The notes under the pieces are model-generated. The model was not told the origin of the DNA, did no database searches, and was given only the letters and a program-made list of their open reading frames with translations. Shown one piece after another: positions 1 through 64,000 of a stretch of 64,000 nt of DNA (positions within the stretch are counted from its first letter, which is position 1; each line of letters opens with the position of its first letter). The DNA is from Alitabrizicola rongguiensis (GTDB taxonomy: Bacteria; Pseudomonadota; Alphaproteobacteria; Rhodobacterales; Rhodobacteraceae): contig NZ_JAKENF010000001.1 in the NCBI RefSeq assembly GCF_021491355.1, forward strand, positions 372,001-436,000, given 5' to 3'. Position numbers and translations under genes: made by a program.

Positions 1-1
1 C

Positions 2-688
2 CAGAACGAGCCGGACACTGGTCTTGCGCTGGCCGACTGCGGGCTGGCGCGCGACGAGCTTTGCATCACCACCAAGGTCGGAGTCGAGAACTTTACCAAG
101 GCGACGTTCATGCCCTCGGTCGAGCGGTCGCTGAGGGAGCTGCGGGTCGATCATGTGGACGTCCTGCTGCTGCACTGGCCGACGCCCGGCGGGGATGTCC
201 GGGAATCGCTGGAGCTGCTGCAAGCGGCCAAGGATCGCGGGTATACCCGGCATATCGGCGTGTCGAACTACACCGCCGCGATGATGGCCTTTGCGAAGAC
301 CGTGGTGTCGGACCCGCTGGTGACGAACCAAGTCGAGTTCCATCCGCTGCTGGATCAGACAAAACTTCTGAAGGCGGCGAACGACACCGGCATTCCTTTG
401 GCCGCCTATTCCTCGGTCGCGCGGGGCGAGGTGTTCAAGTATCCGCTCTTTGCCGAAATCGGGGCGGGATACGGCAAGTCGGCTGGGCAGGTCGTTCTTC
501 GCTGGATCCTGCAGAAGGGGGTGCAGGTGAATTGCATGTCGACAAAGGCGGCGAACATCCGGGCGAACTTTGACATCATGGATTTCACCTTGTCGTCGAT
601 CGACATGGCGCGGATCGACGCCATGACGGCCATGAACTACCGGATCATCGGCAAGAACCTGATCCCCTATGCGCCGGACTTTGACTGA
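2..688 (+). CDS. Aldo/keto reductase, 5' end outside window
   Basis: The frame is open from the window edge and ends at a TGA. The protein shows the aldo/keto reductase barrel pattern: ITTKVG (strand with the catalytic Lys), LLLHWP (active-site His), IGVSNY, NQVEFHPLL and the late LRWILQKGVQV segment. The family reduces aldehydes or ketones with NAD(P)H in the cytosol; the substrate cannot be read from the sequence. About 228 residues are visible, so roughly 40 N-terminal residues, including the catalytic Tyr region, are missing. It converges on the GMC oxidoreductase and probably belongs to the same catabolic cluster, but its promoter is not visible. Confidence 0.9.
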   Translation, partial: QNEPDTGLALADCGLARDELCITTKVGVENFTKATFMPSVERSLRELRVDHVDVLLLHWPTPGGDVRESLELLQAAKDRGYTRHIGVSNYTAAMMAFAKTVVSDPLVTNQVEFHPLLDQTKLLKAANDTGIPLAAYSSVARGEVFKYPLFAEIGAGYGKSAGQVVLRWILQKGVQVNCMSTKAANIRANFDIMDFTLSSIDMARIDAMTAMNYRIIGKNLIPYAPDFD

Positions 689-697
689 AACGAAATC

Positions 698-721
698 GGG
701 GCGGCCTGCAAGGACCGCCCC
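698..721. terminator. Bidirectional stem-loop between convergent genes
   Basis: GGGGCGG at 698-704 pairs with CCGCCCC at 715-721 around a 10-nt loop. It sits between the stop codons of the converging aldo/keto reductase and GMC oxidoreductase genes. On the minus strand the stem is followed by a T-rich stretch (GATTTCGTTTC), so it best fits termination of the dehydrogenase operon. The plus side lacks a U-tract. Confidence 0.55.
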
Positions 722-747
722 AGGTTGCGCATCAGCCGGGAGGTGGC

Positions 748-2349
748 CTAGCGGTTGCCGCGGATCAGGTCGGCGGCTCGCTCGCCGATCATGATCGACG
801 GCGCGTTGGTGTTAGATCCGACCAGCGAGGGCATGACCGAGCTGTCACAGATGCGCAGCCCGTCGACTCCCCGGACGCGCAGCTGCGGATCGACGACGGC
901 CATGTCATCCTTGCCCATACGGCAGGTGCTGACAGGATGATAGGAGGTACGGCCGTATTGGCGCGCATATGCCTCGAAGTCGGCCTGGGTCCGCACGTTC
1001 TGGTCGGGGAAGCGGATTTCGCGGATGTATTTCTGCAACGAGGGCTGGCTGAAGATCTCGCGGCTGATCTTGACGCCTTCCGTCGACTTTCGCAGGTCGT
1101 CGGGGTCACCCAGGAAGTTCGGGTCAACGATGGGCGTTGCCGCCGGGTCGGCGCTTCGCAGGGTGACCGAGCCGCGCGCCCTGGGGCGGAGATTGTAGCT
1201 GTTCAGCGTGATGCCGGACGATCCCTTGCGCACCGAAGGAACGCCGGCCTCAGCCCCTGCGCCGCACAAGAAATGGAACTGGAGGTCGGGGCAAGAGGCC
1301 GACCCGACGCCGCCTCCGAACCAGAACGCGCCGGCTTCGACCACGTTCGAGGTTACGGGGCCGGAATTGAACAGGAAATACTGCGCCCCGGCCCATGCGG
1401 CCCAGAGCGGCTTGTTGTATTTGTCGAGGCTGTCATGGCCCTTCAACTCGGCCACGATGTCGATGCCAAAATGGTCGGTCAGGTTCTGACCGACGCCCGG
1501 CAGGTCCTGGACCACGGTTATCCCGAGGCTTCTCAGATGCGCCGCCGGGCCGATCCCTGACAACATCATCAGTTTGGGGCTGCCGATGGCGCCCGAGGTC
1601 ACGACCACCTCGGACCCTGCGCGGACGGTGACCGGCGCGCCACCGGTGGAGTATTCGACGCCGACGGCCCGACCGTTTTCGATCAGCAGTCGCCGCACCA
1701 GGGCACCCGTAGTCAGCGTCAGGTTTGGCCGTTTCAAAGCGGGGCGCAGATAGCCAACGGCGGCGGAGCAGCGCCGGTTGCCGCGGATGGTCGTCTGGTA
1801 GATGCCTGCGCCTTCCTGCTGCGGGCCGTTGAAGTCCGGGTTGAAGGGGATGCCGTATTCCTGGCAGCTTTGCACAAAGGCGCGGCTGGTCGGGTTCGGG
1901 TCGGGCAGGTTCGACACCCCCAGTGGCCCGTCAGTGCCATGCCAGTCCCCCGACAGGATCGTGTTGCCCTCGGACCGCATGAAGTATTTCCGGATGTCCT
2001 GAAAGCCCCAGCCGTCGGCCCCTTCCTCGACCCAGCGGTCGTAGTCCGAGGGGTGGCCGCGGGTAAAGATCTCGGCGTTGATCGAAGAGCCGCCGCCCAG
2101 CACCTTGGCCTGCGCGTAGGGGATTTCGCGGTTGTTCGCGTGCCTTTGCGGCGCGGTGACCAGGCCCCATGTCAGCGGGCCGGTGGTCATCTTGGCAAAG
2201 CCCACCGGCATGTGGATCAGCGGGTTCTTGTCCGGACCTCCGGCCTCGATCAGGCACACCCTGGCAGAGGTGTCCTCACTCAGCCGAGCCGCCAGGACGC
2301 AGCCAGCCGAGCCGCCACCGACGATCACGTAGTCGAAACCCTGTGCCAT
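748..2349 (-). CDS. GMC-family FAD-dependent oxidoreductase (choline dehydrogenase-like)
   Basis: A 533-aa protein of normal GMC length. The N-terminal dinucleotide-binding fold reads VGGGSAGCVLAARL, followed by the family signature around KVLGGGSSIN and the second signature GAIGSPKLMMLSGIGP. The C-terminal SYHPVSTCRMG carries the catalytic His. The family oxidises primary alcohols or polyols to aldehydes with FAD. I start at ATG 2349, one base after the aldehyde dehydrogenase stop, because upstream in-frame codons lie inside that gene. This gives tight translational coupling: an alcohol oxidase/dehydrogenase followed by an aldehyde dehydrogenase, as in choline-type pathways, but nothing here proves choline. 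Confidence 0.92.
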   Translation of the reverse strand: MAQGFDYVIVGGGSAGCVLAARLSEDTSARVCLIEAGGPDKNPLIHMPVGFAKMTTGPLTWGLVTAPQRHANNREIPYAQAKVLGGGSSINAEIFTRGHPSDYDRWVEEGADGWGFQDIRKYFMRSEGNTILSGDWHGTDGPLGVSNLPDPNPTSRAFVQSCQEYGIPFNPDFNGPQQEGAGIYQTTIRGNRRCSAAVGYLRPALKRPNLTLTTGALVRRLLIENGRAVGVEYSTGGAPVTVRAGSEVVVTSGAIGSPKLMMLSGIGPAAHLRSLGITVVQDLPGVGQNLTDHFGIDIVAELKGHDSLDKYNKPLWAAWAGAQYFLFNSGPVTSNVVEAGAFWFGGGVGSASCPDLQFHFLCGAGAEAGVPSVRKGSSGITLNSYNLRPRARGSVTLRSADPAATPIVDPNFLGDPDDLRKSTEGVKISREIFSQPSLQKYIREIRFPDQNVRTQADFEAYARQYGRTSYHPVSTCRMGKDDMAVVDPQLRVRGVDGLRICDSSVMPSLVGSNTNAPSIMIGERAADLIRGNR

Positions 2350-2350
2350 G

Positions 2351-3847
2351 TCACTTGATCCAGTGGCTGCGCTTGCCAAGTTCGATGTGGACGGACTTGA
2401 CCTGCGTGTACTCCTCGACCCCGTAGGTTCCGGCCTCGCGCCCCCAGCCGGATTGCTTGAACCCGCCCAAGGGCATTTCCGGCCCCCCCGCCATGATACA
2501 GTTGACCCACATCCGCCCGGCGCGGATCCGCCGCGCGGCGGCAAGAGCGGTGTCGATGTTCTTGGACCAGACGCTGGCGGCAAGGCCATAGACGGTGTCG
2601 TTGGCCAACTGGATCGCCTGCTCGGCGGTCTCGAAGCGGAAGGACGACAGGACCGGCCCGAAGATTTCATCCGTGGCGATGGCCATCTTGCGGGTGACGC
2701 CCGAGAAGAGAGTGGGTTCGATGTAACTGCCCTTGCCCAGGCTCATCGCACCGCCGCCGGTCAGAACCCTTGCGCCCTCGGCCTTGCCCTTTTCGATGTA
2801 GGACAGGATCGTCTGGTTCTGCGCGTCGGTCGTGATGGCACCGACCTGCGTCGCCTCATCGAGCGGGTCGCCGACGACGATCTTCTTCATCTTCGCGCTG
2901 AGGATCGTCTCAAGCTCATCAGCAACGCGGGCATCCACGATCAATCGGCTGGAGGAGACGCAGCATTGCCCGGTGTTGAAGCTGATCCCGAAAGCTGCAC
3001 CATCGGCCGCATCTTCAAGGTCGGCATCGGCGAAAACGACGATGGGGTTCTTGCCGCCCAGCTCCAGGCCAAGCTTCTTGAAGTTCGTGTCCGCCGCCGC
3101 ATGGACGACCGACCGACCGACGGCGGTTGAACCGGTGAAGGACAGCATGTCCACGTCGGGGTGTTCGGTCAGCGCCTGACCGATGCTGCGGCCCGACCCC
3201 GTCACGACGTTGTAGGCGCCTTTGGGCAGTCCGGCCTCGGCCAGGATCTCACCCAGGATCAGGGTGGTGGCGCTGGTCACCTCGGACGGTTTCACCACCA
3301 TGGTGCAGCCAGAGGCGAGGATGAAGGGGACGCGTTCGCAGAGGATCAGGAACGGGAAGTTCCAGGGTGTAATCAGGCCGACGACGCCCACGGGTTCGCG
3401 CAAAACCATGCCGAAAAGGCCGTCGCCCAAGGAGTTGAAGCTGTCCCCGTGCAAGAGACGCGCAGCCCCGGCCCCCACCTCGAAGCAGGCGATGCAATGG
3501 TCAATCTCGCCCCGGGCCTGGGAGATGGGCTTGCCGTTTTCCAGCACTTCCCAATAGGCGATCTCGTCGCGGCGGCGGCGGAGGATTTCTGCGGTGCGCA
3601 AAAGGACACCCGCCCGTTCCGCCCCGGACAGGCCGGCCCAGCTGCGGTCCTCGAACGCGCGGCGGGCGGCGGCGACGGCGGCGTTCAGGTCGGCCGGGGT
3701 GCATTTCGGGATGCGGGTCACCGGCACGCCATGGCCCGGAGATCTGCGTTCGAACAGGTCGCGCCCGCCGTGCCATGCGCCGTCCATCCAGAAACCGAAC
3801 TCACGCGGGGCGGTGGGAAGGCTATGTACCGTTGTGCGCTGATCCAT
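2351..3847 (-). CDS. NAD(P)-dependent aldehyde dehydrogenase
   Basis: A 498-aa protein with the full aldehyde dehydrogenase layout. Cofactor-binding PWNFP lies near residue 162 and FTGSTAVG near 238. The general base Glu is in LELGGKNP (about 262) and the nucleophile Cys in NTGQCC (about 295-296). The C-terminal MPLGGFKQSGWGRE is also present. It oxidises an aldehyde to the acid in the cytosol. It is the first gene of a two-gene unit with the GMC oxidoreductase. An inverted repeat 43 bp upstream of the start (3890-3905) matches three other sites in this cluster, so it is probably controlled by the TetR protein at 9837. Confidence 0.93.
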   Translation of the reverse strand: MDQRTTVHSLPTAPREFGFWMDGAWHGGRDLFERRSPGHGVPVTRIPKCTPADLNAAVAAARRAFEDRSWAGLSGAERAGVLLRTAEILRRRRDEIAYWEVLENGKPISQARGEIDHCIACFEVGAGAARLLHGDSFNSLGDGLFGMVLREPVGVVGLITPWNFPFLILCERVPFILASGCTMVVKPSEVTSATTLILGEILAEAGLPKGAYNVVTGSGRSIGQALTEHPDVDMLSFTGSTAVGRSVVHAAADTNFKKLGLELGGKNPIVVFADADLEDAADGAAFGISFNTGQCCVSSSRLIVDARVADELETILSAKMKKIVVGDPLDEATQVGAITTDAQNQTILSYIEKGKAEGARVLTGGGAMSLGKGSYIEPTLFSGVTRKMAIATDEIFGPVLSSFRFETAEQAIQLANDTVYGLAASVWSKNIDTALAAARRIRAGRMWVNCIMAGGPEMPLGGFKQSGWGREAGTYGVEEYTQVKSVHIELGKRSHWIK

Positions 3848-3889
3848 CTCGATCTCCCATAGGATTTGCCGCCCGAAACACTCGAGCTT

Positions 3890-3905
3890 GTAACCGATTA
3901 GTTAC
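3890..3905. promoter_or_regulatory. Putative TetR operator A (upstream of aldehyde dehydrogenase)
   Basis: A perfect inverted repeat, GTAAC-CGATTA-GTTAC, in the 78-bp gap between the zinc alcohol dehydrogenase stop and the aldehyde dehydrogenase start. Its core ACC-NN-TTAGT recurs before the binding-protein gene, the tetR gene and the VOC gene. Regulator assignment is inferred from proximity. Confidence 0.6.
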
Positions 3906-3925
3906 TTAAGTGTCAACCCGGCGCC

Positions 3926-4957
3926 TTAGCCGATCACGACTTGGGTCTTCAGATCGGCCGGACGGTCCGCAAGCGTGTCGAAGGCGGTCTGGATGTCTTC
4001 CAGCCGGAACGAAGCGCCGGTAAAGTCTTTCGTCTGAAACCGGCCATGCGCCAAGAGCGTCAGGGCATCGTGCATGTCCTCGCCCATGCCCGCGACACTG
4101 CCCTTCAGGCTGTTTTCCTCAAGCACCGTCCGCAGGATGTCGACGGGCACGGTTTCACCCGGACCGGTGATGCCGAAGAAGGCGACATGGCCGCCCTTGC
4201 GGATCAGATCGAAGGCCAGCGCATAAAGCCGGGGAGAGCCAACGCTTTCGATCACCAGATCAGCGCCGCGACCCTGAGTGCGCGCCAAGACCTCGGCCTT
4301 GAGGCGCGCGGGATCGCTGATGGCGGAATCGGCCCCGACCTCCAGCGCCATGCGGCAACGGTCCGCGCTGAGGTCGGCCACGATGATCGGCGCCACGCCG
4401 CACAGGCGCAGCATCTGGACATGGAGGTTGCCGATGGGACCCGCGCCCAAGACCACTGCCGACTGGCCGAAGCCCACCCGCGCCTTGCGCGCCGCGCGGA
4501 CGACGCATGCAACGGGTTCGACCAGGGCCTGCAATTCCGGCGGCATGCCGCCCGGCACCGGAATCACCAGACGGGCCGGGACCACGACATATTCGGCGAA
4601 AGCCCCATCGCGCCCGATGCCCACCTGGGTCATCGACGGGCAGTTCAGGATTTCGTTGCGGCGGCACCAGTAGCAGGTGCCACAGCCGATGTTGATGTCG
4701 GCCACGACGGCCTGGCCTTCGGTCAGGTGGCGGACATCCTGGCCCAAGACGGCCACCGTTCCGCAGAACTCATGGCCGGGAACCAAGGGCAGCCGGTCGG
4801 CGGCGTAATGGCCGTTGAAGATATGGACGTCCGTCCCGCAGATGCCGGTCCGGGTCACGCGGATCAGCACCTCGTCCCGGCCTACGGCGGGGATCTCAAC
4901 CTGTTGCAGGTCGAATTTGCGGGGCTCGACAAGGACGGCGGCCAGCATCTTGCCCAT
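3926..4957 (-). CDS. Zinc-dependent alcohol/polyol dehydrogenase (MDR superfamily)
   Basis: A 343-aa protein with catalytic zinc ligands Cys40 (GICGTDVH) and His62-Glu63 (PGHEF). A four-Cys structural zinc lobe is formed by Cys92, 95, 98 and 106. The Rossmann motif is VLGAGPIGNL. Length and layout fit the sorbitol/threonine dehydrogenase branch, which oxidises a secondary alcohol with NAD(P). ATG 4957 lies one base after the permease stop; a second in-frame Met follows at 4948. It is the last gene of the importer operon, which suggests that it oxidises the imported compound. The substrate is not determinable from the sequence. Confidence 0.9.
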   Translation of the reverse strand: MGKMLAAVLVEPRKFDLQQVEIPAVGRDEVLIRVTRTGICGTDVHIFNGHYAADRLPLVPGHEFCGTVAVLGQDVRHLTEGQAVVADINIGCGTCYWCRRNEILNCPSMTQVGIGRDGAFAEYVVVPARLVIPVPGGMPPELQALVEPVACVVRAARKARVGFGQSAVVLGAGPIGNLHVQMLRLCGVAPIIVADLSADRCRMALEVGADSAISDPARLKAEVLARTQGRGADLVIESVGSPRLYALAFDLIRKGGHVAFFGITGPGETVPVDILRTVLEENSLKGSVAGMGEDMHDALTLLAHGRFQTKDFTGASFRLEDIQTAFDTLADRPADLKTQVVIG

Positions 4958-4958
4958 G

Positions 4959-5900
4959 TCACTTCACCGTGCGCAGTTTGGACCGGTCGATGGTGAGCGC
5001 GATGGCCACGATCAGCACCAGCCCGAAGACCATCTGCTGCTGTGTGGCCTGCACGCCGAAATACAGCATCGAGGCGCGAATGACGGCCACGATCATCGTG
5101 CCGATCGCGGTGTTCAGGACGCCGCCCACCCCGCCGGTCAGGGGCGTGCCACCGACCAGAACGGCCACGATGGCTGGCAGAAGGAAGCCGTTGGCGATCG
5201 TCGGGGCGCCCCCGGACAGCTTGACGCTGAAAAGAAGCCCCGCGATGGCAGCCAGCGCCCCCGAGATGGCGAAGGCCAGCATCTTGTAGCGCGTGACGTT
5301 CAGACCCGAGGCCGCCGCGGCCAGTTCCCCTGCGCCGACGGCCTTCAGCGCCCGCCCCAGCGTCGTGCGCCGTTCGATGAAAAGGCAGATCGCCAGCAAG
5401 GCGGCGGCAATGAACAACTCGTTCGGGATGATGCCCGTGCGCCCGATCATCCAGCCGAAAAGGGCATCCCGCTGGTCGGCGTCCATGTTCAGCGCCCGGT
5501 TGCCCGAGAGCCACTGCGCGACCGAAAAGCAGACGCCTCCGACCGCAAGCGTCGAGATGAACGACGGCACGAAAAGACGTGTCGTAATGAACCCCGACAG
5601 AAGGCCCAGGCCAAAGCCGAGGACGATGCAGAGTGCCGCCACCCAGAGGCCAAGACTGGCGAGGTAGACCGAGGCCACCACGGTGATCATGTTGGCCATG
5701 GACTGCGCCGACAGGTCGATCCCGCCGATGTAGATCGCAAAGGTCAGCCCCAGCGCCATGATGAACAAGGGGACGATGTCACCCGCCAGCGACAGCAGGT
5801 TCGCAGGCTTCAGGAAGTTTGGGTCGGTGATGCCGACGAAGGCCACCAGGACCAGAAGTGTGATCCAGGGAAAGTGAGGCTTGAGGCGTTGCAGGTCCAT
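4959..5900 (-). CDS. CUT2 (ribose-type) ABC importer permease 2
   Basis: A 313-aa, strongly hydrophobic protein with about eight to ten membrane segments. It has RbsC-family landmarks: IYIGGIDLS after the second membrane segment, RTTLGRALKAVGAGELAAAASGLNV split over the cytoplasmic loop that docks on the ATPase, and the glycine-rich LVGGTPLTGGVGGV near the C-terminus. It forms the membrane channel for a sugar-like solute, probably as a heterodimer with the other permease. It lies 11 bp downstream of the ATPase gene and one base before the zinc dehydrogenase. Confidence 0.92.
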   Translation of the reverse strand: MDLQRLKPHFPWITLLVLVAFVGITDPNFLKPANLLSLAGDIVPLFIMALGLTFAIYIGGIDLSAQSMANMITVVASVYLASLGLWVAALCIVLGFGLGLLSGFITTRLFVPSFISTLAVGGVCFSVAQWLSGNRALNMDADQRDALFGWMIGRTGIIPNELFIAAALLAICLFIERRTTLGRALKAVGAGELAAAASGLNVTRYKMLAFAISGALAAIAGLLFSVKLSGGAPTIANGFLLPAIVAVLVGGTPLTGGVGGVLNTAIGTMIVAVIRASMLYFGVQATQQQMVFGLVLIVAIALTIDRSKLRTVK

Positions 5901-5911
5901 CGTCTTCCCCG

Positions 5912-7417
5912 TCAGATCATGTAATGCAGCAGGTCGTAGAGCGTGGGCTTTGCTCCGGGCTTGCAGTCAAACCGTTGCTGGATGGCGCCGTCCTTCAGAA
6001 CGATGATGTTGTGGGACAGGCCGATCGCCTCTTCCAGCGTATCGGCCACCAGGATCACGCCCACGCCGTCATCCGACATGTCACGGATCATCTCGTAGAC
6101 GTCTTCCTTGGCCCCGATGTCGAGACCCCGCGTCGGATGGTCCAGAAGCATGATGTCCGACCCGCCCGACCGCCATTTCGACAGCACGACCTTCTGCTGG
6201 TTGCCGCCCGACAGGTTGCCACAATCAGCAAATTCGGAATGGGCCTTGATCGACAGTTTGCCGATCCAGTCGCGGGCCAGAGCTTTCTCGGCCGCCACGT
6301 TCAGGACCCCGGCGCGGGAATACCGGCCCATCTGTGAGAGCGTCATGTTCTCGTAGACGTTCATTCCGGCGACGATGCCTTCGATCTTGCGTTCGCGCGG
6401 GACATAGCCGACGCCTGCTGCCACGGCTGCTTGCGGATTGAATGCGCGGATCTCGTTCCCTTTGATCTTCAGCGTTCCCGAAACCGGGGTCCGCATGCCG
6501 TAGATCGTGCGCAGGATCGCCTCGCGCCCCGCGCCTTCGGTGCCAACGAGGCACAGCACTTCGCCTGCGTGCAGCGTCAAGCTGATGTCCTTGATCCGCC
6601 CGGGAAGCGAGACGCGGTCCATTTCCAGCAGCACCTTTGACGCGTCGTAAGGCTTTTGTCGCTGCTCGCGGTAATATTCGCGGTCGACGCTGCGGCCGAC
6701 CATCTTGTGCTGGATCTGTTCAACCGTTGCTGCGCCGCGCGCGACGACATCCACCACCGCGCCGTCCTTCATGACGTAAATGCGGTCAGAGAGTTCCATC
6801 ACCTCGTCCATTCGGTGGCTGACGAAGATGAAGGAGGCGCGCTTGGTCAGGTCGCGGACGATGGTGAAAAGCATTTTCACCTCATCCTCGGCCAGCACGC
6901 TGGTGGGCTCGTCCAAAAGGATCACGAGGTCGCCATCGACGCGTTCCTCCAGCGTCAGGACCTTGGCGAGTTCCACCAGTTGCCGCTGCGCGAAGGAAAG
7001 GGCTGAGGTGATGGTGGCCGGGTCGATGTCGAGCTTGACCTTGGCCAGTTGTTTCTCCGCGGCCTCGGACATGGCTTTCCAGTTGATCACGCCAAGCCGC
7101 ACGAACTGCCGCTCGTAGCCGAGGAAGATGTTCTCCATCACCGTCAGGTTCGGGATCAGCGACTGTTCCTGGAACACCATGCCGATGCCCTTTTCCATCG
7201 CCTGGCGGGGGTTCTGGAAGCGGACAGCCTTGCCATCGATGGAGACGGTCCCGCCGTCGGGCTGGTAGGCGCCATAGATGACCTTCATCAGGGTGGACTT
7301 ACCGGCGCCGTTTTCGCCCACAAGGCCGACGATCTCGCCGCGCTTGATCTCGAAATCCACCGCCTTCAAGGCGTGGACGCCGGGAAACTTCTTGTCGACT
7401 GCCTTCAGCTGATACAT
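5912..7417 (-). CDS. CUT2 ABC importer ATPase, two fused nucleotide-binding domains
   Basis: A 501-aa protein with two ABC domains as in RbsA/XylG/MglA. The first domain has Walker A GENGAGKST (about 36-44), a degenerate signature LSFAQRQLVE and Walker B VILLDEPTS. The second domain has a degenerate Walker A, GTEGAGREA, but a good LSGGNQQKV signature. Such asymmetry is normal for CUT2 transporters. It powers uptake through the two flanking permeases on the cytoplasmic face. It lies 10 bp after the upstream permease stop. Confidence 0.94.
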   Translation of the reverse strand: MYQLKAVDKKFPGVHALKAVDFEIKRGEIVGLVGENGAGKSTLMKVIYGAYQPDGGTVSIDGKAVRFQNPRQAMEKGIGMVFQEQSLIPNLTVMENIFLGYERQFVRLGVINWKAMSEAAEKQLAKVKLDIDPATITSALSFAQRQLVELAKVLTLEERVDGDLVILLDEPTSVLAEDEVKMLFTIVRDLTKRASFIFVSHRMDEVMELSDRIYVMKDGAVVDVVARGAATVEQIQHKMVGRSVDREYYREQRQKPYDASKVLLEMDRVSLPGRIKDISLTLHAGEVLCLVGTEGAGREAILRTIYGMRTPVSGTLKIKGNEIRAFNPQAAVAAGVGYVPRERKIEGIVAGMNVYENMTLSQMGRYSRAGVLNVAAEKALARDWIGKLSIKAHSEFADCGNLSGGNQQKVVLSKWRSGGSDIMLLDHPTRGLDIGAKEDVYEMIRDMSDDGVGVILVADTLEEAIGLSHNIIVLKDGAIQQRFDCKPGAKPTLYDLLHYMI

Positions 7418-7427
7418 GGCAGCGCCC

Positions 7428-8393
7428 TCATTTCACGAAGCTTATGGAGCGGCGGTCGGTCGACAGGACGACCGCCACGATCACTAGAAGACCCAGCATG
7501 CCGTCCTGCAGGTAGTCCGGCAGCCCGATCACCACCATGCCGTTGTTGATGACGTTGACGATCAGCACGCCCACGACCGTGTTCCAGATGCCGCCGATGC
7601 CGCCCCACAGTGCCACGCCGCCGACCACGACCGAGGTGATGGAAATGAACATAAAGTTCGCGCCCGAGACGGATTCCGCCTGGCCAAGCTTGGCGACCTG
7701 CAGGATGCCCGCGACGGCGTAGAAGACCCCCGCCAGAACAAAGCCCAGTATGCGGACGCGGCGGACGTTAAGGCCCGAGGCGTGGGCCAGTTCCTCGCCC
7801 CCGCCGACGGCATAGAAATTGCGGCCAAGTGTCGTGTGTGACTGGATGAACCACGCAATCAGGGCCATCACGATCACCACATAGACCATAAGCGGAAAAC
7901 CGGCGATCCGCCAGGTCAGCAGAGCCCGGAAGGTATCGTCGTCGATCTTGACGATGTCGCCACCCGTAATCAGTACGGCAGCCCCGGTGCCGACAAAGCC
8001 GATGGCAAGGCTTGCCATGAAGGACGGGATGCGCAGCTTGACGTGGACAAGCCCGTTTACGAGCCCGATCAGCGCACCCGCGAGCAGGATGACCGGAACA
8101 GCGACCCAGGCGCCTGCGGCCAAGGTGCCGCCCGTAGCCAGGAACACAAAGCAGAACAGCACCGCAGTCAAGCCGACCGTCCCCTCCATGGACAGGTCGA
8201 TCGAGCCCATCACGATGATGAATGTCACCCCGATTGCCACCATCAAGGCCGGAGCGGCGGCAATCGCGATGCGGGCGAAATTGCGTTGCGACAGAAAAGC
8301 CGGGTTGATCGCTGTGAACAGGATCATCAGGCCGATCAAGACCAGAAGTGGTGCCCAGCGGATCGCGTTCTCGCGCGTCATAAGTCGTTTCAC
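7428..8393 (-). CDS. CUT2 (ribose-type) ABC importer permease 1
   Basis: A 321-aa, multi-spanning protein. RbsC-family marks are IIVMGSIDLSMEG, HTTLGRNFYAVGGGEELAHASGLNV (the EAA-like cytoplasmic loop, residues about 195-219) and VVGGVALWGGIGG. It pairs with the second permease, from which it differs clearly, so the channel is probably a heterodimer. It is separated from the upstream binding-protein gene by 87 bp holding stem-loops, an arrangement that often lowers permease expression relative to the binding protein. Confidence 0.93.
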   Translation of the reverse strand: MKRLMTRENAIRWAPLLVLIGLMILFTAINPAFLSQRNFARIAIAAAPALMVAIGVTFIIVMGSIDLSMEGTVGLTAVLFCFVFLATGGTLAAGAWVAVPVILLAGALIGLVNGLVHVKLRIPSFMASLAIGFVGTGAAVLITGGDIVKIDDDTFRALLTWRIAGFPLMVYVVIVMALIAWFIQSHTTLGRNFYAVGGGEELAHASGLNVRRVRILGFVLAGVFYAVAGILQVAKLGQAESVSGANFMFISITSVVVGGVALWGGIGGIWNTVVGVLIVNVINNGMVVIGLPDYLQDGMLGLLVIVAVVLSTDRRSISFVK

Positions 8394-8413
8394 CCTGTCC
8401 TCCCGTGGCGGAT

Positions 8414-8461
8414 CACCCCCCTTGGATCAGGGGACGAAAGAGGAGCGGCCAGAGACTGGCC
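8414..8461 (-). other. Intercistronic stem-loops between binding protein and permease
   Basis: GGCCAG (8447-8452) and CTGGCC (8456-8461) form a 6-bp stem with a 3-nt loop. A weaker CCCC/GGGG stem lies at about 8416-8433. They fall in the 87-bp gap after the solute-binding protein stop, where such structures commonly protect the upstream message or partly terminate transcription. No U-tract is present. Confidence 0.4.
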
Positions 8462-8480
8462 ACCCCTATCGCAGTGAAGC

Positions 8481-9590
8481 TTACTTGTAGACGATTCCGC
8501 CGTTCGACGGGCCCCAGAAGTCCGTCCAGTCATAGGTCGGGACGTTGTCCAGGTACTTGGCCTTGAAGTCGGCGGCGTCCTTGGCCGTCACAAGGATCGT
8601 CGGGCCATAAAACTCGCGGTGTTCGTGCGGCTCTTCCGACGGCTTGAACGTGCCGATGGCGGCATGGTATGCGAGCGACAGTGTGATGCCGCCGCCCCAG
8701 TGCGGGTTGGTGAACACGGTGGCCAAGAGCTTACCGTCCATCACCATCTGCACGGCTTCCGGGTTGCCATCATAGGCGACGATCGGCATGCCTTCGATGC
8801 CTTCGGCCTTCAGCGCCTCCATGACACCATAGGCGATGTTGTCGTTGGCGCAATGAACGCCGGTGATCTGGTCGCCGTACTTGGTCAGGAAGCTGGCCAT
8901 CAGTTCGGCCGCCTTGGTGGTGTCCCAGTCTGCGGGCTGAGCGTCCAGCAGCGTGATGTCCGGATAGTCCTTCAGCGCGTTCTTCAGGCCGTTCAGCCGC
9001 TCGATGGCTGGGTTGTTGGCAGCAATGCCGCCCAGGTGAACGACCCCGCCCTTGCCACCCATCGCCTCGAACAGTATGCGGGCGGTTTCCTCGGCAGGCT
9101 TCTCATCCGACCAGGTCATGTGGCTGACCCAGTTGTCACCGAAGTCCCAGGGATGCGCGTCGTCGGTCTTGTTCCAGATCGTCGAGACATAGCCGCCCGC
9201 AGCCTGGACCGCCTCTGCCACCGGACGCGCGTTCGGGCTGTCGTTCGGATCGCAAGCGATGGCGCAGGCGCCGTTATTCTTGGCGAGGAATGCTTTGATG
9301 TCAGCCAGCGACTTTTCCGACGACCCTTCGTTGATTAGCGAGGTCATCGCATCCTTGGGCTTGCCGATGGATTCGGTGAATGCTTCGCCGCCCGAGACGA
9401 TGGCGTTCCAGTAGGCCGAGGCGCGGTCGCGGTAAGACCAGGCAAGAGCAGGCTCGGTTGCGGCGCGGGCCATGCCGCCGCCGAAGACGCCGGGCATGGT
9501 GGCCGAGGTCAGACCGGCAGCCGAAGCGAGCAGGAAGTTCCGACGGTTGATCGTTTCGCGTTCGATGAAGTCCTTGATGAACGTGGACAT
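8481..9590 (-). CDS. Periplasmic sugar-type solute-binding protein with Tat signal
   Basis: A 369-aa type I periplasmic binding protein of the RbsB-like class. The start is set at ATG 9590 because GGGAGGA lies just upstream; an earlier in-frame ATG at 9623 lacks this. Residues about 15-45 hold a twin-arginine signal (NRRNFLLASAAG ending at MARAA), so the protein is probably exported folded. Later landmarks are VHCANDNIAYGVMEAL, IVAYDGNPEAVQ and the C-terminal W-rich DWTDFWGP. It delivers the solute to the CUT2 permeases and heads the five-gene importer/dehydrogenase operon. An operator-like site lies at 9686-9701. Confidence 0.9.
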   Translation of the reverse strand: MSTFIKDFIERETINRRNFLLASAAGLTSATMPGVFGGGMARAATEPALAWSYRDRASAYWNAIVSGGEAFTESIGKPKDAMTSLINEGSSEKSLADIKAFLAKNNGACAIACDPNDSPNARPVAEAVQAAGGYVSTIWNKTDDAHPWDFGDNWVSHMTWSDEKPAEETARILFEAMGGKGGVVHLGGIAANNPAIERLNGLKNALKDYPDITLLDAQPADWDTTKAAELMASFLTKYGDQITGVHCANDNIAYGVMEALKAEGIEGMPIVAYDGNPEAVQMVMDGKLLATVFTNPHWGGGITLSLAYHAAIGTFKPSEEPHEHREFYGPTILVTAKDAADFKAKYLDNVPTYDWTDFWGPSNGGIVYK

Positions 9591-9685
9591 TGGTTTCCTC
9601 CCAGTTTCCCACATCTGCGCCACTCCTTGGTGGCCGAGGCTGTCGCGTAACGAGAAGGATGAGAAACCAGGTCCGCTCTCGTTAA

Positions 9686-9701
9686 TGCACTAACTGGTTA
9701 C
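9686..9701 (-). promoter_or_regulatory. Putative TetR operator B (upstream of importer operon)
   Basis: Read on the minus strand, the site carries TAACCAGTTAGTGCATTA, which matches operator D at 16 or 17 of 18 positions and shares ACC-NN-TTAGT with sites A and C. It is about 96-110 bp upstream of the binding-protein start codon. One half-site (GTTAC on the plus strand, 9697-9701) is perfect and the other is degenerate. Confidence 0.55.
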
Positions 9702-9822
9702 TTTTTAGCCGACCAGAGAGTCAAGGGTTTTGTTTGCCGACAGCAGGCATCTGACCTCGATTCCACTTTGACGTCACTGGCCTTCGCCGTGTATGCAGAC
9801 TGCTAGCGCAAACGGCGGGGAC

Positions 9823-9837
9823 GGACCGGTTAGTCCA
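9823..9837 (+). promoter_or_regulatory. Putative TetR operator C (at the tetR start codon)
   Basis: The inverted repeat GGAC-CGGTTA-GTCC occupies 9823-9836 and directly abuts the ATG at 9837. It aligns with the ACC-NN-TTAGT core of the other three sites. It covers the place where a ribosome-binding site would lie, so a bound repressor would shut off its own gene. Confidence 0.5.
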
Positions 9838-10505
9838 TGGAACTAGTTGCAGAAAAGACCAGCGGCGGCGGCTCATCCGCGCGCAAACCGCGGACGCGAG
9901 ACGCCGAAGCGACCAAGGCCCGGATTCTGGATGCGGCTAAGCGCGAATTTGCGAAGAACGGCCTTGGCGGGGCGCGCGTCGATGTCATCGCCGAGAAGGC
10001 GCGAGCAAACAAGCGCATGATCTACCACTACTTTGAGTCGAAGGAGGGCTTGTTCCAGACGGTACTGGAAAACGCGTATGTCGACATCCGCACCGCCGAG
10101 CAGAAGCTGAACCTTGACCACCTCGCCCCTAAAGAGGCGCTGGAGCGTCTGGTCCGTTTCACATGGGATTACTACCTCAAGAACCCTGAGTTCATCACGT
10201 TGGTCAACAGCGAGAACCTGCACCGCGCAAAGCACCTCAAGAAATCTGAGATCGTGAAGGTGTACAGCCGCAAGTTTGTGTCGATGGTGAAGACCATTCT
10301 CGACCGTGGTGTGGCCGCAGGTGTGTTCCGCGACGGCGTGGACCCCGTGCAGCTAAACATCACGATTGCAGCGATCGGCTACTACTATCTGACCAACCGC
10401 TTCACCGGATCGATCGTGTTCGAGCGGGATCTTCTGGCGAAGGATGCACTTGAAGAACGCCTTCGCTTCAACATCGACACGATCATGAGGTTGGTCGCAA
10501 CCTGA
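9837..10505 (+). CDS. TetR/AcrR-family transcriptional regulator
   Basis: A 222-aa protein. The N-terminal TetR DNA-binding helices read TKARILDAAKREFAKNG ... ANKRMIYHYFESKEGLF (about residues 27-75), followed by an all-helical ligand-binding C-terminal domain. An in-frame TAG lies two codons upstream, so ATG 9837 is the first possible ATG start; no strong ribosome-binding site is seen. It is transcribed divergently from the importer operon and convergently with the GlcG-like gene. A palindrome abutting its start recurs before three neighbouring transcription units, which suggests a local repressor whose ligand is the imported compound or a catabolite. Confidence 0.93.
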   Translation: MELVAEKTSGGGSSARKPRTRDAEATKARILDAAKREFAKNGLGGARVDVIAEKARANKRMIYHYFESKEGLFQTVLENAYVDIRTAEQKLNLDHLAPKEALERLVRFTWDYYLKNPEFITLVNSENLHRAKHLKKSEIVKVYSRKFVSMVKTILDRGVAAGVFRDGVDPVQLNITIAAIGYYYLTNRFTGSIVFERDLLAKDALEERLRFNIDTIMRLVAT

Positions 10506-10509
10506 CGGG

Positions 10510-10938
10510 TCAGGCTTCCCACCCAAGTCCTAGTGCCCGCAACCCGGCCTCGGCGCAGGCGATATCCTCGGGTTCTTGCGCGCCGGACACGCCGATACCA
10601 CCCACGACCTGGCCTTCGTGCAGGATTGGCAACCCTCCACCCCAAGGCAGCAGCCGTTGCCGGGTGGACAAGCCTAGGGTCAGCGACGGGCGCGCGGCCA
10701 TCCGTTCGGCAAAGGCCGCCGTGGCGCGCCGCATCGTTGCAGCGGTATAGGCCTTGTCTTCGGCAAAGGTCAGGATCGGAGGGGTGGCGCGCTCTGTCCG
10801 GGCCGATGCTAGCGTATGGCCGTGTGCATCGACGACACAGACCGCGACGCAAAAGCCCTGCCGAGCCGCCTCGGCCAGTGCTTCTTCGACTATACGCAGC
10901 GCTGATGTGCTGGAAAGGCTTGCCATCTGAACAATCAT
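10510..10938 (-). CDS. GlcG/HbpS-family (DUF336) protein
   Basis: A 142-aa protein with the HbpS/GlcG pattern: an N-terminal helix of AEAARQG type, VCVVDAHGHTLA, a FAEDKAYTA segment, WGGGLPI and GGIGVSGAQEPEDIACAEAGL. Members are small proteins often found beside glycolate, diol or aromatic catabolic genes; their exact function is unsettled. The start ATG 10938 overlaps the preceding dehydrogenase stop as ATGA, which indicates translational coupling. It is the last gene of the VOC-MDR-GlcG unit. Confidence 0.88.
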   Translation of the reverse strand: MIVQMASLSSTSALRIVEEALAEAARQGFCVAVCVVDAHGHTLASARTERATPPILTFAEDKAYTAATMRRATAAFAERMAARPSLTLGLSTRQRLLPWGGGLPILHEGQVVGGIGVSGAQEPEDIACAEAGLRALGLGWEA

Positions 10939-11933
10939 CTTGCCGCCGTCTCCCAGTCGATCAGGATGAAGGGTTCTGCAATCTTCTTGCCTTGGATCGA
11001 CGCATAAAGTGCCGCCGGATCGTCGGACGTGGCGCGATGGACCAGTCCCGTCAGCGGGATGCGCCCTTCCGCCAGCCAGCGCATCGCCCGTTCGAACCCA
11101 CCGAAGACGGAATGGTCTGCGTTGTTGTAGCCTTCCAACAGCTCTTCCCACTGGAAGCTGCGGCCGTGCATCGGCAATTCCCACTCCCAGCCAGAGCGCA
11201 ACAGAACATGGTTGAAGAAGACCGCCTGCGTGACATCGTGCGCCGAATGATCAGAGAGCTTGCGCCAGGGGACGCCCACCAGGACGACTTCGCCCATGCG
11301 CCGCACGATCCGGCACCCTTCCAGAACTGCACCCTCATGGCCAGAACAATCGACGACAAGTGCCACGTTTCCCTGATAGGCGGCCTCACCCAGCGGCACG
11401 GCAGACAGCGCCGTAAGGCCACTGCCTTCCACCTGCGCTCGGCGGGTCGGGTCGGGGTCCACCACTGTCACCCGGTAACCCGAAATGTTGAACAGATGCG
11501 CCGCCAGATAGCCCACAGGACCGGCTCCGGTCACGATGACTTGATCTCCGGGCCGTGCGCGCGTCGTCATGAGGGTGGTCATCGACACGCCCATGAGCCG
11601 GGCAAGGACCGCCGTCTCGGGGTCGAGGTCCGGCGGCAGGGCCAGGGTATGCCGTGCATCATGCGTCTGGGTCGCACGGTGGCAGCCCATCGCAAAGCGC
11701 AGCTCTCCCCGGGCGATGCCGGTAACGCCCTCACCGACTTCGGCAACCCTAAAGATGGCAGCATATCCCGGGCGGATCGGGAAGTTATCGCCGTTGGCCC
11801 AGCCGATTTCGGTGCCCTGGCTGACTAGGGTGCACAAGGTCGGGCCACGGACCTGACCGGGTTGCAAGGGTGCGTCCTGATAGCTGTCCAGCACAAAGGT
11901 CTGGCGGGCAGGGATGACGATTTCCTGGGGCAT
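10935..11933 (-). CDS. MDR-family dehydrogenase lacking the usual zinc ligands
   Basis: A 332-aa medium-chain dehydrogenase/reductase. The nucleotide-binding motif is VIVTGAGPVGYLAAHLF (about residues 145-161). The N-terminal catalytic half keeps LVSQGTEIGWANG where zinc-dependent relatives have Cys-Gly-Thr-Asp, and no four-Cys structural lobe is present. It is therefore probably a zinc-independent NAD(P) oxidoreductase. It sits 24 bp downstream of the VOC gene and overlaps the GlcG-like gene by ATGA. The substrate is unknown, and it probably acts in the same pathway as the importer. Confidence 0.82.
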   Translation of the reverse strand: MPQEIVIPARQTFVLDSYQDAPLQPGQVRGPTLCTLVSQGTEIGWANGDNFPIRPGYAAIFRVAEVGEGVTGIARGELRFAMGCHRATQTHDARHTLALPPDLDPETAVLARLMGVSMTTLMTTRARPGDQVIVTGAGPVGYLAAHLFNISGYRVTVVDPDPTRRAQVEGSGLTALSAVPLGEAAYQGNVALVVDCSGHEGAVLEGCRIVRRMGEVVLVGVPWRKLSDHSAHDVTQAVFFNHVLLRSGWEWELPMHGRSFQWEELLEGYNNADHSVFGGFERAMRWLAEGRIPLTGLVHRATSDDPAALYASIQGKKIAEPFILIDWETAAR

Positions 11934-11957
11934 GACTGGGTTCCCTTACCTTGAGCC

Positions 11958-12476
11958 TTAACGGTTCGTGACCGGAGACCACTGCGGCGGCTGCCCGGCG
12001 CGTTCTGCCCCCAGCGGGCCGTCCATGCTGACAATCTCAAGGAACTGGCCCCAGGGAGCCTTCAAGTAGCACCAGGTCAGACCAGCCATCGCACCGGCAT
12101 CGACGTAGTTGGGGCCGTCAAGCACCTCGACCCCTGCGGCCCGCAACGTGTCGGCCGCTGCGATGCAATCTTCGACCTGGAACGCCAGGTGAAAGCCGCC
12201 CGGCTGACTGTTGCGTTTTAGCTCGGCCGTCGGATCGGGGTCGCCGGAGTACTGAAAGAGTTCAAGGTTGGTGCCATGCCCCACGCGCAGGACCCTGATG
12301 TCGTCGATCCGGGCAGAGCCGGGAACACCGAGACGACGGCGCATGTAAGTGTCATCCACGTCAATCGGTCCCGTGGACAGGCATTCTACCGCCCCGAAAT
12401 GTGCTTTGAAGAAGCTGACCGCCTGGTCCAAGTCGGGCACCGTGAAGCCGATGTGCTGCATGCCGTAGATGGTCAT
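11958..12476 (-). CDS. VOC-superfamily protein (glyoxalase/dioxygenase fold)
   Basis: A 172-aa protein built from paired beta-alpha-beta modules. HIGFTVPDLDQAVSFF starts the first and FHLAFQVEDCIAAADTLRAAGV the second, and WGQFLEIV is near the end. His in HIGF, Glu in NLELF, His in GFHLAF and Glu in FLEIV are in the positions that bind the metal in this superfamily. Possible roles are lyase, isomerase or dioxygenase in the catabolic route. The start ATG 12476 is preceded by GGAGGA at good spacing. It heads the unit with the MDR and GlcG-like genes, and operator D lies 45 bp upstream. Confidence 0.88.
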   Translation of the reverse strand: MTIYGMQHIGFTVPDLDQAVSFFKAHFGAVECLSTGPIDVDDTYMRRRLGVPGSARIDDIRVLRVGHGTNLELFQYSGDPDPTAELKRNSQPGGFHLAFQVEDCIAAADTLRAAGVEVLDGPNYVDAGAMAGLTWCYLKAPWGQFLEIVSMDGPLGAERAGQPPQWSPVTNR

Positions 12477-12520
12477 CGAAATCCTCCTGCCAGAGATCGA
12501 AGTCCCGTCATTATATGTAA

Positions 12521-12535
12521 TAACCAGTTAGTTCA
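12521..12535 (+). promoter_or_regulatory. Putative TetR operator D (upstream of VOC gene)
   Basis: TAACCAGTTAGTTCA followed by TTA is nearly identical to operator B and shares ACC-NN-TTAGT with A and C. It lies 45 bp upstream of the VOC start, in the expected promoter region of the leftward VOC-MDR-GlcG unit. Confidence 0.55.
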
Positions 12536-12727
12536 TTAGTCGATACACGAATGCGGCGGCGCGTCAAGCTTCCTACAGGATGCCAGTTGGCCCGCCCTCT
12601 AAAGAGCGGTCCTCCCTGAACTAGGATTTCGAGTCAGATTGGACTTCACCCCGTCTCTGGTCCGGACTTAATGCGACCTGCCGGAGCTGATTTCAGTTGC
12701 GCCGCATAGCGCCGGAAATCAATGCTC

Positions 12728-12848
12728 TGCCCCCTGAGAACTGGACCGCTTGAAGCTGGAGTTTTCCGCTACGTTTTCCTGGCTGGGAGAGGAGCGGATT
12801 CGCATGAAGGCATCGCGGTTCACGGAGGCGCAGAAGGCGTTCATCCTG
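12728..12848 (+). mobile_element. Truncated left end of an IS3-family element
   Basis: The stretch begins with TGCCCCCTGAGAACTGGACC, a typical IS3-family terminal repeat related to the one of the complete element at 15739-16997. It reaches an orfA start at ATG 12804 encoding MKASRFTEAQKAFIL, the usual N-terminus of these transposase OrfA proteins. Homology stops at about 12848, where a different reading frame partner takes over. The rest of the element is absent. Confidence 0.65.
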
Positions 12849-13013
12849 CCCGGCGACATTATGCAGAAAGGACCGAACGCGTTGCGCGAAGGCAGGGTGG
12901 CGAAGGCAGCCATTGCCACACTCGAAAGGTATGGATGGCTTGTTCGACTTCCGGATGGTGCCATGGTCCGCGGCGTAGCTCGCAAGGAAGCATATCGGGT
13001 CGTGAGGGCTTGA
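12849..13013 (+). pseudogene. C-terminal fragment of a primase/DUF3987-like mobile-element protein
   Basis: About 54 residues remain, with KGPNALREGRVAKAAIATLE, YGWLVRLPDGAMVRG and a basic end before TGA. This resembles the C-terminal winged-helix-like tail of DUF3987/primase proteins carried by Rhodobacteraceae prophages and satellites. The 5' part was replaced by the IS end, which happens to read in frame with it. The next gene starts two bases after its stop, as in intact versions of such islands. The family assignment is from pattern memory and is tentative. Confidence 0.4.
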
Positions 13014-13014
13014 G

Positions 13015-13377
13015 ATGTTGTTTGACGTGCGAGCCGCCCTTGCGGAAATCCAGAACGATATACGCTATGCCGCGAAACCCGCGAATTACGCGAAACCGAT
13101 AGGCGATGCACCCCCTGTTTCGCGGGTTTCGCAGGTTTCGCAATGCGCAGAGCCGCAAAACAGAAGCAGCCCGGGCGGACAACTCTTTCCACCTCCCGCC
13201 ATCCAAATCCAAGCTGACGATGACCCATTCCCTCACGGTCGGGCGGTGAACGGCAACCCCAAGACATGGACGGGCCGCATCGTCAGTCTCGATGAATGGC
13301 AACGGCTGTCGGACTGGGATAGGCACGGCTCGACGGGGAAGGTTTGGAATGCGCTCACAAGACGATGGGAGCCCTAA
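13015..13377 (+). CDS. Small mobile-element protein containing inverted 9-bp iterons
   Basis: A 120-aa hypothetical protein. Residues about 20-28 are three AKP-like tripeptides (AKP, ANY, AKP) and residues about 35-43 are three VS(R/Q) tripeptides. Both are products of one inverted array of 9-bp DNA repeats at 13072-13141. The C-terminal part, with a SLDEWQRLSDWDRHG segment and an ending of WNALTRRWEP, looks like a conserved small domain. Its start codon follows the primase-like fragment stop by one base. I do not know its function; similar primase-neighbour proteins with short tandem tripeptides occur in related islands. Confidence 0.55.
   Translation: MLFDVRAALAEIQNDIRYAAKPANYAKPIGDAPPVSRVSQVSQCAEPQNRSSPGGQLFPPPAIQIQADDDPFPHGRAVNGNPKTWTGRIVSLDEWQRLSDWDRHGSTGKVWNALTRRWEP
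13072..13141. repeat. 3+3 inverted array of 9-bp iterons (consensus GCGAAACCC)
   Basis: Three 9-mers on the plus strand (13072-13080, 13081-13089, 13090-13098: GCGAAACCC, GCGAATTAC, GCGAAACCG) face three on the minus strand (13115-13123, 13124-13132, 13133-13141: GCGAAACAG, GCGAAACCC, GCGAAACCT). A 16-bp spacer separates them. Five of six keep GCGAAAC exactly. The repeats are in coding phase with the 13015 gene. Confidence 0.8.
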
Positions 13378-13481
13378 AGACGACATACGGCATTCGACGC
13401 CAGTTGCGCATCGCTCTGAGATTTGGCCGGACTGGCCTTGTATGGATCAGTCTGCGGCAGGACAGACGTCCCTATAGGGTG

Positions 13482-13907
13482 TCAGGGCTCGATGTCATCT
13501 TCATCATTCAAATGGCTGTCTGGAAGAGCAGCAAGGGACGCCGACGGCAGCTCCTGCACGGATCGAATGGGCATAGCCGACCCGCGCTGTGAGATCTCGC
13601 GGATGGCCTCGGCGAGCGGGTTGACGCTGGGTTCGAGAGTCGCAGGTGCCTTGCCATAGCCCCGGTCGATGATGGCGTTGGCTGCCGACACGCGTGCCGC
13701 TGCCGGAGCATTCGCGTCTTTTGCAACATCGACGAGCACCTTCAGGGCATCCTCGGCAAAGTTACGCGCCAATTCTGCGATCTCTTTCTTGGCCTCGCTC
13801 TCCTTGCCCTTCGGCCGTCCTGCTCCCGGCCGTCGCCCTCCGCGCGAGGCAACTGATATTTGATTTGCCGTATTGTTTTTCAGATCGCCCACGAAAGCAC
13901 CTTGCAT
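13482..13907 (-). CDS. Phage-like small protein with RGGRRPGAGRPKG motif
   Basis: A 141-aa hydrophilic protein. Residues about 20-35 contain RGGRRPGAGRPKG, a basic motif frequent near the N-terminus of small phage proteins such as terminase-small-subunit-like or DNA-binding proteins. It is followed by a charged helix and a segment with RVSAANAIIDRGYGKAP, which is also seen in such proteins. The C-terminus is acidic. No strong ribosome-binding site precedes ATG 13907. It is probably a prophage remnant; the exact role is unknown. Confidence 0.55.
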   Translation of the reverse strand: MQGAFVGDLKNNTANQISVASRGGRRPGAGRPKGKESEAKKEIAELARNFAEDALKVLVDVAKDANAPAAARVSAANAIIDRGYGKAPATLEPSVNPLAEAIREISQRGSAMPIRSVQELPSASLAALPDSHLNDEDDIEP

Positions 13908-14101
13908 CTATATGATGCGGAATCATGCCAAATATACACTGCATTTAGATTCTCAAAATCACCATGCATCCTGTTGGCATGAAGTAGATGCACGCCTGAG
14001 CTGACCGGCGCTGTCGATCTACAGGACCCATATCCAAGTGCTCGGGGGCGGCGCTGTCCTGACGCTTTACTCCCGTTCGGTCGTCGATGATCCCACCCGG
14101 A

Positions 14102-14890
14102 TCATGCCCTAGAAGAAAACTCGGCCCTTGATCCGGCTTTACGCCATAGTGCAGCCACTCCGGCGGACCCCGCGGCGGGAATGCACCGGCGTCCCAGGAA
14201 AAGCAGCGCACCACCGAGCAGGGGCAGGGAAGCGGGGAGCGGCACTGGGGCCGGATCGTCGAGCGAGATCCGCTCGACAATGGCGCCACCGCAGAACTCG
14301 CCGCACCAGATTTGTCCAGGCTCCAGCATTTCGTAGAAATCGAAGAAGTGGTCGAAAGACGGTATGCTCAATTGGAAGAACAGCATGTCGACTTCGCCGA
14401 AGGTCTTGCCGAACTTGATGTCGAAGAGATGGGATTTCCGGCTCTTCACCTGCTTTTGGCCGACGACTTCTCCGTCATTGACCCCGATAATGTTCAGGAC
14501 AACATCATAGGGCTTATTGTGGAACGCCCATTTCCGCAGCGCCGTGTCGTCATCGTCATAGGGCGGCATCGGCTTGGTCGATGCCTTCCAGATCAGGTTT
14601 TGGATGATGATCGTCGCGGAGCGGACAGAGAAGCCCTTGCGATCGACGCGCCCCAGAAAGCTTTCCGATGCACCCGAGTCGTCGTGGAGGTAGGTGACGC
14701 CATCGGGATAGGCCATGCTGGTGGAGATGTGATAGCCGTCCCGCTCGACGCAGAACACATCGTCCAGAGGGACTCGGTCGTCACATGCGACCTCGGCAGA
14801 CGACCAGTCCGCCGAACCGGTTAGCACCGTTGCTGCATTGGCCGAACCGGCCAGAAGAACCGCAGAAAAGAATATTGTCAGAAATCGCAT
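14102..14890 (-). CDS. Secreted protein with VPLPA-type sorting signal and unusual tail
   Basis: A 262-aa protein from ATG 14890, chosen because GGGGA lies 8 bases upstream; an earlier ATG at 14908 has no such site. Residues 1-19 form a signal peptide ending SANAA. The middle is rich in beta-strand-like and acidic sequence with no recognised domain. Near the C-terminus is VPLPASLPLLGGALLFLGRR, the rhodobacterial version of the PEP-CTERM-type exosortase/archaeosortase recognition tail. Normally the protein would end within a few residues of the basic pair. Here about 27 more residues follow, so the 3' end may be frameshifted or fused. Confidence 0.7.
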   Translation of the reverse strand: MRFLTIFFSAVLLAGSANAATVLTGSADWSSAEVACDDRVPLDDVFCVERDGYHISTSMAYPDGVTYLHDDSGASESFLGRVDRKGFSVRSATIIIQNLIWKASTKPMPPYDDDDTALRKWAFHNKPYDVVLNIIGVNDGEVVGQKQVKSRKSHLFDIKFGKTFGEVDMLFFQLSIPSFDHFFDFYEMLEPGQIWCGEFCGGAIVERISLDDPAPVPLPASLPLLGGALLFLGRRCIPAAGSAGVAALWRKAGSRAEFSSRA

Positions 14891-15535
14891 TTCAAGTCCC
14901 CAAATCACTCATGAGACTGGAGATTTCGCAAGGAGGTCAGCGATTCGCCAAGCAAATTTTTCCGGTCTTCGGTTCACCTTTCCCAGATCAAGCCATGAGG
15001 GACAAAGGTGGTGCCGCTCTATAGCGTGTTGGACTGTCGTCGGAGCTAGCCGGCTTGTGCATAGTGGGCGAGGACAGACGACTGGTCCAGGAGGCCAAGG
15101 TCCAACAGAACCCGAACCCATTGCGATCATTTGTTAGCATTGTTTAGCGGCGGGTGACTTCGTTAGGGTCAACCCCCCGCTGCCTAGCCTTTGTCGCAGG
15201 GGCAGCCTCACTTCAGCCACGTGAACGAAGACATCGTTCGCCGTGTCACCCTACCGAGATCCAATTTCTGAACTGCGTCACAGAGCAACTTTCTTGGGCC
15301 TGCTGCCCGATTGGGAACACGGGATTGGGACAATGGCGACGTAGCGGTGGTTTGGCAAAATCACAGAGGGACGTGCCTGCAAGAAGCCACGCGCTTCGGC
15401 CGTGGAGCGTAAGCATGCAGCATCGGCGGCAGCAGCCTGACCATGGGTTTCCAGGCCTCAAATTTCCCAAACTGCATCGTTGCAATCTCCGGTTGGGCGT
15501 TGTTCCATCCACGCAAGACGAGCAGGAGTTAACCA
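14891..15535. other. Intergenic stretch without a supportable gene
   Basis: About 645 bp between the sorted secreted protein and the hsdM remnant. Short open frames exist, but their products are Arg/Ser/Pro-rich, show no motif and lack ribosome-binding sites. The base composition is a little lower in GC than in the flanking housekeeping regions. It is probably decayed island DNA plus the promoter of the former hsdM gene close to 15500. Confidence 0.5.
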
Positions 15536-15738
15536 GTGAACCAACAGACCCTTTCCGCGTTTCTATGGTCTGTCGCCGATCTGTTGCGGGGGGACTACAA
15601 GCAAGCTGACTATGGCAAGGTGATCCTGCCTCTCACTGTCCTTCGTCGCATCGACTGCGTGCTCGCCCCGACCAAGGCCGCGGTGCTAGAGGAACTGGCG
15701 CTTCGGCAGCAGCAGAACATAACTCCCACTTTCTGGCC
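15536..15738 (+). pseudogene. hsdM: 5' fragment of type I restriction-modification methyltransferase HsdM
   Basis: GTG 15536 is preceded by CAGGAGTT. The product begins [20 protein letters not shown] followed by [22 protein letters not shown], the well-conserved N-terminal opening of HsdM proteins. Only about 60 residues remain before the IS407-group element starts at 15739. The SAM-binding and NPPF catalytic motifs are gone, so it cannot methylate DNA. It pairs with the hsdR tail on the other side of the element. Confidence 0.75.
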
Positions 15739-15767
15739 TGCCCCTTTCGGGTGGTCCTGTATCAGTC

Positions 15768-16664
15768 TTAGTGCATGACAGGTCTTGGCGCTACGGCCGG
15801 GGTGGCCGGCGAAGCGGGTCCGGATGGCGAAGCCGGCCACTGCACCGCCTCGGGGGCCGGGGGGCGATAGCCCAGTGATGAGTGCGGGCGCCTCGTGTTG
15901 TAGTGGCGGCGCCAAGACTCGATGACGATCTTCGCCTCGGCGAGGCTGTAGAAGATCTCCCCGTTCAGCAGTTCATCGCGGAGCTTGGAATTGAAGCTCT
16001 CGCAGTAGCCGTTCTCCCAGGGGGACCCCGGCTCGATATAGGCGGTCTTCGCGCCGACGGCGGCGATCCACTCCCGCACCGCCTTGGCGATGAACTCCGG
16101 GCCATTGTCCGACCGTATGTGATCCGGCACTCCGCGCAGGATGAACAGATCAGACAGCACGTCGATGACGTCGGTCGACCGAAGCTTGCGTTCGACGCGG
16201 ATCGCCAGGCATTCGAAGCTGAACTCGTCGATGAGGTTGAGCATGCGGAACTTCCTCCCGTCGTGGGTCCGGCTTTCAACGAAGTCGTAGGACCAGACAT
16301 GGTTCGGACGCTCGGGCCGAAGACGGATGCACGACCCGTCGTTCAGCCAGAGCCGGCCCTTCTTCGGTTGCTTTTGTGGGACCTTCAGCCCCTCCCGCCG
16401 CCAGATCCTCTCGACCCGTTTCACGTTCACCGCCCAACCGGCCTCGCGCAGAAGGGCCGTGATCCGGCGGTATCCGTAGCGCCCATATTGCGAGGCGAGC
16501 GCGATGATGTCCGCCGTCAGGGCGTCTTCATCGGCGCGCCCCTGCGGCACCTTCCGCTGGGTCGAGCGATGTTGCCCGAGCACGCGACAGGCGAGCCGTT
16601 CCGAGATCTGGAACTTCTGCCGGACGTGGTCGATGCAGGCACGGCGGCGGGCGGGGCTCAGAAG
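15768..16664 (-). CDS. IS3-family transposase OrfB (catalytic part)
   Basis: The catalytic frame is open from about 16664 and has a possible GTG at 16583. It carries an HTH_21-like segment ([20 protein letters not shown]) and an rve integrase core. The DDE residues are in [18 protein letters not shown] and [13 protein letters not shown], and the C-terminal [12 protein letters not shown] box is present. It should be made as an OrfAB fusion by -1 slippage near GGAAAC at 16664-16669, after which the sequence continues [18 protein letters not shown]. All key residues are present, so the element could still be active. Confidence 0.88.
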
Positions 16665-16936
16665 TTTCCCCGTGCAGCCTCAGCCAGGATCAGCTTCTCC
16701 AGAGTCAGATCGGACACCGCTTTCCGGAGGCGCTCGTTCTCCTTCTCCAGCTCCTTGAGCCGCCTCACCTGGTCGGTCTTCAGCCCGCCAAACTCCTTCC
16801 GCCACCGGTAGTAGGTGAACTGCGTCACGCCGATTGACCGTACGGCCTCCGCAACCGATTGGCCCCGCGACACCAATACGTCGACCTGCCGCAGCTTCGC
16901 GACGATCTCCTCCGGCTTGTGCTTCTTCTGGGGCAT
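16658..16936 (-). CDS. IS3-family transposase OrfA
   Basis: A 92-aa helix-turn-helix protein beginning MPQKKHKPEEIVAKLRQVDV, with SVAEAVRSIGVTQFTYYRWR as the DNA-binding helices. A leucine-zipper-like helix (LKELEKENERLRKAVSDLTL) follows. It recognises the element ends and partners OrfB. The last codons overlap the OrfB frame in the -1 phase. The ATG at 16936 is chosen over an upstream in-frame codon because it matches the usual OrfA length. Confidence 0.88.
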   Translation of the reverse strand: MPQKKHKPEEIVAKLRQVDVLVSRGQSVAEAVRSIGVTQFTYYRWRKEFGGLKTDQVRRLKELEKENERLRKAVSDLTLEKLILAEAARGNF

Positions 16937-16997
16937 TCCTGCATCCTCCAAATGGCTCGAAAGCCATACCTCAGGGAGGACCACTTTTCAGGGGGCA

Positions 16998-17164
16998 GAC
17001 CAACATTGGATGCTGCAATCGGAGACGCCGTGATCGATGCAATGGACGCGCATGCGGCGATGAGCAAGCAAGCCCTGGAGTCCGAAGCGGTGCGCAAGGG
17101 AATCAAGGACATCTTGCTGAACCTCGGAGGCCTCTATGAGGCACTGAAAGCCGCTGCTGCCTGA
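16998..17164 (+). pseudogene. hsdR: 3' fragment of type I restriction endonuclease HsdR
   Basis: The frame immediately right of the insertion sequence encodes AVIDAMDAHAAMSKQALESE followed by AVRKGIKDILLNLGGLYEAL and ends at TGA 17164. This matches the extreme C-terminal helix bundle of HsdR subunits. The nuclease, helicase and most of the C-terminal domain are missing. Together with the hsdM start at 15536 it shows that the interior of an hsdM-hsdS-hsdR operon was deleted. Confidence 0.65.
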
Positions 17165-17319
17165 GGATCTCCGAAATCTGTGGTCTGGGCTCTCTTCGCT
17201 TGCGGTGTCTGAGTCGCAGATTGATGCATCGAGATGCGTCCAAGCACTAAACCTATGATGGGTTCTTTGGTGGGTGATCGCCATTCCACCGGAATTTCTA
17301 CAATGATTTCAAGGATAGA

Positions 17320-17396
17320 TGGCGGACCCGGAGCGATTCGAACGCCCGACCCTCAGATTCGTAGTCTGATGCTCTATCCAGCTGAGCTACGGGTCC
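17320..17396 (-). tRNA. tRNA-Arg (anticodon ACG)
   Basis: A 77-nt cloverleaf including encoded CCA (TGG at 17320-17322 on the plus strand). The acceptor stem pairs GGACCCG with CGGGTCC. The D-arm contains AGCTCAGCTGGATAGAGC, the anticodon loop is CTACGAA with ACG at 17360-17362, and the T-arm has GTTCGAATC. It reads CGN arginine codons after A34 deamination. Its 3' end faces the island on the left, a common integration site. Confidence 0.97.
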
Positions 17397-17462
17397 GTCG
17401 TGGGACGGGCATTTAGACGCCCGCGGTGGCCATTGCAAGGCCGAAAAAGAAAAACACCGGCG

Positions 17463-18923
17463 TCAGGCTCCTTCCGCTCCATCCAGTTCCTTGGGAAGGC
17501 GGATCAGGAACTCGGTCCCCTCGGCGTCGCTGCGCAGCAGATCCAGCCGGCCGCCATGGCCGCGGATCAGTTCGGCGGAGATCGCCAGCCCCAGGCCGGT
17601 GCCCCCTTTGCGTGCGCCCCCCTGAAAGGCGGTGAAGAGATGCTCGCGCGCCTTGGCCGGAAGACCGGGGCCGGTATCGCCGACCTTGATCCACCATTCG
17701 GCTTCATCCTCGCCCGCGCCGATCTCGACCGTGCCGGGATTGCCCGTCGCCTCGATTGCCTGCCGGGCATTGCGCACGAGGTTCGACAGGACACGGTAGA
17801 GCTGCTCGGAATCGGCCCGGATCGTCAGCGCGGGCGGAACGTCGACTAGGCACGCGACAATCGTGCCTGCGCCTTCGCCCAGCCCTTCCGCCTCGACCAC
17901 ATCCTCGGCCAGCGGGCGCAGCAGGAAAAGCGAAAGCTGCGGCGGCGGCTCTTCGGCTCTGCCGAAGGCCAGGGTCGTTTCGCAGAGGTTCACGGCCCGC
18001 TTGATCGAGGCTTCGAGCTTGGGCGCGGCGCGGGCGACCACGGGATCGTCGCTGCCCTCGATCCGGTCGGCAAAGAGCTGGGCCGTGGTCAGGATGTTGC
18101 GCAGGTCGTGGCTGATCTTGGCCACCGCCGCGCCCAACTGTGCCAGCCGCTCCTTCTGCTTCAGGGCGCCAGTCAGCTGGGTCTGCATGGTTTGCATCGT
18201 TTCCTCGGCCTCGCGCAACTCCACCAGCCGGGACGTGGGCGCGATGATGCGGCGCGTGTCCTCGGGCGCGGCGGCATAGGAGGTCATGTGATCAACGACC
18301 CGCTTGATCGGCACGACAAGCAGGCGGCGCACGGCAAGGAACAGCAGAACTGCCGTGACCGCCGAGATCAGTGCCGACAGCGACAGGATGCGCAGCCCGT
18401 ATTCGATCAGCGCCTTGCGCAAGGGGCCGGTCGGCAGCGTCACCTCGATCAGCAACCCTGCTTCCTGCACTGGGTTCCCGATGACCCGGATCACGTGGTT
18501 CCCGGGATCGGCAATCAGGGCGAAGGCGTCCTGGATCAGGGTCAGCGGGCCGGAACTGCGCAGGTCGTAGGTCGCTTGTATCGGCTCGGGAATCTCCGAG
18601 GACAGGACCAGCTGCCGGACCTCGTCGCGCCGCAGAACGACGTTGTAGACCCCGGCATTCGCCAGCAGCTCTTTCTCCAGGTCCGGGCCGATCATCTCGT
18701 CGGTCGCCAGCGTGGCGAGCGAGGCGATCTGCGCCTTCTCCAGCTTGTCCATCAGGTAGTCGGCGCGGAACCGGGCCAGCGACGGGACAAGGATCAGGAT
18801 TTCGGCAAGCACGAAGAAGGCGAATGTCAGAAGCAGGAAACGCCCTGACAAGGTGTTGAAAAACGACGCTCGCCCGACCTTCACTCCGTGCCGCCCCTTC
18901 CGCGCGGGCCCTGCAGTCCGCAA
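17463..18923 (-). CDS. Membrane-bound sensor histidine kinase
   Basis: A protein of up to 486 aa. A membrane segment at about 28-48, a periplasmic sensor region and a second segment at about 178-197 lead into a HAMP-like linker. The dimerisation helix carries the phosphorylated His272 in KISHDLRNI. The ATPase domain has the N box VRNARQAIEA, DTGPGLP and GGTGLGLAIS. The signal is unknown. No response regulator is adjacent within the window, so the partner must be encoded elsewhere. It starts 3 bp after the flavoprotein stop, and a GTG at codon 13 is an alternative start. Confidence 0.9.
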   Translation of the reverse strand: MRTAGPARKGRHGVKVGRASFFNTLSGRFLLLTFAFFVLAEILILVPSLARFRADYLMDKLEKAQIASLATLATDEMIGPDLEKELLANAGVYNVVLRRDEVRQLVLSSEIPEPIQATYDLRSSGPLTLIQDAFALIADPGNHVIRVIGNPVQEAGLLIEVTLPTGPLRKALIEYGLRILSLSALISAVTAVLLFLAVRRLLVVPIKRVVDHMTSYAAAPEDTRRIIAPTSRLVELREAEETMQTMQTQLTGALKQKERLAQLGAAVAKISHDLRNILTTAQLFADRIEGSDDPVVARAAPKLEASIKRAVNLCETTLAFGRAEEPPPQLSLFLLRPLAEDVVEAEGLGEGAGTIVACLVDVPPALTIRADSEQLYRVLSNLVRNARQAIEATGNPGTVEIGAGEDEAEWWIKVGDTGPGLPAKAREHLFTAFQGGARKGGTGLGLAISAELIRGHGGRLDLLRSDAEGTEFLIRLPKELDGAEGA

Positions 18924-18926
18924 GGG

Positions 18927-20348
18927 CTATGGCAGGACATGCTGCACCAGCCACACGACCCGCCTCAGGGCAGGATTATCAAAGAGCTTGGGCGAGAAAT
19001 AGGCCCCTGCCGCACGTTTCGACACCTCCGACAGAGTCGGATAGGGCAGGACCATTCCCGCAACGGCAGACAGCTTGATCCCGCTTGAAAGGGCGAGCGC
19101 CCATAGGCCGATCAGCTCGCCCGCCTGCGGTCCGACGATGCCCGCCCCGACGATCCTGCCCTTGACGGTCACCAGCTTCACCAGCCCCTCCGTACGGCCT
19201 TCCGCCTGGGCGCGGTCATTGTCGTGAAAGGGCCAGGGCAGGATCGTGACACCGGCACCATGGGCCTTGCGCGCCTCGGCTTCAGTCAGCCCGACCTGAG
19301 CGAGCTCGGGATCGGCATAGGTAACCCGGGGGATGTGATCGGTCCTTGCACGGGCGGGCAATCCGAGCACCGCCTGACGGATGACAATCCCGGCATGATA
19401 GCCCGCCAGATGCGTGAACTGCCCCTGCCCCGCCGCATCGCCCACCGCGAAGATCCGGCGATTGGTGCTGCGCAACCGGGCATCGACGGTCACGCCCTTG
19501 TCGTCATGCGCGACGTTCGCCGCGGCAAGCCCCATCCCGTCGAAGGTCACGGCGCGCCCAGTGGCCACCAGGAGATGGCTGCCCCCGAACGAGCGACCGT
19601 CCTCAAGGTGCAGCGTGACGCCATCGGACCAGTCCACGCGGGCGACCTTGGCCTTCGTGACGATCTCCACCCCTTCGTTGCGCAAGGCGGACAGAACGAC
19701 CTGCGCAAGCTCGGGATCCTCCTTCTGCAGGGCGGCGCCTCCATCCAGCACCGTTACCCGACACCCCAACCGCCGATGCGCCTGGGCAAGTTCGATCCCG
19801 ATCGGACCACCACCGAGGATCAGAAGATGTTGTGGCCGCTCGCGCAGCGGAAAGATCGTCTCGTTGGTCAGGAACGGCCCATCCGCCAGCCCCGGAATCG
19901 GCGGAACGCGCGGGCGCGATCCGGTTGCGATGACGAACCGCCGGGCGCGAATCCGCTGCCCCCCGGCCTCCACCACATCGGGCGCGACGAAGCGGGCATG
20001 GGCGCGGATGACCCGTACGCCAAGACCTTCGAACCGATCCTGGCTGTCGATCGGCGCGATCGTGGCGATAACCCGCGCGACGTGATCCTTGACCGCGGCG
20101 AAGTCGACTTCGGGCGTGACCGGACGAATGCCGAACCGTTCCCCCGTGGTCATCGCATGGGCGGCCTTCGCCGCCGCGATCAGCGCCTTCGACGGCACGC
20201 AGCCGTGGTTGAGGCAATCGCCCCCCATCTCGGCAGCCTCGATCAGAACGACGCGCGCGCCCATCTGCACCGCCCCCGCCGCAACCGACAAGCCGCCAGA
20301 GCCCGCCCCGATCACGCAGAGGTCCGTCCTGATCTCGTCCATCATCAT
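18927..20348 (-). CDS. FAD-dependent pyridine nucleotide-disulfide oxidoreductase (mercuric reductase-like)
   Basis: A 473-aa protein with the FAD motif VIGAGSGGLSVAAG and the redox-active disulfide GGDCLNHGCVPSKAL (about residues 45-58). It also has the NAD(P) motif LILGGGPIGIELAQ, the second FAD motif FAVGDAAGQGQFTH and a C-terminal dimerisation domain. The N-terminal metal-binding domain and C-terminal Cys pair of true MerA are absent, so reduction of mercury is not supported. Three ATGs in a row (20348, 20345, 20342) follow GGAAGGAG; the first overlaps the TVP38 stop as ATGA. It is coupled to the membrane protein upstream. Confidence 0.88.
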   Translation of the reverse strand: MMMDEIRTDLCVIGAGSGGLSVAAGAVQMGARVVLIEAAEMGGDCLNHGCVPSKALIAAAKAAHAMTTGERFGIRPVTPEVDFAAVKDHVARVIATIAPIDSQDRFEGLGVRVIRAHARFVAPDVVEAGGQRIRARRFVIATGSRPRVPPIPGLADGPFLTNETIFPLRERPQHLLILGGGPIGIELAQAHRRLGCRVTVLDGGAALQKEDPELAQVVLSALRNEGVEIVTKAKVARVDWSDGVTLHLEDGRSFGGSHLLVATGRAVTFDGMGLAAANVAHDDKGVTVDARLRSTNRRIFAVGDAAGQGQFTHLAGYHAGIVIRQAVLGLPARARTDHIPRVTYADPELAQVGLTEAEARKAHGAGVTILPWPFHDNDRAQAEGRTEGLVKLVTVKGRIVGAGIVGPQAGELIGLWALALSSGIKLSAVAGMVLPYPTLSEVSKRAAGAYFSPKLFDNPALRRVVWLVQHVLP

Positions 20349-21091
20349 AGGCTCCTTCCGCGCCAAAGCCGGATCAGGATCGGCAGCGCAGCCAGAACCG
20401 CAAGCCCGATTCCGGGCAGGATCGCCCGCCAGCTTTTCAACGTCGCAAGGTCGGGAACGCCACCCGCTGCCAGAACCTCGCCCAGACCCGCTCCGAACCC
20501 GGTCAGCAACAGAGCGCCGGGGATGATCCCGAAGAACGTCGTGAAAGCGAACCGTCCCAGACTGACCCCCATCACCGAAGGGATGAGATTGGCCAGAAAG
20601 AACGGCACGACTGGCGTCAGCCGCATGAGGAACAGCACCGACAACTCGTTCTGATGAATCCCCTCCATCAGCCGCGCGGCCCTGCCGCCGGCACCGGTGA
20701 TCCGCCCGCGAAGACTTTCACCGAAGCCCGATCTCGCCGCGAGAAAGATGAGCACCGCGCCGCAGGTCGCCGAAAGAAGATTGAACAGCACACCCGGGAA
20801 GATGCCGAACAGAAACCCGCCCGTCAGCGTCGCCACGGTCGCCCCCGGCAGGCTGAGCGTGACGATGACGGTATAGGCCAGCATGAACAGGACCACGGCG
20901 CGAAGGTAATGCGCATCGCGGTAGGCCAAGAGGTCGGCATGATGCTCGGACAGGGCCTGCAGGGTCAGGTCGTGCCGGAAAAGGATCGCCGCCCCTATGG
21001 CGGCAACCAGAATGACCAGGATCGGCACGCGCCGCCAAAGCCGCCCAGCCTCCTGCCTGCCCGCACCTGTGTCGCCCGTCTCCATCCCCAT
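20345..21091 (-). CDS. TVP38/TMEM64-family (DedA-like) membrane protein
   Basis: A protein of about 248 aa with five or six hydrophobic segments. It has the SNARE-associated/VTT domain hallmarks: LSLPGATVATLTGGFLFG in the first half and RLTPVVPFFLANLI with the following amphipathic loop. Members are cytoplasmic-membrane proteins proposed to move lipids or couple to proton transport. The frame extends to a TTG at 21121; I prefer ATG 21091, with ATG 21085 another option, and no clear ribosome-binding site decides. It is followed by the mercuric-reductase-like gene with an ATGA overlap, a pairing known from other proteobacteria. Confidence 0.85.
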   Translation of the reverse strand: MGMETGDTGAGRQEAGRLWRRVPILVILVAAIGAAILFRHDLTLQALSEHHADLLAYRDAHYLRAVVLFMLAYTVIVTLSLPGATVATLTGGFLFGIFPGVLFNLLSATCGAVLIFLAARSGFGESLRGRITGAGGRAARLMEGIHQNELSVLFLMRLTPVVPFFLANLIPSVMGVSLGRFAFTTFFGIIPGALLLTGFGAGLGEVLAAGGVPDLATLKSWRAILPGIGLAVLAALPILIRLWRGRSL

Positions 21092-21324
21092 CCGCTTGCC
21101 ATCCGCAGCCGGTCGCGCCAAAAGCTAGCACGCGCTCCCAACCGGCATAGGCAAGTTTTCCGCCGGCCGCGACGTCAGCCGGCAGCCTTGCGCAGATTCA
21201 GCGACAAAAAGCGGCTTGTCGGAATTGACTTGGACAAAGGTCGCCCGTAAAGGACGGGCTTCGAATGGGGGCCGCCCTCGAATCCTTTGCGGTTCGGGCT
21301 GCCCGGAAGAATTGGAGAGCCGCG

Positions 21325-21459
21325 ATGAAGCGCACGTATCAACCCTCGAACCTGGTCCGCAAGCGGCGCCACGGTTTCCGCGCCCGCATGGCGACCAAAG
21401 GCGGCCGCCTCGTGCTCGCCGCGCGTCGCGCCAAGGGCCGCAAGGTTCTGTCGGCCTGA
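21325..21459 (+). CDS. rpmH: 50S ribosomal protein L34
   Basis: A 44-aa, very basic protein beginning [20 protein letters not shown] and ending GRKVLSA, the standard L34 sequence. ATG 21325 follows GGAGAG at good spacing. It opens the rpmH-rnpA-yidD group, which in many bacteria continues directly to yidC. Confidence 0.98.
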
Positions 21460-21491
21460 TCGGCCGCGAACCTCTCGCAAGGTCACAAGAC

Positions 21492-21908
21492 ATGACACCG
21501 CCGGAGGCCGGGGCCACGGGCAGCAATGCCGAGGCAGCCCTGCCGCTCCCGGCGGTTTCAGTTTGTCTTGAGGTCATTGCCAAGCGCGCCGATTTCCTGC
21601 GCGCGGCACAGGCCCGGCGTCAGGCGATGCCGGGCTTTCTTGTGCAGGCCCGCCGCCGGGGCGACGACAGCCCGACGATCCGCGTCGGTTTCACCTGCTC
21701 GAAGAAGGTCGGCAACTCCGTCACACGCAACCGCGCCCGCCGCCGCCTGCGCGAGGTGGCCCGTGCCATCCTGCCCAAGGGCGGAAAACCCGGCTGGGAC
21801 TATGTGCTGGTCGGCCGCCCGGATGCGACGGTCAGCCGCCCTTACGCCGACCTGCTGAACGACCTGTCTCAGGCCTTGTCCCGCATCCATGCGGAGAAGG
21901 CCCGATGA
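21492..21908 (+). CDS. rnpA: Ribonuclease P protein component
   Basis: A 138-aa basic protein. It has [10 protein letters not shown] near the N-terminus, [20 protein letters not shown] (the central RNR box that contacts RNase P RNA) and [10 protein letters not shown] further on. It assists the catalytic RNA in 5' maturation of tRNAs. I start at ATG 21492, because longer versions would overlap rpmH. The stop overlaps the yidD start (ATGA). Confidence 0.95.
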
Positions 21909-22132
21909 CCCCTCTTGCCCATCTCGTCGCCCTGCCCGTGCGGGCCTACCGTCTGGTCCTCAGTCCCTGGGTCGGCCACGGCTGCCGCTACCAGCCCACC
22001 TGCTCGGCCTATGCGCTCGAGGCACTGGACAAGCATGGAGCGATCAAGGGCAGCTGGCTCGCCGCCCGCCGCATCGGCCGCTGCCACCCCTGGGGCGGCT
22101 CGGGCTATGACCCGGTGCCACCGAAGGAGTGA
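21905..22132 (+). CDS. yidD: Membrane protein insertion efficiency factor YidD
   Basis: A 75-aa protein with the family signature of clustered Cys: [29 protein letters not shown] and [17 protein letters not shown]. YidD is membrane-associated and aids insertion by Sec/YidC. It overlaps rnpA and ends directly against the converging DUF3833-type lipoprotein gene (stop codons adjacent, no gap). Confidence 0.96.
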
Positions 22133-22660
22133 TCACTTCTTCTCGAAGAAGATGGTGACCTGTCCGATCCGAGCCCCCGCCTTGCGCATGTAGGCGATGT
22201 TCAGAAGCCGGTCCTCGGTCAGAAGCCACATCCAGTCGTCGAAGCCCACGCGCAGGGTGCCATCCGGCACGGGCAGGTCGATCCGGTAGGTCCAGTTGAA
22301 GGTGTCGCCCCGCTCGATTCCGCTCGCCGTCCCCAGAACGCCGGGCGCCGTGCCCTGCCAGGTATCCGGCCCGGTCTTGGTCAGCGTCCACTTCCGGTCT
22401 TCTTTCGACCCGTCCTCGTAGACGAAGTTCTCGTCCAGCGTCAGCATTTGGGTCTTGGGTTGCCAGTCACCGTCGATAGTCACCACGAAGCGCCGCCGAA
22501 CCTCGCCGAAGACATCCTGGAACTGGCCATGGGCCACCACGCGGCCGTCGAAGAATTCCTCGAGATTCAGCTTGCGGTCGCTCAGCAGGGGGTCTGATGG
22601 CCCCGGTCGGCCGGAGCAGGCGCCCAGAACAAGAAATGCTGCAAGGATGATCCAGCGCAT
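22133..22660 (-). CDS. DUF3833-family lipoprotein
   Basis: A 175-aa protein. Residues 1-17 are a lipoprotein signal ending LGACSG, with Cys15 as the acylated residue. The body is a lipocalin-like run of strands rich in W, F and D ([42 protein letters not shown]). The family is uncharacterised. ATG 22660 has GGGGAAGGG upstream. It lies in antisense orientation between yidD and ttcA, interrupting the usual yidD-yidC neighbourhood. Confidence 0.75.
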
Positions 22661-22738
22661 CGCGCCCTTCCCCCAGTTGTTGTCCTGCCGTATACGCGCG
22701 GAAACGCCGACCGGATGCCCTGCGCGCGGAAAAGCCCC

Positions 22739-23614
22739 ATGTTTGACGAATCCGAAGACCTGCCGCCGATCCTGCGCGGCGCGCCCGACACAACCGAGTT
22801 CAAGAAACTCCGCAAACGGCTCGTGCGCGAAGTGCGCGAGGCGATCGAGACCTATGGCATGATCGAACGGGGCGCGCGCTGGCTGGTCTGCCTCTCGGGC
22901 GGGAAGGACAGCTATACGCTTCTCGCCGTGCTGACCGAACTCAAATGGCGCGGGCTGCTGCCGGTGGACCTTCTGGCCTGCAACCTCGATCAGGGCCAGC
23001 CGGGTTTTCCGGCGACCGTCCTGCCCGAGTTCCTGACCCGGATGCAGATCCCGCACCGTATCGAGTATGCCGACACCTATTCGATCGTGGTCGACAAGAT
23101 CCCGCAGGGCCGCACCTACTGCTCGCTTTGCTCGCGTCTCCGCCGCGGCAACCTCTACCGCATCGCGCGCGAGGAAGGCTGCTCGGCCGTCGTCCTCGGC
23201 CATCACCGCGACGACATCCTCGAGACCTTCTTCATGAACCTGTTCCACGGCGGGCGGCTGGCCACAATGCCGCCGAAGCTGGTGAACGAGGATGGCGACC
23301 TGTTCGTGTACCGCCCCCTTGCCTTCGTGGCCGAGGCGGATTGCGAGCGCTTCGCCCGCGACATGGCCTATCCGATCATTCCCTGCGACCTCTGCGGCAG
23401 CCAGGAGGGGCTCCAGCGACAGCAGGTGAAGCAGATCCTCGACGGGTGGGAGGCGCGCAGCCCCGGCCGCCGGCAGGTCATGTTCCGCTCGCTGATGAAC
23501 ACCCGGCCCTCGCATCTGCTGGACACGACGCTGTTCGATTTCGCCGGGTTGCAACTTGGTGCGCCTGCGGCGATGGATCGTGAAAATCCTCCGCAACTTC
23601 GCGGCGAGGATTAA
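22739..23614 (+). CDS. ttcA: tRNA 2-thiocytidine biosynthesis protein TtcA
   Basis: A 291-aa PP-loop ATPase. [12 protein letters not shown] is the ATP-binding loop. The Cys pairs in [12 protein letters not shown] and [11 protein letters not shown] are the family ligands for the [4Fe-4S] cluster, and [13 protein letters not shown] completes the active site. It thiolates C32 of certain tRNAs, including tRNA-Arg species. ATG 22739 has GGAAAAG upstream; an in-frame ATG at 22715 is less likely. Confidence 0.94.
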
Positions 23615-23690
23615 CACTCCGATCAGCCTGTCTGCCTAGCGTTCGACCTGCGGGCGCTCGTTTGCCCGCGATGATCAGGGCACGCAGCAG

Positions 23691-25220
23691 ATGGTAAAGC
23701 TCAAGGACATCCAGCGCGCAATGGTGCGCGCAAATGGCATGCTGCGGCGGCCAGAGGTGATGATCTTCCTGCCTGCACTTACTCTTGCCGGGTTCTGGTT
23801 GGGCGGCGAGGGGACGCTGATCCTCATCGCGCTTGGCTTGCCCATGGTCTTCGTGATGACCGGCGCCTTTGCTCAGGCCCCGGCCCCGGCCGCCGCGCTT
23901 GGCGAGGTGGGACTGCGTGCCGACATCACCGCCGCGCTGGACTCCGTGCTGCGGCAGGGACGCGCCTCCGGCCTGACCACCGCCTGCCTTGTGCTGCAAT
24001 TCGACGAGGCGGATCGCTTTCTCGACCGGCACGGTCGCGCAGTGCAGGCCGAGATGCTTCAGCGAGCCACAGAACGCATCTGCACGGCGCTTCGTCAGGG
24101 CGATACCGTGGCCCGGCTCGAAGGCGGCGGTCTTGCGGTGGCGCTTGGACCGGTCCGGCGGCTCGACCTCGAAACGCTGGTGCAGGTTTCGGGCCGGCTG
24201 CAAACGGCCATCGGCGCGCCGATGAGCATCGAGGGCGCACAGATCTATGTCACCTGCTCGGTCGGGTTCTGCCTTGTCTCGCGCGCACCTCAGGAAACCG
24301 GGCGGGCCATGCTCGATGCCGCGCAGGTCGCGGCGGACGAGGCGTTGCGCAATGGACCGGGTGCTATCCGCAGCTTCTCGCCAGACATGGCGCGCACCCG
24401 CGCCGACCGCGAGGCGCGACGTGATATTCTGGAGGCCGCGCTCGACGATGGACATATCCGCCCGCACTTCCAGCCACAGATCTCAACCGACACTGGCGAG
24501 CTGACCGGGTTCGAAACGCTTGCCCGCTGGCATCACCCAGAACGGGGCACCCTGCCACCGGCGGAGTTCCTGCCAGCGATCGAAGAGGCGGGGCTGGCCG
24601 AAAGGCTGGGCGAGGTGATGATGTTTCATGCCCTGACTTCCCTCGCCCGGTGGGACAAGGCCGGCCTCGCCGTTCCCTGCATTTCCGTCAACTTCTCAGG
24701 CTCGGAACTGAGGAACCCCCGGCTGCCGGAACGGATCAAGTGGGAACTGGATCGCTTCGATCTGGCGAGCAGCCGCTTGACGGTCGAAATCCTTGAAACC
24801 GTGGTCACCCGCACCGACGATGACGTCACCGTTCAGAACATCGGCGCACTCGCGCGTCTGGGCTGCAACATCGACCTCGACGATTTCGGCACGGGGCATG
24901 CCTCGATCACTAACATCCGTCGCTTCGGCGTGCGCCGTATCAAGATCGACCGCAGCCTTGTCACCCGGGTCGACAGCGACCGCGAACAGCAGAAGATGAT
25001 CGCGGCGATCCTGTCGATGGCAGAGCGTCTGGGCATCGACACACTTGCCGAAGGGGTCGAGACAGCCGGCGAGCACACGATGCTCGCACAACTTGGCTGC
25101 CGCCATGTGCAGGGCTTTGCCATCGCCCGCCCGATGGACTTCGACGCGGCAACCGACTGGATCCGCGGCAACGCCGCGAAGCCTGGACTCTTGCCCCGGC
25201 TTGGTCATCGCAGCGCCTGA
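23691..25220 (+). CDS. Membrane-anchored protein with degenerate GGDEF and EAL domains
   Basis: A 509-aa protein. Two hydrophobic stretches lie at about 25-60. A diguanylate-cyclase-like domain follows, but its signature position reads ARLEGGGLAV, so synthesis activity is probably lost. Residues about 245-495 form an EAL domain: GFETLARW in place of EAL, SVNFSG, LDDFGTGHASI, KIDRSL and AEGVETAGEH. The metal-binding Glu, Asn and Asp residues look intact, so c-di-GMP hydrolysis is plausible. It sits between ttcA and yidC and runs the same way. Confidence 0.9.
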   Translation: MVKLKDIQRAMVRANGMLRRPEVMIFLPALTLAGFWLGGEGTLILIALGLPMVFVMTGAFAQAPAPAAALGEVGLRADITAALDSVLRQGRASGLTTACLVLQFDEADRFLDRHGRAVQAEMLQRATERICTALRQGDTVARLEGGGLAVALGPVRRLDLETLVQVSGRLQTAIGAPMSIEGAQIYVTCSVGFCLVSRAPQETGRAMLDAAQVAADEALRNGPGAIRSFSPDMARTRADREARRDILEAALDDGHIRPHFQPQISTDTGELTGFETLARWHHPERGTLPPAEFLPAIEEAGLAERLGEVMMFHALTSLARWDKAGLAVPCISVNFSGSELRNPRLPERIKWELDRFDLASSRLTVEILETVVTRTDDDVTVQNIGALARLGCNIDLDDFGTGHASITNIRRFGVRRIKIDRSLVTRVDSDREQQKMIAAILSMAERLGIDTLAEGVETAGEHTMLAQLGCRHVQGFAIARPMDFDAATDWIRGNAAKPGLLPRLGHRSA

Positions 25221-25337
25221 CTCTTGCGGCGGGTCGCTGCCGAACAGCCCGGTGAACCGGGAATCCGCTTGACCTTGGCCGACCCTTCTGTTGAAGCACC
25301 GGCTGACCCTTTTTCTGGCGGAACGGTGGTGGTCCAG

Positions 25338-27161
25338 ATGGACGATCAGAACAAGAACCTAATCCTCGCAACCGTGCTCAGCTTCCTGGTGATCCTGGGC
25401 TGGTTCCTGATCTTCCCGCCGCCCGAAACGCAACAGGCCCCGCAGGCCCCTGCAGCGGCGACCGAGGCGACAACGACGGCCCCGGCTCCGACAGCCACCG
25501 CGACCAGCGAGGCGACCGAGCCTGCGGCCACCGAAACCGCCCGTCTGGCAATCGACACGCCCCGCGTCTCGGGCTCGATCGCCCTGACCGGCGGCCGCGT
25601 CGACGACCTGCTGCTCAAGGATTACCGCGTCACCATCGACCCGAATTCGCCGCTGGTGCGGCTGCTGACGCCAGTGGGCGAAAAGGAATCCTACTATGCC
25701 CGCTACGGCTGGGAATCCGACGGCACTGTCGCATCTGCCGACCTGCCCGGGCCGAACACGGTCTGGACGCAGACCGCGGGCAGCACGCTGACCCCCGACA
25801 GCCCCGTCACCCTGTCCTGGGACAACGGCAAGGGCATGGTCTTCACCCGAACCTTTGCGATCGACGACAACTACATGTTCACGGTCACGCAAGGTGTCAC
25901 GAACAACTCGGGCGCACCGGTCACGCTCTATCCCTACGGCGTCATCGACCGGCACGGCGTGCCGAGCGACACGCAGAACTTCTTCGTCCTGCATGAGGGC
26001 GTCGTACGGATGGCCGACGGCCAGCTGGAAGAGACCCGCTACAAGGACGTGGCCAAGCTGCCGGTGATCGAGGCCGAAGGTGGCCCGGCGGAGATCATTC
26101 AGGTGACCCAGGACGGCTGGATCGGCTTCACCGGCCATTACTGGCAGACGATCCTGATCCCCGCAGATGGTCAGCCCTTCACCGCCGTGACCAAGCACCT
26201 GGTCGAAAGCGACATCTACCGCACCACGGTTCGCAACCAGCCGGTCACCATCGCCCCCGGCGCCTCGGCCGAGAATGCCTCGCGCCTTTTCGCCGGTGCC
26301 AAGGAATGGGAAACGCTGCGCTACTACCAGGATGAGCAGGGCGTCCACGGCTTTGTCGACTCGATCGACTGGGGCTGGTTCTACTTCCTGACCAAGCCGA
26401 TCTTCCGTGTGCTGCACGCCCTGCATGGGATCATCGGCAACATGGGCCTGGCGATCATGGCGCTGACGTTGGTGCTCAAGATCATCGTTCTGCCGCTGGC
26501 GTGGAAATCCTACGCCTCGATGGCAAGGATGAAGGAACTTCAGCCCGAGATCGAGAAGCTGAAAGAGCGGGCCGGCGACGACAAGGCCATGATGCAGCGC
26601 GACATGATGGCGCTCTACAAGGAAAAGAAGGTCAACCCGGCGGCCGGCTGTCTGCCGGTGCTGATCCAGATCCCGATCTTCTTCTCGCTCTACAAGGTGA
26701 TCTTCGTCACGCTGGAACTGCGTCACGCGCCGTTCTTCGGCTGGCTCAAGGATCTGTCGGCTCCTGACCCATCTTCGCTGTTCAACCTGTTCGGCCTGCT
26801 GCCCTGGGCGGCGCCGACGCATGGAACCCTTCTTGCGACGGTCTTCATCGGCGTGCTCCCCATCCTGCTGGGCATCTCGATGTGGTTCCAGCAAAAGCTG
26901 AACCCTGCCCCGGCCGATCCCGCACAGGCGGCAATCTTTGCCTGGATGCCGTGGATCTTCATGTTCATGCTGGGCGGCTTCGCCTCGGGCCTCGTGCTGT
27001 ACTGGATCACCAACAACACCATCACCTTCGCGCAGCAGTATCTGATCATGCGCAGTCACGGCTCGAAGCCGGACTTTTTCGGCAACATCAAGGCCTCGGT
27101 CAAGCGCAAGCCCAAGGCCGCAAATGACGCAAAGGCGCCAAAGCCGGACACCAAGAAATGA
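25338..27161 (+). CDS. yidC: Membrane protein insertase YidC
   Basis: A 607-aa protein starting MDDQNKNLILATVLSFLVIL, the first membrane helix. An Ala/Thr-rich linker follows, then a periplasmic beta-domain (to about 340). The conserved insertase core starts at about 370 and contains LVLKIIVLPLAWKSYASMAR, GCLPVLIQIPIFFSLYKVI and YWITNNTITFAQQYLIM. The end is Lys-rich. It inserts and folds inner-membrane proteins with or without Sec. The stop overlaps the MOSC gene start (ATGA). Confidence 0.97.
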   Translation: MDDQNKNLILATVLSFLVILGWFLIFPPPETQQAPQAPAAATEATTTAPAPTATATSEATEPAATETARLAIDTPRVSGSIALTGGRVDDLLLKDYRVTIDPNSPLVRLLTPVGEKESYYARYGWESDGTVASADLPGPNTVWTQTAGSTLTPDSPVTLSWDNGKGMVFTRTFAIDDNYMFTVTQGVTNNSGAPVTLYPYGVIDRHGVPSDTQNFFVLHEGVVRMADGQLEETRYKDVAKLPVIEAEGGPAEIIQVTQDGWIGFTGHYWQTILIPADGQPFTAVTKHLVESDIYRTTVRNQPVTIAPGASAENASRLFAGAKEWETLRYYQDEQGVHGFVDSIDWGWFYFLTKPIFRVLHALHGIIGNMGLAIMALTLVLKIIVLPLAWKSYASMARMKELQPEIEKLKERAGDDKAMMQRDMMALYKEKKVNPAAGCLPVLIQIPIFFSLYKVIFVTLELRHAPFFGWLKDLSAPDPSSLFNLFGLLPWAAPTHGTLLATVFIGVLPILLGISMWFQQKLNPAPADPAQAAIFAWMPWIFMFMLGGFASGLVLYWITNNTITFAQQYLIMRSHGSKPDFFGNIKASVKRKPKAANDAKAPKPDTKK

Positions 27162-27916
27162 CCGCCCGGCTGGCGCATCTGTGCCGCCACCCGATCAAGT
27201 CGGCGGGCTATGAAGAGATCGAAAGCGCGACCCTCACAGCGGGCCGCGCTTTTCCCTTCGACCGGGAATGGGCCGTGGCGCACGAGGCCGCGCGCTTCGG
27301 CGACCAGCCCGACGGATGGGCTCCCAAGATGAATTTCCTGCGCGGATGGGCATCAGCGCAACTGATGGCCATAGCCTGCAGTTCGGATCCCTCAAGCCGT
27401 ACAGTGACGCTCCGCCATCCCACCGCCGGCACGCTGACCGTGGCACCCGATCGCGCCGACGATGCCGCAGCGCTTGTCGACTGGCTCCGCCCGCTCTGGC
27501 CCGAGAACCGACCTGCCCCCTCCCGCGTGGTAAGGGTCGAAGGCCAACCGATGACCGATGTGCCAGAGCCGTGGGTCGCGCTTCTCAGCCTTGCCAGCAA
27601 TCGCGACCTTGGGCAGCGGATGGGGGTCGACCTGTCGATCCATCGCTGGCGCGGGAATGTGTGGGTTGACGACCTTGAGCCGTGGACAGAGTTTGGCATG
27701 ATCGGCCGAGAGATCCAGATCGGTCCCGTCCGGCTTAAGGTCGAACAGAGGATCACCCGCTGCCGCGCAACGACCGCCGATCCGGAAACCGGGCGATGGG
27801 ATGCCGATACCCTGACGGCACTCGACACCAGCTTTGGTCACCAGGACTTCGGCGTCTATGCCCGTGTCCTGTCCGGCGGCGCGGTGCGGATCGGGGATGA
27901 GGTAACCCTCGGATGA
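27158..27916 (+). CDS. MOSC-domain protein
   Basis: A 252-aa protein with an N-terminal MOSC_N barrel (HLCRHPIKSAGYEEIESATL) and a C-terminal MOSC core. That core includes RWRGNVWVDDLEPWTEF and ITRCRATTADPETG, whose Cys is the likely molybdenum-sulfur ligand. Relatives (YcbX, mARC) reduce N-hydroxylated compounds with a molybdenum cofactor. It is coupled by ATGA overlaps to yidC before and engB after, an order seen in many Rhodobacteraceae. Confidence 0.9.
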   Translation: MTARLAHLCRHPIKSAGYEEIESATLTAGRAFPFDREWAVAHEAARFGDQPDGWAPKMNFLRGWASAQLMAIACSSDPSSRTVTLRHPTAGTLTVAPDRADDAAALVDWLRPLWPENRPAPSRVVRVEGQPMTDVPEPWVALLSLASNRDLGQRMGVDLSIHRWRGNVWVDDLEPWTEFGMIGREIQIGPVRLKVEQRITRCRATTADPETGRWDADTLTALDTSFGHQDFGVYARVLSGGAVRIGDEVTLG

Positions 27917-28566
27917 CCCAGCTTCCCTTCCCGCTTGTCCCCGAACCCGAAGAGGCCGCCCGCGAAGCGGGACGGCTACTGTTCGCCGGTCCCGTCACCT
28001 TTGTTAAGGGCGTCACCGCGATGTCCGGGCTGCCACCGGCCGACCGGATCGAGATCTGCTTTGCCGGTCGCTCGAACGTCGGCAAGTCGAGCCTCATCAA
28101 CGCCCTGACGGGCCGCAAGAACCTCGCCCGCGCCTCGAACACGCCAGGCCGCACACAGGAAATCAACTTCTTCGCGCTTGGCGAGGAACGCTACATGGTC
28201 GACCTGCCCGGTTACGGCTATGCCGAGGCGCCGGTGGCGATCGTCGCCAAATGGCAGGCGCTTCTGAAAAGCTATCTGGCTGGACGCGTGACGCTGCGCC
28301 GCGCCTTCGTGCTGATCGACACCCGCCACGGCGTGAAAGCGGTGGATGAAGAGATCCTGACACTCCTCGACCGTTCTGCCGTCACCTTCCAGGTGGTCAT
28401 GACCAAGGCCGACAAGGTGAATGCCGCCACCCGACAGGCCAATATCGACCAAGTGCGCGGCGCGCTGGCCAAGCATCCCGCAGCTTATCCCGAGATTGTA
28501 ATGACCTCCTCGGAAAAGGGCGAGGGGATCGAGACATTGCGCGCGATCATCGCCGGTCTGCAATAG
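27913..28566 (+). CDS. engB: Ribosome biogenesis GTP-binding protein YihA/YsxC
   Basis: A 217-aa GTPase with G1 [14 protein letters not shown], the switch [15 protein letters not shown]3 [13 protein letters not shown]4 MTKADKV and G5 TSSEKGEG. It assists 50S subunit assembly. The start overlaps the MOSC stop (ATGA). Confidence 0.97.
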
Positions 28567-28727
28567 CCTCTGCCTCGACCTCGATCTCGGCCAACATCGT
28601 TCTGACAAGCCGAACCTGGCGCAGCGCCGCCTCGCGCCCGGGCAGCCAGCCGCGCAGCCCTTGCCGACAGCATTGCCTGCTGCATGGCCTTCCAGTCAAC
28701 GTGATCCAATCCGGGCGGCCAGGGCAT
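28547..28727 (-). pseudogene. Possible small gene broken by a frameshift
   Basis: Two adjacent minus-strand frames look like halves of one small protein. From ATG 28727 (GAGG upstream) the first reads [20 protein letters not shown]. About 20 codons in, a second frame continues [20 protein letters not shown] and [14 protein letters not shown] to a TGA at 28547. A single-base change near 28650 would join them into a protein of about 60 residues. It could be a true pseudogene, a sequencing error or chance. The end overlaps the engB stop. Confidence 0.35.
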
Positions 28728-28846
28728 CGCATCCTCGCTTTTGCCTTTGCTGCCCGATTGCAGGGCGTCGGGCAAGTCCCTTGGCAGGCCCAGCCAAAGG
28801 GGCTAGGACGGACCCCGCATTTCCGCCCGAACCCCTGGGGCTCCGC

Positions 28847-29743
28847 ATGAGAAAGCAGACCACCACGATGGAAGATTCGATCGCAACCGCCCGGGTCCTG
28901 TCCGAGGCGCTTCCCTACATGCAACGCTATTCCGGCGCGGTCGTCGTCGTGAAGTTCGGCGGCAATGCCATGGGCGATGATGCCGCAATGGCCGAGTTTG
29001 CCCGCGACATCGTCCTGATGCGCCAGGTCGGCGTGAACCCGGTGGTCGTCCATGGCGGTGGGCCGATGATCAACGAGATGCTGAACAAGCTTGGCATCAA
29101 GTCGGAATTCGTGCGCGGCAAGCGGGTCACCGACAAGGCCACCGTCGAGGTGGTCGAGATGATCCTGTCGGGCCTCGTCAACAAGCGCATCGTGCAGGCG
29201 ATCAACGATCAGGGCGGTCGCGCTGTGGGCATCTCTGGCAAGGACGACGACCTCATGGTCTGCGAGGCGGACGATCCGGAGCTTGGCTTCGTCGGTCGCC
29301 CGGTCGAGATGAACGTGCAGGTTCTGCGCGACCTCTACAATGCCGGGATCATTCCGGTCGTCGCGCCGGTCGCGACCGGCGTGGCCGACAACGAGACCTT
29401 CAACGTCAATGGCGACACGGCGGCGGGCGCCATCGCCGGCGCGCTGCAGGCCGACCGCCTGTTGCTGCTGACCGATGTCTCGGGCGTGAAGAACCCGGCG
29501 GGTGAGGTGATGACCCAGATTACCCCGGAAGAGGTCCGCGCGATGATCGCCGATGGCAGTATCTCGGGCGGGATGATCCCCAAGACCGAGACGGCCTTGT
29601 CGGCACTGGATCAGGGCGTAAGGGCGGTCACCATCCTCGACGGGCGCATCCCCAATGCCTGCCTGCTGGAGCTGTTCACCGATCACGGCGCGGGCTCGCA
29701 GATCCGCTCGACCGAACCGCGGGTGAAGCCGCGCCGCAGATGA
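28847..29743 (+). CDS. argB: Acetylglutamate kinase
   Basis: A 298-aa amino-acid kinase: [54 protein letters not shown] and [14 protein letters not shown]. It phosphorylates N-acetylglutamate, the second step of arginine synthesis. ATG 28847 is preferred (GGGG upstream); ATG 28868 is an alternative. The stop overlaps the next gene (ATGA). Confidence 0.97.
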
Positions 29744-30393
29744 CGACGCTTGCAGGGATCGAGGGCCGTCTTGCTCCACAGGGCCTAGCGATCCTAGGCG
29801 GATTTGCCGCGGCGCCCGAGGATGGCCTCCCGTCGGGAACGCTGACGCTGCTGATGATCGGGCCGGATGGGCCGGGCTTCTGGCCGGTCCTGACCGCCAG
29901 CGACGAATGGCAGGACGGCAGGCCAGATCCGGTCGATCGCTGGTCGCGGCGGGTCATCGGGCGCCTTGCCTGCGAGCTTGGGGCCAAGGCGCTTTTCCCC
30001 TTTGGCGGCCCGCCCCACCATCCCTTCTTCACCTGGGCTACGCGCACCGGTCGCTGCCACCAGTCGCCGGTACAGCTCTTGGTCCACGATCAGGCCGGTC
30101 TCTGGGTGTCGTTTCGCGGCGCGCTGGCCCTGAAGGAGCTGATCGATCTGCCGCCCCCGCCCCCGTCGCCCTGCGACAGTTGTGAAGGCATGCCCTGCCT
30201 GACCGCCTGCCCGCCCCTGGCCTTGACCGGCGCCGGCTACGATGTGCCCGCCTGCCGCGCCTTCCTCGACACCCAGGCGGGTGGGGACTGCATGGCGAAT
30301 GGCTGCGCCGTGCGCCGCGCTTGCCCGGTCTCGGTCGGGCATGCAAGGATGCGCGAACAGTCGGCCTATCACATGGGACAGTTCCACAGATGA
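29740..30393 (+). CDS. Ferredoxin-like protein with C-terminal Cys cluster
   Basis: A 217-aa protein. The N-terminal two thirds contain [15 protein letters not shown] and a small globular pattern. The C-terminus has [17 protein letters not shown] and [14 protein letters not shown], Cys spacing suited to an iron-sulfur cluster as in epoxyqueuosine-reductase/ferredoxin relatives. Similar genes follow argB in related genomes, but the function is not established. The ATGA overlap with argB and the following phosphatase gene implies one transcript. Confidence 0.75.
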
Positions 30394-30896
30394 CAAAGCG
30401 CCTGATCCTGACGCGGCACGCCAAATCCAGCTGGGACGATCCGACCATGGCCGATCACGACCGCCCGCTGAACGAACGGGGCAAAGTGGCTGCAGCCGAC
30501 CTTGGCGGCTGGCTCGCGTCGCGCGGCTATGTGCCCGACGAGGTGCTTTGCTCGGATGCGCTGCGCACCCGCAAGACCTGGTCCGGCATCGCCCCGGCCC
30601 TGCCGGGCACGCCCATCCTTGAACTCAAGCCCTCGCTCTATCATGCCGGGCCGGACGTGATGCTCGCAGTCTTGCGCCATGCCAAGGGAGATACGGTGAT
30701 GATGATCGGCCACAATCCCGGCATCGCCGAGTTTGCCGCTCGCCTCGTGGCCCGTGCGCCAACCAATCCCGAATTCCACCGCTACCCCACCGGCGCGACG
30801 CTGGTCGTGGATTTCGACATCGCCGACTGGCAAATGGCCGAATGGGGCCGCGCCGCGGTGCTCGATTTCGTCGTGCCGCGCGAAATCGTCATCTGA
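30390..30896 (+). CDS. SixA-type histidine phosphatase
   Basis: A 168-aa protein of the phosphoglycerate-mutase-like fold. LILTRHAKSSW holds the catalytic His, LNERG and CSDALRTRKTW follow, and MMIGHNPGIAEFA holds the second His. SixA removes phosphate from histidine phosphotransfer proteins; the real target here is unknown. Overlap with the ferredoxin-like gene (ATGA) indicates coupling, and a terminator follows. Confidence 0.9.
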   Translation: MTKRLILTRHAKSSWDDPTMADHDRPLNERGKVAAADLGGWLASRGYVPDEVLCSDALRTRKTWSGIAPALPGTPILELKPSLYHAGPDVMLAVLRHAKGDTVMMIGHNPGIAEFAARLVARAPTNPEFHRYPTGATLVVDFDIADWQMAEWGRAAVLDFVVPREIVI

Positions 30897-30945
30897 TCTT
30901 CTTCTGTTCGGAAATATCCTCGAGGGTGAGACCCCGTCAGGGGTC

Positions 30946-30970
30946 GAGGGGGCAGACAGCCCCCTCTTTT
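30946..30970 (+). terminator. Rho-independent terminator after the argB group
   Basis: GAGGGGGC (30946-30953) pairs with GCCCCCTC (30959-30966), with a 5-nt loop and TTTT directly after. A second hairpin, GACCCC/GGGGTC, lies just before it at 30930-30945. It separates the plus-strand group from the converging bztD gene, which ends at 30973. Confidence 0.75.
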
Positions 30971-30972
30971 CG

Positions 30973-31752
30973 TCAGTGCCCCAGGATCTGGCTCAGGAAC
31001 AGCTTGGTGCGTTCCGATTTCGGGTTGAGGAAGAACTCCTCGGGCTCGTTCTGCTCGACGATCTGGCCCTGATCCATGAAGATCACCCGGTTCGCCACCT
31101 GACGGGCAAAGCCCATCTCGTGGGTCACGCAGAGCATCGTCATGCCCTCTTCGGCAAGTTCGATCATGGTATCGAGAACTTCTTTAATCATCTCGGGGTC
31201 AAGGGCGGAGGTCGGCTCGTCGAACAGCATGATCCTGGGCTTCATGCAGAGCGACCGCGCGATTGCGACGCGCTGCTGCTGGCCGCCCGACAGCTGGCCC
31301 GGATACTTGTTGGCCTGCTCGGGGATCTTGACCTTCTTGAGGAAGTACATCGCCGTCTCTTCCGCTTCCCGTTTCGGGATCTTGCGGACCCAGATCGGGG
31401 CAAGCGTCAGGTTCTCGAGGATGGTCAGATGCGGGAACAGGTTGAAGTGCTGAAACACCATGCCCACTTCCGACCGCACCTTGTCGATGTTCTTGATGTC
31501 GTTGGTGAGTTCGGTGCCATCGACGATGATCTGGCCCGACTGATGCTCCTCCAGGCGATTGATGCAACGGATCAGCGTCGACTTGCCCGACCCCGACGGT
31601 CCGGCGATGACGATGCGCTCGCCGCGCCGCACTGTCAGGTCGATGTCGCGGAGCACGTGGAACGTGCCGTACCACTTGTTCATCTTGGTGATCTGGACGG
31701 CGACCTCGTCGCTGACCTTCATTTGCTTGCGGGCAGAGGTGGAGTCAGCCAT
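30973..31752 (-). CDS. bztD: Acidic amino-acid ABC importer, ATP-binding subunit
   Basis: A 259-aa ABC ATPase: Walker [15 protein letters not shown]-loop [10 protein letters not shown], signature [13 protein letters not shown], Walker [13 protein letters not shown] and switch His in [10 protein letters not shown]. The typical GlnQ/AapP C-terminus is present. In Rhodobacter the four-gene bzt system imports glutamate, glutamine, aspartate and asparagine. The gene follows the second permease by 11 bp. Confidence 0.93.
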
Positions 31753-31763
31753 GGAAACCTCCC

Positions 31764-33221
31764 TTAACGGTGATCGCGCTTCAGCCGGCGCTCGAGTGAC
31801 ATCGAGTAGCGCGACATGCCGAAGCAGATGACGAAGAAGATGACGCCGACAAAAATGTAGGGCTCCCAGTAGATGCCCTTCCAGTTGATGTCGGCGCGGA
31901 CGATCTGGGTAACGCCCTTCAGCGGGTCAAGCAGGCCGACGAAGGCCACCAGCGTCGTATCCTTGAACAGCCCGATGAAGGTCGACACGATCCCGGGGAT
32001 GGCGATCTTCAGCGCTTGCGGCATGATGATGAGCCGCTGCGCCCGCCAGTAGTCGAGGCCGAGCGAATCCGCCGCCTCGTACTGCCCGCGCGGCAGTGCC
32101 GCCAGGCCGCCGCGGATGACCTCGGCGATATAGGCGGCGGCGAACAGCGTCACCAGGATGATGACCCGCAGGATCAGGTCGAAGTTGGTGTTCGGCGGCA
32201 GGAAGTACTGCAGAAGCAGAGACGCGGTGAACAGCAGGGTGATCAGCGGCACGCCCCGGATGAACTCGATGAACCCAACGGACAGCGTCTTGATGAGCAA
32301 CATGTCCGACCGTCGCCCTAGCGCCAGCAGGATGCCCATCGGAAGCGAGCAGGCGATGGCCGTCACGCCGATGGTCACTGCCAGCAGGAAACCCCCGAAC
32401 TGATCGGAATTCACCTTGGGCAGGGCCAGCGGCAGAGCAGAAGCCAGCGCATCGGCCACATGCGCGTCAATGAACAGCCACCACAGCATGGCCAGAACCA
32501 CCCCGATGGCAGACGACACCGCAACACCGATCCGTTCGACCAGCAGGCGATAGGTGACGGCTATGATGACGAAGCCGAACATGGCGGTCACCGGTTCCCA
32601 GATCGACCCGCCCCAGAGCAGATAGAAGGTGAGCGCCGGATAAAGGACGGTGAACCACATCAGCTTGCCCGGCTGCGTCTGCGACAGCACCGCCAGCACA
32701 ATCACCAGCGCGGCAGCGAAAACGAAGGCAAGCAGAGGCGTCGAGGCAAGATACAGCGTCACCAGCAGGAAAGCCGCCACGCCTGCGATCACCACCATGA
32801 GGTTGCGTTTCTGGCCGGCAAACAGGACTGGCGCGATGGCTGCGAAGAGGAGCCCGAACGCAAGTATCGGTCGCCAGTACTGGTCAGGCGGATAGAAGCC
32901 GAACGTGAACTGGTGCCAGCGTTCGCGGATCATCGCCCAACAGGCCCCTGAGGCATCGGGACCCGCCCGTTCAGCGATGATGGCGCGGCATTCGGCAAGC
33001 GAGTTAGCGTTCCAGACACCGTTGATGAACCAGGGCAGCGCAGCCCGGATCGTCAGGAAGATCAGGCCAAGCCCGAGAAGGGTCAGGATGGTGTTCATGG
33101 GCGAGGAGAACAGGTTCTCTCGCATCCACCGGACAATCCCGCGTTGGCTGACCGGCGGTTCCCTGGCCGGCAGCATGGTTTCGCGGGCAAAGGCGATCGA
33201 GCGGTCGGAGCTGTCGGTCAT
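31764..33221 (-). CDS. bztC: Acidic amino-acid ABC importer permease
   Basis: A 485-aa membrane protein. It has an N-terminal extension with several helices and a large insert, then a HisM-type permease domain: [31 protein letters not shown] and the ATPase-docking loop [20 protein letters not shown], near the C-terminus. The long N-terminal half is typical of BztC/AapM. It pairs with BztB and lies one base after it. Confidence 0.93.
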
Positions 33222-33222
33222 G

Positions 33223-34497
33223 TCAGCGCTCCTTCAGCTTTACGGCGTTGTTGTAGATGTTCATCACGCCCGAGATGATGAGCGAGATCGTCAGGTAGAT
33301 CAGCATCATCAACAGCATGCATTCCAGCTCCTTGCCGGTCTGGTTCAGTGTGACGCCGCCAAGCGTTCCGCGCAGGTCCATGTAGCTGACGGCGATGGCA
33401 AGCGAGGTGTTCTTGGTCAGGTTCAGATACTGGCTGATGAGCGGGGGGATGATGACCCGCAACGCCTGCGGCAGGATCACAAGGCTCGTTGTCCGGCCGG
33501 GCCGCAGGCCAAGCGCATAGGCAGCTTCAGTCTGCCCTTTCGGGATTGCCATGATCCCGGCGCGCACGATCTCGGCGATGAACGCCCCGGTATAGAAGGA
33601 CAGCGCGATCAAGAGCGAGGTGAAGGCATGCGCGACGTTGATCCCGCCGGTGAAGTTGAAGCCCTTGAATGTCGGATAGCCCAGATGGAAGCCGAGCGCC
33701 CAGAGAAGGGCAACGATCGGCAAGACCCAGATCAGCAGGCTTTTCCACCAGGTCACCGGGCGTACCCCGGTGGCATCCTGCACCACATGGGCATGGCGGT
33801 TCAGTCTGCGCCACGCGACGAAGCTGGCCACGAGAACGGCAATGATTGCCAGAAGATCAATACTGACCAGGAATATGCCGAGGTCGATATTGCCCAGACT
33901 GCGGTCAAACAGCGGCTCGGGGATGTTGGTGCCGCGGTTGGTGAGGGCGATGGAGCCAAAGAACATGTGCGCCTTGGGCTGCTCGCCAGCCGCGATCATT
34001 GCCTCCGTGACCTTGAAATCCTTGGGCTCCGGCATGGTTTCCGAAAGGACGACATAGGCCAACAGGATCCACAGCAGCACCGGCACGTTGCGGAAGACCT
34101 CGACATAGACGGTCATGATCCGCGCAACGAGCCAGTTGTTCGACAGGCGCAGCACGCCGGCGAAAACGCCGATGATCGTGGCGAAGATACAGCCGAAGAA
34201 GGCCAGCAACAGCGTGTTGAGCAGCCCGACCAGAAGCGCGCGGGCATGGGTGTCATCGTTGGTATAGTCTATCAGCCTCTGGCTGATGTCATACCCCGCC
34301 CGGTTCCACAGGAAATCATAGCTGAAGCCACGGTCCTTGGCCGCGAGGTTCTGCACCGTGTTGTTCAGGATCCAAGAAACGAACAGCGCGAACAGGATCA
34401 GCACGATCACCTGGATAGTGATCGACCGGAACCGCGTATCGTAGATGAGCATGCTCAGCCGAAAGGATTCTTTCGGCGCGTCACCGGCATAGGCCAT
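33223..34497 (-). CDS. bztB: Acidic amino-acid ABC importer permease
   Basis: A 424-aa membrane protein of BztB/AapQ type. Cytoplasmic-membrane helices carry a large periplasmic insert (about 170-240). The C-terminal permease motif is FIAEIVRAGIMAIPKGQTEA followed by ALGLRPGRTTSLVILPQALR. It forms the channel with BztC. It is preceded by 137 bp containing a strong stem-loop that separates it from the binding-protein gene. Confidence 0.93.
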   Translation of the reverse strand: MAYAGDAPKESFRLSMLIYDTRFRSITIQVIVLILFALFVSWILNNTVQNLAAKDRGFSYDFLWNRAGYDISQRLIDYTNDDTHARALLVGLLNTLLLAFFGCIFATIIGVFAGVLRLSNNWLVARIMTVYVEVFRNVPVLLWILLAYVVLSETMPEPKDFKVTEAMIAAGEQPKAHMFFGSIALTNRGTNIPEPLFDRSLGNIDLGIFLVSIDLLAIIAVLVASFVAWRRLNRHAHVVQDATGVRPVTWWKSLLIWVLPIVALLWALGFHLGYPTFKGFNFTGGINVAHAFTSLLIALSFYTGAFIAEIVRAGIMAIPKGQTEAAYALGLRPGRTTSLVILPQALRVIIPPLISQYLNLTKNTSLAIAVSYMDLRGTLGGVTLNQTGKELECMLLMMLIYLTISLIISGVMNIYNNAVKLKER

Positions 34498-34592
34498 GCG
34501 TAAAACCCCCTGATCCTGCGGCGGTCCGGTTCTTCCCGGATCCTATCGAGGTCTTGCGCCTCGTCTCCTGCAGGGTAACCCCGGAAGAGGAG

Positions 34593-34621
34593 CCGGGCGC
34601 GCCTGTCAGTGGCGCGCCCGG
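34593..34621 (-). other. GC-rich intercistronic stem-loop between bztA and bztB
   Basis: CCGGGCGCGCC (34593-34603) pairs perfectly with GGCGCGCCCGG (34611-34621) around a 7-nt loop. There is no U-tract on the transcribed (minus) strand. Its position directly after the binding-protein gene fits a structure that stabilises the bztA message and gives it higher expression than the permeases. Confidence 0.6.
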
Positions 34622-34634
34622 TCCGGCGATCAGA

Positions 34635-35651
34635 TTAGCGGAACGGCGGGGCGTATTGCAGGCCGCCCTGGGTCCATTGCGCGTTCAGGCCGCGCGCAAG
34701 ACCGATCGGGGTGGATTCGCCGATGTTGGCCGCGAAGATCTCGCCATAGTTGCCGACCTGGGCAATGGCGCGCTTTGCCCATTCCTTGTCCAGACCCATG
34801 AACGCACCAAGGTCACCCTCGACACCGAGGATCCGCTTGATTTCCGGGTTCTGAGTCGTGGTCGCCGTTTCCTCGACATTGGCCGAGGTGATGCCGAATT
34901 CTTCGGCGGCAACCAGTGCGTAGAAGGTCCAGCGCACGATATCGCCCCAGTTGTTGTCGCCATGGCGGACGACCGGGCCAAGCGGTTCCTTCGAGATGAT
35001 CTCGGGCAGGATGATGTAGTTTTCCGGATCGGCGAGCGTCGCGCGCGTCGCGGCCAGGCCCGAAGCGTCGGCCGTATAGGCATCGCAGGAGCCTGCGACC
35101 AGCTGCCGCTGGCCTTCGGCGTCGTCGGCGATGTTCACCGGCGTGTAGGCGATGTTGTTTGCCTTGAACCAGTCGGCGAGGTTCAGCTCGGTCGTCGTGC
35201 CGGTCTGGATGCAGATCGTGGCGCCGTCCAGTTCCTTGGCGGATGTCACGCCGAGGTCCTTCTTCACCATGAAGCCCTGACCGTCATAGTAGTTCACGGC
35301 GACGAAATCGAACTTCAGGTCGGTGTCGCGCGAAAAGGTCCAGGTCGAGTTGCGAACCAGCAGGTCAACCTCGCCGGCTGCGAGTGCGGTGAAACGGGTC
35401 TCGCCGGTCAGCGGGACATACTTCACCTTGGTCGAGTCGCCCAGAACGGCTGCGGCAACGGCTTTGCAGAGCGCAACGTCAAAGCCCTGATAAACGCCAC
35501 TGGCATCCGGTGCAGCAAAGCCGGTCAGGCCGGTGTTGGTGCCGCAGATCAGTTCGCCACGCGCCTTCACATCGGCGAGCGTATCGGCCGACGCGACTCC
35601 CGCAAGCGCACCAGCAACTGCCAGCGTGCCCAAGAATACCGTTTTCTTCAT
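34635..35651 (-). CDS. bztA: Acidic amino-acid ABC importer, periplasmic binding protein
   Basis: A 338-aa protein with a signal peptide (residues 1-22, ending GVASA). An SBP_bac_3 domain follows: GELICGTNTGLTGFAAPDA, GFDVALCKAVAAAVLGD, LTGETRFTALAAGEVDLLVR and NSTWTFSRD. The last two are characteristic of the Bzt/Aap subfamily. It binds Glu/Gln/Asp/Asn in the periplasm. ATG 35651 follows AGGAAGAGG. A 223-bp gap upstream should hold the operon promoter. Confidence 0.94.
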   Translation of the reverse strand: MKKTVFLGTLAVAGALAGVASADTLADVKARGELICGTNTGLTGFAAPDASGVYQGFDVALCKAVAAAVLGDSTKVKYVPLTGETRFTALAAGEVDLLVRNSTWTFSRDTDLKFDFVAVNYYDGQGFMVKKDLGVTSAKELDGATICIQTGTTTELNLADWFKANNIAYTPVNIADDAEGQRQLVAGSCDAYTADASGLAATRATLADPENYIILPEIISKEPLGPVVRHGDNNWGDIVRWTFYALVAAEEFGITSANVEETATTTQNPEIKRILGVEGDLGAFMGLDKEWAKRAIAQVGNYGEIFAANIGESTPIGLARGLNAQWTQGGLQYAPPFR

Positions 35652-35874
35652 GCTTACCTCTTCCTGATCGTCCGCCCTGTCGGGCGATGGATTTTTATGG
35701 CCCGGTCGGGCGCTTTGTCCGCGCGGATTTGTCCGCTCAGTATCGGCGAGTTTGGGCCGAAGCGCTTTGAAACGTCAAGGCTCGCAGCGCGTCGATGCAA
35801 AAAACATCAAATCATCCTAATTGCTGGCGATTTCGCCTGCGAAACCGGCAGAATCGGGTTGGCGACAATGGTGG

Positions 35875-36582
35875 TTAGCCGCAGTCCCGGAAGAATCGAG
35901 CGGCCGAAAGGAAATCCTGGTGCCTGACTTCTTCCGCCTGTGCGGCCTCGTCATCGACACCCCAATGTTCAATCTGCCACGTTTCGTCGATCCGGGCCAA
36001 ATGCCACGCCTCTTCAGGCGAAAGTCGGCCTTCGGCCACGGCCAGGGCCAGCACCAGCGAACCGGTGATGGTCACCAGGTCGTGGAAACCGGTCAGCTGG
36101 AACGGCGTGAATGTCCCCAACCGATCGGCAAGCGCTGCAAGCGATTGCGGATCCTGGGCAACCGGAACGATGCCCTTCGTAACATTCAGGGGCGTCCCGA
36201 GAACCATCGCCGCCCAAGCTAGAATTGGATCCCAGCCCTGCGACTGTCGCTCGACAAGCCCAGCCGGCTCCTCGGCGCGATAGCACAGAAGATCCGAAGC
36301 GCCATAGCGCGCCAGTTCCTCGACCACCGCGGCCTTGTGGACAGACACCCGTTCGATCGCGGTATTGGCCGCGCGGGTGAAGGGCATGGTTTCGGGGCGC
36401 AGCGTCTCGCCCTGGGCATTCCATTCGGCCGCGATGACCTCAGCCATCGCCCGCGTCGGGACGACGAGCAGATGCTTGCCCGGTGTGCGCACCGGACGGC
36501 CATCAAGCGTGACGGCAAAACCGCCCTCGGCCTCGGTCACCTCGGCCGTCTTCCAGAACCGCTTGGGCCGCCACTCGTTCAC
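35875..36582 (-). CDS. ATP12-family F1-ATPase assembly chaperone
   Basis: A 235-aa protein. It has RFWKTAEV, GFAVTLDGRPVRTPGKHLLV, AEWNAQGETLRPETMPFTRA and DLLCYRAEEPAGLVERQ, followed by the C-terminal SLVLALAVAEGRLSPEEAW helix. These are the ATP12 hallmarks. It helps fold or protect the F1 alpha subunit. The start is GTG 36582, whose GTGA overlaps the pseudouridine synthase stop; no ATG is better placed. Confidence 0.92.
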   Translation of the reverse strand: MNEWRPKRFWKTAEVTEAEGGFAVTLDGRPVRTPGKHLLVVPTRAMAEVIAAEWNAQGETLRPETMPFTRAANTAIERVSVHKAAVVEELARYGASDLLCYRAEEPAGLVERQSQGWDPILAWAAMVLGTPLNVTKGIVPVAQDPQSLAALADRLGTFTPFQLTGFHDLVTITGSLVLALAVAEGRLSPEEAWHLARIDETWQIEHWGVDDEAAQAEEVRHQDFLSAARFFRDCG

Positions 36583-37625
36583 TTGAACACCTCGAACGGG
36601 TCGGCGGGGACGTCGTTTTCCTTCCAGTCGAGCGTCTTCCACGTCCGCGCCATATGCTCGGGGAGCGGCGCGGTGAAAGTCAGGACCTCTTTCGTCACCG
36701 GATGCTCGATGGTCAGGCTGCGCGCGTGCAGGTGCAGCTTGCGGCTCAGGTCCCCGCCAATCCCCGCGCCCCAGCCATCGCCGGCATTGTCGGCGTCACC
36801 ACCGCCATACTTGCCGTCGCCCAGGATCGGATGGCCGATCTCGGCCATATGGGCACGCAGCTGGTGTGTTCGGCCCGTCACCGGCTCCAGCGCCATCCAG
36901 GACAGGCGGTTGCCAAGGAACCACAGGGTGAAATAGTCGGTCTGCGCGCGCTTGGCGTCGGGATACTCGGCCATCTTCGCGGGATGGACGCAGATCATCT
37001 TCTCGCCCTCGCCGCCCTTGCCCCGGCCCGGCGCCTTCATCAGGCCGAACTTGATCGACCCCTGCTTGGGATGCGGAACACCCGCGACGACGGCCCAGTA
37101 GATCTTGCGCGCCTCGCGGTGACGCAGCGCCTCGGACAGGCCGCGCGCCACCCGGTCGGTCCGCGCCAGCAGCAGGATGCCCGAGGTATCCTTGTCCAGC
37201 CGATGCACTAGCTTCGGCTTTTCCTTGTAGCCGAATTTCAGCGCCTCGCTCAGCCCGTCGACATGCCGCTCGCCCTGGCCCGAGCCGCCCTGGCTTGGCA
37301 GGCCCGGCGGCTTGTTCAGGACGATCATGTGCTGGTCCATCCACAGGACCGCGTCCTGGATCATCTTCGCATCGGAATTGGTCACGCGCGGCGCGCCGTC
37401 GGGTCGCGGCGCCTCGGCATCCGGCAGCGGCGGCACGCGAACCTGCATCCCCGGCACGATTCGGTCGGCCGCCTTGGCGCGTGCGCCATCGACGCGCACC
37501 TGCCCGGTACGACACATCTTCTCGATCGCGCCCTGCGTCAGCTGCGGGAAACGGCGCTTGAACCAGCGGTCGAGGCGCTGTTCGCCCTCGTCCTCGGTCA
37601 CGGTCAGCATCTGAACACCAGTCAT
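36579..37625 (-). CDS. rluC: RluA/RluC-family 23S rRNA pseudouridine synthase
   Basis: A 348-aa protein. The N-terminal S4 RNA-binding domain (RLDRWFKRRFPQLTQG ... VRVDG) is followed by the synthase domain. The catalytic motif is LVHRLDKDTSGILLLAR (the Asp attacks the uridine) and PVTGRTHQLRAHMAEIGHPI comes later. It most resembles RluC, which modifies 23S rRNA helices. ATG 37625 overlaps the crcB stop (ATGA). Confidence 0.9.
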   Translation of the reverse strand: MTGVQMLTVTEDEGEQRLDRWFKRRFPQLTQGAIEKMCRTGQVRVDGARAKAADRIVPGMQVRVPPLPDAEAPRPDGAPRVTNSDAKMIQDAVLWMDQHMIVLNKPPGLPSQGGSGQGERHVDGLSEALKFGYKEKPKLVHRLDKDTSGILLLARTDRVARGLSEALRHREARKIYWAVVAGVPHPKQGSIKFGLMKAPGRGKGGEGEKMICVHPAKMAEYPDAKRAQTDYFTLWFLGNRLSWMALEPVTGRTHQLRAHMAEIGHPILGDGKYGGGDADNAGDGWGAGIGGDLSRKLHLHARSLTIEHPVTKEVLTFTAPLPEHMARTWKTLDWKENDVPADPFEVFK

Positions 37626-37999
37626 GCCAGGACTCCCCGCGTCAATGTCATGCCAAGAAACAGCGCCGCGAGCGATACGACGACCGATCCCACCACATAG
37701 GCTGCGGCCTGACCCGCTGCTCCACGCTCCCACAGGGTGACCGCATCGAGTGAAAAGGCCGAGAAGGTCGTGAACCCCCCAAGGATCCCGGTCATCAGGA
37801 AGGGCGCCTGCCGGGTCAGTCCCTTGTGCCCGAGCCAGACGACAAGCACGCCCATCAGGAACGAGCCGAAGACATTGACGATCACCGTCTGCCACGGAAA
37901 GCCCGGTCCGAGCGTGCGCATGACCGAGACATTGGTCAGATAGCGCGCGACCGAGCCGAGCGCACCACCGACAGCAACTTGAAGGATGGTTCCGAACAT
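37622..37999 (-). CDS. crcB: Fluoride exporter CrcB/Fluc
   Basis: A 125-aa protein with four membrane segments. The family signature GGALGSVARYLTN is near the start, VNVFGSFLMGVLV in the second helix and GILGGFTTFSAFSLDAV in the third. It forms a dimeric fluoride channel. ATG 37999 has GAGAGAGG upstream. No fluoride riboswitch was recognised in the 106 bp before it. Confidence 0.95.
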   Translation of the reverse strand: MFGTILQVAVGGALGSVARYLTNVSVMRTLGPGFPWQTVIVNVFGSFLMGVLVVWLGHKGLTRQAPFLMTGILGGFTTFSAFSLDAVTLWERGAAGQAAAYVVGSVVVSLAALFLGMTLTRGVLA

Positions 38000-38050
38000 G
38001 CCGCCTCTCTCGTTCTGCCTGCCGCCAATGTCAACCATGACCCGAAGACG

Positions 38051-38100
38051 AATTTTCTACGAAAATTTCGCTCCGTCCCCTGATTTTTCGCAGAAAAATC
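38051..38100. repeat. Two TTTTC-N3-GAAAA palindromes
   Basis: AATTTTC-TAC-GAAAATT (38051-38067) and GATTTTTC-GCA-GAAAAATC (38082-38100) lie in the gap between the rarA stop and the crcB start. A near-copy occurs at 43304-43322. The hairpins end in no extra U-run, but the stems themselves are T-rich, so they may terminate rarA or bind a protein. Confidence 0.55.
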
Positions 38101-38105
38101 GTCCC

Positions 38106-39416
38106 CTACCCGCCCTGCCGCTTTTCCCGCAGCCGGGCGAAGTACTCCACCCGCTTCTTAAGCTCCCGCTCGAAGCCGCGCTCGGGCGGCTGGTACCAGA
38201 CCGGCCGCTTCATCCCCTCGGGGAAGTAGTTCTGCCCCGAAAAGCCATCCTCGGCATCGTGGTCATAGGCATAGCCCGCGCCGTACCCCAGATCCTTCAT
38301 CAGCCGCGTCGGTGCGTTGCGGATATGCAGCGGCGGCGGCTCGCTGCCCGTCTCGAGCGCGGCTTTCCGGGCGGCGTTGTAGGCCATGTAGCCCGCATTC
38401 GACTTCGGCGCGAGCGCGAGATAGATCACCGCCTGCGCCAGCGCGAGTTCCCCCTCGGGCGAGCCGAGGCGTTCGTAGGTTTCCCAGCCATGCAGGCATA
38501 ATTCCTGCGCCTGCGGGTCGGCCAGTCCGATATCCTCGACCGCCATGCGGGTAATCCGGCGCGCAAGGAACCGCGGATCCTCGCCCCCCTCCAGCATCCG
38601 GCAGAACCAGTAGAGCGCCGCATCGGGGTCAGACCCCCGCACCGATTTGTGCAGCGCCGAGATCAGGTTGTAATGTTCCTCGCCCGACTTGTCGTACTTC
38701 GCCGCCCGGCGCATCAGCCGGCGTGACAACTCCTCGCGGCCAAGCGGTTTAGTCACCGACCATGCCGCGACCTGCTCGATCAGGTTCAAAAGCGCCCGCC
38801 CGTCGCCATCGGCCATCTCCAGCAGCGACTCGCGGGCCTCTCCGGAGAGCGGCAGCGCGCGTGCCATCTCCTTCTCCGCCCGCTGCGCAAGCCGCTCCAG
38901 ATCGGCGAGCGAGAGCCGCTCCAGCACGATCACCTGCGACCGGCTCAGAAGCGCAGCGTTCAGCTCGAAGGACGGGTTCTCGGTCGTCGCGCCGACCAAA
39001 AGGATCGTCCCGTCCTCCATATGCGGCAGGAACCCGTCCTGCTGCGCCTTGTTGAAGCGGTGGATCTCGTCGACGAAAAGCAGCGTCCCCTGCCCGTTCT
39101 GGCGCCGGATCTTCGCTTGCTCGAACACTTTCCGAAGTTCCGGCACACCGGTGAAGATCGCGCTGATCTGGACGAAGGCCAGGTCGGTCTCGGCAGCCAA
39201 GAGCCGCGCGATCGTGGTCTTTCCCACGCCCGGCGGCCCCCAGAGTATCAGCGAAGACAGGCTGTGCGCCTTGAGCATCGCGCCGAGCGGCCCGTCCGGC
39301 GCCAGCACCGCCTCCTGCCCGATCACCTCGGCCAGTGTCTTCGGCCGCAGTCGGTCGGCCAGGGGGCGCGGCGCGTCCGGAGCTGGGGTCGAGGGGCTGT
39401 CGAACAGATCCGCCAT
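38106..39416 (-). CDS. rarA: Replication-associated recombination protein RarA (MgsA)
   Basis: A 436-aa AAA+ ATPase: RPKTLAEVIGQE, Walker A LWGPPGVGKTTIARLLA, Walker B LLFVDEIHRFNKAQQD, sensor VGATTENPSFELN and a C-terminal MgsA domain with SVRGSDPDAALYW and YMAYNAARKAA. It acts at stalled replication forks. ATG 39416 lies 4 bp after the pepT stop. Confidence 0.96.
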   Translation of the reverse strand: MADLFDSPSTPAPDAPRPLADRLRPKTLAEVIGQEAVLAPDGPLGAMLKAHSLSSLILWGPPGVGKTTIARLLAAETDLAFVQISAIFTGVPELRKVFEQAKIRRQNGQGTLLFVDEIHRFNKAQQDGFLPHMEDGTILLVGATTENPSFELNAALLSRSQVIVLERLSLADLERLAQRAEKEMARALPLSGEARESLLEMADGDGRALLNLIEQVAAWSVTKPLGREELSRRLMRRAAKYDKSGEEHYNLISALHKSVRGSDPDAALYWFCRMLEGGEDPRFLARRITRMAVEDIGLADPQAQELCLHGWETYERLGSPEGELALAQAVIYLALAPKSNAGYMAYNAARKAALETGSEPPPLHIRNAPTRLMKDLGYGAGYAYDHDAEDGFSGQNYFPEGMKRPVWYQPPERGFERELKKRVEYFARLREKRQGG

Positions 39417-39420
39417 CAGT

Positions 39421-40665
39421 TCACTTCGCGGCCACCAGCTGCACCAGTTCGAGGCACACCTTCGTCGCCGCGCCCATGTCCTGCACCGAGATCCATTCGA
39501 GCGGCCCGTGTAGGTTCTGCATGCCGGTGAAGATGTTCGGCGTCGGCACACCCATCTCGGTCAGGCGCGAGCCATCGGTGCCACCCCGGATCGGCTGCGA
39601 GAAGGGTTCGATCCCGGCGCGGCGGCAGGCCTCCTCGGCCAGCTTCACCGGGCGCGGGTCCTTGTCGAGCCAGTCTGCCATGTTGCGATATTGTGGGAAG
39701 ATCTCGCAGGTGATCCTCGCCCGCGGTTCGCCCGCCTGCACCGTCTCGCAGACCTTGCGCAGCAGCGCGTCGTGTTCGGCCAGCAGCGCCCGGTCGAAGT
39801 CACGCAGCGCGAAATGCAGCTCGGCCGTCGCAGCCGTCCCGGTCAGCGAGTAGAGAAAGATGAACCCCTCGCGCCCGCTTGCGGTCTCCGGCGTCAGGCG
39901 GTGCTTCGGCAGCGTGTCGACGATCTTCGCCGCAAGGTGAAGTGCGTTCACTAGCTTGTCTTTCGCCTCGCCCGGATGGATCGAGACGCCCTCGATCTTC
40001 ACCACGGCCCCATCGGCCGAAAAGGTCTCGCCGACGATCTCGCCCAGTTGCCCGCCATCGAGCGTATAGGCGAAGTCCACGGCCAAATCCTTCGGCAGGT
40101 CCTTGTGCACGCCCCTCCCGATCTCTTCGTCGGGGGTAAAGGCGATGCGGATCTCCCCGTGTGGAATCGACGGATTGGCCAGCAGGTGCCGTGCCGTCGC
40201 CATCAGGATCGCCACACCGGCCTTGTCATCGGCACCCAGCAAGGTGGTGCCCGACGCGGTTATGATGTCGTCCCCGGCCTTGGTCGCCAGATAGGGGAAC
40301 TGCTCGGGCGACAGGATCAGGTCGGGCGCATCGGGAAACTGGATCGGTCCGCCATTATAGGACTTCACTACCCTCGGCTTCACCCCGCTCGCCGCAAAGC
40401 CCGGCGCGGTATCGACGTGGGCCAGCAGCGCGATGGTCGGGACCTTGTCCTTCACCGTGGCGGGGATCGTGGCGATCACCGTGCCATAGCCGGCCTGCCG
40501 CACGTCCTTTGCCCCGATGCCGCGTAGCTCTTCGGCCAGAAGCCGCAGAAGGTCATGCTGACGCGGGGTACTGGGCGAGGTCGGCGAGCTTTCGTCGCTT
40601 TGCGTGTCGATCTTCGCATAGCGGATCAGCCGCTCTTCCAGTTCCTGATCGAACTCTGTCCGCAT
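39421..40665 (-). CDS. pepT: Peptidase T (tripeptide aminopeptidase)
   Basis: A 414-aa M20 metallopeptidase: the first zinc ligands in LLAHVDTAPGF, the bridging Asp in TLLGADDKAGVAIL, the catalytic Glu in FTPDEEIGRG, and the late IRGGTDGSRLTEMGVPTPNI. It removes N-terminal residues from tripeptides in the cytosol. It lies directly upstream of rarA in the same direction. Confidence 0.95.
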   Translation of the reverse strand: MRTEFDQELEERLIRYAKIDTQSDESSPTSPSTPRQHDLLRLLAEELRGIGAKDVRQAGYGTVIATIPATVKDKVPTIALLAHVDTAPGFAASGVKPRVVKSYNGGPIQFPDAPDLILSPEQFPYLATKAGDDIITASGTTLLGADDKAGVAILMATARHLLANPSIPHGEIRIAFTPDEEIGRGVHKDLPKDLAVDFAYTLDGGQLGEIVGETFSADGAVVKIEGVSIHPGEAKDKLVNALHLAAKIVDTLPKHRLTPETASGREGFIFLYSLTGTAATAELHFALRDFDRALLAEHDALLRKVCETVQAGEPRARITCEIFPQYRNMADWLDKDPRPVKLAEEACRRAGIEPFSQPIRGGTDGSRLTEMGVPTPNIFTGMQNLHGPLEWISVQDMGAATKVCLELVQLVAAK

Positions 40666-40750
40666 CCTTCCGGCTCCTGCCCCGCCACCGGCCTGCGCCC
40701 GGTCGGGGCCAGCCTATCGCCTCGACCGGCGCGCCGCCAGTCCGGGGCGA

Positions 40751-43267
40751 TCACTCCGCCGCGCGCAGAACCTGCGCGGGCCGAACCGACAGCGGACGAA
40801 GCGCAAAAAAGAACCCGGCCAGAAGCGTGGCAAGGATGCCACCCAGCACGATGGCCAGCGCCGATGCGGGCTCGAAGCGATAGTGGCTGTCCATGGCCCA
40901 GACCATCACCGCCCATCCGGCGACAGCCCCCGCAAGGATGGCGAAGACCCCCGCCGCAGCGCCCATCAGCGCCGCCCGCAGCGCGAAGCTTCCAAGGATC
41001 CGCCCCCGCGTCGCGCCTAGCGTCTTGAGTACCGCGGCCTCGTAAACGCGCGCCCGTTCGCCCGCCGCCGCCGCCCCGATCAGCACGATGAAGCCGGTCA
41101 GTAGCGTCGCCGCCGCGGCCCAGGCGGTTGCCTCGGCAATCGCGTTCAGCGCATCGGTCACCCGGTCGATGGCATCGCGCACCCGGATGGCGGTGATATT
41201 GGGATAGGCGGACGCCAGATCGCGCAGGATCTTCGCCTCGGCCTCGGGCGCCGCATAGACCGTGGCGATCGACGTATGCGGCGCCCCCTTCAGCGCCGCC
41301 GGGTTCATCGTCATCACGAAGCCCATCCCCCCGGTCGAGAAGTCAACCTGGCGGAAGCTGGTGATCGTGCCGACGATATCGCGGCCCAGGATGTTGACCG
41401 TCAGCTTGTCGCCCAGCTTCAGCCCCATCTCCTCGGCCTCTTCCGCCGCGAACGAGATCTGCGGATCGCCGGTATAGTCCTCTGGCCACCATTCGCCCGC
41501 CGTCACCTTCGTGCCCTCAGGCGGCGCCGCCGAATAGGTCACGCCGCGGTCGCCGTTCAGGACCCAATGCTCACCCGCGACCTCCTTGGCCGGGCGACCA
41601 TTGATCTGGGTCAGGATGCCGCGCAGCATCGGCGCGCTTTCCACCCTCGACACGGCCGGGTCGCCCGCCAGGCGGCTACTGAAGCCGTCGATCTGGTCGG
41701 GCTGGATGTCGAGGAAGAAATAGGACGGCGCGCGCTCGGGCAGGTCGGTACGGATCGCGCTGCGCAGGTTGGCGTCGATCTGGCCAATGGTTGCGAGAAC
41801 CGTCAGGCCGAGGCCAAGTGACAGGATGACCGAGGTTGCCTCGGACCTTGGGCCGCCGATTGCGGCCAGCGCAAGGCGCAGACCGGGCCGCCCGCGCACG
41901 ATCCCGCGCTTCGAAAACCACCGTGCCGCAAGGCGCACGCCCTGCGCCGCCAGCGCCAGCACCAGAAGCGCGGCAAGGATGCCGCCCAGTGTCCCGAGCG
42001 CCAGCTTCCAGACGCCCGAGAACCACACTGCCCCACCGACGAGAACGGCCAGCGTGGCGAGCAGCATAACGACGTGCCACGCCTTCGGGCGATGCCCGCC
42101 CTGCTCGCCCCGGTACAGCGCCGCCGCGCGGATCTGCGATGTCCGGGCCAGCGGCCAGAGCGTGAAGAGAAGCGCCGTCATCACGCCATAAAAGGCGGCC
42201 TCGGCCAGCGGCCGGGGATAAAGCGCGAATTCCGCCGGAAACGGCAGGCGGGCCGTGATGAGATCCGCCAGCACCAGAACCAGCCCGCTGCCCAGGACAA
42301 GCCCGGCAAGGACACCGGCCATGGCCAGAACGCCGATCTGCAAGAGATATATCTGGAAGATCGTCCCGCCTTCGGCGCCCATCGTCTTGAGCGTGGCGAT
42401 TGTCTCGGTCTTGCCCGACAGATAGGCGCGCACGGCGGCCGAGACGCCCACGCCACCCACAGCCATCCCGGCCAGCCCGACCAGGACAAGGAACGACCCC
42501 ATCCGGTCGACAAAGCGCTCCACCCCCGGCGCAGCGCGCCGGCTGTCGGACCAGCGCAGGCCGGTGTCGGTAAAGGCCGACAGCGCCTCGCGCTTAACGG
42601 ACTCAAGATCGGTGCCCGGCGGCAATGCAAGCCGATACATCGTCTCGTAGAGCGTGCCGGGCCCGATAAGGCCAGACTGCGCCAGATCGGAGGTGCGCAC
42701 GATGGTTCGCGGCCCAAGCGCAAAGCCACCCGTCGCGCTGTCGGGTTCACGGAGAAGAACCGCGCCCAGTCGGAAGTCCTGAGTGCCGAGCCGGAAGGTG
42801 GACCCGGGGGCCAGGCCCAGCCGGTCGGCCAGCACCTTGTCCATCACCCCGCCCGGACGCCCATCGATTGTCGCCAGCGCCTCGGCCAGCGGCACGGGCG
42901 GATCAAGCACGACCTCTCCGGTCAGCGGATATGCATCGTCGACCGCCTTGACCTGGGTCAGCGCCCGATCGTCACCCGCCACAGCCATCGAGCGGAAATC
43001 GACAACCTCCGACACCTTCGTGGCGATGCGGGACATGAAGGCGCGCTCCTCGTCGGAGGCAAAGCGGTAGGTAAACTCCATCTCTGCGTCGCCGCCGAGA
43101 AGCACCGCGCCCTGATCCTGCAGCCCGCGTTCGATGGCGGCGCGGACAAGGCCGACTGCGGCAATCGCCGCAACACCAAGGGCAAGGCAGGCGAGAAACA
43201 CGCGGAAACCAGACAGGCCGCCGCGCAACTCGCGCCGCGCGATGCGGGCCGGAAGCGGTAGCCTCAT
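40751..43267 (-). CDS. FtsX-like ABC transporter permease (YbbP-type)
   Basis: An 838-aa protein with about ten membrane helices. Two FtsX-like domains (about 260-390 and 715-830) are separated by a smaller membrane bundle and a periplasmic domain. An N-terminal helix (FRVFLACLALGVAAIAAVG) and MacB-like periplasmic region precede the first. It pairs with the ATPase encoded 61 bp upstream, as in YbbA-YbbP. Such systems are associated with lipoprotein or lipid handling and with the neighbouring TesA-like esterase. ATG 43267 is used because the longer frame would run into the ATPase gene. Confidence 0.9.
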   Translation of the reverse strand: MRLPLPARIARRELRGGLSGFRVFLACLALGVAAIAAVGLVRAAIERGLQDQGAVLLGGDAEMEFTYRFASDEERAFMSRIATKVSEVVDFRSMAVAGDDRALTQVKAVDDAYPLTGEVVLDPPVPLAEALATIDGRPGGVMDKVLADRLGLAPGSTFRLGTQDFRLGAVLLREPDSATGGFALGPRTIVRTSDLAQSGLIGPGTLYETMYRLALPPGTDLESVKREALSAFTDTGLRWSDSRRAAPGVERFVDRMGSFLVLVGLAGMAVGGVGVSAAVRAYLSGKTETIATLKTMGAEGGTIFQIYLLQIGVLAMAGVLAGLVLGSGLVLVLADLITARLPFPAEFALYPRPLAEAAFYGVMTALLFTLWPLARTSQIRAAALYRGEQGGHRPKAWHVVMLLATLAVLVGGAVWFSGVWKLALGTLGGILAALLVLALAAQGVRLAARWFSKRGIVRGRPGLRLALAAIGGPRSEATSVILSLGLGLTVLATIGQIDANLRSAIRTDLPERAPSYFFLDIQPDQIDGFSSRLAGDPAVSRVESAPMLRGILTQINGRPAKEVAGEHWVLNGDRGVTYSAAPPEGTKVTAGEWWPEDYTGDPQISFAAEEAEEMGLKLGDKLTVNILGRDIVGTITSFRQVDFSTGGMGFVMTMNPAALKGAPHTSIATVYAAPEAEAKILRDLASAYPNITAIRVRDAIDRVTDALNAIAEATAWAAAATLLTGFIVLIGAAAAGERARVYEAAVLKTLGATRGRILGSFALRAALMGAAAGVFAILAGAVAGWAVMVWAMDSHYRFEPASALAIVLGGILATLLAGFFFALRPLSVRPAQVLRAAE

Positions 43268-43303
43268 GCGCCAGCCCCGATCCGAGAGTGCCACGAAGCT
43301 GCT

Positions 43304-43322
43304 GAATTTTCGCAGAAAATTC
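43304..43322. repeat. Palindrome GAATTTTC-GCA-GAAAATTC
   Basis: A perfect 8-bp inverted repeat with a 3-bp GCA spacer, in the 61-bp gap between the ABC ATPase stop and the permease start. It is the same design as the elements at 38051-38100, so it belongs to a small dispersed family. Confidence 0.6.
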
Positions 43323-43328
43323 GCGCCC

Positions 43329-44018
43329 TCATGCCGCTCTCCGCTCATCTGCAAGGACCTGCCCATCGGCCAGCCGCACCACGCGGTCGCAGCGGGCGGC
43401 CAGTTCCGGCGCATGGGTCACGAGGACCAGCGTCGCCCCGTGCCGGTCGCGCAAGCCGAAGAGAAGGTCCATGATCGCCGCGCCGTTCGCTCCGTCGAGA
43501 TTGCCGGTAGGTTCGTCCGCCAGCAGGATCGCCGGGCGGGGCGCGGCGGCGCGGGCCAAGGCGACGCGCTGCTGTTCGCCGCCCGACAACTGACGCGGAT
43601 AGTGGTGCGTGCGGCCGCCAAGGCCGACGGCCTTCAACTCTGCCTCGGCCCGCTCGAAGGCATCCTCGGCCCCGGCGAGTTCCAGCGGCACCGCAACATT
43701 TTCGAGCGCGGTCAGCGTTGGAATCAGGTGGAAGGACTGAAAGACCACCCCCATATTCCCACGACGAAACCGCGCGAGCCGGTCCTCGTCCATCGCCGTC
43801 AGGTCTTGCCCCAGGGCGCGGACCTCGCCGCCGGTGGCGCGCTCCAGTCCGCCCATCAGCATGAGGAGCGAGGATTTGCCCGATCCCGACGGCCCGACCA
43901 GACCCAGGGTTTCCCCCGGCATGACATCAAGCGAGATGCCCCTGAGGATCTCGACCGGGCCAGCATTGCCGGCGAGAGTCAGTCGCGCATCGCGCAGGGA
44001 AAGGATCGGATCTGTCAT
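43329..44018 (-). CDS. LolD/YbbA-type ABC ATPase
   Basis: A 229-aa ATPase: Walker [34 protein letters not shown], signature LSGGEQQRVALARA, Walker B ILLADEPTGNLD and LVTHAPELAARCD. The ADEPTGNLD form is typical of LolD/MacB/YbbA ATPases that work with FtsX-like permeases. Its ATG (44018) overlaps the ATG of the divergent esterase by two bases if both are used. Confidence 0.93.
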   Translation of the reverse strand: MTDPILSLRDARLTLAGNAGPVEILRGISLDVMPGETLGLVGPSGSGKSSLLMLMGGLERATGGEVRALGQDLTAMDEDRLARFRRGNMGVVFQSFHLIPTLTALENVAVPLELAGAEDAFERAEAELKAVGLGGRTHHYPRQLSGGEQQRVALARAAAPRPAILLADEPTGNLDGANGAAIMDLLFGLRDRHGATLVLVTHAPELAARCDRVVRLADGQVLADERRAA

Positions 44019-44709
44019 GCGCGCTGCCCTTCGGTCGTGCCTGTGCATGGGATATGGCGCTCTGCGGACGGGCCGCAACCTCGCGCTCACGGTTCTCGCG
44101 GTCTTTTGCCTTGGATTGTCGGCACATGCCGCCCCCGTGACCATTGCCGCGCTTGGCGACAGCCTGACCGAGGGCTATGGCCTGCCACCCGAAGACGGCT
44201 TCGTTCCGCAGCTTCAGGCCTGGCTGAAGGCGAACGGTGCCGATGTCACGGTGATGAATGCGGGCGTGTCGGGCGACACCACGGCGGGCGGATTGTCTCG
44301 GATCGACTGGACGCTGACGCCCGAGGTCAAGGCTCTGATCGTTACACTTGGGGGCAACGACCTGCTGCGCGGGATCGACCCGGCTGCAAGTCGCGCCAAT
44401 CTTGACGCGATCTTGAAGGTCGCTACCGCCAAGGGCCTGCCGGTCTTGGTGATCGGGATGCCCGCGCCCGGAAATTACGGACCGGACTACAAGGCGCAGT
44501 TCGACGCAATCTATCCCGATCTCGCCAAGAAATACGGCACGCTCTATGTCGAGAGCTTCTTTGCGCCCCTCGGGGCGGGTGGCGACCCTGCCGCGCTGAC
44601 GCCCTTCCTGCAGGCGGATGGGATCCACCCCAACAGGGACGGCGTGGCGAAGATCGTCGAAGGGCTCGGCCCGCAGGTGCTGCAACTGATCGGACGCATT
44701 CAACCCTGA
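44017..44709 (+). CDS. Secreted SGNH-family esterase (TesA-like arylesterase)
   Basis: A protein of up to 230 aa with a signal peptide (LALTVLAVFCLGLSAHAA). Block I is AALGDSLTEGYGL (nucleophile Ser), block III is VTLGGNDLLRGI and block V is QADGIHPNRDGVA (Asp-His). It is a periplasmic thioesterase/lysophospholipase-type hydrolase. ATG 44017 overlaps the divergent ATPase start; ATG 44047 is an alternative. Neither has a clear ribosome-binding site. The pairing with YbbA/YbbP-like genes is conserved in many proteobacteria. Confidence 0.9.
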   Translation: MRAALRSCLCMGYGALRTGRNLALTVLAVFCLGLSAHAAPVTIAALGDSLTEGYGLPPEDGFVPQLQAWLKANGADVTVMNAGVSGDTTAGGLSRIDWTLTPEVKALIVTLGGNDLLRGIDPAASRANLDAILKVATAKGLPVLVIGMPAPGNYGPDYKAQFDAIYPDLAKKYGTLYVESFFAPLGAGGDPAALTPFLQADGIHPNRDGVAKIVEGLGPQVLQLIGRIQP

Positions 44710-44727
44710 CCAAACCCTCCGCGGCGC

Positions 44728-46767
44728 CTACCAGCGGATGCCATAGCGCAGCGCGTCGTAGATGCCCGCATGTATGTTGCGCGACTGGACCGCATCGCCG
44801 ATGCGGTAGAGGACGAAACGCCCCTGCGGGTTTCGGACCGGGAACAGATCGCCCGACCCGATCAGCGCACCATAGTCGACCTCGCCCAGGTTCCGGCTGT
44901 CAGGCTTCAACGCGAAGTAAAGGTCGTCGAGCGGGGCGGTACCATGCTCGACGATGACCTGATCCACCTCGCGCTCCTCTGACCAGCCGGGCGCATAGTC
45001 GGACCCGAGCGTGACTCGGATCGCGTTCCCCGCCCGACGAAGCGCCGTGACCCGTGTGTTGATCGTCACGCGCACGCCCGTTTCCTGGAAGGCACGCATG
45101 TAGGGCGTGTGGTTCAACCCTCCCATCTCGGGCGCAAAGAACCGCTCCGGGCTTACGAGTTCCACGGCCGCGCCTCCGCGCGCGATCACTTCAGCGGCGC
45201 TCATCGCCGGATGGCCGCCATTGTCGTCATAGACCAGCACCCGCGCCGCCGGTTTCACCGCGCCCGACAGGATGTCCCAGCTCGAGACACCCAGATCCGC
45301 CCCCTCGACATCCGGGGGCTGAGGCAGGCCGCCAGTCGCAACGATCACCACGTCGGGGGTCTCCGCCAGCACGTCGGCGGCCTCGGCCCAGAGATTGTAC
45401 CGCGCCTCGACGTCCAGCCGGTCCAGTTCCGCGACCCGCCAATCGACGATGCCGATCATCTCCTTGCGGCGCGGGTTCTGCGCCAGCACGTTGACCTGGC
45501 CGCCCGGTCGGTCCGACGCTTCCATCAGCACGACCCGATGCCCGCGCTCTCCCGCAACGCGCGCGGCTTCCAGCCCTGCGGGTCCAGCCCCCACGATCAC
45601 GACGCGCTTCGCCTGCGCCGCCTTCGGGATTACATGCGGCATTCGCGCCTCGCGGCCCGTCGCGGCATTGTGGATGCAAAGCGCCTCGCCACCCTCGTAG
45701 ATCCGGTCAAGGCAATAGGTAGCGCCGACGCAGGGGCGGATACGGTCCTCCTGCCCGGCGATGACCTTCGCCACGATATGCGGATCAGCGATATGGGCGC
45801 GGGTCATGCCGACCATGTCGAGCTTGCCCGAGGCGATCGCATGGCGCGCCGTCGCCACGTCGGGGATTCGCGCCGCGTGGAAGACCGGGAACTTCGTCGC
45901 CTCCCGCACCTCGCCGGCAAAATCGAGATGCGGGGCCGACCGCATTCCCTGGATCGGGATCACGCCGGTCAACGCTGCATCGGTTTCGATATGGCCACGG
46001 ATCAGGTTGATGAAGTCGATCTTGCCGCTGGCCGCCAGCCGGGTCGCGATCTCGACCCCCTCGGCCTTGCTCAGCCCCTTGTCCCAGTCTTCATCCGCAA
46101 CCATTCGCAGGCCGACGATGAAGTCCGGTCCGACTGCCGCCCGCACGGCGTCCAGCACCCGATGGGTGAAGCGCAAGCGGTTGTCGAGGCTGCCGCCCCA
46201 TTCATCGGTCCGCTTGTTCGTCGCGGGCGACCAGAAGGCATCCATCAGGTGGCCGTAGGCTTCGAACTCGATCCCGTCGAGGCCGGCGGCCTGCATCCGC
46301 TGCGCAGCGCTGGCATAGTCGGCGATGATGCGTTCAAGGTCCCAGTCCTCGGCGACCTTGGGGAAGGCCCGGTGCGCCGGCTCCCGCACCGAACTTGGCG
46401 ACAGCACCGGCAGCCATTCGCTCTTGTTCCACCCCGTCCGTCGCCCAAGATGCGTGAGCTGGATCATCACCGCCGAGCCAAGCTCGTGGCATTCGTCAGC
46501 CAGTTCCGCCAGCCATGGCACGATCGCGTCATCCCAGGCGTGCAGGTTGCCGAAGGCCTGCGGGCTGTCGCGACTGACTACGGCCGAGCCCGCTGTCATC
46601 GTCAGCGCCATGCCGCCCCGCGCCTTCTCGGCATGGTAGAGCCGATAGCGCGCCTTGGGCATCCCATCCTCTGAATAGGCAGGCTCGTGAGAGGTCGACA
46701 TGACCCGGTTGCGCAGGGTCAGGTGTTTCAGTCGATAGGGCTGGAGAAGCGGATCGGCAGTCGTCAC
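44728..46767 (-). CDS. Old-yellow-enzyme type iron-sulfur flavoprotein, probable N-methylproline demethylase
   Basis: A 679-aa protein. The N-terminal FMN barrel (about 1-370) includes RNRVMSTSHEPAYSEDG, HLGRRTGWN and GIEFEAYGHLMDAFWSP. The iron-sulfur Cys lie in CVGATYCLDRIY and ALCIHNAATGRE. The C-terminal FAD/NAD domain has VVIVGAGPAGLEAARVAGE. The architecture is that of 2,4-dienoyl-CoA reductase and trimethylamine dehydrogenase. The barrel sequence is closest, from memory, to StcD/HpbA N-methylproline (stachydrine) demethylases. The substrate is inferred. It is divergent from the D-2-hydroxyacid dehydrogenase. Confidence 0.8.
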   Translation of the reverse strand: MTTADPLLQPYRLKHLTLRNRVMSTSHEPAYSEDGMPKARYRLYHAEKARGGMALTMTAGSAVVSRDSPQAFGNLHAWDDAIVPWLAELADECHELGSAVMIQLTHLGRRTGWNKSEWLPVLSPSSVREPAHRAFPKVAEDWDLERIIADYASAAQRMQAAGLDGIEFEAYGHLMDAFWSPATNKRTDEWGGSLDNRLRFTHRVLDAVRAAVGPDFIVGLRMVADEDWDKGLSKAEGVEIATRLAASGKIDFINLIRGHIETDAALTGVIPIQGMRSAPHLDFAGEVREATKFPVFHAARIPDVATARHAIASGKLDMVGMTRAHIADPHIVAKVIAGQEDRIRPCVGATYCLDRIYEGGEALCIHNAATGREARMPHVIPKAAQAKRVVIVGAGPAGLEAARVAGERGHRVVLMEASDRPGGQVNVLAQNPRRKEMIGIVDWRVAELDRLDVEARYNLWAEAADVLAETPDVVIVATGGLPQPPDVEGADLGVSSWDILSGAVKPAARVLVYDDNGGHPAMSAAEVIARGGAAVELVSPERFFAPEMGGLNHTPYMRAFQETGVRVTINTRVTALRRAGNAIRVTLGSDYAPGWSEEREVDQVIVEHGTAPLDDLYFALKPDSRNLGEVDYGALIGSGDLFPVRNPQGRFVLYRIGDAVQSRNIHAGIYDALRYGIRW

Positions 46768-46942
46768 GGGCTGAAACCTTTCTGGCTGAGATGTTCAGTC
46801 TAGAAGGCGCAGTCCACCGCTCTGGTCAGGAAACGTCATTGGATGGCGGCAATGGACGCTCCCGGTCGATCCGGCGATTTCGCCTCTGGCCTTGGCGCTG
46901 AATTTGGCCTCACATGCCGAGAAACAGTGCGGAGTTGGCGCC

Positions 46943-48352
46943 ATGGATCTGATCGCGGAACTGACCGGTATCGTCGGACCGGCACAGATCCTCACCGGGG
47001 CAGACATGGAAGGCCATATCCATGATTGGACAGGCAAATACAGCGCCGCCCCGCTCTGCGTCGTCCGCCCGACCTCAACAGCCGAGGTTGCGGCCGTGGT
47101 GCGCGCGGCAGGCGCGGCGGGGGTGCCGATCATCCCTTCGGGCGGGCGCACCGGTCTTGTCGGCGGGCGCATGACAACCGGCGGCATCCTGCTGTCGCTC
47201 GAGCGGATGAACCGGATCCGCGAGATCCGGCCCGAGGCACGCATCGCCGTGGTCGAGGCCGGCGTGATCCTGAGCAGTCTGCATGAGGCCGCCGATGCCG
47301 TGGACCTGAACTTTCCGCTCTGGTTCGGGGCGCGCGGCTCGGCGGTGATCGGCGGTGTGCTGTCCACCAATGCCGGCGGATCGAATGTGCTTCGCTATGG
47401 CTCTACCCGCACGCTCTGTCTCGGCGTCGAGGTGGTTCTGGCCGATGGCCGGGTCCTGAACCTCATGAGCCAATTGCACAAGGACAATTCCGGTTACGAT
47501 CTGAAGGACCTGTTCATCGGCGCCGAAGGCACGCTAGGTGTCATCACCGCCGCGGTGATGAAACTGGTACCGAAGTCCCGCGCCTTCGCCACGGCCACGC
47601 TGGCCGCCCGCAGCCTGGCGGATGCGCTGACGCTTCTGAACCGTTTGCAGGAAGCCACTGGCGGGCAGGTCGAGGCCTTCGAATACATGCCGCGCAGCTA
47701 TTCGGAGCGGATGGCTTCCATCCGCCCCGATCTGGGCCAGCCCTTCACCACGATCCACGATACGACGATCCTCGTCGAACTGGGCTCGACCGCCCCGCGC
47801 GACACGACAGCAGGCGAGGACGGAACCGTGCCGCTGGAGGCTCTGCTGGAGGAAACTCTCGCGCAGATGATGGAAGAGGGCATGGTGCTCGACGCAGTCC
47901 TCGCCCGGAACGAGGCGCAGCGCCGCACCATGTGGGCCCGGCGCGAGGCAGCGGCGGAGCTGACCCATGGCATGTATCCCTTCGTCGATACCGATGTCGC
48001 CGTGCCGCTCAACGCCGTTGCCCATTTCATGGCGGAAGTGCCCGCGCGGCTGGAAAAGCTCGACCCCGGACACCAGACGGTGACAGTCGCACATCTGGGC
48101 GACGGCAACCTGCATTTCTCGGTCTATCCGACACGCGACGATCCTGATCTGAACGACCGCATCCTAGAGACGGTCGAGGACGTGGTTCAGGAACTCGGCG
48201 GCAGTTTCTCGGCCGAGCACGGGGTCGGCCTGTCGAAACAGCCGTCCATGGCGCGGCGGAAGGATCCGGTCGCCTTGGAGATCATGGGCCGGATCAAGCG
48301 CGCACTGGATCCCGCGGATCTGATGAACCCGGGCAAGATCCTGCCGCGCTGA
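46943..48352 (+). CDS. FAD-linked D-2-hydroxyacid dehydrogenase (D-lactate/D-2-hydroxyglutarate type)
   Basis: A 469-aa VAO-fold flavoprotein. The FAD-binding half has VVRPTSTAEVAAVVR, IIPSGGRTGLVGG, VLSTNAGGSNVLRYG and LFIGAEGTLGVIT. The cap domain ends with the zinc-binding VTVAHLGDGNLHFSV and SAEHGVGLSKQ. It oxidises a D-2-hydroxyacid, passing electrons to a quinone, cytochrome or ETF. ATG 46943 has GGAG 8 bases upstream. Confidence 0.92.
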   Translation: MDLIAELTGIVGPAQILTGADMEGHIHDWTGKYSAAPLCVVRPTSTAEVAAVVRAAGAAGVPIIPSGGRTGLVGGRMTTGGILLSLERMNRIREIRPEARIAVVEAGVILSSLHEAADAVDLNFPLWFGARGSAVIGGVLSTNAGGSNVLRYGSTRTLCLGVEVVLADGRVLNLMSQLHKDNSGYDLKDLFIGAEGTLGVITAAVMKLVPKSRAFATATLAARSLADALTLLNRLQEATGGQVEAFEYMPRSYSERMASIRPDLGQPFTTIHDTTILVELGSTAPRDTTAGEDGTVPLEALLEETLAQMMEEGMVLDAVLARNEAQRRTMWARREAAAELTHGMYPFVDTDVAVPLNAVAHFMAEVPARLEKLDPGHQTVTVAHLGDGNLHFSVYPTRDDPDLNDRILETVEDVVQELGGSFSAEHGVGLSKQPSMARRKDPVALEIMGRIKRALDPADLMNPGKILPR

Positions 48353-48367
48353 CGCAGCGTGGCCACG

Positions 48368-49126
48368 TCAGGCGATGCCAAGCCCCCAGATGAACTGAAG
48401 CGTGGCCGGAACAGCATGCAACTCGCGCGAGGATGGCTTGAGCCGCCGCACGGGCGCTGTCAGCGGAATGAGCCACGACAGTGACATGGCGCGGACCCGC
48501 AGATGCTGCAAAACGCCCGGCGGCGCCGCTTCGCGATAGGTGCGGATCATCTCGTCCGCCAGCACCCTGGAGTCGCGATTGCGCGACAGGATGTTGTGCA
48601 GAAGGATCAGGAGGTCCTTTGAATAGGCCTTCGGACCCGACTTGCCGGGCCTGAAGCATTCCAGATCGATGAAATGGACCCGCTTGCCATCCCAGCAGAT
48701 ATCGCGCATGGCCGGACGACCGTGGCAGAATCCGCTGTTGTGAAGTTCGGCAAGAGTCGCGCCCGCCGAAGCAAAGGCGGCAAGTAGATCTGCCCGGTCG
48801 GTCTCGGGGTCGAGAATCATGGCGTGCAGCGTCCTGCCCAGGTCAGGAGTGACGAAATAATCGGTACCCTCCAAGAGGATCGGCGCGACAGGCAGGCCCG
48901 CGCCGGCCAGCAGCCGCAGGCCTGTGCGGTCGCGCTCCAGCCCCTTGGCTGCATCGCCCTTCAGCACCCGCAGGCGCGGAGAAAGCTCTTCTGCCCGCTT
49001 CAGCCAGACGCGACTGCCGTCCAGGAGTTCGAGAGCCTTAATCCGCCCGGAATGCTCCTCCAGCGCTAAACTCACCTTTGCGTAAAGATCTGAAGTGGCA
49101 GCTTGCCCTAATGCTGCGTTTGCCAT
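48368..49126 (-). CDS. Kinase-fold protein (Kdo kinase/RIO-like)
   Basis: A 252-aa protein with a compact protein-kinase-like fold. RVWLKRAEE is a possible ATP Lys and AELHNSGFCHGRPAMRDICW a catalytic-loop-like segment. VHFIDLECFRPG ends in the metal-binding Asp, as in WaaP/InaA/Kdo kinases. It may phosphorylate a lipid A core sugar or another small molecule. No lipopolysaccharide genes are adjacent. It converges on the D-2-hydroxyacid dehydrogenase gene. Confidence 0.75.
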   Translation of the reverse strand: MANAALGQAATSDLYAKVSLALEEHSGRIKALELLDGSRVWLKRAEELSPRLRVLKGDAAKGLERDRTGLRLLAGAGLPVAPILLEGTDYFVTPDLGRTLHAMILDPETDRADLLAAFASAGATLAELHNSGFCHGRPAMRDICWDGKRVHFIDLECFRPGKSGPKAYSKDLLILLHNILSRNRDSRVLADEMIRTYREAAPPGVLQHLRVRAMSLSWLIPLTAPVRRLKPSSRELHAVPATLQFIWGLGIA

Positions 49127-49216
49127 GCCCCACCCTCAATTTGTGGTCGAGGCGTAAAGTTAACAGATTCGCGACAGATCGGAATCAGTTGCGTGACAAA
49201 TCAGACAGCCATTGCA

Positions 49217-50161
49217 TCAGCGCCACGCAAAGAAATCCGTCGGCGCCTGCGCCAGCAACTCGGCGGCGAGGTCCGATCCAAGCCGTGCGCCTTCCAGCAG
49301 CGAACCGCGCCGTTCGCCCCGGATTGCGTCGCTGCCATCGGGGCGAAGAATTTCGCCTCGGAGCCACAGCTGATCGCCCTGGATCACCGCCAATCCCGCG
49401 ATCGGGGTTTCGCAGGACCCGTCCAGGCCGGCGAGAAGGCTGCGTTCGGCGGCAAGGCGGAGCCCGGTTTCCCGATGATGGATCGCCGCCAGCATCTCGG
49501 CGGCGCGGGCATCATCGGCGCGGCGCTCGATCCCGATCGCACCTTGCGCAACGGCGGGCAGCATATCTTCCGGCGCGATGGCCGACCGAGCGACATGGAT
49601 CATGCCAAGGCGGTTCAGTCCTGCCATGGCGAGGAAGGTCGCGACCGCGACACCATCCTCGAGCTTGCGCATGCGGGTCTGCACATTGCCGCGGAATTCG
49701 ACCAGCTTCAGATCGGGGCGCCGTAGCGCCAGTTGCGCCCGGCGGCGCAAGCTGGACGACCCGACGACTGCGCCTTCGGGCAGTTCCGCCAGAGAGGCGA
49801 CCGTGGGCGAGACGAAGGCATCCCGCACATCCTCGCGCGGGAGGTAACAGTCAAGAAGCAGTCCGTCGGGCTGCAGCGTCGGCATGTCCTTCATCGAATG
49901 GACGGCGATGTCGATCTCGCACGCCAGCAACGCGTCTTCGATCTCGCGGGTGAACAGACCCTTGCCGCCGATCTCTTTCAACGGGCGGTCCAGCACTCGG
50001 TCGCCGGTCGTTTTGATGACCACGATCTCGAACGCGGCTTCGGGCAGGTCGAAGGCCGCCCTCAGGCGGTCGCGAGTCTCATGCGCCTGCGCCAGCGCCA
50101 GCGGCGAGCCACGGGTTCCGATCTTCAGGGGCTGGGCGGGCGTCGGCAGGGAAAATGTCAT
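49217..50161 (-). CDS. hemC: Porphobilinogen deaminase (hydroxymethylbilane synthase)
   Basis: A 314-aa protein: IGTRGSPLALAQAHE, KTTGDRVLDRPLKEIGGKG (residues about 50-68), AVHSMKDMPT, GSSSLRRRAQL and RGNVQTRMRKL. Cys in LAGLDGSCETPIAG anchors the dipyrromethane cofactor. It joins four porphobilinogens in haem and chlorophyll synthesis. ATG 50161 is used; an in-frame start upstream would reach 50197. It is divergent from hemE, with a palindromic element between them. Confidence 0.96.
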   Translation of the reverse strand: MTFSLPTPAQPLKIGTRGSPLALAQAHETRDRLRAAFDLPEAAFEIVVIKTTGDRVLDRPLKEIGGKGLFTREIEDALLACEIDIAVHSMKDMPTLQPDGLLLDCYLPREDVRDAFVSPTVASLAELPEGAVVGSSSLRRRAQLALRRPDLKLVEFRGNVQTRMRKLEDGVAVATFLAMAGLNRLGMIHVARSAIAPEDMLPAVAQGAIGIERRADDARAAEMLAAIHHRETGLRLAAERSLLAGLDGSCETPIAGLAVIQGDQLWLRGEILRPDGSDAIRGERRGSLLEGARLGSDLAAELLAQAPTDFFAWR

Positions 50162-50178
50162 GACACTGGGATTACATG

Positions 50179-50196
50179 TGTCAAATCCGCCTGACA
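50179..50196. promoter_or_regulatory. TGT-N12-ACA element between hemC and hemE (CrtJ/PpsR-like)
   Basis: TGTCA-N8-TGACA (50179-50196) fits the TGT-N12-ACA consensus of the aerobic photosynthesis repressor CrtJ/PpsR, with two extra matching bases per arm. It is in the roughly 98-bp divergent promoter of two tetrapyrrole genes. Control of hem genes by CrtJ is known in Rhodobacter capsulatus; here it is inferred. Confidence 0.45.
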
Positions 50197-50259
50197 ACCC
50201 GCACCCCGCTTGACAAGCAACCGAACAGCCTCGACGGAGAAGCAGGAAGGAGCCCGCCC

Positions 50260-51291
50260 ATGACCGAAAAGACCATTCTGCGCGCCCTGAAGGGCGAGGT
50301 CCTGCCGACCCCCCCGATCTGGATGATGCGGCAGGCGGGGCGTTACCTGCCCGAGTACCGCGCGACGCGCGCGCAGGCCGGGGATTTCCTGTCCCTATGC
50401 TATACGCCCGATCTTGCGGCGGAGGTCACTCTGCAACCGATCCGCCGCTTCGGCTTCGATGCGGCGATCCTGTTCGCGGACATCCTGCTGATCTGTCAGG
50501 CGCTCGGCGCGAAACTGTGGTTCGAGACCGGCGAAGGGCCGCGGCTGTCCACCGTCACCTCCGCTGCCGAAATCGAAGCGCTGAAACCGGCGGATGCGAT
50601 CCACGACACTCTCGCGCCGGTCTATGAGACCGTCCGCATCCTTTCGCGGGAACTGCCGAAGGAGACGACGCTGATAGGCTTTGCCGGCGCGCCCTGGACG
50701 GTGGCCACCTACATGGTCGCCGGTCGCGGCACCCGCGACCAGGGGCCGGCCCATGCGCTGAAAACCTCGGATCGCGCGGCCTTTCAGGCGCTGATCGACC
50801 GGCTGACGGACGCGACAATCGACTATCTTTCGATGCAGGTGCAAGTCGGAGCCGAGGTGGTGAAGCTGTTCGACAGCTGGGCGGGCTCGCTCAAGGGGCA
50901 GGACTTCACCGATTTTGCCGTCGCACCGACTGCCAGGATCATCGCAGAGCTCAAGTCCCGCCATCCCGGCCTGCCGATCATCGCCTTCCCGCGCGAGGCG
51001 GGTCAGGGCTATGTCGGCTTCGCCAGGGCAACTGGCGCCGACTGTGTGGCGCTGGACAATTCCGTCAGCCCCGAATGGGCAGCGGCCAATGTGCAGGTCG
51101 ACGGCTGCGTGCAGGGCAATCTTGCGCCCGGCTATATGGTGACCGGCGGCCCCGAGATGGACACGGCAATCCGCCAGGTTGTCCGAGCCTTCGCGAAAGG
51201 GCCGCACATCTTCAACCTCGGCCATGGCATCACGCCCGAGGCCGATCCTGACAACGTCGCGCGCATGATCGAGGTCGTACGCGGCGGCTGA
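50260..51291 (+). CDS. hemE: Uroporphyrinogen decarboxylase
   Basis: A 343-aa protein: [20 protein letters not shown] (N-terminal signature), [30 protein letters not shown] and [11 protein letters not shown], ending [16 protein letters not shown]. It removes four acetate carboxyls from uroporphyrinogen III. ATG 50260 is preceded by AGGAAGGAG. Confidence 0.97.
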
Positions 51292-51367
51292 AGCGATCAA
51301 GGTCAGCCTTATTGACTTATTCCCGACCGCGGCGCAGTCTCCGCGCGTTCGGACGGGGGAGATCGTC

Positions 51368-52573
51368 ATGCAATGGTCACAGGTGCTGGCAACGCGCAGC
51401 ACGCGAATGAAGGCGTCGGAGATCCGGGAGCTTCTGAAGCTGCTCGACCAGCCCGACATCATCTCGTTTGCGGGCGGCATCCCCGATCCCGCCCTGTTCC
51501 CCGCCGCTGCCTTTGCCACCGCCTTTGCCGAGACGATGGGCGGGGCACAGGCCGGAGCGGCGCTGCAATACTCTGTCTCCGAAGGCTACAAGCCGCTGCG
51601 CGAATGGATCGCGAACCGGATGGGCGATATCGGGATCGATTGCTCCGCCGACAACATCTTGATCACCTCGGGGTCACAGCAGGGGCTCGATTACCTTGGC
51701 AAGCTGATGCTGTCGCCGGGCGATACGGCGATGGTCGGGTGGCCGACCTACCTTGGCGCGCTTGGCGCCTTCAACGCCTATGAACCACGCTACATCCGCC
51801 TTGATCCAAAGGGCAATGCCGCGCCCGAGGCTTTGAAGGTCGAGGCTGCAGAAGCGGGCGGGCGCATCAAGTTCGCCTATCTGTCCGCGGATTTTGCCAA
51901 CCCGACCGGCCAGACGGTGGACCTTGCCGGCCGCGAGGCCCTGCTGGATCAGGCCGAGGCGCTGGACATCGCGATCATCGAGGATGCCGCCTACCAGTCG
52001 CTCCGCTACGACGGCGATCCGGTTCCCCCGATCCTCGCACTCGATATCGCCCGGTCGGGTGGGATCGAGAACACGAGGACGATCTATTGCGGATCTTTCT
52101 CGAAGACGCTCGCCCCCGGACTGCGCGTCGGCTGGGTCTGCGCCGCGAAAGAGGTGATCGGTCGGCTGGTCCTGATGAAGCAGGCGGCGGATCTTCATTC
52201 CTCGACCATTAACCAGATCGTGACGCACCGTGTCGCGGCAAGCCTGTTCGACAGCCATGTCGCCAAGCTGCGCGCCACCTATGGCCATCGGCGCGACCGG
52301 ATGGTTGCGGCGCTGGAGCGCGAAATGCCGAAGGGCGTGACCTTCAACCGTCCCGAAGGCGGGATGTTCATCTGGTTGACGCTGCCCGAAGGCATGGACG
52401 GGGCGCAGCTGCTCACCCGCGCGGTTGCCGAGCAACGGGTGGCCTTCGTGCCGGGCGGCGCCTTCTTTGCCGACGGGTCGAACCGCAATACCCTGCGTCT
52501 GTCCTTCGCCTGTGCCTCGGACGCGCAGATCGACGAGGGGATCGCCCGCCTCGGCCGCATTCTGCGCGGCTGA
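51368..52573 (+). CDS. PLP-dependent aminotransferase, class I/II (LysN/2-aminoadipate-like)
   Basis: A 401-aa fold-type I enzyme. It has ISFAGGIPDPALFP at the start, LQYSVSEGYKPLREWI and ITSGSQQGLDYLGK. It also has ADFANPTGQTVDL, IIEDAAYQSLRYDG and the Schiff-base Lys in CGSFSKTLAPGLRVGW. This pattern is that of 2-aminoadipate/aromatic/valine-pyruvate-type aminotransferases; the amino-acid substrate is not certain. It lies between hemE and an SDR gene, and a GGGGGAGA site precedes the ATG. Confidence 0.9.
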   Translation: MQWSQVLATRSTRMKASEIRELLKLLDQPDIISFAGGIPDPALFPAAAFATAFAETMGGAQAGAALQYSVSEGYKPLREWIANRMGDIGIDCSADNILITSGSQQGLDYLGKLMLSPGDTAMVGWPTYLGALGAFNAYEPRYIRLDPKGNAAPEALKVEAAEAGGRIKFAYLSADFANPTGQTVDLAGREALLDQAEALDIAIIEDAAYQSLRYDGDPVPPILALDIARSGGIENTRTIYCGSFSKTLAPGLRVGWVCAAKEVIGRLVLMKQAADLHSSTINQIVTHRVAASLFDSHVAKLRATYGHRRDRMVAALEREMPKGVTFNRPEGGMFIWLTLPEGMDGAQLLTRAVAEQRVAFVPGGAFFADGSNRNTLRLSFACASDAQIDEGIARLGRILRG

Positions 52574-52637
52574 CGCGCCGCCTGCATCCTGCCGGGGCGC
52601 GTGCTACAGTTCCCTGACACCAGCAGGAGAACCGACC

Positions 52638-53435
52638 ATGGCAATCCGTGAACAAGGCGCCGTCCTGATAACCGGGGCAACGGGTGGGATGGGGCGCCCG
52701 CTCTGCGCCCGGCTGGCGGCCGAAGGACGGGAACTGATCCTTGCCGCGAGAACGCGGTCTGATCTCCGGTCCCTTTGCGATACCCTGGAGGCAGAATATC
52801 CGGGGCCATTCCATGCCGTGCCGCTGGACATGGCCGATATCTCCTCGGTCGAGCGGTTCGGCGCGGCACTAACCGACCTCGATGTGCCCTTGCAAGGCGC
52901 CGTGCTGATGCCGCCGCAGCCTGCCCGTTCCAACGATCCGCTACCGCCAGTAGAAGCCTGGAACCAGCTCTTTGCTGCCAGTTTCATCGGGCCGCTTGAG
53001 GTCCTGAAGCAGGCCCTGCCTCATATGAAGTCCGATCCGGCAACCAGTCTCCGAGCAAAGATCGTCATTGTCTCGGGTATCTCATCGGCACAGGTCCTCG
53101 GCCACTATGCCACCGGAAACGTGCTGCGCACGGCCTGGCTTGCCGAGGCCAAGGTCCTGGCCTTCGCGCTCGGGCCGCGCGGCATCCATGTGAACACCGT
53201 CTCTTTCGGCGGCGCGCTGACCCCCCACTATCTGGAACTGATCCAGCAGCGGGCCTCGGCCAATGGCGTGACCGTAGCCGAACAGATCGGCGCCGAGACC
53301 GATAACGTGCCGCTGCGGAAGTACGGCACGCCGGAGGAGGCGGCAGCGACGATTGCGATGCTTCTCTCTCCAGTCTCCGACCACCTGACAGGCATAAACC
53401 TGCTGCAGGATGGCGGGTTTACGCGCGCCTATTGA
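52638..53435 (+). CDS. Short-chain dehydrogenase/reductase with altered active site
   Basis: A 265-aa Rossmann-fold protein. The cofactor motif is LITGATGGMGRPLCARLA. A Ser in VSGISSAQV is in place, but the usual Tyr-x3-Lys is HYATGN, so the catalytic Lys position holds Asn. The C-terminal PLRKYGTPEEAAATIAMLL and GINLLQDGGFT are normal. It may have lost activity or use another residue. ATG 52638 is preceded by AGGAGA. It lies 64 bp after the aminotransferase. Confidence 0.85.
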   Translation: MAIREQGAVLITGATGGMGRPLCARLAAEGRELILAARTRSDLRSLCDTLEAEYPGPFHAVPLDMADISSVERFGAALTDLDVPLQGAVLMPPQPARSNDPLPPVEAWNQLFAASFIGPLEVLKQALPHMKSDPATSLRAKIVIVSGISSAQVLGHYATGNVLRTAWLAEAKVLAFALGPRGIHVNTVSFGGALTPHYLELIQQRASANGVTVAEQIGAETDNVPLRKYGTPEEAAATIAMLLSPVSDHLTGINLLQDGGFTRAY

Positions 53436-53520
53436 CCGGCGCGAAAGCATGAACTCTCACGTCTTGCGCCCGGTCCGCATTGCCGTCAGGACGGGGATGC
53501 TTCAACCCGGGTCCGTGCCG

Positions 53521-54147
53521 ATGCGCCTCGCCATGCTCTTGATCGTTCTCGTGTCTGCCGGTGCCGCAAGGGCAGAGCTTTCGCCCTGTACGACCTCGGT
53601 GAATGGCGGCGAGGTACCGCTGTTCTTCGATCCCGAAGATCCGAGGGTCAGCGAAAACACGACCTTCAAGGAGAACTGGTTCGGCGACTGGGGCAAGATC
53701 ACCTGTCCCGGATACGTGACCCTGCGCTATCTGACGCCCGACCTGACCGACGATCAGCGGGGCACGTTCTGCCTGCAATACGACCGAAAGACCAAGACCT
53801 ATACCGGTTATAGCGAAGGCGAACGCGACCCTTATGCCATCTGCCGCAAACCATCCAAGAGCTTCTGCCAGCGGGTGAACGCCTCGAAGGACACCGTGCT
53901 TGCGCTGACGGGACTGGCCGCCAGCGCGACCGGGGCCGCTGAAGTGGCGCAGACCACGCAGGACGTGCAGCTGCTGACGCAAGACAACGGCGCGGTCAGC
54001 CTCACCGGCAAGGCGGTCGCCGTGGCGGGCGCGTTGACCCGCCTTGGCTCTACCGCGCTGGCCGCAGCCGCTGCCCCGGCCGAGGTCGGCGCGGCAGCGG
54101 TCACTGTGGTGACGGTCGGCGGGCTCGTCTACCTGTGCAAGGAATAG
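53521..54147 (+). CDS. Secreted Cys-containing protein of unknown function
   Basis: A 208-aa protein from ATG 53521, which gives a clean signal peptide (LAMLLIVLVSAGAARA). In-frame ATGs upstream at 53449 and 53497 would only add residues before it. The mature part has six Cys (near CTTS, ITCPGY, TFCLQY, AICRKP, SFCQRV, YLCKE), suggesting disulfides. It ends in about 80 Ala/Thr/Val-rich residues that could be a hydrophobic hairpin. No family was recognised. Confidence 0.6.
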   Translation: MRLAMLLIVLVSAGAARAELSPCTTSVNGGEVPLFFDPEDPRVSENTTFKENWFGDWGKITCPGYVTLRYLTPDLTDDQRGTFCLQYDRKTKTYTGYSEGERDPYAICRKPSKSFCQRVNASKDTVLALTGLAASATGAAEVAQTTQDVQLLTQDNGAVSLTGKAVAVAGALTRLGSTALAAAAAPAEVGAAAVTVVTVGGLVYLCKE

Positions 54148-54148
54148 C

Positions 54149-55012
54149 TCAGGGCCACTTCGCGACAGGCGGCAGGCTCATCAGCACCGCATTGGCATCG
54201 TGCCCGGTTTCCAGCCCGAACTTCGTGCCGCGGTCATAGACAAGGTTGTACTCGGCATAAAGCCCGCGATGGATCAGCTGCGTCTCGCGGTCGGCATCGG
54301 TCCAAGCGGTGCCAAGCCGCCGCTCTGTCACCGGCAGGAAAGCAGGCAGGAAAGCTTCGCCCACGGACCGCGTAAAGGCAAAATCCGCCTCCCAGTCGCC
54401 CGTGTTCAGATCGTCGAAGAAGATCCCACCAACGCCCCGCGCCCGGCCGCGATGCGGCACGAAGAAATACTCGTCCGCCCAGGCCTTGAAGCGCGGGTAG
54501 TAGTCGGGCGAATGCGCATCGCAGGCGGCCTGCATCTGCGCGTGGAAATGCGCGGTGTCCTCGGCATATTCGATGCAGGGATTGAGATCCGCCCCACCCC
54601 CGAACCACCAGGCACCCGGGGTCCAGAACATGCGGGTGTTCATGTGGACGGCTGGCGTATGCGGGTTCTGCATATGGGCCACAAGGCTGATCCCGCTGGC
54701 CCAGAAGCGCGGATCACGATCCATCCCCGGCACACCGCGGGCCGCCATTGCCCTTTGCGCCCGTTCGCCAAGCGTGCCGTGAACCTCGGACCAGTTCACC
54801 CCCACCTTCTCGAACACGCGGCCACCGCGCATCACGCTCATCAACCCGCCACCGCCATCTGCACGGGTCGTCGGCGTCACCTCGAACCGACCGGCAGGAC
54901 CATTGCCTGCCCCGCGATCCTCCAACCCTTCGAAGGCCGCGACAATACGGTCGCGCAATTCGTGAAACCACGCGGCAGCGCGAGCCTTGCGGGTCTCGAA
55001 ATCGACGGTCAT
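54149..55012 (-). CDS. hemF: Oxygen-dependent coproporphyrinogen III oxidase
   Basis: A 287-aa protein: GGGGLMSVMRGGRVFEKVGV, SLVAHMQNPHTPAVHMNTR, WWFGGGADLNPC, the GVGGIFFDDLN segment and LYAEYNLVYDRGTKFGLETG, all family signatures. It performs the aerobic decarboxylation of coproporphyrinogen III. ATG 55012 follows GGGAGA. It is the third haem gene in 6 kb. Confidence 0.97.
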   Translation of the reverse strand: MTVDFETRKARAAAWFHELRDRIVAAFEGLEDRGAGNGPAGRFEVTPTTRADGGGGLMSVMRGGRVFEKVGVNWSEVHGTLGERAQRAMAARGVPGMDRDPRFWASGISLVAHMQNPHTPAVHMNTRMFWTPGAWWFGGGADLNPCIEYAEDTAHFHAQMQAACDAHSPDYYPRFKAWADEYFFVPHRGRARGVGGIFFDDLNTGDWEADFAFTRSVGEAFLPAFLPVTERRLGTAWTDADRETQLIHRGLYAEYNLVYDRGTKFGLETGHDANAVLMSLPPVAKWP

Positions 55013-55132
55013 CGGCAGTCTCCCTGAGCTTGGCTCAGCTAACATCCTCCGCCACGCAAGGTCCAGACAGTGACGGGGATTTGCAGCCGCCGCGCACCCA
55101 GCTATCCTGACGGAACGCCACCCGGAGTCGCC

Positions 55133-55543
55133 ATGTCACCTCGTGCCCCGCTTGCCCTTCTGCTGCTGCTGGCCGCATGCGCCACGCCGCAGCAGCGCTG
55201 CATCAACAGCGTCACGCGCGACCTGCAGGTGGTGAATGACCTCATCACGCAATCCGAGATCAACCTCGCGCGCGGCTACGGAACGGTCCAGCAGACCACG
55301 GTGGTGCCGACGGTGCAGCCCTGCGGCGGCAACATTCCCGTCCGGCAGCCGAACGGTTCGGTGCAATGGGTCTACGTGCCCCAGAACTGCTGGGTGGATG
55401 AAGCGGTCACGACGACCCGTCCCATCGCCATCGACCTTGATGCCGAAAAGCAGAAGCTCGCCCAGTTGCGCAAACAGCAGACCCGTTTGAACAAGCAGGC
55501 CGCCCCGGCAGTGGCCCAGTGCAAGGCGCTCTATCCGGAATGA
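55133..55543 (+). CDS. Small lipoprotein
   Basis: A 136-aa protein. The signal (LALLLLLAACATPQQ) has a lipobox Cys at about residue 16. The mature part has a hydrophilic region with VQQTTVVPTVQPCGGNIPV and a C-terminal helix of coiled-coil character (AEKQKLAQLRKQQTRLNKQ). Its function is unknown. CGGAG precedes ATG 55133. A strong hairpin follows. Confidence 0.75.
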   Translation: MSPRAPLALLLLLAACATPQQRCINSVTRDLQVVNDLITQSEINLARGYGTVQQTTVVPTVQPCGGNIPVRQPNGSVQWVYVPQNCWVDEAVTTTRPIAIDLDAEKQKLAQLRKQQTRLNKQAAPAVAQCKALYPE

Positions 55544-55567
55544 CGCGGCCCCCGCCTGGGGGCCGCG
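55544..55567. terminator. Perfect 10-bp hairpin between convergent genes
   Basis: CGCGGCCCCC (55544-55553) pairs with GGGGGCCGCG (55558-55567) around GCCT. It lies in the 33-bp gap between the stop codons of the lipoprotein gene and the converging DUF1254 gene. Neither strand has a U-tract, so it may be a bidirectional, tail-less terminator. Confidence 0.5.
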
Positions 55568-55576
55568 CCGCGATCG

Positions 55577-57004
55577 TCAGACCTTCTTGACCGGCGGGAT
55601 CTTCCACGACCCGTCTATGATCGAGGGCGGCGACTCGTCCGGCCAGTACATCCGCAGCATGAGGTGGAACTTGCCCTGCGGTGCGGGCAGCCAGTTCGCC
55701 TCCTTGTCGGCGCCGGGAGACTCGTTCTGGATGTAGATCGTGAGTGAACCATCCTCGCCGTAGGTCGGGTTGGTCCGCACACTCATCGAGTAGCGGTTGA
55801 TCGGGTTCGCGACGAAGAACATCTGCTCGTCATACATCGTCAGCGACCAGAAACCCTTGACCGGCGGGGTCTGACCCTTCGGGAAGACCATCGTGTACTT
55901 GTGCTCGCCGCTGTAGTCCTGCACCAGATCCGGCTTCAGAGACGTCGGATAGATCGCGTCCTGCGGCCGGTTCGCGCCAAGACCGATCGCCGTGATCAGC
56001 GCCCGCTGGATGTAGTTCGTGCCATAGGTTCCGGCCTTGATCGTGAACGACCAGCCGTTCTCGCGCGTCATGTCGCCATCGGAGTCGATGAAGTGCAGCA
56101 TGATGCGGTCATAGCCAAGGGCAGGGACCCGCTTGTCGAACCGCTCATCCAAGACCTTTGCGTCGAAGTCCTTGCCAGGGACAAGGCCAATCCGAGCAAA
56201 GCGTTCCAGCGCCGGCGCGTCCGCTGCGGCCGGCGGGTTGCGCTTCATCAGGTCGGCGAGCAGGGTGAAATACTCGCTCGTCGAAAGCGCGTTCACCTGA
56301 TCACGCGTCGGGGTCTTCATATCGATCGAGGGGTCAACCTTGCCGGCGGGCGGCGTGTAGTCCTTGCCCCAGGTGCTCAGCGGCTGCAGCTTGAACGCAT
56401 CCTGAAGTTTGTGCACCGCCGCATAATCCTCGGGCGTGCCGGTGCAGTAGATCCGGCCCAGCAGCCAGACCATGGCGGTCGGCGATTTCAGCTCGACCAT
56501 CCCGTCCGGAACCGAACCCGACCAGCCAGGCCCGGTGATGAGGAAGGTCTTCGCGGCACCGCCGGTCGTGCGGCTGCCGGGCACCTCGAAGACGTCCGTC
56601 CAGCCCGACAGAAGTGGAAGCAGGAAGTAGCGATCGCCCATGTCGGGCTGATCCAGAACCCAGGGCTCGTCGCCCACGTCGAAGAACGCCGTGGTATAAA
56701 GCGTATCGGCATTCGGCGCGGTGATGTCGCGGAAGCTGGCGTCGGGATATTCGCGCAGCTTGATGATCGTGCCCATCGGCCCGCGTGTGCCGACCGGCTC
56801 CGCGACGTTGGTGATGATGCGGCGGGTCAACTCCATCGTGACCAGCGGATAGCCATAGATGTAGGCGTCGACAGCGGTGCCAAACTCTTCGGTCCCTTCG
56901 ACGAAGTCGAGGACAGGCCCTTCGGCAAGGCCCCGGCCTGTCGCAGCGGCCAAAGCCAGAAGGCTCGCAGTGCCCAATCCGAATGCACGTCTGGTAATCG
57001 TCAT
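55577..57004 (-). CDS. DUF1254/DUF1214 protein with Tat signal
   Basis: A 475-aa protein. Residues 1-25 carry a twin-arginine signal (TRRAFGLGTASLLALAAA). DUF1254 follows (DAYIYGYPLVTMELTRR ... TAPNADTLYTTAFFDV). The C-terminal DUF1214 is also clear (KGFWSLTMYDEQMFFVANPI, then LTIYIQNESPG and WLPAPQGKFHLMLRMYWP). It is exported to the periplasm; its function is unknown. ATG 57004 has GGGGGAAC upstream. Confidence 0.9.
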   Translation of the reverse strand: MTITRRAFGLGTASLLALAAATGRGLAEGPVLDFVEGTEEFGTAVDAYIYGYPLVTMELTRRIITNVAEPVGTRGPMGTIIKLREYPDASFRDITAPNADTLYTTAFFDVGDEPWVLDQPDMGDRYFLLPLLSGWTDVFEVPGSRTTGGAAKTFLITGPGWSGSVPDGMVELKSPTAMVWLLGRIYCTGTPEDYAAVHKLQDAFKLQPLSTWGKDYTPPAGKVDPSIDMKTPTRDQVNALSTSEYFTLLADLMKRNPPAAADAPALERFARIGLVPGKDFDAKVLDERFDKRVPALGYDRIMLHFIDSDGDMTRENGWSFTIKAGTYGTNYIQRALITAIGLGANRPQDAIYPTSLKPDLVQDYSGEHKYTMVFPKGQTPPVKGFWSLTMYDEQMFFVANPINRYSMSVRTNPTYGEDGSLTIYIQNESPGADKEANWLPAPQGKFHLMLRMYWPDESPPSIIDGSWKIPPVKKV

Positions 57005-57138
57005 ATGTTCCCCCAATCAATGAGACCGTGCGCATCCTAGCGCAGATACCGACTAAACAAATTTGCATTCCGCGCCAATCGGGCACGAACGGGGACTATT
57101 CCGGCAGCTTCTCACCAAGATGTGAGAGGCCGCCAACG

Positions 57139-57945
57139 CTAATGGGCCGGGACCGAAACCGGATCAAGGATCGACCGCCCGCCGTCGACCGGCAGGATCT
57201 GACCGGTGATGAACGACGAGGCGTCGGAAGACAGGAAACGGACCGTTTCGGCCACCTCGGTCGCAGATGCGATCCGGCCAAGCGGCGTCGCTGCGACGAT
57301 CCGGTCATGCCATTCCGGGTGATCCCTGAGCGCGGATTGCAGGCTTGCACTCATGACGCTGGCGACGGCCACCCCATTGACGCGAATGTTCTTTGGCGCA
57401 AGGACAGCCGCAAGCGACCGCGTCAGCTGGTCCAGCGCCGCGCAGGCGATGGAATAGCCCATCAGATCCGACAGCGCCCTTTGCCCGGCGATAGAGGTCA
57501 GGTTGACGATCGATCCTCCCGTCGGCTGGCCATCGGTCCCGGTCTGCGCAATCATGCGCTTGGCGGTCATCTGCGACATACGCAAGCTGGTGATAAGGTT
57601 TTGCTGCAGCATCGCCTCGACCCCGTCCTCGCCAACGGTGAGCGGCTTCTCCGTCTGCGCGACCTGACGGCTGGCATTGACGAGGATGTCGATGCGGTTG
57701 AAGGCATCAACCGTGGCAGACAGCAGGTTGGCGATGGTCAGCTTTTCGCGCAGGTCGCCCGCAAACATCCGCAGTGGGCCTTCGCCCTGGGCCTCGGCGC
57801 CGAATTCGGCCTCCAAGCCCTCCTCGTCCATGTCGGCCACCATCACATTGGCGCCCTTCTCCAGAAAATGGCGGGCGACGGCCAGGCCGATGCCATTGGC
57901 GGCGCCCGTAACGATAGCGGTCTTGCCGGCGATGGAGTTGGACAT
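57139..57945 (-). CDS. SDR-family oxidoreductase with altered active site
   Basis: A 268-aa Rossmann-fold protein: IVTGAANGIGLAVARHFLEKG, DILVNASRQ, the Ser in LTSIAGQRA and a C-terminal SFITGQILPVDGG. The Tyr-x3-Lys motif is YSIAC, so the catalytic Lys position holds Cys. Activity may be altered or lost. ATG 57945 is preceded by TGAGGAA. It follows the methyltransferase gene by 17 bp in the same direction. Confidence 0.85.
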   Translation of the reverse strand: MSNSIAGKTAIVTGAANGIGLAVARHFLEKGANVMVADMDEEGLEAEFGAEAQGEGPLRMFAGDLREKLTIANLLSATVDAFNRIDILVNASRQVAQTEKPLTVGEDGVEAMLQQNLITSLRMSQMTAKRMIAQTGTDGQPTGGSIVNLTSIAGQRALSDLMGYSIACAALDQLTRSLAAVLAPKNIRVNGVAVASVMSASLQSALRDHPEWHDRIVAATPLGRIASATEVAETVRFLSSDASSFITGQILPVDGGRSILDPVSVPAH

Positions 57946-57962
57946 GATGTTCCTCAGGATGT

Positions 57963-58955
57963 TCAGCTGCGCGGCCGGATCGGCCGGGCTGCAAGAGTCA
58001 GACGAAAGGCGTTGTCGCCGCCGATCTCTTCCACCTCGCGGAAGGAATCGGACAGGACCTGCGCATAGGGAAGGTGTCGGTTCGCCACCAGCCAGAGCGT
58101 GCCGGAAGTGGTCATCATCGCGGCAGCTGCCCGTATGAAGGCCGCGCCAAGCGCCGGATCGGCGGCACGGCCAGAATGGAAGGGCGGGTTGCAGACCACT
58201 GCATCGGCGGGGCTTTCCGGCTTCCAGGCCAGTGCATCGGCCCAATGGAACTGCGCCCGAGGATCGATCACATTTCGCCGCGCGCAGTCCAGGGCCTCGG
58301 CCTCCGCCTCCACCAGATCCAGACGCTGAACTCCCTCGCGCTGCAGGATGGCCCGGGAAAGATACCCCCAGCCTGCCCCCAGATCGACGACCCGCGCAGG
58401 CAGCTTGTCGGGCAGCGCCGCGGCAAGCAGGGCCGACCCGCGATCCGGCCCGTCCGCAGAGAAAACCCCGGGCCTTGTGACGTAGCCACCTTCGATCGCC
58501 ATTTCCCGCCCTACCCAACCGGTCAGCTCCGGACCGGCGGGAAAGGCGAAGATCTTGCCATGTGCCTTGGAAAGCGCCGAAGTCGCGGCGACCAGCCCGC
58601 GCAGTTCGCGGTGGATCGAGTCCACGCCATCGGTCTTCTGCCCGTCGACGATCACGGGCCCGCCTGGCACAACCTGCTCGGCCGCGGCCGCGAGCGTCGC
58701 ATGGGCCTCAGCCCGACTGCGCGGCAAGCAGACCAGCGCGGCCGCATAGCCACCCTCGCCCGCAATCCGGGTCGAATAGCCAAGTCCTTCGAAGGCGTCA
58801 TGGTCGGGCTTGAACCCCTGCACGACCACGACCCGCGCCTTGGGCAGCGCCGAAAGGTCATCGCCCATCCGCGGGCGAAAGACAGCGACCTGGCCTTCGG
58901 GCGGCAGGGCCACGGCGCCGCTTTCAAGCGCAAGGGTCAGTCGGGCGGATCGCAT
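57963..58955 (-). CDS. rsmC: RsmC-like rRNA guanine-N2 methyltransferase
   Basis: A 330-aa protein with the duplicated RsmC layout. A degenerate N-terminal methyltransferase half is followed by an active C-terminal half: SAM motif VVDLGAGWGYLSRAIL, acidic VEAEAEAL and catalytic DAVVCNPPFHSGR. RsmC methylates G1207 of 16S rRNA; assignment to that site is by similarity. It ends just before the SDR gene. Confidence 0.85.
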   Translation of the reverse strand: MRSARLTLALESGAVALPPEGQVAVFRPRMGDDLSALPKARVVVVQGFKPDHDAFEGLGYSTRIAGEGGYAAALVCLPRSRAEAHATLAAAAEQVVPGGPVIVDGQKTDGVDSIHRELRGLVAATSALSKAHGKIFAFPAGPELTGWVGREMAIEGGYVTRPGVFSADGPDRGSALLAAALPDKLPARVVDLGAGWGYLSRAILQREGVQRLDLVEAEAEALDCARRNVIDPRAQFHWADALAWKPESPADAVVCNPPFHSGRAADPALGAAFIRAAAAMMTTSGTLWLVANRHLPYAQVLSDSFREVEEIGGDNAFRLTLAARPIRPRS

Positions 58956-58973
58956 GGGCGGCCGGGACCGGCC

Positions 58974-59294
58974 TTATTCCTTTTCCATCGTGCATTGCAG
59001 CGGATGCTGATGGCGGCGGGCGAAATCCATCACCTGCGCCACCTTCGTTTCGGCCACCTCGAAGGAAAACACGCCGACCACGGCAAGACCCTTCTTGTGG
59101 ACGGTCAGCATGATCTCGAAGGCCTGCGCATGGGTCATGCCAAAGAAGCGCTCCAGCACATGCACGACGAATTCCATCGGCGTGTAGTCGTCGTTCAGAA
59201 GCAGCACCTTGTACAGCGGTGGGCGCTGCGTGCGCGTATGTGTCTTGGTGACGACAGAGGTGTCGCCATCCGATCCATCGGTCTTTCCTGCCAT
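58974..59294 (-). CDS. clpS: ATP-dependent Clp protease adaptor ClpS
   Basis: A protein of about 106 aa: [20 protein letters not shown] (ClpA-contact and N-degron pocket), [13 protein letters not shown] and the ending [20 protein letters not shown]. It delivers N-degron substrates to ClpAP. The start is unsettled: ATG 59294 lacks a ribosome-binding site, while a GTG at 59315 with GAGG upstream would add seven residues. It lies 18 bp before the rsmC gene. Confidence 0.94.
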
Positions 59295-59466
59295 AAGGAA
59301 AGGAATAAGCGTCACGGGCCAGCCTCGTTGGTGCAGAACGTCAACTTTGGAAAGACTCCCTTCATATAGCGCAACCGGGCTTGCCGGAAAAGGGTTCGGG
59401 GGTCCATAAGCCTTTCCCGGAATGCGACCTGCTTTGCGGCCCCGCCAGATCCGCCGGAGACTACAT

Positions 59467-60165
59467 ATGCCCATCACCGCCATTGGCTTCGATGCCGACG
59501 ATACGCTCTGGCAGAACGAGACGTTCTTCCGGATGACGCAGGATCGTTTCCGCGCGCTTCTGGCCGATCATGCAGACCCCGACCACCTGTCGGAACGGCT
59601 TCTTGCGGCAGAACGGCGCAATCTTGGACACTACGGATTCGGCATCAAGGGCTTCGTGCTGTCGATGATCGAGACTGCCATCGAGGTTACCGACCGCCGA
59701 GTCCCCGCCGCGATCATCGAAGAGCTACTGGCGGCCGGGCGCGAGATGCTGGCCCATCCGATCGAACTGCTGCCGCATGCCCGGGCCGCGGTCGAGGCGA
59801 TGGCGGCGACGCATCGGGTGATCCTTGTCACCAAGGGCGACCTGCTCGACCAGGAGAGGAAACTCGCGCAATCCGGTCTAGGCGACCTGTTCCACGCGGT
59901 CGAGATCGTGTCCGACAAGACCCCCGAGGTCTATGCCCGGGTCTTTGCGCGCCACGGAACCGGCGCGGACGAGGCCGTGATGGTCGGCAACTCGCTGAAA
60001 TCCGATGTCCTGCCGGTGATCGCTGCCGGCGGCTGGGGTGTTTTCGTTCCCCACCCGCTGACCTGGAGCTACGAAGCCGCCGAAGCGCCAGGTGACAATC
60101 CGCGCTTTCACGAGATCGCTGATCTGGGAGCGCTGCCAGATCTGGTTCGGGCGTTGGAGCCCTGA
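59467..60165 (+). CDS. HAD-superfamily hydrolase
   Basis: A 232-aa protein: motif [12 protein letters not shown] (the nucleophile is the first Asp), motif [11 protein letters not shown], the Lys in SDKTPEVY and motif [21 protein letters not shown] helical cap lies between. It probably dephosphorylates a small metabolite; the substrate is unknown. ATG 59467 is preceded by CGGAGA. Confidence 0.9.
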
Positions 60166-60339
60166 CTACCATGGATTGGGCGAGACCTCAGGCGAGCGCC
60201 TAGATGTTCTGCATGAGAGCCGATCTGAAGAATGGCGCCAAAGCCATTGAATCATAGGGCTTTTCGCAAGCAAATCCCTGTGCTAACCTTCCCGCAGAGC
60301 AGAAAAGCCCCAACAAAAACAGGGGCAACCGAGGCAGGT

Positions 60340-62052
60340 ATGATGACACGCGATGCCGTCGCGCGCCTTGAGCATGATTGGCGGGCCCGCATTTTGGGCC
60401 GAATGCTCGCCATTTTCATGGTCGTTGCGTTCTTTTTCAGCGCAGTTGCGCAGGCAGCCCCCTATGCCGCCTATGTCATGGATGCGCGGACCGGCGAGAC
60501 GCTTTACTCGAACAACGCCGACACCCGACTGTATCCAGCCTCGCTGACCAAGATGATGACGCTCTACGTCACCTTCCAGGCGATTCAGAATGGTGAGATC
60601 TCGCTCGACAGCATGGTCACGGTCAGCAAGAACGCCGCAGCGCAGCCGCCGTCGCGGCTTGGCCTGAAGGCCGGACAGAAGATCCAGCTGCGTTACCTTA
60701 TCCGGGCCGCAGCGGTCAAATCCGCCAACGACGCTGCCTCAGCGATTGGTGATGCGCTTGGCGGCTCCCAGAAAGGCTTCGCGCGGCGGATGAATGCGAC
60801 CGCCAAGGCCATCGGCATGAAGAACACGACTTTCGTGAACGCGAACGGCCTGACCGCAAAGGGCCACCTTTCGACCGCCCATGACATGTCGATCCTCGGT
60901 CGGCGGCTGTTCTACGATTTTCCGCAATACTACAACATCTTCTCGCGCCGCACGACCGATGCAGGAATAGCGACAGTCGCCAACACCAACCGCCGCTTCC
61001 TGGACAGCTACAAGGGCGCCGACGGGATCAAGACCGGATATACCGAACCTGCAGGTTTCAACCTGACGGCCTCGGCGCAGCGTGGAAACGTGCGGATCAT
61101 TGCGACCGTGTTCGGTGGCAAGTCCACGGCGCACCGCAACGCAAAGATGGCCGAGTTGCTGGACCTTGGCTTTGCGAAGGCGCCGCGCAACGCGCCGGTC
61201 AAGGCCCCGGGCGAGATCGACTACAACGCGGTCATGGCCATGGCAAACGCCGATGCCGGCGACACGCCCGGGACGAACATCGCGGCGGACGATTCAGGCG
61301 AGGATACCGCCCTGCCGCAAACGGCTGATGGCGCGGGCAAGACCATTCGCGTCAGCGGCATGGTCCAGACCTCACAGCGCCCGAAGGCACGGCCGGACAT
61401 GGCCGCCGCCCCGACCGATACCGAGATCGCCGCCCTGCAGGACAGCATCGAAGGTGCACTTGCGGAAGCCAACAGTACACCACCGGAAGACAGTGCACTG
61501 CAGACTGCCGAGGCGGAGACTACGCCGCGAGTCGCCGACACCCAGGTCGCCGCCGCCAACCCGGCCGCGCAGGACGATGGCAAGGCCACATCCTCGGCGA
61601 CCGATGATGCTGTCCAGCTTGCCCTTTCTGCCGAAGCGGACGGCGCAACGGAAACATCAGGAACAGCGGCGGAAGCGGCCGAACCCGTGGCGCTCGTCTC
61701 GCTTTCGGGCTCGACCAAGCCGCGGCATAAACCGGAGGATATGTATGCGGACGCCGAGCCAGTAATGGCTTCGGCCGACACCGCGCCAGAGATGATCACC
61801 CGGCTTTCGACCTCGGGCGGTCGGCAATGGGGCATCAATATCGGTCGGTTCAACAGCCGGTCGGGGGCCGAAGCACAGCTGCGCAAGGTTGCGCTGGCAG
61901 AGACCACGACGCTCAGCAATGGGCTGCGCAAGGTCGTGGCGAGCGGCGGGAAGTATGACGCGAATTTCGTCGGGTTGACCCAGGACGAGGCCGACCTTGC
62001 CTGCCGCCGCCTTCAGGCGCGCGCGATCCAGTGCTTCACGATGGGGCAATGA
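60340..62052 (+). CDS. D-alanyl-D-alanine carboxypeptidase with C-terminal SPOR domain
   Basis: A 570-aa protein from ATG 60340. An N-terminal membrane/signal segment (MLAIFMVVAFFFSAVAQAA) leads to a serine-type peptidase S11 domain with the active Ser in PASLTKMMT, KSANDAASA (SxN) and GIKTGYTEP (KTG). A disordered, Ala/Thr/Asp-rich linker of about 170 residues follows. The last 75 residues (WGINIGRFNSRSGAEAQLRK ...) form a SPOR peptidoglycan-binding domain. It trims pentapeptides, probably at the division site. The PBP5 C-terminal domain is absent. Confidence 0.92.
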   Translation: MMTRDAVARLEHDWRARILGRMLAIFMVVAFFFSAVAQAAPYAAYVMDARTGETLYSNNADTRLYPASLTKMMTLYVTFQAIQNGEISLDSMVTVSKNAAAQPPSRLGLKAGQKIQLRYLIRAAAVKSANDAASAIGDALGGSQKGFARRMNATAKAIGMKNTTFVNANGLTAKGHLSTAHDMSILGRRLFYDFPQYYNIFSRRTTDAGIATVANTNRRFLDSYKGADGIKTGYTEPAGFNLTASAQRGNVRIIATVFGGKSTAHRNAKMAELLDLGFAKAPRNAPVKAPGEIDYNAVMAMANADAGDTPGTNIAADDSGEDTALPQTADGAGKTIRVSGMVQTSQRPKARPDMAAAPTDTEIAALQDSIEGALAEANSTPPEDSALQTAEAETTPRVADTQVAAANPAAQDDGKATSSATDDAVQLALSAEADGATETSGTAAEAAEPVALVSLSGSTKPRHKPEDMYADAEPVMASADTAPEMITRLSTSGGRQWGINIGRFNSRSGAEAQLRKVALAETTTLSNGLRKVVASGGKYDANFVGLTQDEADLACRRLQARAIQCFTMGQ

Positions 62053-62735
62053 CAGCGTTCGCCCTCCCTCCACCGGAACAACCCTCGGTCGCCATCTGCG
62101 GAAGTCACCTGCGCTTTCCGGTCCGCCGCATCTTCTGTGTCGGGCGCAACTATGCCGAACACGCGCGCGAGATGGGCAACGACCCGGACAAGGAGCCGCC
62201 CTTCTTCTTCACCAAACCGGCGGATGCGCTGGTCGAGTCCGGGACGACGATCCCCTACCCGCCGATGACCAGCGACCTCCATCACGAGGCAGAACTCGTG
62301 GTTGCAATTGGCCTCGCCGGCCGCGAGATCCCGGTTGAACGGGCGCTGGCCCATGTCTGGGGCTACGCGGCGGGCAACGATCTGACCCGCCGCGACCTTC
62401 AGGCCGAGGCGAAAGCAACCCGCCGCCCTTGGGATATGTCCAAGGGCTTCGACCACTCGGCTGTGGTCGGGGCACTGGCGCGCTCGGTGTACGGATCACC
62501 GCCACAGGGGCGCATCCGCTGCCTGGTGGACGGTGTGGTGCGACAGGATGCGGAACTGGCTGACATGATCTGGCCGGTTTCCTCGATCCTCGCCTATCTG
62601 TCGCGGCTGGTCGAACTGCGGCCCTGCGACCTGATCTTTACCGGAACTCCGGCGGGTGTGGGCGCGATCGCCCGGGGCCAGACCTGCAAGGTCGAGATCG
62701 ACGGGCTGGATACGGCGACCGTTACGCTCGCCTGA
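62049..62735 (+). CDS. Fumarylacetoacetate hydrolase-family protein
   Basis: A 228-aa protein: FCVGRNYAEHAREMG, PPFFFTKPADALVESG, HHEAELVVAIG (acidic metal ligands), GYAAGNDLTRRDLQ, KGFDHSAVVG and DLIFTGTPAGVG. The family hydrolyses or decarboxylates 2,4-dioxo acids with a divalent metal. The ATGA overlap with the carboxypeptidase gene is a surprising coupling with no obvious shared pathway. Confidence 0.9.
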   Translation: MTAFALPPPEQPSVAICGSHLRFPVRRIFCVGRNYAEHAREMGNDPDKEPPFFFTKPADALVESGTTIPYPPMTSDLHHEAELVVAIGLAGREIPVERALAHVWGYAAGNDLTRRDLQAEAKATRRPWDMSKGFDHSAVVGALARSVYGSPPQGRIRCLVDGVVRQDAELADMIWPVSSILAYLSRLVELRPCDLIFTGTPAGVGAIARGQTCKVEIDGLDTATVTLA

Positions 62736-62769
62736 CGCAAAGTCTCGGGAAGGCAACGGGCCCCTGCCG

Positions 62770-62928
62770 TTATGGCTTCGGACGGTCGTCCCAGTCGGTC
62801 GTCAGGATCCGGTTGGCATCCCCCTGCGGGTCGTCGAACTGCCGGTTCCGCATCGCCCAGATGAAGGCGACCAGACCGATGCCTCCCATGAACAACGAAA
62901 CCGGGATGAGAATGCCGAGGATCGCCAT
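62770..62928 (-). CDS. ccoS: cbb3-type cytochrome oxidase assembly protein CcoS
   Basis: A 52-aa protein with one membrane helix (MAILGILIPVSLFMGGIGLV ... FIWAMRNRQFDDPQGDANRI) and the conserved QFDD motif after it. It is needed to mature the high-affinity cbb3 oxidase. It starts on the base after the ccoI stop, so the two genes are coupled. Confidence 0.93.
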   Translation of the reverse strand: MAILGILIPVSLFMGGIGLVAFIWAMRNRQFDDPQGDANRILTTDWDDRPKP

Positions 62929-64000
62929 CTATTTCAGCCTCAATGCGTTGAGCGAAACCGTGATCGAGGACAGCGACATGGCCAGTGCCGCCGCCAGCGG
63001 CGTGGCGAGGCCGACAAGCGCGATCGGCACGGCGACGATGTTGTAGAGGAAGGAGATCGCGAAGTTCTCCTTGATCCGACGGGCCGATTGCCTCGATATC
63101 CTGAGCGCGTCACCGATCGGGGCCATGTCCTGTCCGAGCAAGACGATGTCCGAGGCGACACGTGCCGCATCAAGCGCCGATGCCGGCGAGATCGAGACGT
63201 GCGCGGCAGCAAGCGCCGCCGTGTCATTCAGCCCGTCACCGACCATCAGCACTTTCGCGCCCTCGGCCGAAAGCTCTGCCACGCGGGCGGCCTTCTCGGC
63301 AGGGAGCGCGCCGGCCGTCCAATCCGCAATGTCGAGCCGCGACGCCAGATCGGCAACGGCACCTTCGGCATCGCCCGAGATCAGCAGCACCCTTGCGCCC
63401 TGTGCCTTGAGCGAAGCGATGGCTGCTTCCGCCCCGGGCCGGATCGTATCGGAGAAGGTGATGGACTGTACCCGTCCGTCCCCGAGCAACAAATGGGTCG
63501 CCGTGACATCAAAGGGCTCTGCCCCAACCCATGCGTCCCGGCCCAGCCGCACGATGCGTCCCTGCCACTGACCCTCGACGCCATAGCCCGGAACCTCACG
63601 CAGTTCGGCAACCGCAGCCGTTGCGATGCCTTTGCTCCGGATTGCCGAGACCAGCGCCTGCGCCAGCGGATGCGAGGAAGCGCCCGCGAGCGCCGCGGCA
63701 ACGGCCAGCGCCTCGGCCGGAAGTTCAGTCAGGTTGGTGGGCTGCGGCGCGCCAAGGGTCAGCGTGCCGGTCTTGTCGAAAACCACGGTATCGACCTCGG
63801 CCATGCGTTCCAGCGCCGTGCCGTGCTTGATGAGTAAGCCCTTGCGGAACAGCTTTCCGCTGGCTGCGGTCACCACCGCAGGCACGGCAAGGCCGAGCGC
63901 ACAGGGGCAGGTGATGATCAGAACGGCCGCCGAGATGTTGATGGCAAAGCGCACATCGCCGCCGGTGATCCACATCCAGGTGCAGAAGGCCGCGAACGAA
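62929..64000 (-). CDS. ccoI: Copper-transporting P-type ATPase CcoI, 5' end outside window
   Basis: The C-terminal 356 or so residues are visible: the membrane metal site CPCALGL, the phosphorylated Asp in FDKTGTLTLG, HPLAQAL, the hinge GDGLNDTAAL and two final helices. The neighbour ccoS makes CcoI (copper supply to cbb3 oxidase) more likely than a detoxifying CopA. The N-terminal metal-binding domain lies beyond the window edge. Confidence 0.93.
   Translation of the reverse strand, partial: SFAAFCTWMWITGGDVRFAINISAAVLIITCPCALGLAVPAVVTAASGKLFRKGLLIKHGTALERMAEVDTVVFDKTGTLTLGAPQPTNLTELPAEALAVAAALAGASSHPLAQALVSAIRSKGIATAAVAELREVPGYGVEGQWQGRIVRLGRDAWVGAEPFDVTATHLLLGDGRVQSITFSDTIRPGAEAAIASLKAQGARVLLISGDAEGAVADLASRLDIADWTAGALPAEKAARVAELSAEGAKVLMVGDGLNDTAALAAAHVSISPASALDAARVASDIVLLGQDMAPIGDALRISRQSARRIKENFAISFLYNIVAVPIALVGLATPLAAALAMSLSSITVSLNALRLK

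What the first reader, a model, noticed from the sequence alone, without database searches (positions are those of the whole stretch)
13072..13141. Inverted 3+3 array of 9-bp iterons inside a small mobile-element gene
Three GCGAAACCC-like 9-mers face three inverted copies across a 16-bp spacer. The unit length is three codons, so one array encodes AKP-like tripeptides on one side and VS(Q/R) tripeptides on the other. The protein gene starts right after a primase-like fragment. Such an arrangement could be an origin or recognition site of a satellite element, with the coding phase forced by its position in a gene. I know of similar tripeptide-repeat proteins in related islands but of no described function.
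Basis: partly seen in the sequence, partly recalled or inferred. Interest (0 to 1): 0.72.

Follow-up and report, generated by a model that had tools for sequence, protein, structure and literature searches.

The report
Satellite replication origin hidden in gene
A mirrored row of 9-letter DNA repeats inside a small bacterial gene is very probably the docking site (replication origin) of a helicase carried by a small mobile DNA element; in this genome only a remnant is left, but relatives show which amino acids of the helicase go with which letters of the repeat.

Summary
In detail: window 13072-13141 holds three GCGAAA-type 9-mers facing three inverted copies, the only such array in the 64 kb, in a 120-codon ORF starting 1 bp after the stop of a truncated DUF3987 gene. 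In relatives (Rhodobacterales by record titles) the gene ends a replication operon; L032 has integrase, weak HTH_17, Toprim primase and DUF3987, and tRNA-derived direct repeats suggest 6.8-13 kb elements in 11 of 17 loci. Inverted arrays of different sequence but constant geometry occur in 34 of 48 named loci, 32 of them behind DUF3987. A scan of 449 DUF3987 columns ties iteron letters to three residues of one C-terminal helix: 460 to position 5, 464/465 to position 3; the rules mostly held in held-out loci and in all calls they made on six later array-bearing viral contigs. Best reading: an iteron origin bound by the C-terminus of DUF3987, an MCM-like helicase, built like SaPI/PICI rep-ori but written inside a neighbouring gene. 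The 9-bp step is not imposed by the reading frame. Here it is an orphan relic. No binding or replication experiment exists.

The parts
12834..13013 (+). C-terminal remnant of a DUF3987 helicase (matches residues 446-502 of the L032/L122 protein), end of ORF 12750-13013; holds the iteron-reading helix
   Evidence: E 8.9e-10, G000:C5:384834-385004; alignment row WIN; no PF13148 match in this genome
12852..12869 (+). codons of the specificity helix G-D-I-M-Q-K: residue 460 = G (12852-12854), 464 = Q (12864-12866), 465 = K (12867-12869)
   Evidence: G460 goes with iteron AA in 4 of 4 training rows, this one included; Q464 with GCG is the only such row in the training set
13015..13377 (+). 120-codon array gene, ORF starting 1 bp after the DUF3987 stop
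   Evidence: 48 named homologous loci; 22 of 394 family genomes, own included
13072..13098 (+). left iteron block: GCGAAACCC GCGAATTAC GCGAAACCG (encodes AKP ANY AKP)
13099..13114 (.). 16-bp spacer between the blocks
13115..13141 (-). right iteron block, three inverted copies (reverse complement of GCGAAAC-type units; VSR VSQ VSQ)
13222..13374 (+). conserved C-terminal domain of the array protein (WTGRIVSLDEW..LSDWDRHG..GK.WN..TRRWE); function unknown
   Evidence: no Pfam, PHROGs or NCBIfam match

Best explanation
The array is the iteron cluster (replication origin) of a small tRNA-integrated, satellite-like element. The element's DUF3987 protein, an MCM-like AAA+ helicase, reads the 6-bp iteron cores with a helix of its C-terminal winged-helix-like domain. 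It would load on the two inverted blocks just 3' of its own gene and open the DNA, with the neighbouring Toprim primase priming. In Rhodobacterales this origin is mostly written inside the next, overlapping or abutting gene, so it appears as tripeptide repeats. Shown here by computation: anatomy, position, arrays of variable sequence but constant geometry, and residue-to-base covariation with mostly correct predictions in new loci. Inferred: direct binding, origin activity, helicase loading, satellite lifestyle. In the window the element has decayed; the array is a relic without a complete initiator.
For: Position: DUF3987 ORF directly upstream in 44 of 48 loci; arrays by either detector in 34 of 48, 32 of them with that ORF; 29 of 48 reach 44/54 against 0 of 350 control stretches. 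14 of 29 phylum-search DUF3987 loci (L044-L073 without duplicate L049) also have inverted blocks at the 3' end. Covariation: residue 460 has corrected MI 0.96 with iteron position 5 (next column 0.34; 200 permutations at most 0.40); 464 and 465 rank 1 and 2 for position 3 (0.46, 0.45; permutations at most 0.39). R/K460 with C in 33 of 33, S with TT in 7 of 7, G with AA in 4 of 4. Tree without the C-terminus: position 3 takes 10 changes on the best tree, 5 forced by well-supported branches; independent pairs never go the opposite way for position 5/R-K460 or for the fitted 464/465 rule. L118 and L107 are 92% identical with GCGACA/R-R-L against GCTACA/R-Q-M. New loci. AF2 model (pTM 0.82) puts the three residues on one helix; Foldseek lists MCM helicases. 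Own-core half-arrays elsewhere in the element: 11, against 1 for six other cores together.
Against: No binding or replication data. Rhodobacterales class-1 arrays lack the AT-rich stretch between blocks that marks PICI origins (39 loci: mean spacer GC 0.65, median 15 bp). E. coli K-12 CP4-57 has intA-alpA-yfjI(DUF3987) but no array was found 3' of yfjI. 14 of 48 array-gene loci fail both detectors, and L100 passes on a pairing of one real block with a chance partner. 15 of 29 phylum-search loci show no array by the flexible detector. The window itself breaks the simple 464 rule (Q with GCG); that rule is right in 36, wrong in 6, silent in 5 of the 47 training rows with a residue (counted). R464 alone on the tree: same way 2.2, opposite 0.1, no difference 2.7 of 5 pairs. 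Pair tests cannot reach p below 0.0625 with 5 pairs. Foldseek TM-scores to MCM are low (query-normalised at most 0.40 in the list). The isolated C-terminal model has pTM 0.62 and only weak matches (best E 0.05), and the residues sit on the helix before the one usually called the recognition helix.
Confidence: 0.82

Rival explanations
1. The array is the DUF3987 protein's binding site, but mainly a regulatory operator (autoregulation of the operon or of int), not the origin.
For: Half-arrays with the element's own core also occur inside int, near the start of a following gene and inside DUF3987, as expected of a protein with several regulatory sites.
Against: The main array lies 3' of the operon rather than at its head. 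In L060-L065, L067 and L068 the corresponding place has two blocks around an AT-rich 38-47 bp spacer, the layout described for PICI origins (PMC6092414, passages). The protein resembles MCM helicases and sits beside a primase in L032.
Confidence: 0.13
2. The repeats are a property of the small protein (a tripeptide-repeat linker), and the inverted DNA symmetry is a by-product.
For: By my start-codon rule the array is coding in 22 of 28 class-1 named loci, and the forward units are in codon phase 0 in 17 of the 18 coding loci that have them.
Against: Synonymous resampling never reproduces the score (0 of 1000). Arrays before the start codon keep the spacing. 8/10-bp steps mirrored on both arms inside the gene. 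Reverse units occur in all three phases (19, 4 and 1 loci; two loci have two phases). The array letters covary with the helicase.
Confidence: 0.02
3. Site-specific recombination, centromere or packaging site of the element.
For: Inverted short repeats on a mobile element; the best weak structural match of the C-terminal domain is the partition protein TubR; half-arrays lie inside int in five loci.
Against: Where element ends could be proposed (11 of 17 loci) they are repeats of tRNA 3' ends, kilobases from the array. The covarying protein is the helicase. Neighbouring genes were not surveyed systematically for partition or packaging functions.
Confidence: 0.03

Closest known systems
SaPI/PICI Rep and its origin (PMC6092414, passages; PMC7581432, passages that cite Ubeda 2007)
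   Same: Origin immediately 3' of the initiator helicase gene, two iteron sets, recognition by the helicase C-terminal domain (stated for SaPI Rep), int/xis/primase context.
   Different: Helicase family here is DUF3987. Rhodobacterales arrays mostly lie inside a following gene, with a short spacer that is not AT-rich and arms pointing inward; the other layout (L060-L065, L067, L068) has the AT-rich spacer.
SCCmec Cch2 and its putative origin (PMC7581432, passages)
   Same: Helicase likened to MCM whose isolated C-terminal domain binds iterons downstream of its gene; shown biochemically there.
   Different: Different gene family and priming partners; AAGTG iterons as direct repeats; no inverted 9-bp blocks inside a gene in the passages read.
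PICMI satellites of Vibrio (PMC10803314, passages)
   Same: About 6 kb, int + alpA + a primase gene modelled by DUF3987 and DUF5906; deleting prim lowers the number of circular copies.
   Different: Integrate at fis, not at tRNA genes; no origin sequence in the passages read; I could not obtain a PICMI sequence to test.
phiAH14b, induced and packaged satellite prophage (PMC4936722, passages; record KU708005)
   Same: int, AlpA, Toprim_3 primase, helicase. All 10 GGGGAAC copies of its 16.8 kb genome lie in the 309-bp gap 3' of the helicase, in both orientations, steps 8-9 within runs.
   Different: Helicase is DUF927, the region has no annotated gene, the iteron is unrelated. The main text has no 'iteron', and its one 'repeats' concerns phage AH14a.
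Phage lambda ori inside gene O (PMC3985674, passages)
   Same: Iterons written inside a coding gene.
   Different: There the gene is the initiator itself; here, in Rhodobacterales, it is mostly the neighbour.
PLE RepA/iteron modules (PMC7145576, PMC8263062, passages)
   Same: Satellite initiators and origins covary and swap as modules; cognate pairs are needed.
   Different: RepA_N family, different domain, longer semi-palindromic iterons.

Membership tests
Iteron-type origin 3' of a satellite helicase (SaPI/PICI type) | Origin-like array immediately 3' of the initiator gene | tested here: met
   Array in 34 of 48 named loci, 32 of them with a DUF3987 ORF upstream; 14 of 29 phylum-search loci
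Iteron-type origin 3' of a satellite helicase (SaPI/PICI type) | Two iteron sets | tested here: met
   Inverted blocks, often 3+3 units; some loci show blocks in one orientation only (L074, L092, L102) or extra blocks (L117)
Iteron-type origin 3' of a satellite helicase (SaPI/PICI type) | AT-rich region between the sets | tested here: not met
   Rhodobacterales class 1: mean spacer GC 0.65 in 39 loci; met in 8 other loci (0.37 against gene 0.57)
Iteron-type origin 3' of a satellite helicase (SaPI/PICI type) | Initiator C-terminal domain recognises the iterons | tested here: inconclusive
   Covariation and predictions; no binding assay
Iteron-type origin 3' of a satellite helicase (SaPI/PICI type) | Supports autonomous replication | not testable with these tools
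   needs a replicon assay
PICI / phage satellite | int, AlpA-like regulator, primase and replication helicase in one small integrated element | tested here: inconclusive
   L032: integrase, HTH_17 below its cut-off, Toprim_3, DUF3987; integrase by Pfam in L084, L093, L106, L108, L114, L117, L118; suggested sizes 6.8-13 kb in 11 of 17 loci. The window copy keeps only fragments
PICI / phage satellite | Phage-dependent induction and packaging | not testable with these tools
   no experiment; the array protein was found in no record of the phage collection and no viral contig
DUF3987 (PF13148) | Pfam model above curated cut-off | tested here: met
   L032 315 bits, L040 211 bits, cut-off 27; the window fragment does not match, as it corresponds to residues beyond the Pfam domain

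The most novel reading that the evidence does not exclude
DUF3987/YfjI proteins are a large family of satellite replication initiators with a near one-helix iteron code (residue 460 reads base 5; 464/465 read base 3) that lets elements switch origin specificity with one or two substitutions. This would create many origin types, whose sites are hidden in coding DNA and repeated as half-arrays inside the catalytic domain of the integrase, so that one helicase could couple origin firing with excision or integration.
Probability: 0.4. Interest if true: 0.85.

Novelty: new variant of a known kind. Interest (0 to 1): 0.72.

Why it matters
It gives a function and a readable DNA code to a domain of unknown function that matched 44 of 299 sampled genomes of the phylum. 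It supplies a sequence rule for finding the origins of satellite-like elements and for grouping those that might compete for one origin. The natural sister pair L107/L118, 92% identical with different iterons, makes the claim directly testable. It also warns that tripeptide-repeat 'proteins' beside replication genes can be DNA sites in disguise.

Tried and rejected
Peptide-level repeat: rejected (synonymous controls, arrays before the start codon, 8/10-bp arrays). Coding phase as the cause of the 9-bp step: rejected. Array protein as the binding partner: no domain match, and the covarying residues lie in DUF3987. Relatives of the array protein in plasmid, phage and viral-contig collections: none. 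E. coli K-12 CP4-57 as a test case: DUF3987 (yfjI) present, no array found. PICMI: accessions are in supplements that I could not read; not tested. A direct repeat of the window's tRNA-Arg 3' end: none found. Sequence search for solved homologues: only marginal, unrelated-looking hits.

Rule history: the composite 464/465 rule as coded was right in 14 of 19 held-out loci; residue 464 alone (R/K to G, Q to T) in 16 of 18 calls. I adopted the simpler rule after seeing that result (notebook) and then applied it to the loci.

Flaws of my own controls: the upstream-control column is wrong where the ORF starts near the locus end (L065, L067, L068, L078 at least) and is not used. One search counts the window too (33 of 49; 358 controls).

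Rows dropped or hand-treated before the covariation scan: iteron consensus was taken by majority from loci with rigid score of 42 or more and at least 4 GC[GT] units, so class-2 loci without a GC core were not used; the window (3 such units) was added; L046, L050, L060, L065, L067, L071 (distant or other layout), L125, L126, L132 (duplicates) and L129 were left out; 8 consensus strings were typed by hand. The tree dropped L078, L104 and the window.

Full report
OBSERVATION. Its 3+3 inverted 9-bp score of 48/54 is unique in the window (next separate place 42; 12 shuffled windows at most 41), and codon shuffles, synonymous re-dealing and synonymous sampling of the ORF give 0 of 1000 each at 48 or more. 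The upstream ORF ends in a stretch that matches residues 446-502 of a DUF3987 protein (E 8.9e-10). PF13148 has no match in this genome, so the window holds a decayed element.

FAMILY. The array protein has homologues in 22 of 394 genomes of the family, own included, and in 48 named loci, by their titles Rhodobacterales-type or alphaproteobacterial records plus one Erythrobacteraceae MAG. None was found in the plasmid and phage collections or in viral contigs. A DUF3987 ORF lies directly upstream in 44 of 48 (not in L082, L109, L110, L119).

ELEMENT. The operon of L032 reads tyrosine integrase, a gene of unknown kind, an HTH_17 protein (24.5 bits, cut-off 27), a Toprim_3 primase, DUF3987 and the array gene. 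Integrase is confirmed by Pfam in L084, L093, L106, L108, L114, L117 and L118 too. 17 of 20 scanned loci of 7-20 kb hold a tRNA gene (none in L027, L028, L089; L089 and others are about 12 kb). In 11 of 17 loci a 14-19 bp direct repeat of the tRNA 3' end lies 6.8 to about 13 kb away with the array in between (L024, L026, L033, L036, L042, L043, L084, L092, L093, L106, L118); none for L032, L040, L107, L114, L080; in L117 only a second tRNA copy; none for the window. The elements are thus of satellite size; phage dependence is not shown.

ARRAYS. With one rigid score 29 of 48 loci reach 44/54 against 0 of 350 control stretches of the same loci; 33 of 48 reach 42 against 1 of 350. With variable spacing 33 of 49 (window included) reach 3.6 against 1 of 358 controls. 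The union (44 or 3.6) is 34 of 48, of which 32 have the DUF3987 ORF upstream (not L082, L109). L100 passes by pairing one real block with a chance partner. Of the 14 misses, L074, L083, L092, L099 and L102 show blocks in one orientation, L111 an irregular array, L105 and L114 score 42; L077 also scores 42; L094, L096, L119 and L120 show nothing I can call an array; L110 was not resolved. The core is GC-G/T-A-N-N plus a free 3-bp linker (GCGACA, GCTACA, GCTATT, GCTAAA, GCGAAT and others). A second class reads GACAAAAC or GGGACAA. In 28 class-1 named loci all 106 neighbouring exact cores lying 8-10 bp apart step by 9. This step is not set by the frame: L087, L091 and the first array of L117 precede the start codon I assigned and still step by 9, while L075/L076 step 8 and 10, mirrored, inside the gene.

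OTHER LINEAGES. Of 29 DUF3987 loci from a phylum-wide Pfam search (L044-L073 without duplicate L049; several from one genus), 14 have inverted blocks at the 3' end of DUF3987 (flexible score at least 3.6: L046, L047, L050, L051, L053, L060-L065, L067, L068, L071); 15 do not. In L060-L065, L067 and L068 the blocks flank a 38-47 bp spacer of mean GC 0.37 (gene 0.57), the layout described for PICI origins; in seven of these eight the first block lies within the end of the DUF3987 ORF itself, only in L062 after its stop. Where the core can be aligned (L061, L062, L068) the arms point outward. In 39 Rhodobacterales class-1 loci the spacer is short and not AT-rich (median 15 bp, mean GC 0.65) and the cores point inward.

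CODE. I aligned 48 DUF3987 sequences, with the window fragment, and scored 449 variable columns against the iteron letters. For position 5 one column stands alone: residue 460 (L122 ORF numbering), corrected MI 0.96, next 0.34, permutation maximum 0.40. For position 3 the two best columns are 464 and 465 (0.46, 0.45; permutation maximum 0.39; next column 0.35). Shuffling labels does not remove relatedness. R/K460 goes with C (33 of 33; L113 has a gap there), S with TT (7 of 7), G with AA (4 of 4), A with AT (2) and S with AT (1). R/K464 goes with G and Q/L464 with T: 36 rows right, 6 wrong (the window, and five GCTATT rows with R/K464), 5 silent (counted). Arg-guanine and Gln-adenine pairing is textbook (recalled). 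On a tree built without the C-terminus, position 3 takes 10 changes (5 forced by starred branches). Of 5 independent pairs on starred branches, R/K460 follows position 5 in 4.9 and the fitted 464/465 rule follows position 3 in 4.5, opposite 0 in both; R464 alone follows in 2.2, opposite 0.1; with 5 pairs p cannot fall below 0.0625. L118 and L107, sisters on that tree and 92% identical, read GCGACA with R-R-L and GCTACA with R-Q-M.

HELD-OUT TESTS. One search examined 86 loci not in the training set; 48 had an alignable helix and 19 of these a GC-K-A-N class with 5 or more copies near the DUF3987 stop (only 9 of the 19 also pass an array detector at flexible 3.6 or rigid 44: L046, L062, L068, L149, L153, L160, L171, L176, L181). 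The composite rule coded there predicted position 3 in 14 of 19. Residue 464 alone, adopted after this result, was right in 16 of 18 calls (wrong: L164, L177; no call: L149), and in 8 of 8 calls among the nine with a detected array. Position 5 was right in 14 of 15 calls (wrong by count: L149, whose detected array is CCTACT). One search then examined 16 new viral-contig loci. Six have a rigid score of 44 or more (L191, L192, L196, L200, L201, L203): position 3 right in 5 of 5 calls of the 464 rule (L201, N464-R465, fits only the composite rule) and position 5 right in 5 of 5 (L191, H460, not covered). The other ten show no array (rigid 33-38); eight of them carry a differently built C-terminus, L205 ends early. 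By the count-of-5 criterion L197, L199 and L202 would also enter; L197 would be wrong at position 5 and L199 is a tie.

STRUCTURE. AlphaFold2 of L118 (34 sequences) has pLDDT 85 and pTM 0.82. R441, R445 and L446, the equivalents of 460/464/465, lie on one helix (440-446) of a C-terminal helix-helix-strands unit. Foldseek against PDB: 9 hits at E 1e-3 or better, best 1.6e-4; the 50 listed are MCM chains, with low TM-scores (query-normalised 0.23-0.40). The isolated domain (pTM 0.62) gives only weak winged-helix matches (best E 0.05, TubR). The residues are on the helix before the usual recognition helix, so the contact geometry is open.

DISTAL SITES. Outside the main array, chains of three or more copies of the element's own core occur 11 times in 28 loci; six other cores together give 1. 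Five lie inside the PF00589 catalytic domain of the integrase (L084, L106, L108, L114, L117; in four of them just before a W-T-I-P-A-S-R-M-K stretch), two near the start of another gene (L085, L092; weak regulator-like Pfam matches below cut-off), one in no ORF over 120 aa (L095), three inside DUF3987 (L079, L090, L098). P4 crr is a recalled analogy, not tested.

KNOWN WORK. One search found 10 papers of the library with 'DUF3987'; I read passages of two (PMC5862659, which predicts DUF3987 to be a helicase family, and PMC10803314, PICMI). The listings show no title or abstract start that describes iterons of DUF3987 or origins inside a following gene; most of these papers I saw only as listings, and subscription papers are not held. 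PMC7581432 (passages) states that SaPI Rep recognises iterons downstream of its gene through its C-terminal domain and shows binding of a Cch2 C-terminal domain. PMC6092414 (passages) describes the PICI origin layout.

VERDICT. Iteron binding site of the DUF3987 helicase: very likely. Replication origin: likely, by position and by analogy. Satellite lifestyle: plausible. The embedding in a coding gene, inward arms, non-AT-rich spacer, deducible code and distal half-arrays make it a new variant of a known kind.

Noticed in passing
L084, L106, L108, L114, L117 inside the integrase; L085, L092, L095; L079, L090, L098 inside DUF3987: Half-arrays of three or four copies of the element's own iteron core away from the main array; 11 own-core chains against 1 for six other cores.
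   Followed up: partly
L190 (phiAH14b, KU708005) 9248-9556: All 10 GGGGAAC copies of this satellite genome lie in the gap 3' of its DUF927 helicase, both orientations, steps 8-9 within runs: a likely origin.
   Followed up: partly
L152 (E. coli K-12 MG1655 CP4-57), 3' of yfjI: Same gene order intA-yfjH-alpA-yfjI(DUF3987) but no inverted iteron array found.
   Followed up: partly
L166 (G183:C35): Another C-terminal-only DUF3987 match with GCGAC copies downstream, like the window.
   Followed up: no
class-1 loci, outer flanks of both blocks (e.g. L084, L118, L117): A run of C often lies on the same strand outside both blocks, so the outer flanks look direct, not inverted; meaning unknown (read by eye).
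   Followed up: no
L148, L149, L161: Iteron begins CCT instead of GCT where the conserved GPN.LR loop after the helix is changed to GPFK, hinting that this loop reads position 1.
   Followed up: no
window 17320-17396 (-): tRNA-Arg (acg) 4.2 kb from the array, a possible former integration site as in L106, but no direct repeat of its 3' end was found.
   Followed up: partly
window 15768-16984 (-): IS3-family transposase (NF033516, E 2.6e-68) near the remnant; the ORF at 12750 also begins with an IS3-orfA-like stretch (recalled, not tested), so insertion and deletion may have cut the element.
   Followed up: no
window 13482-13907 (-): Small ORF matching phrog_15261 (unknown function, E 7.9e-19) and weakly a terminase small subunit (E 0.00067).
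   Followed up: no
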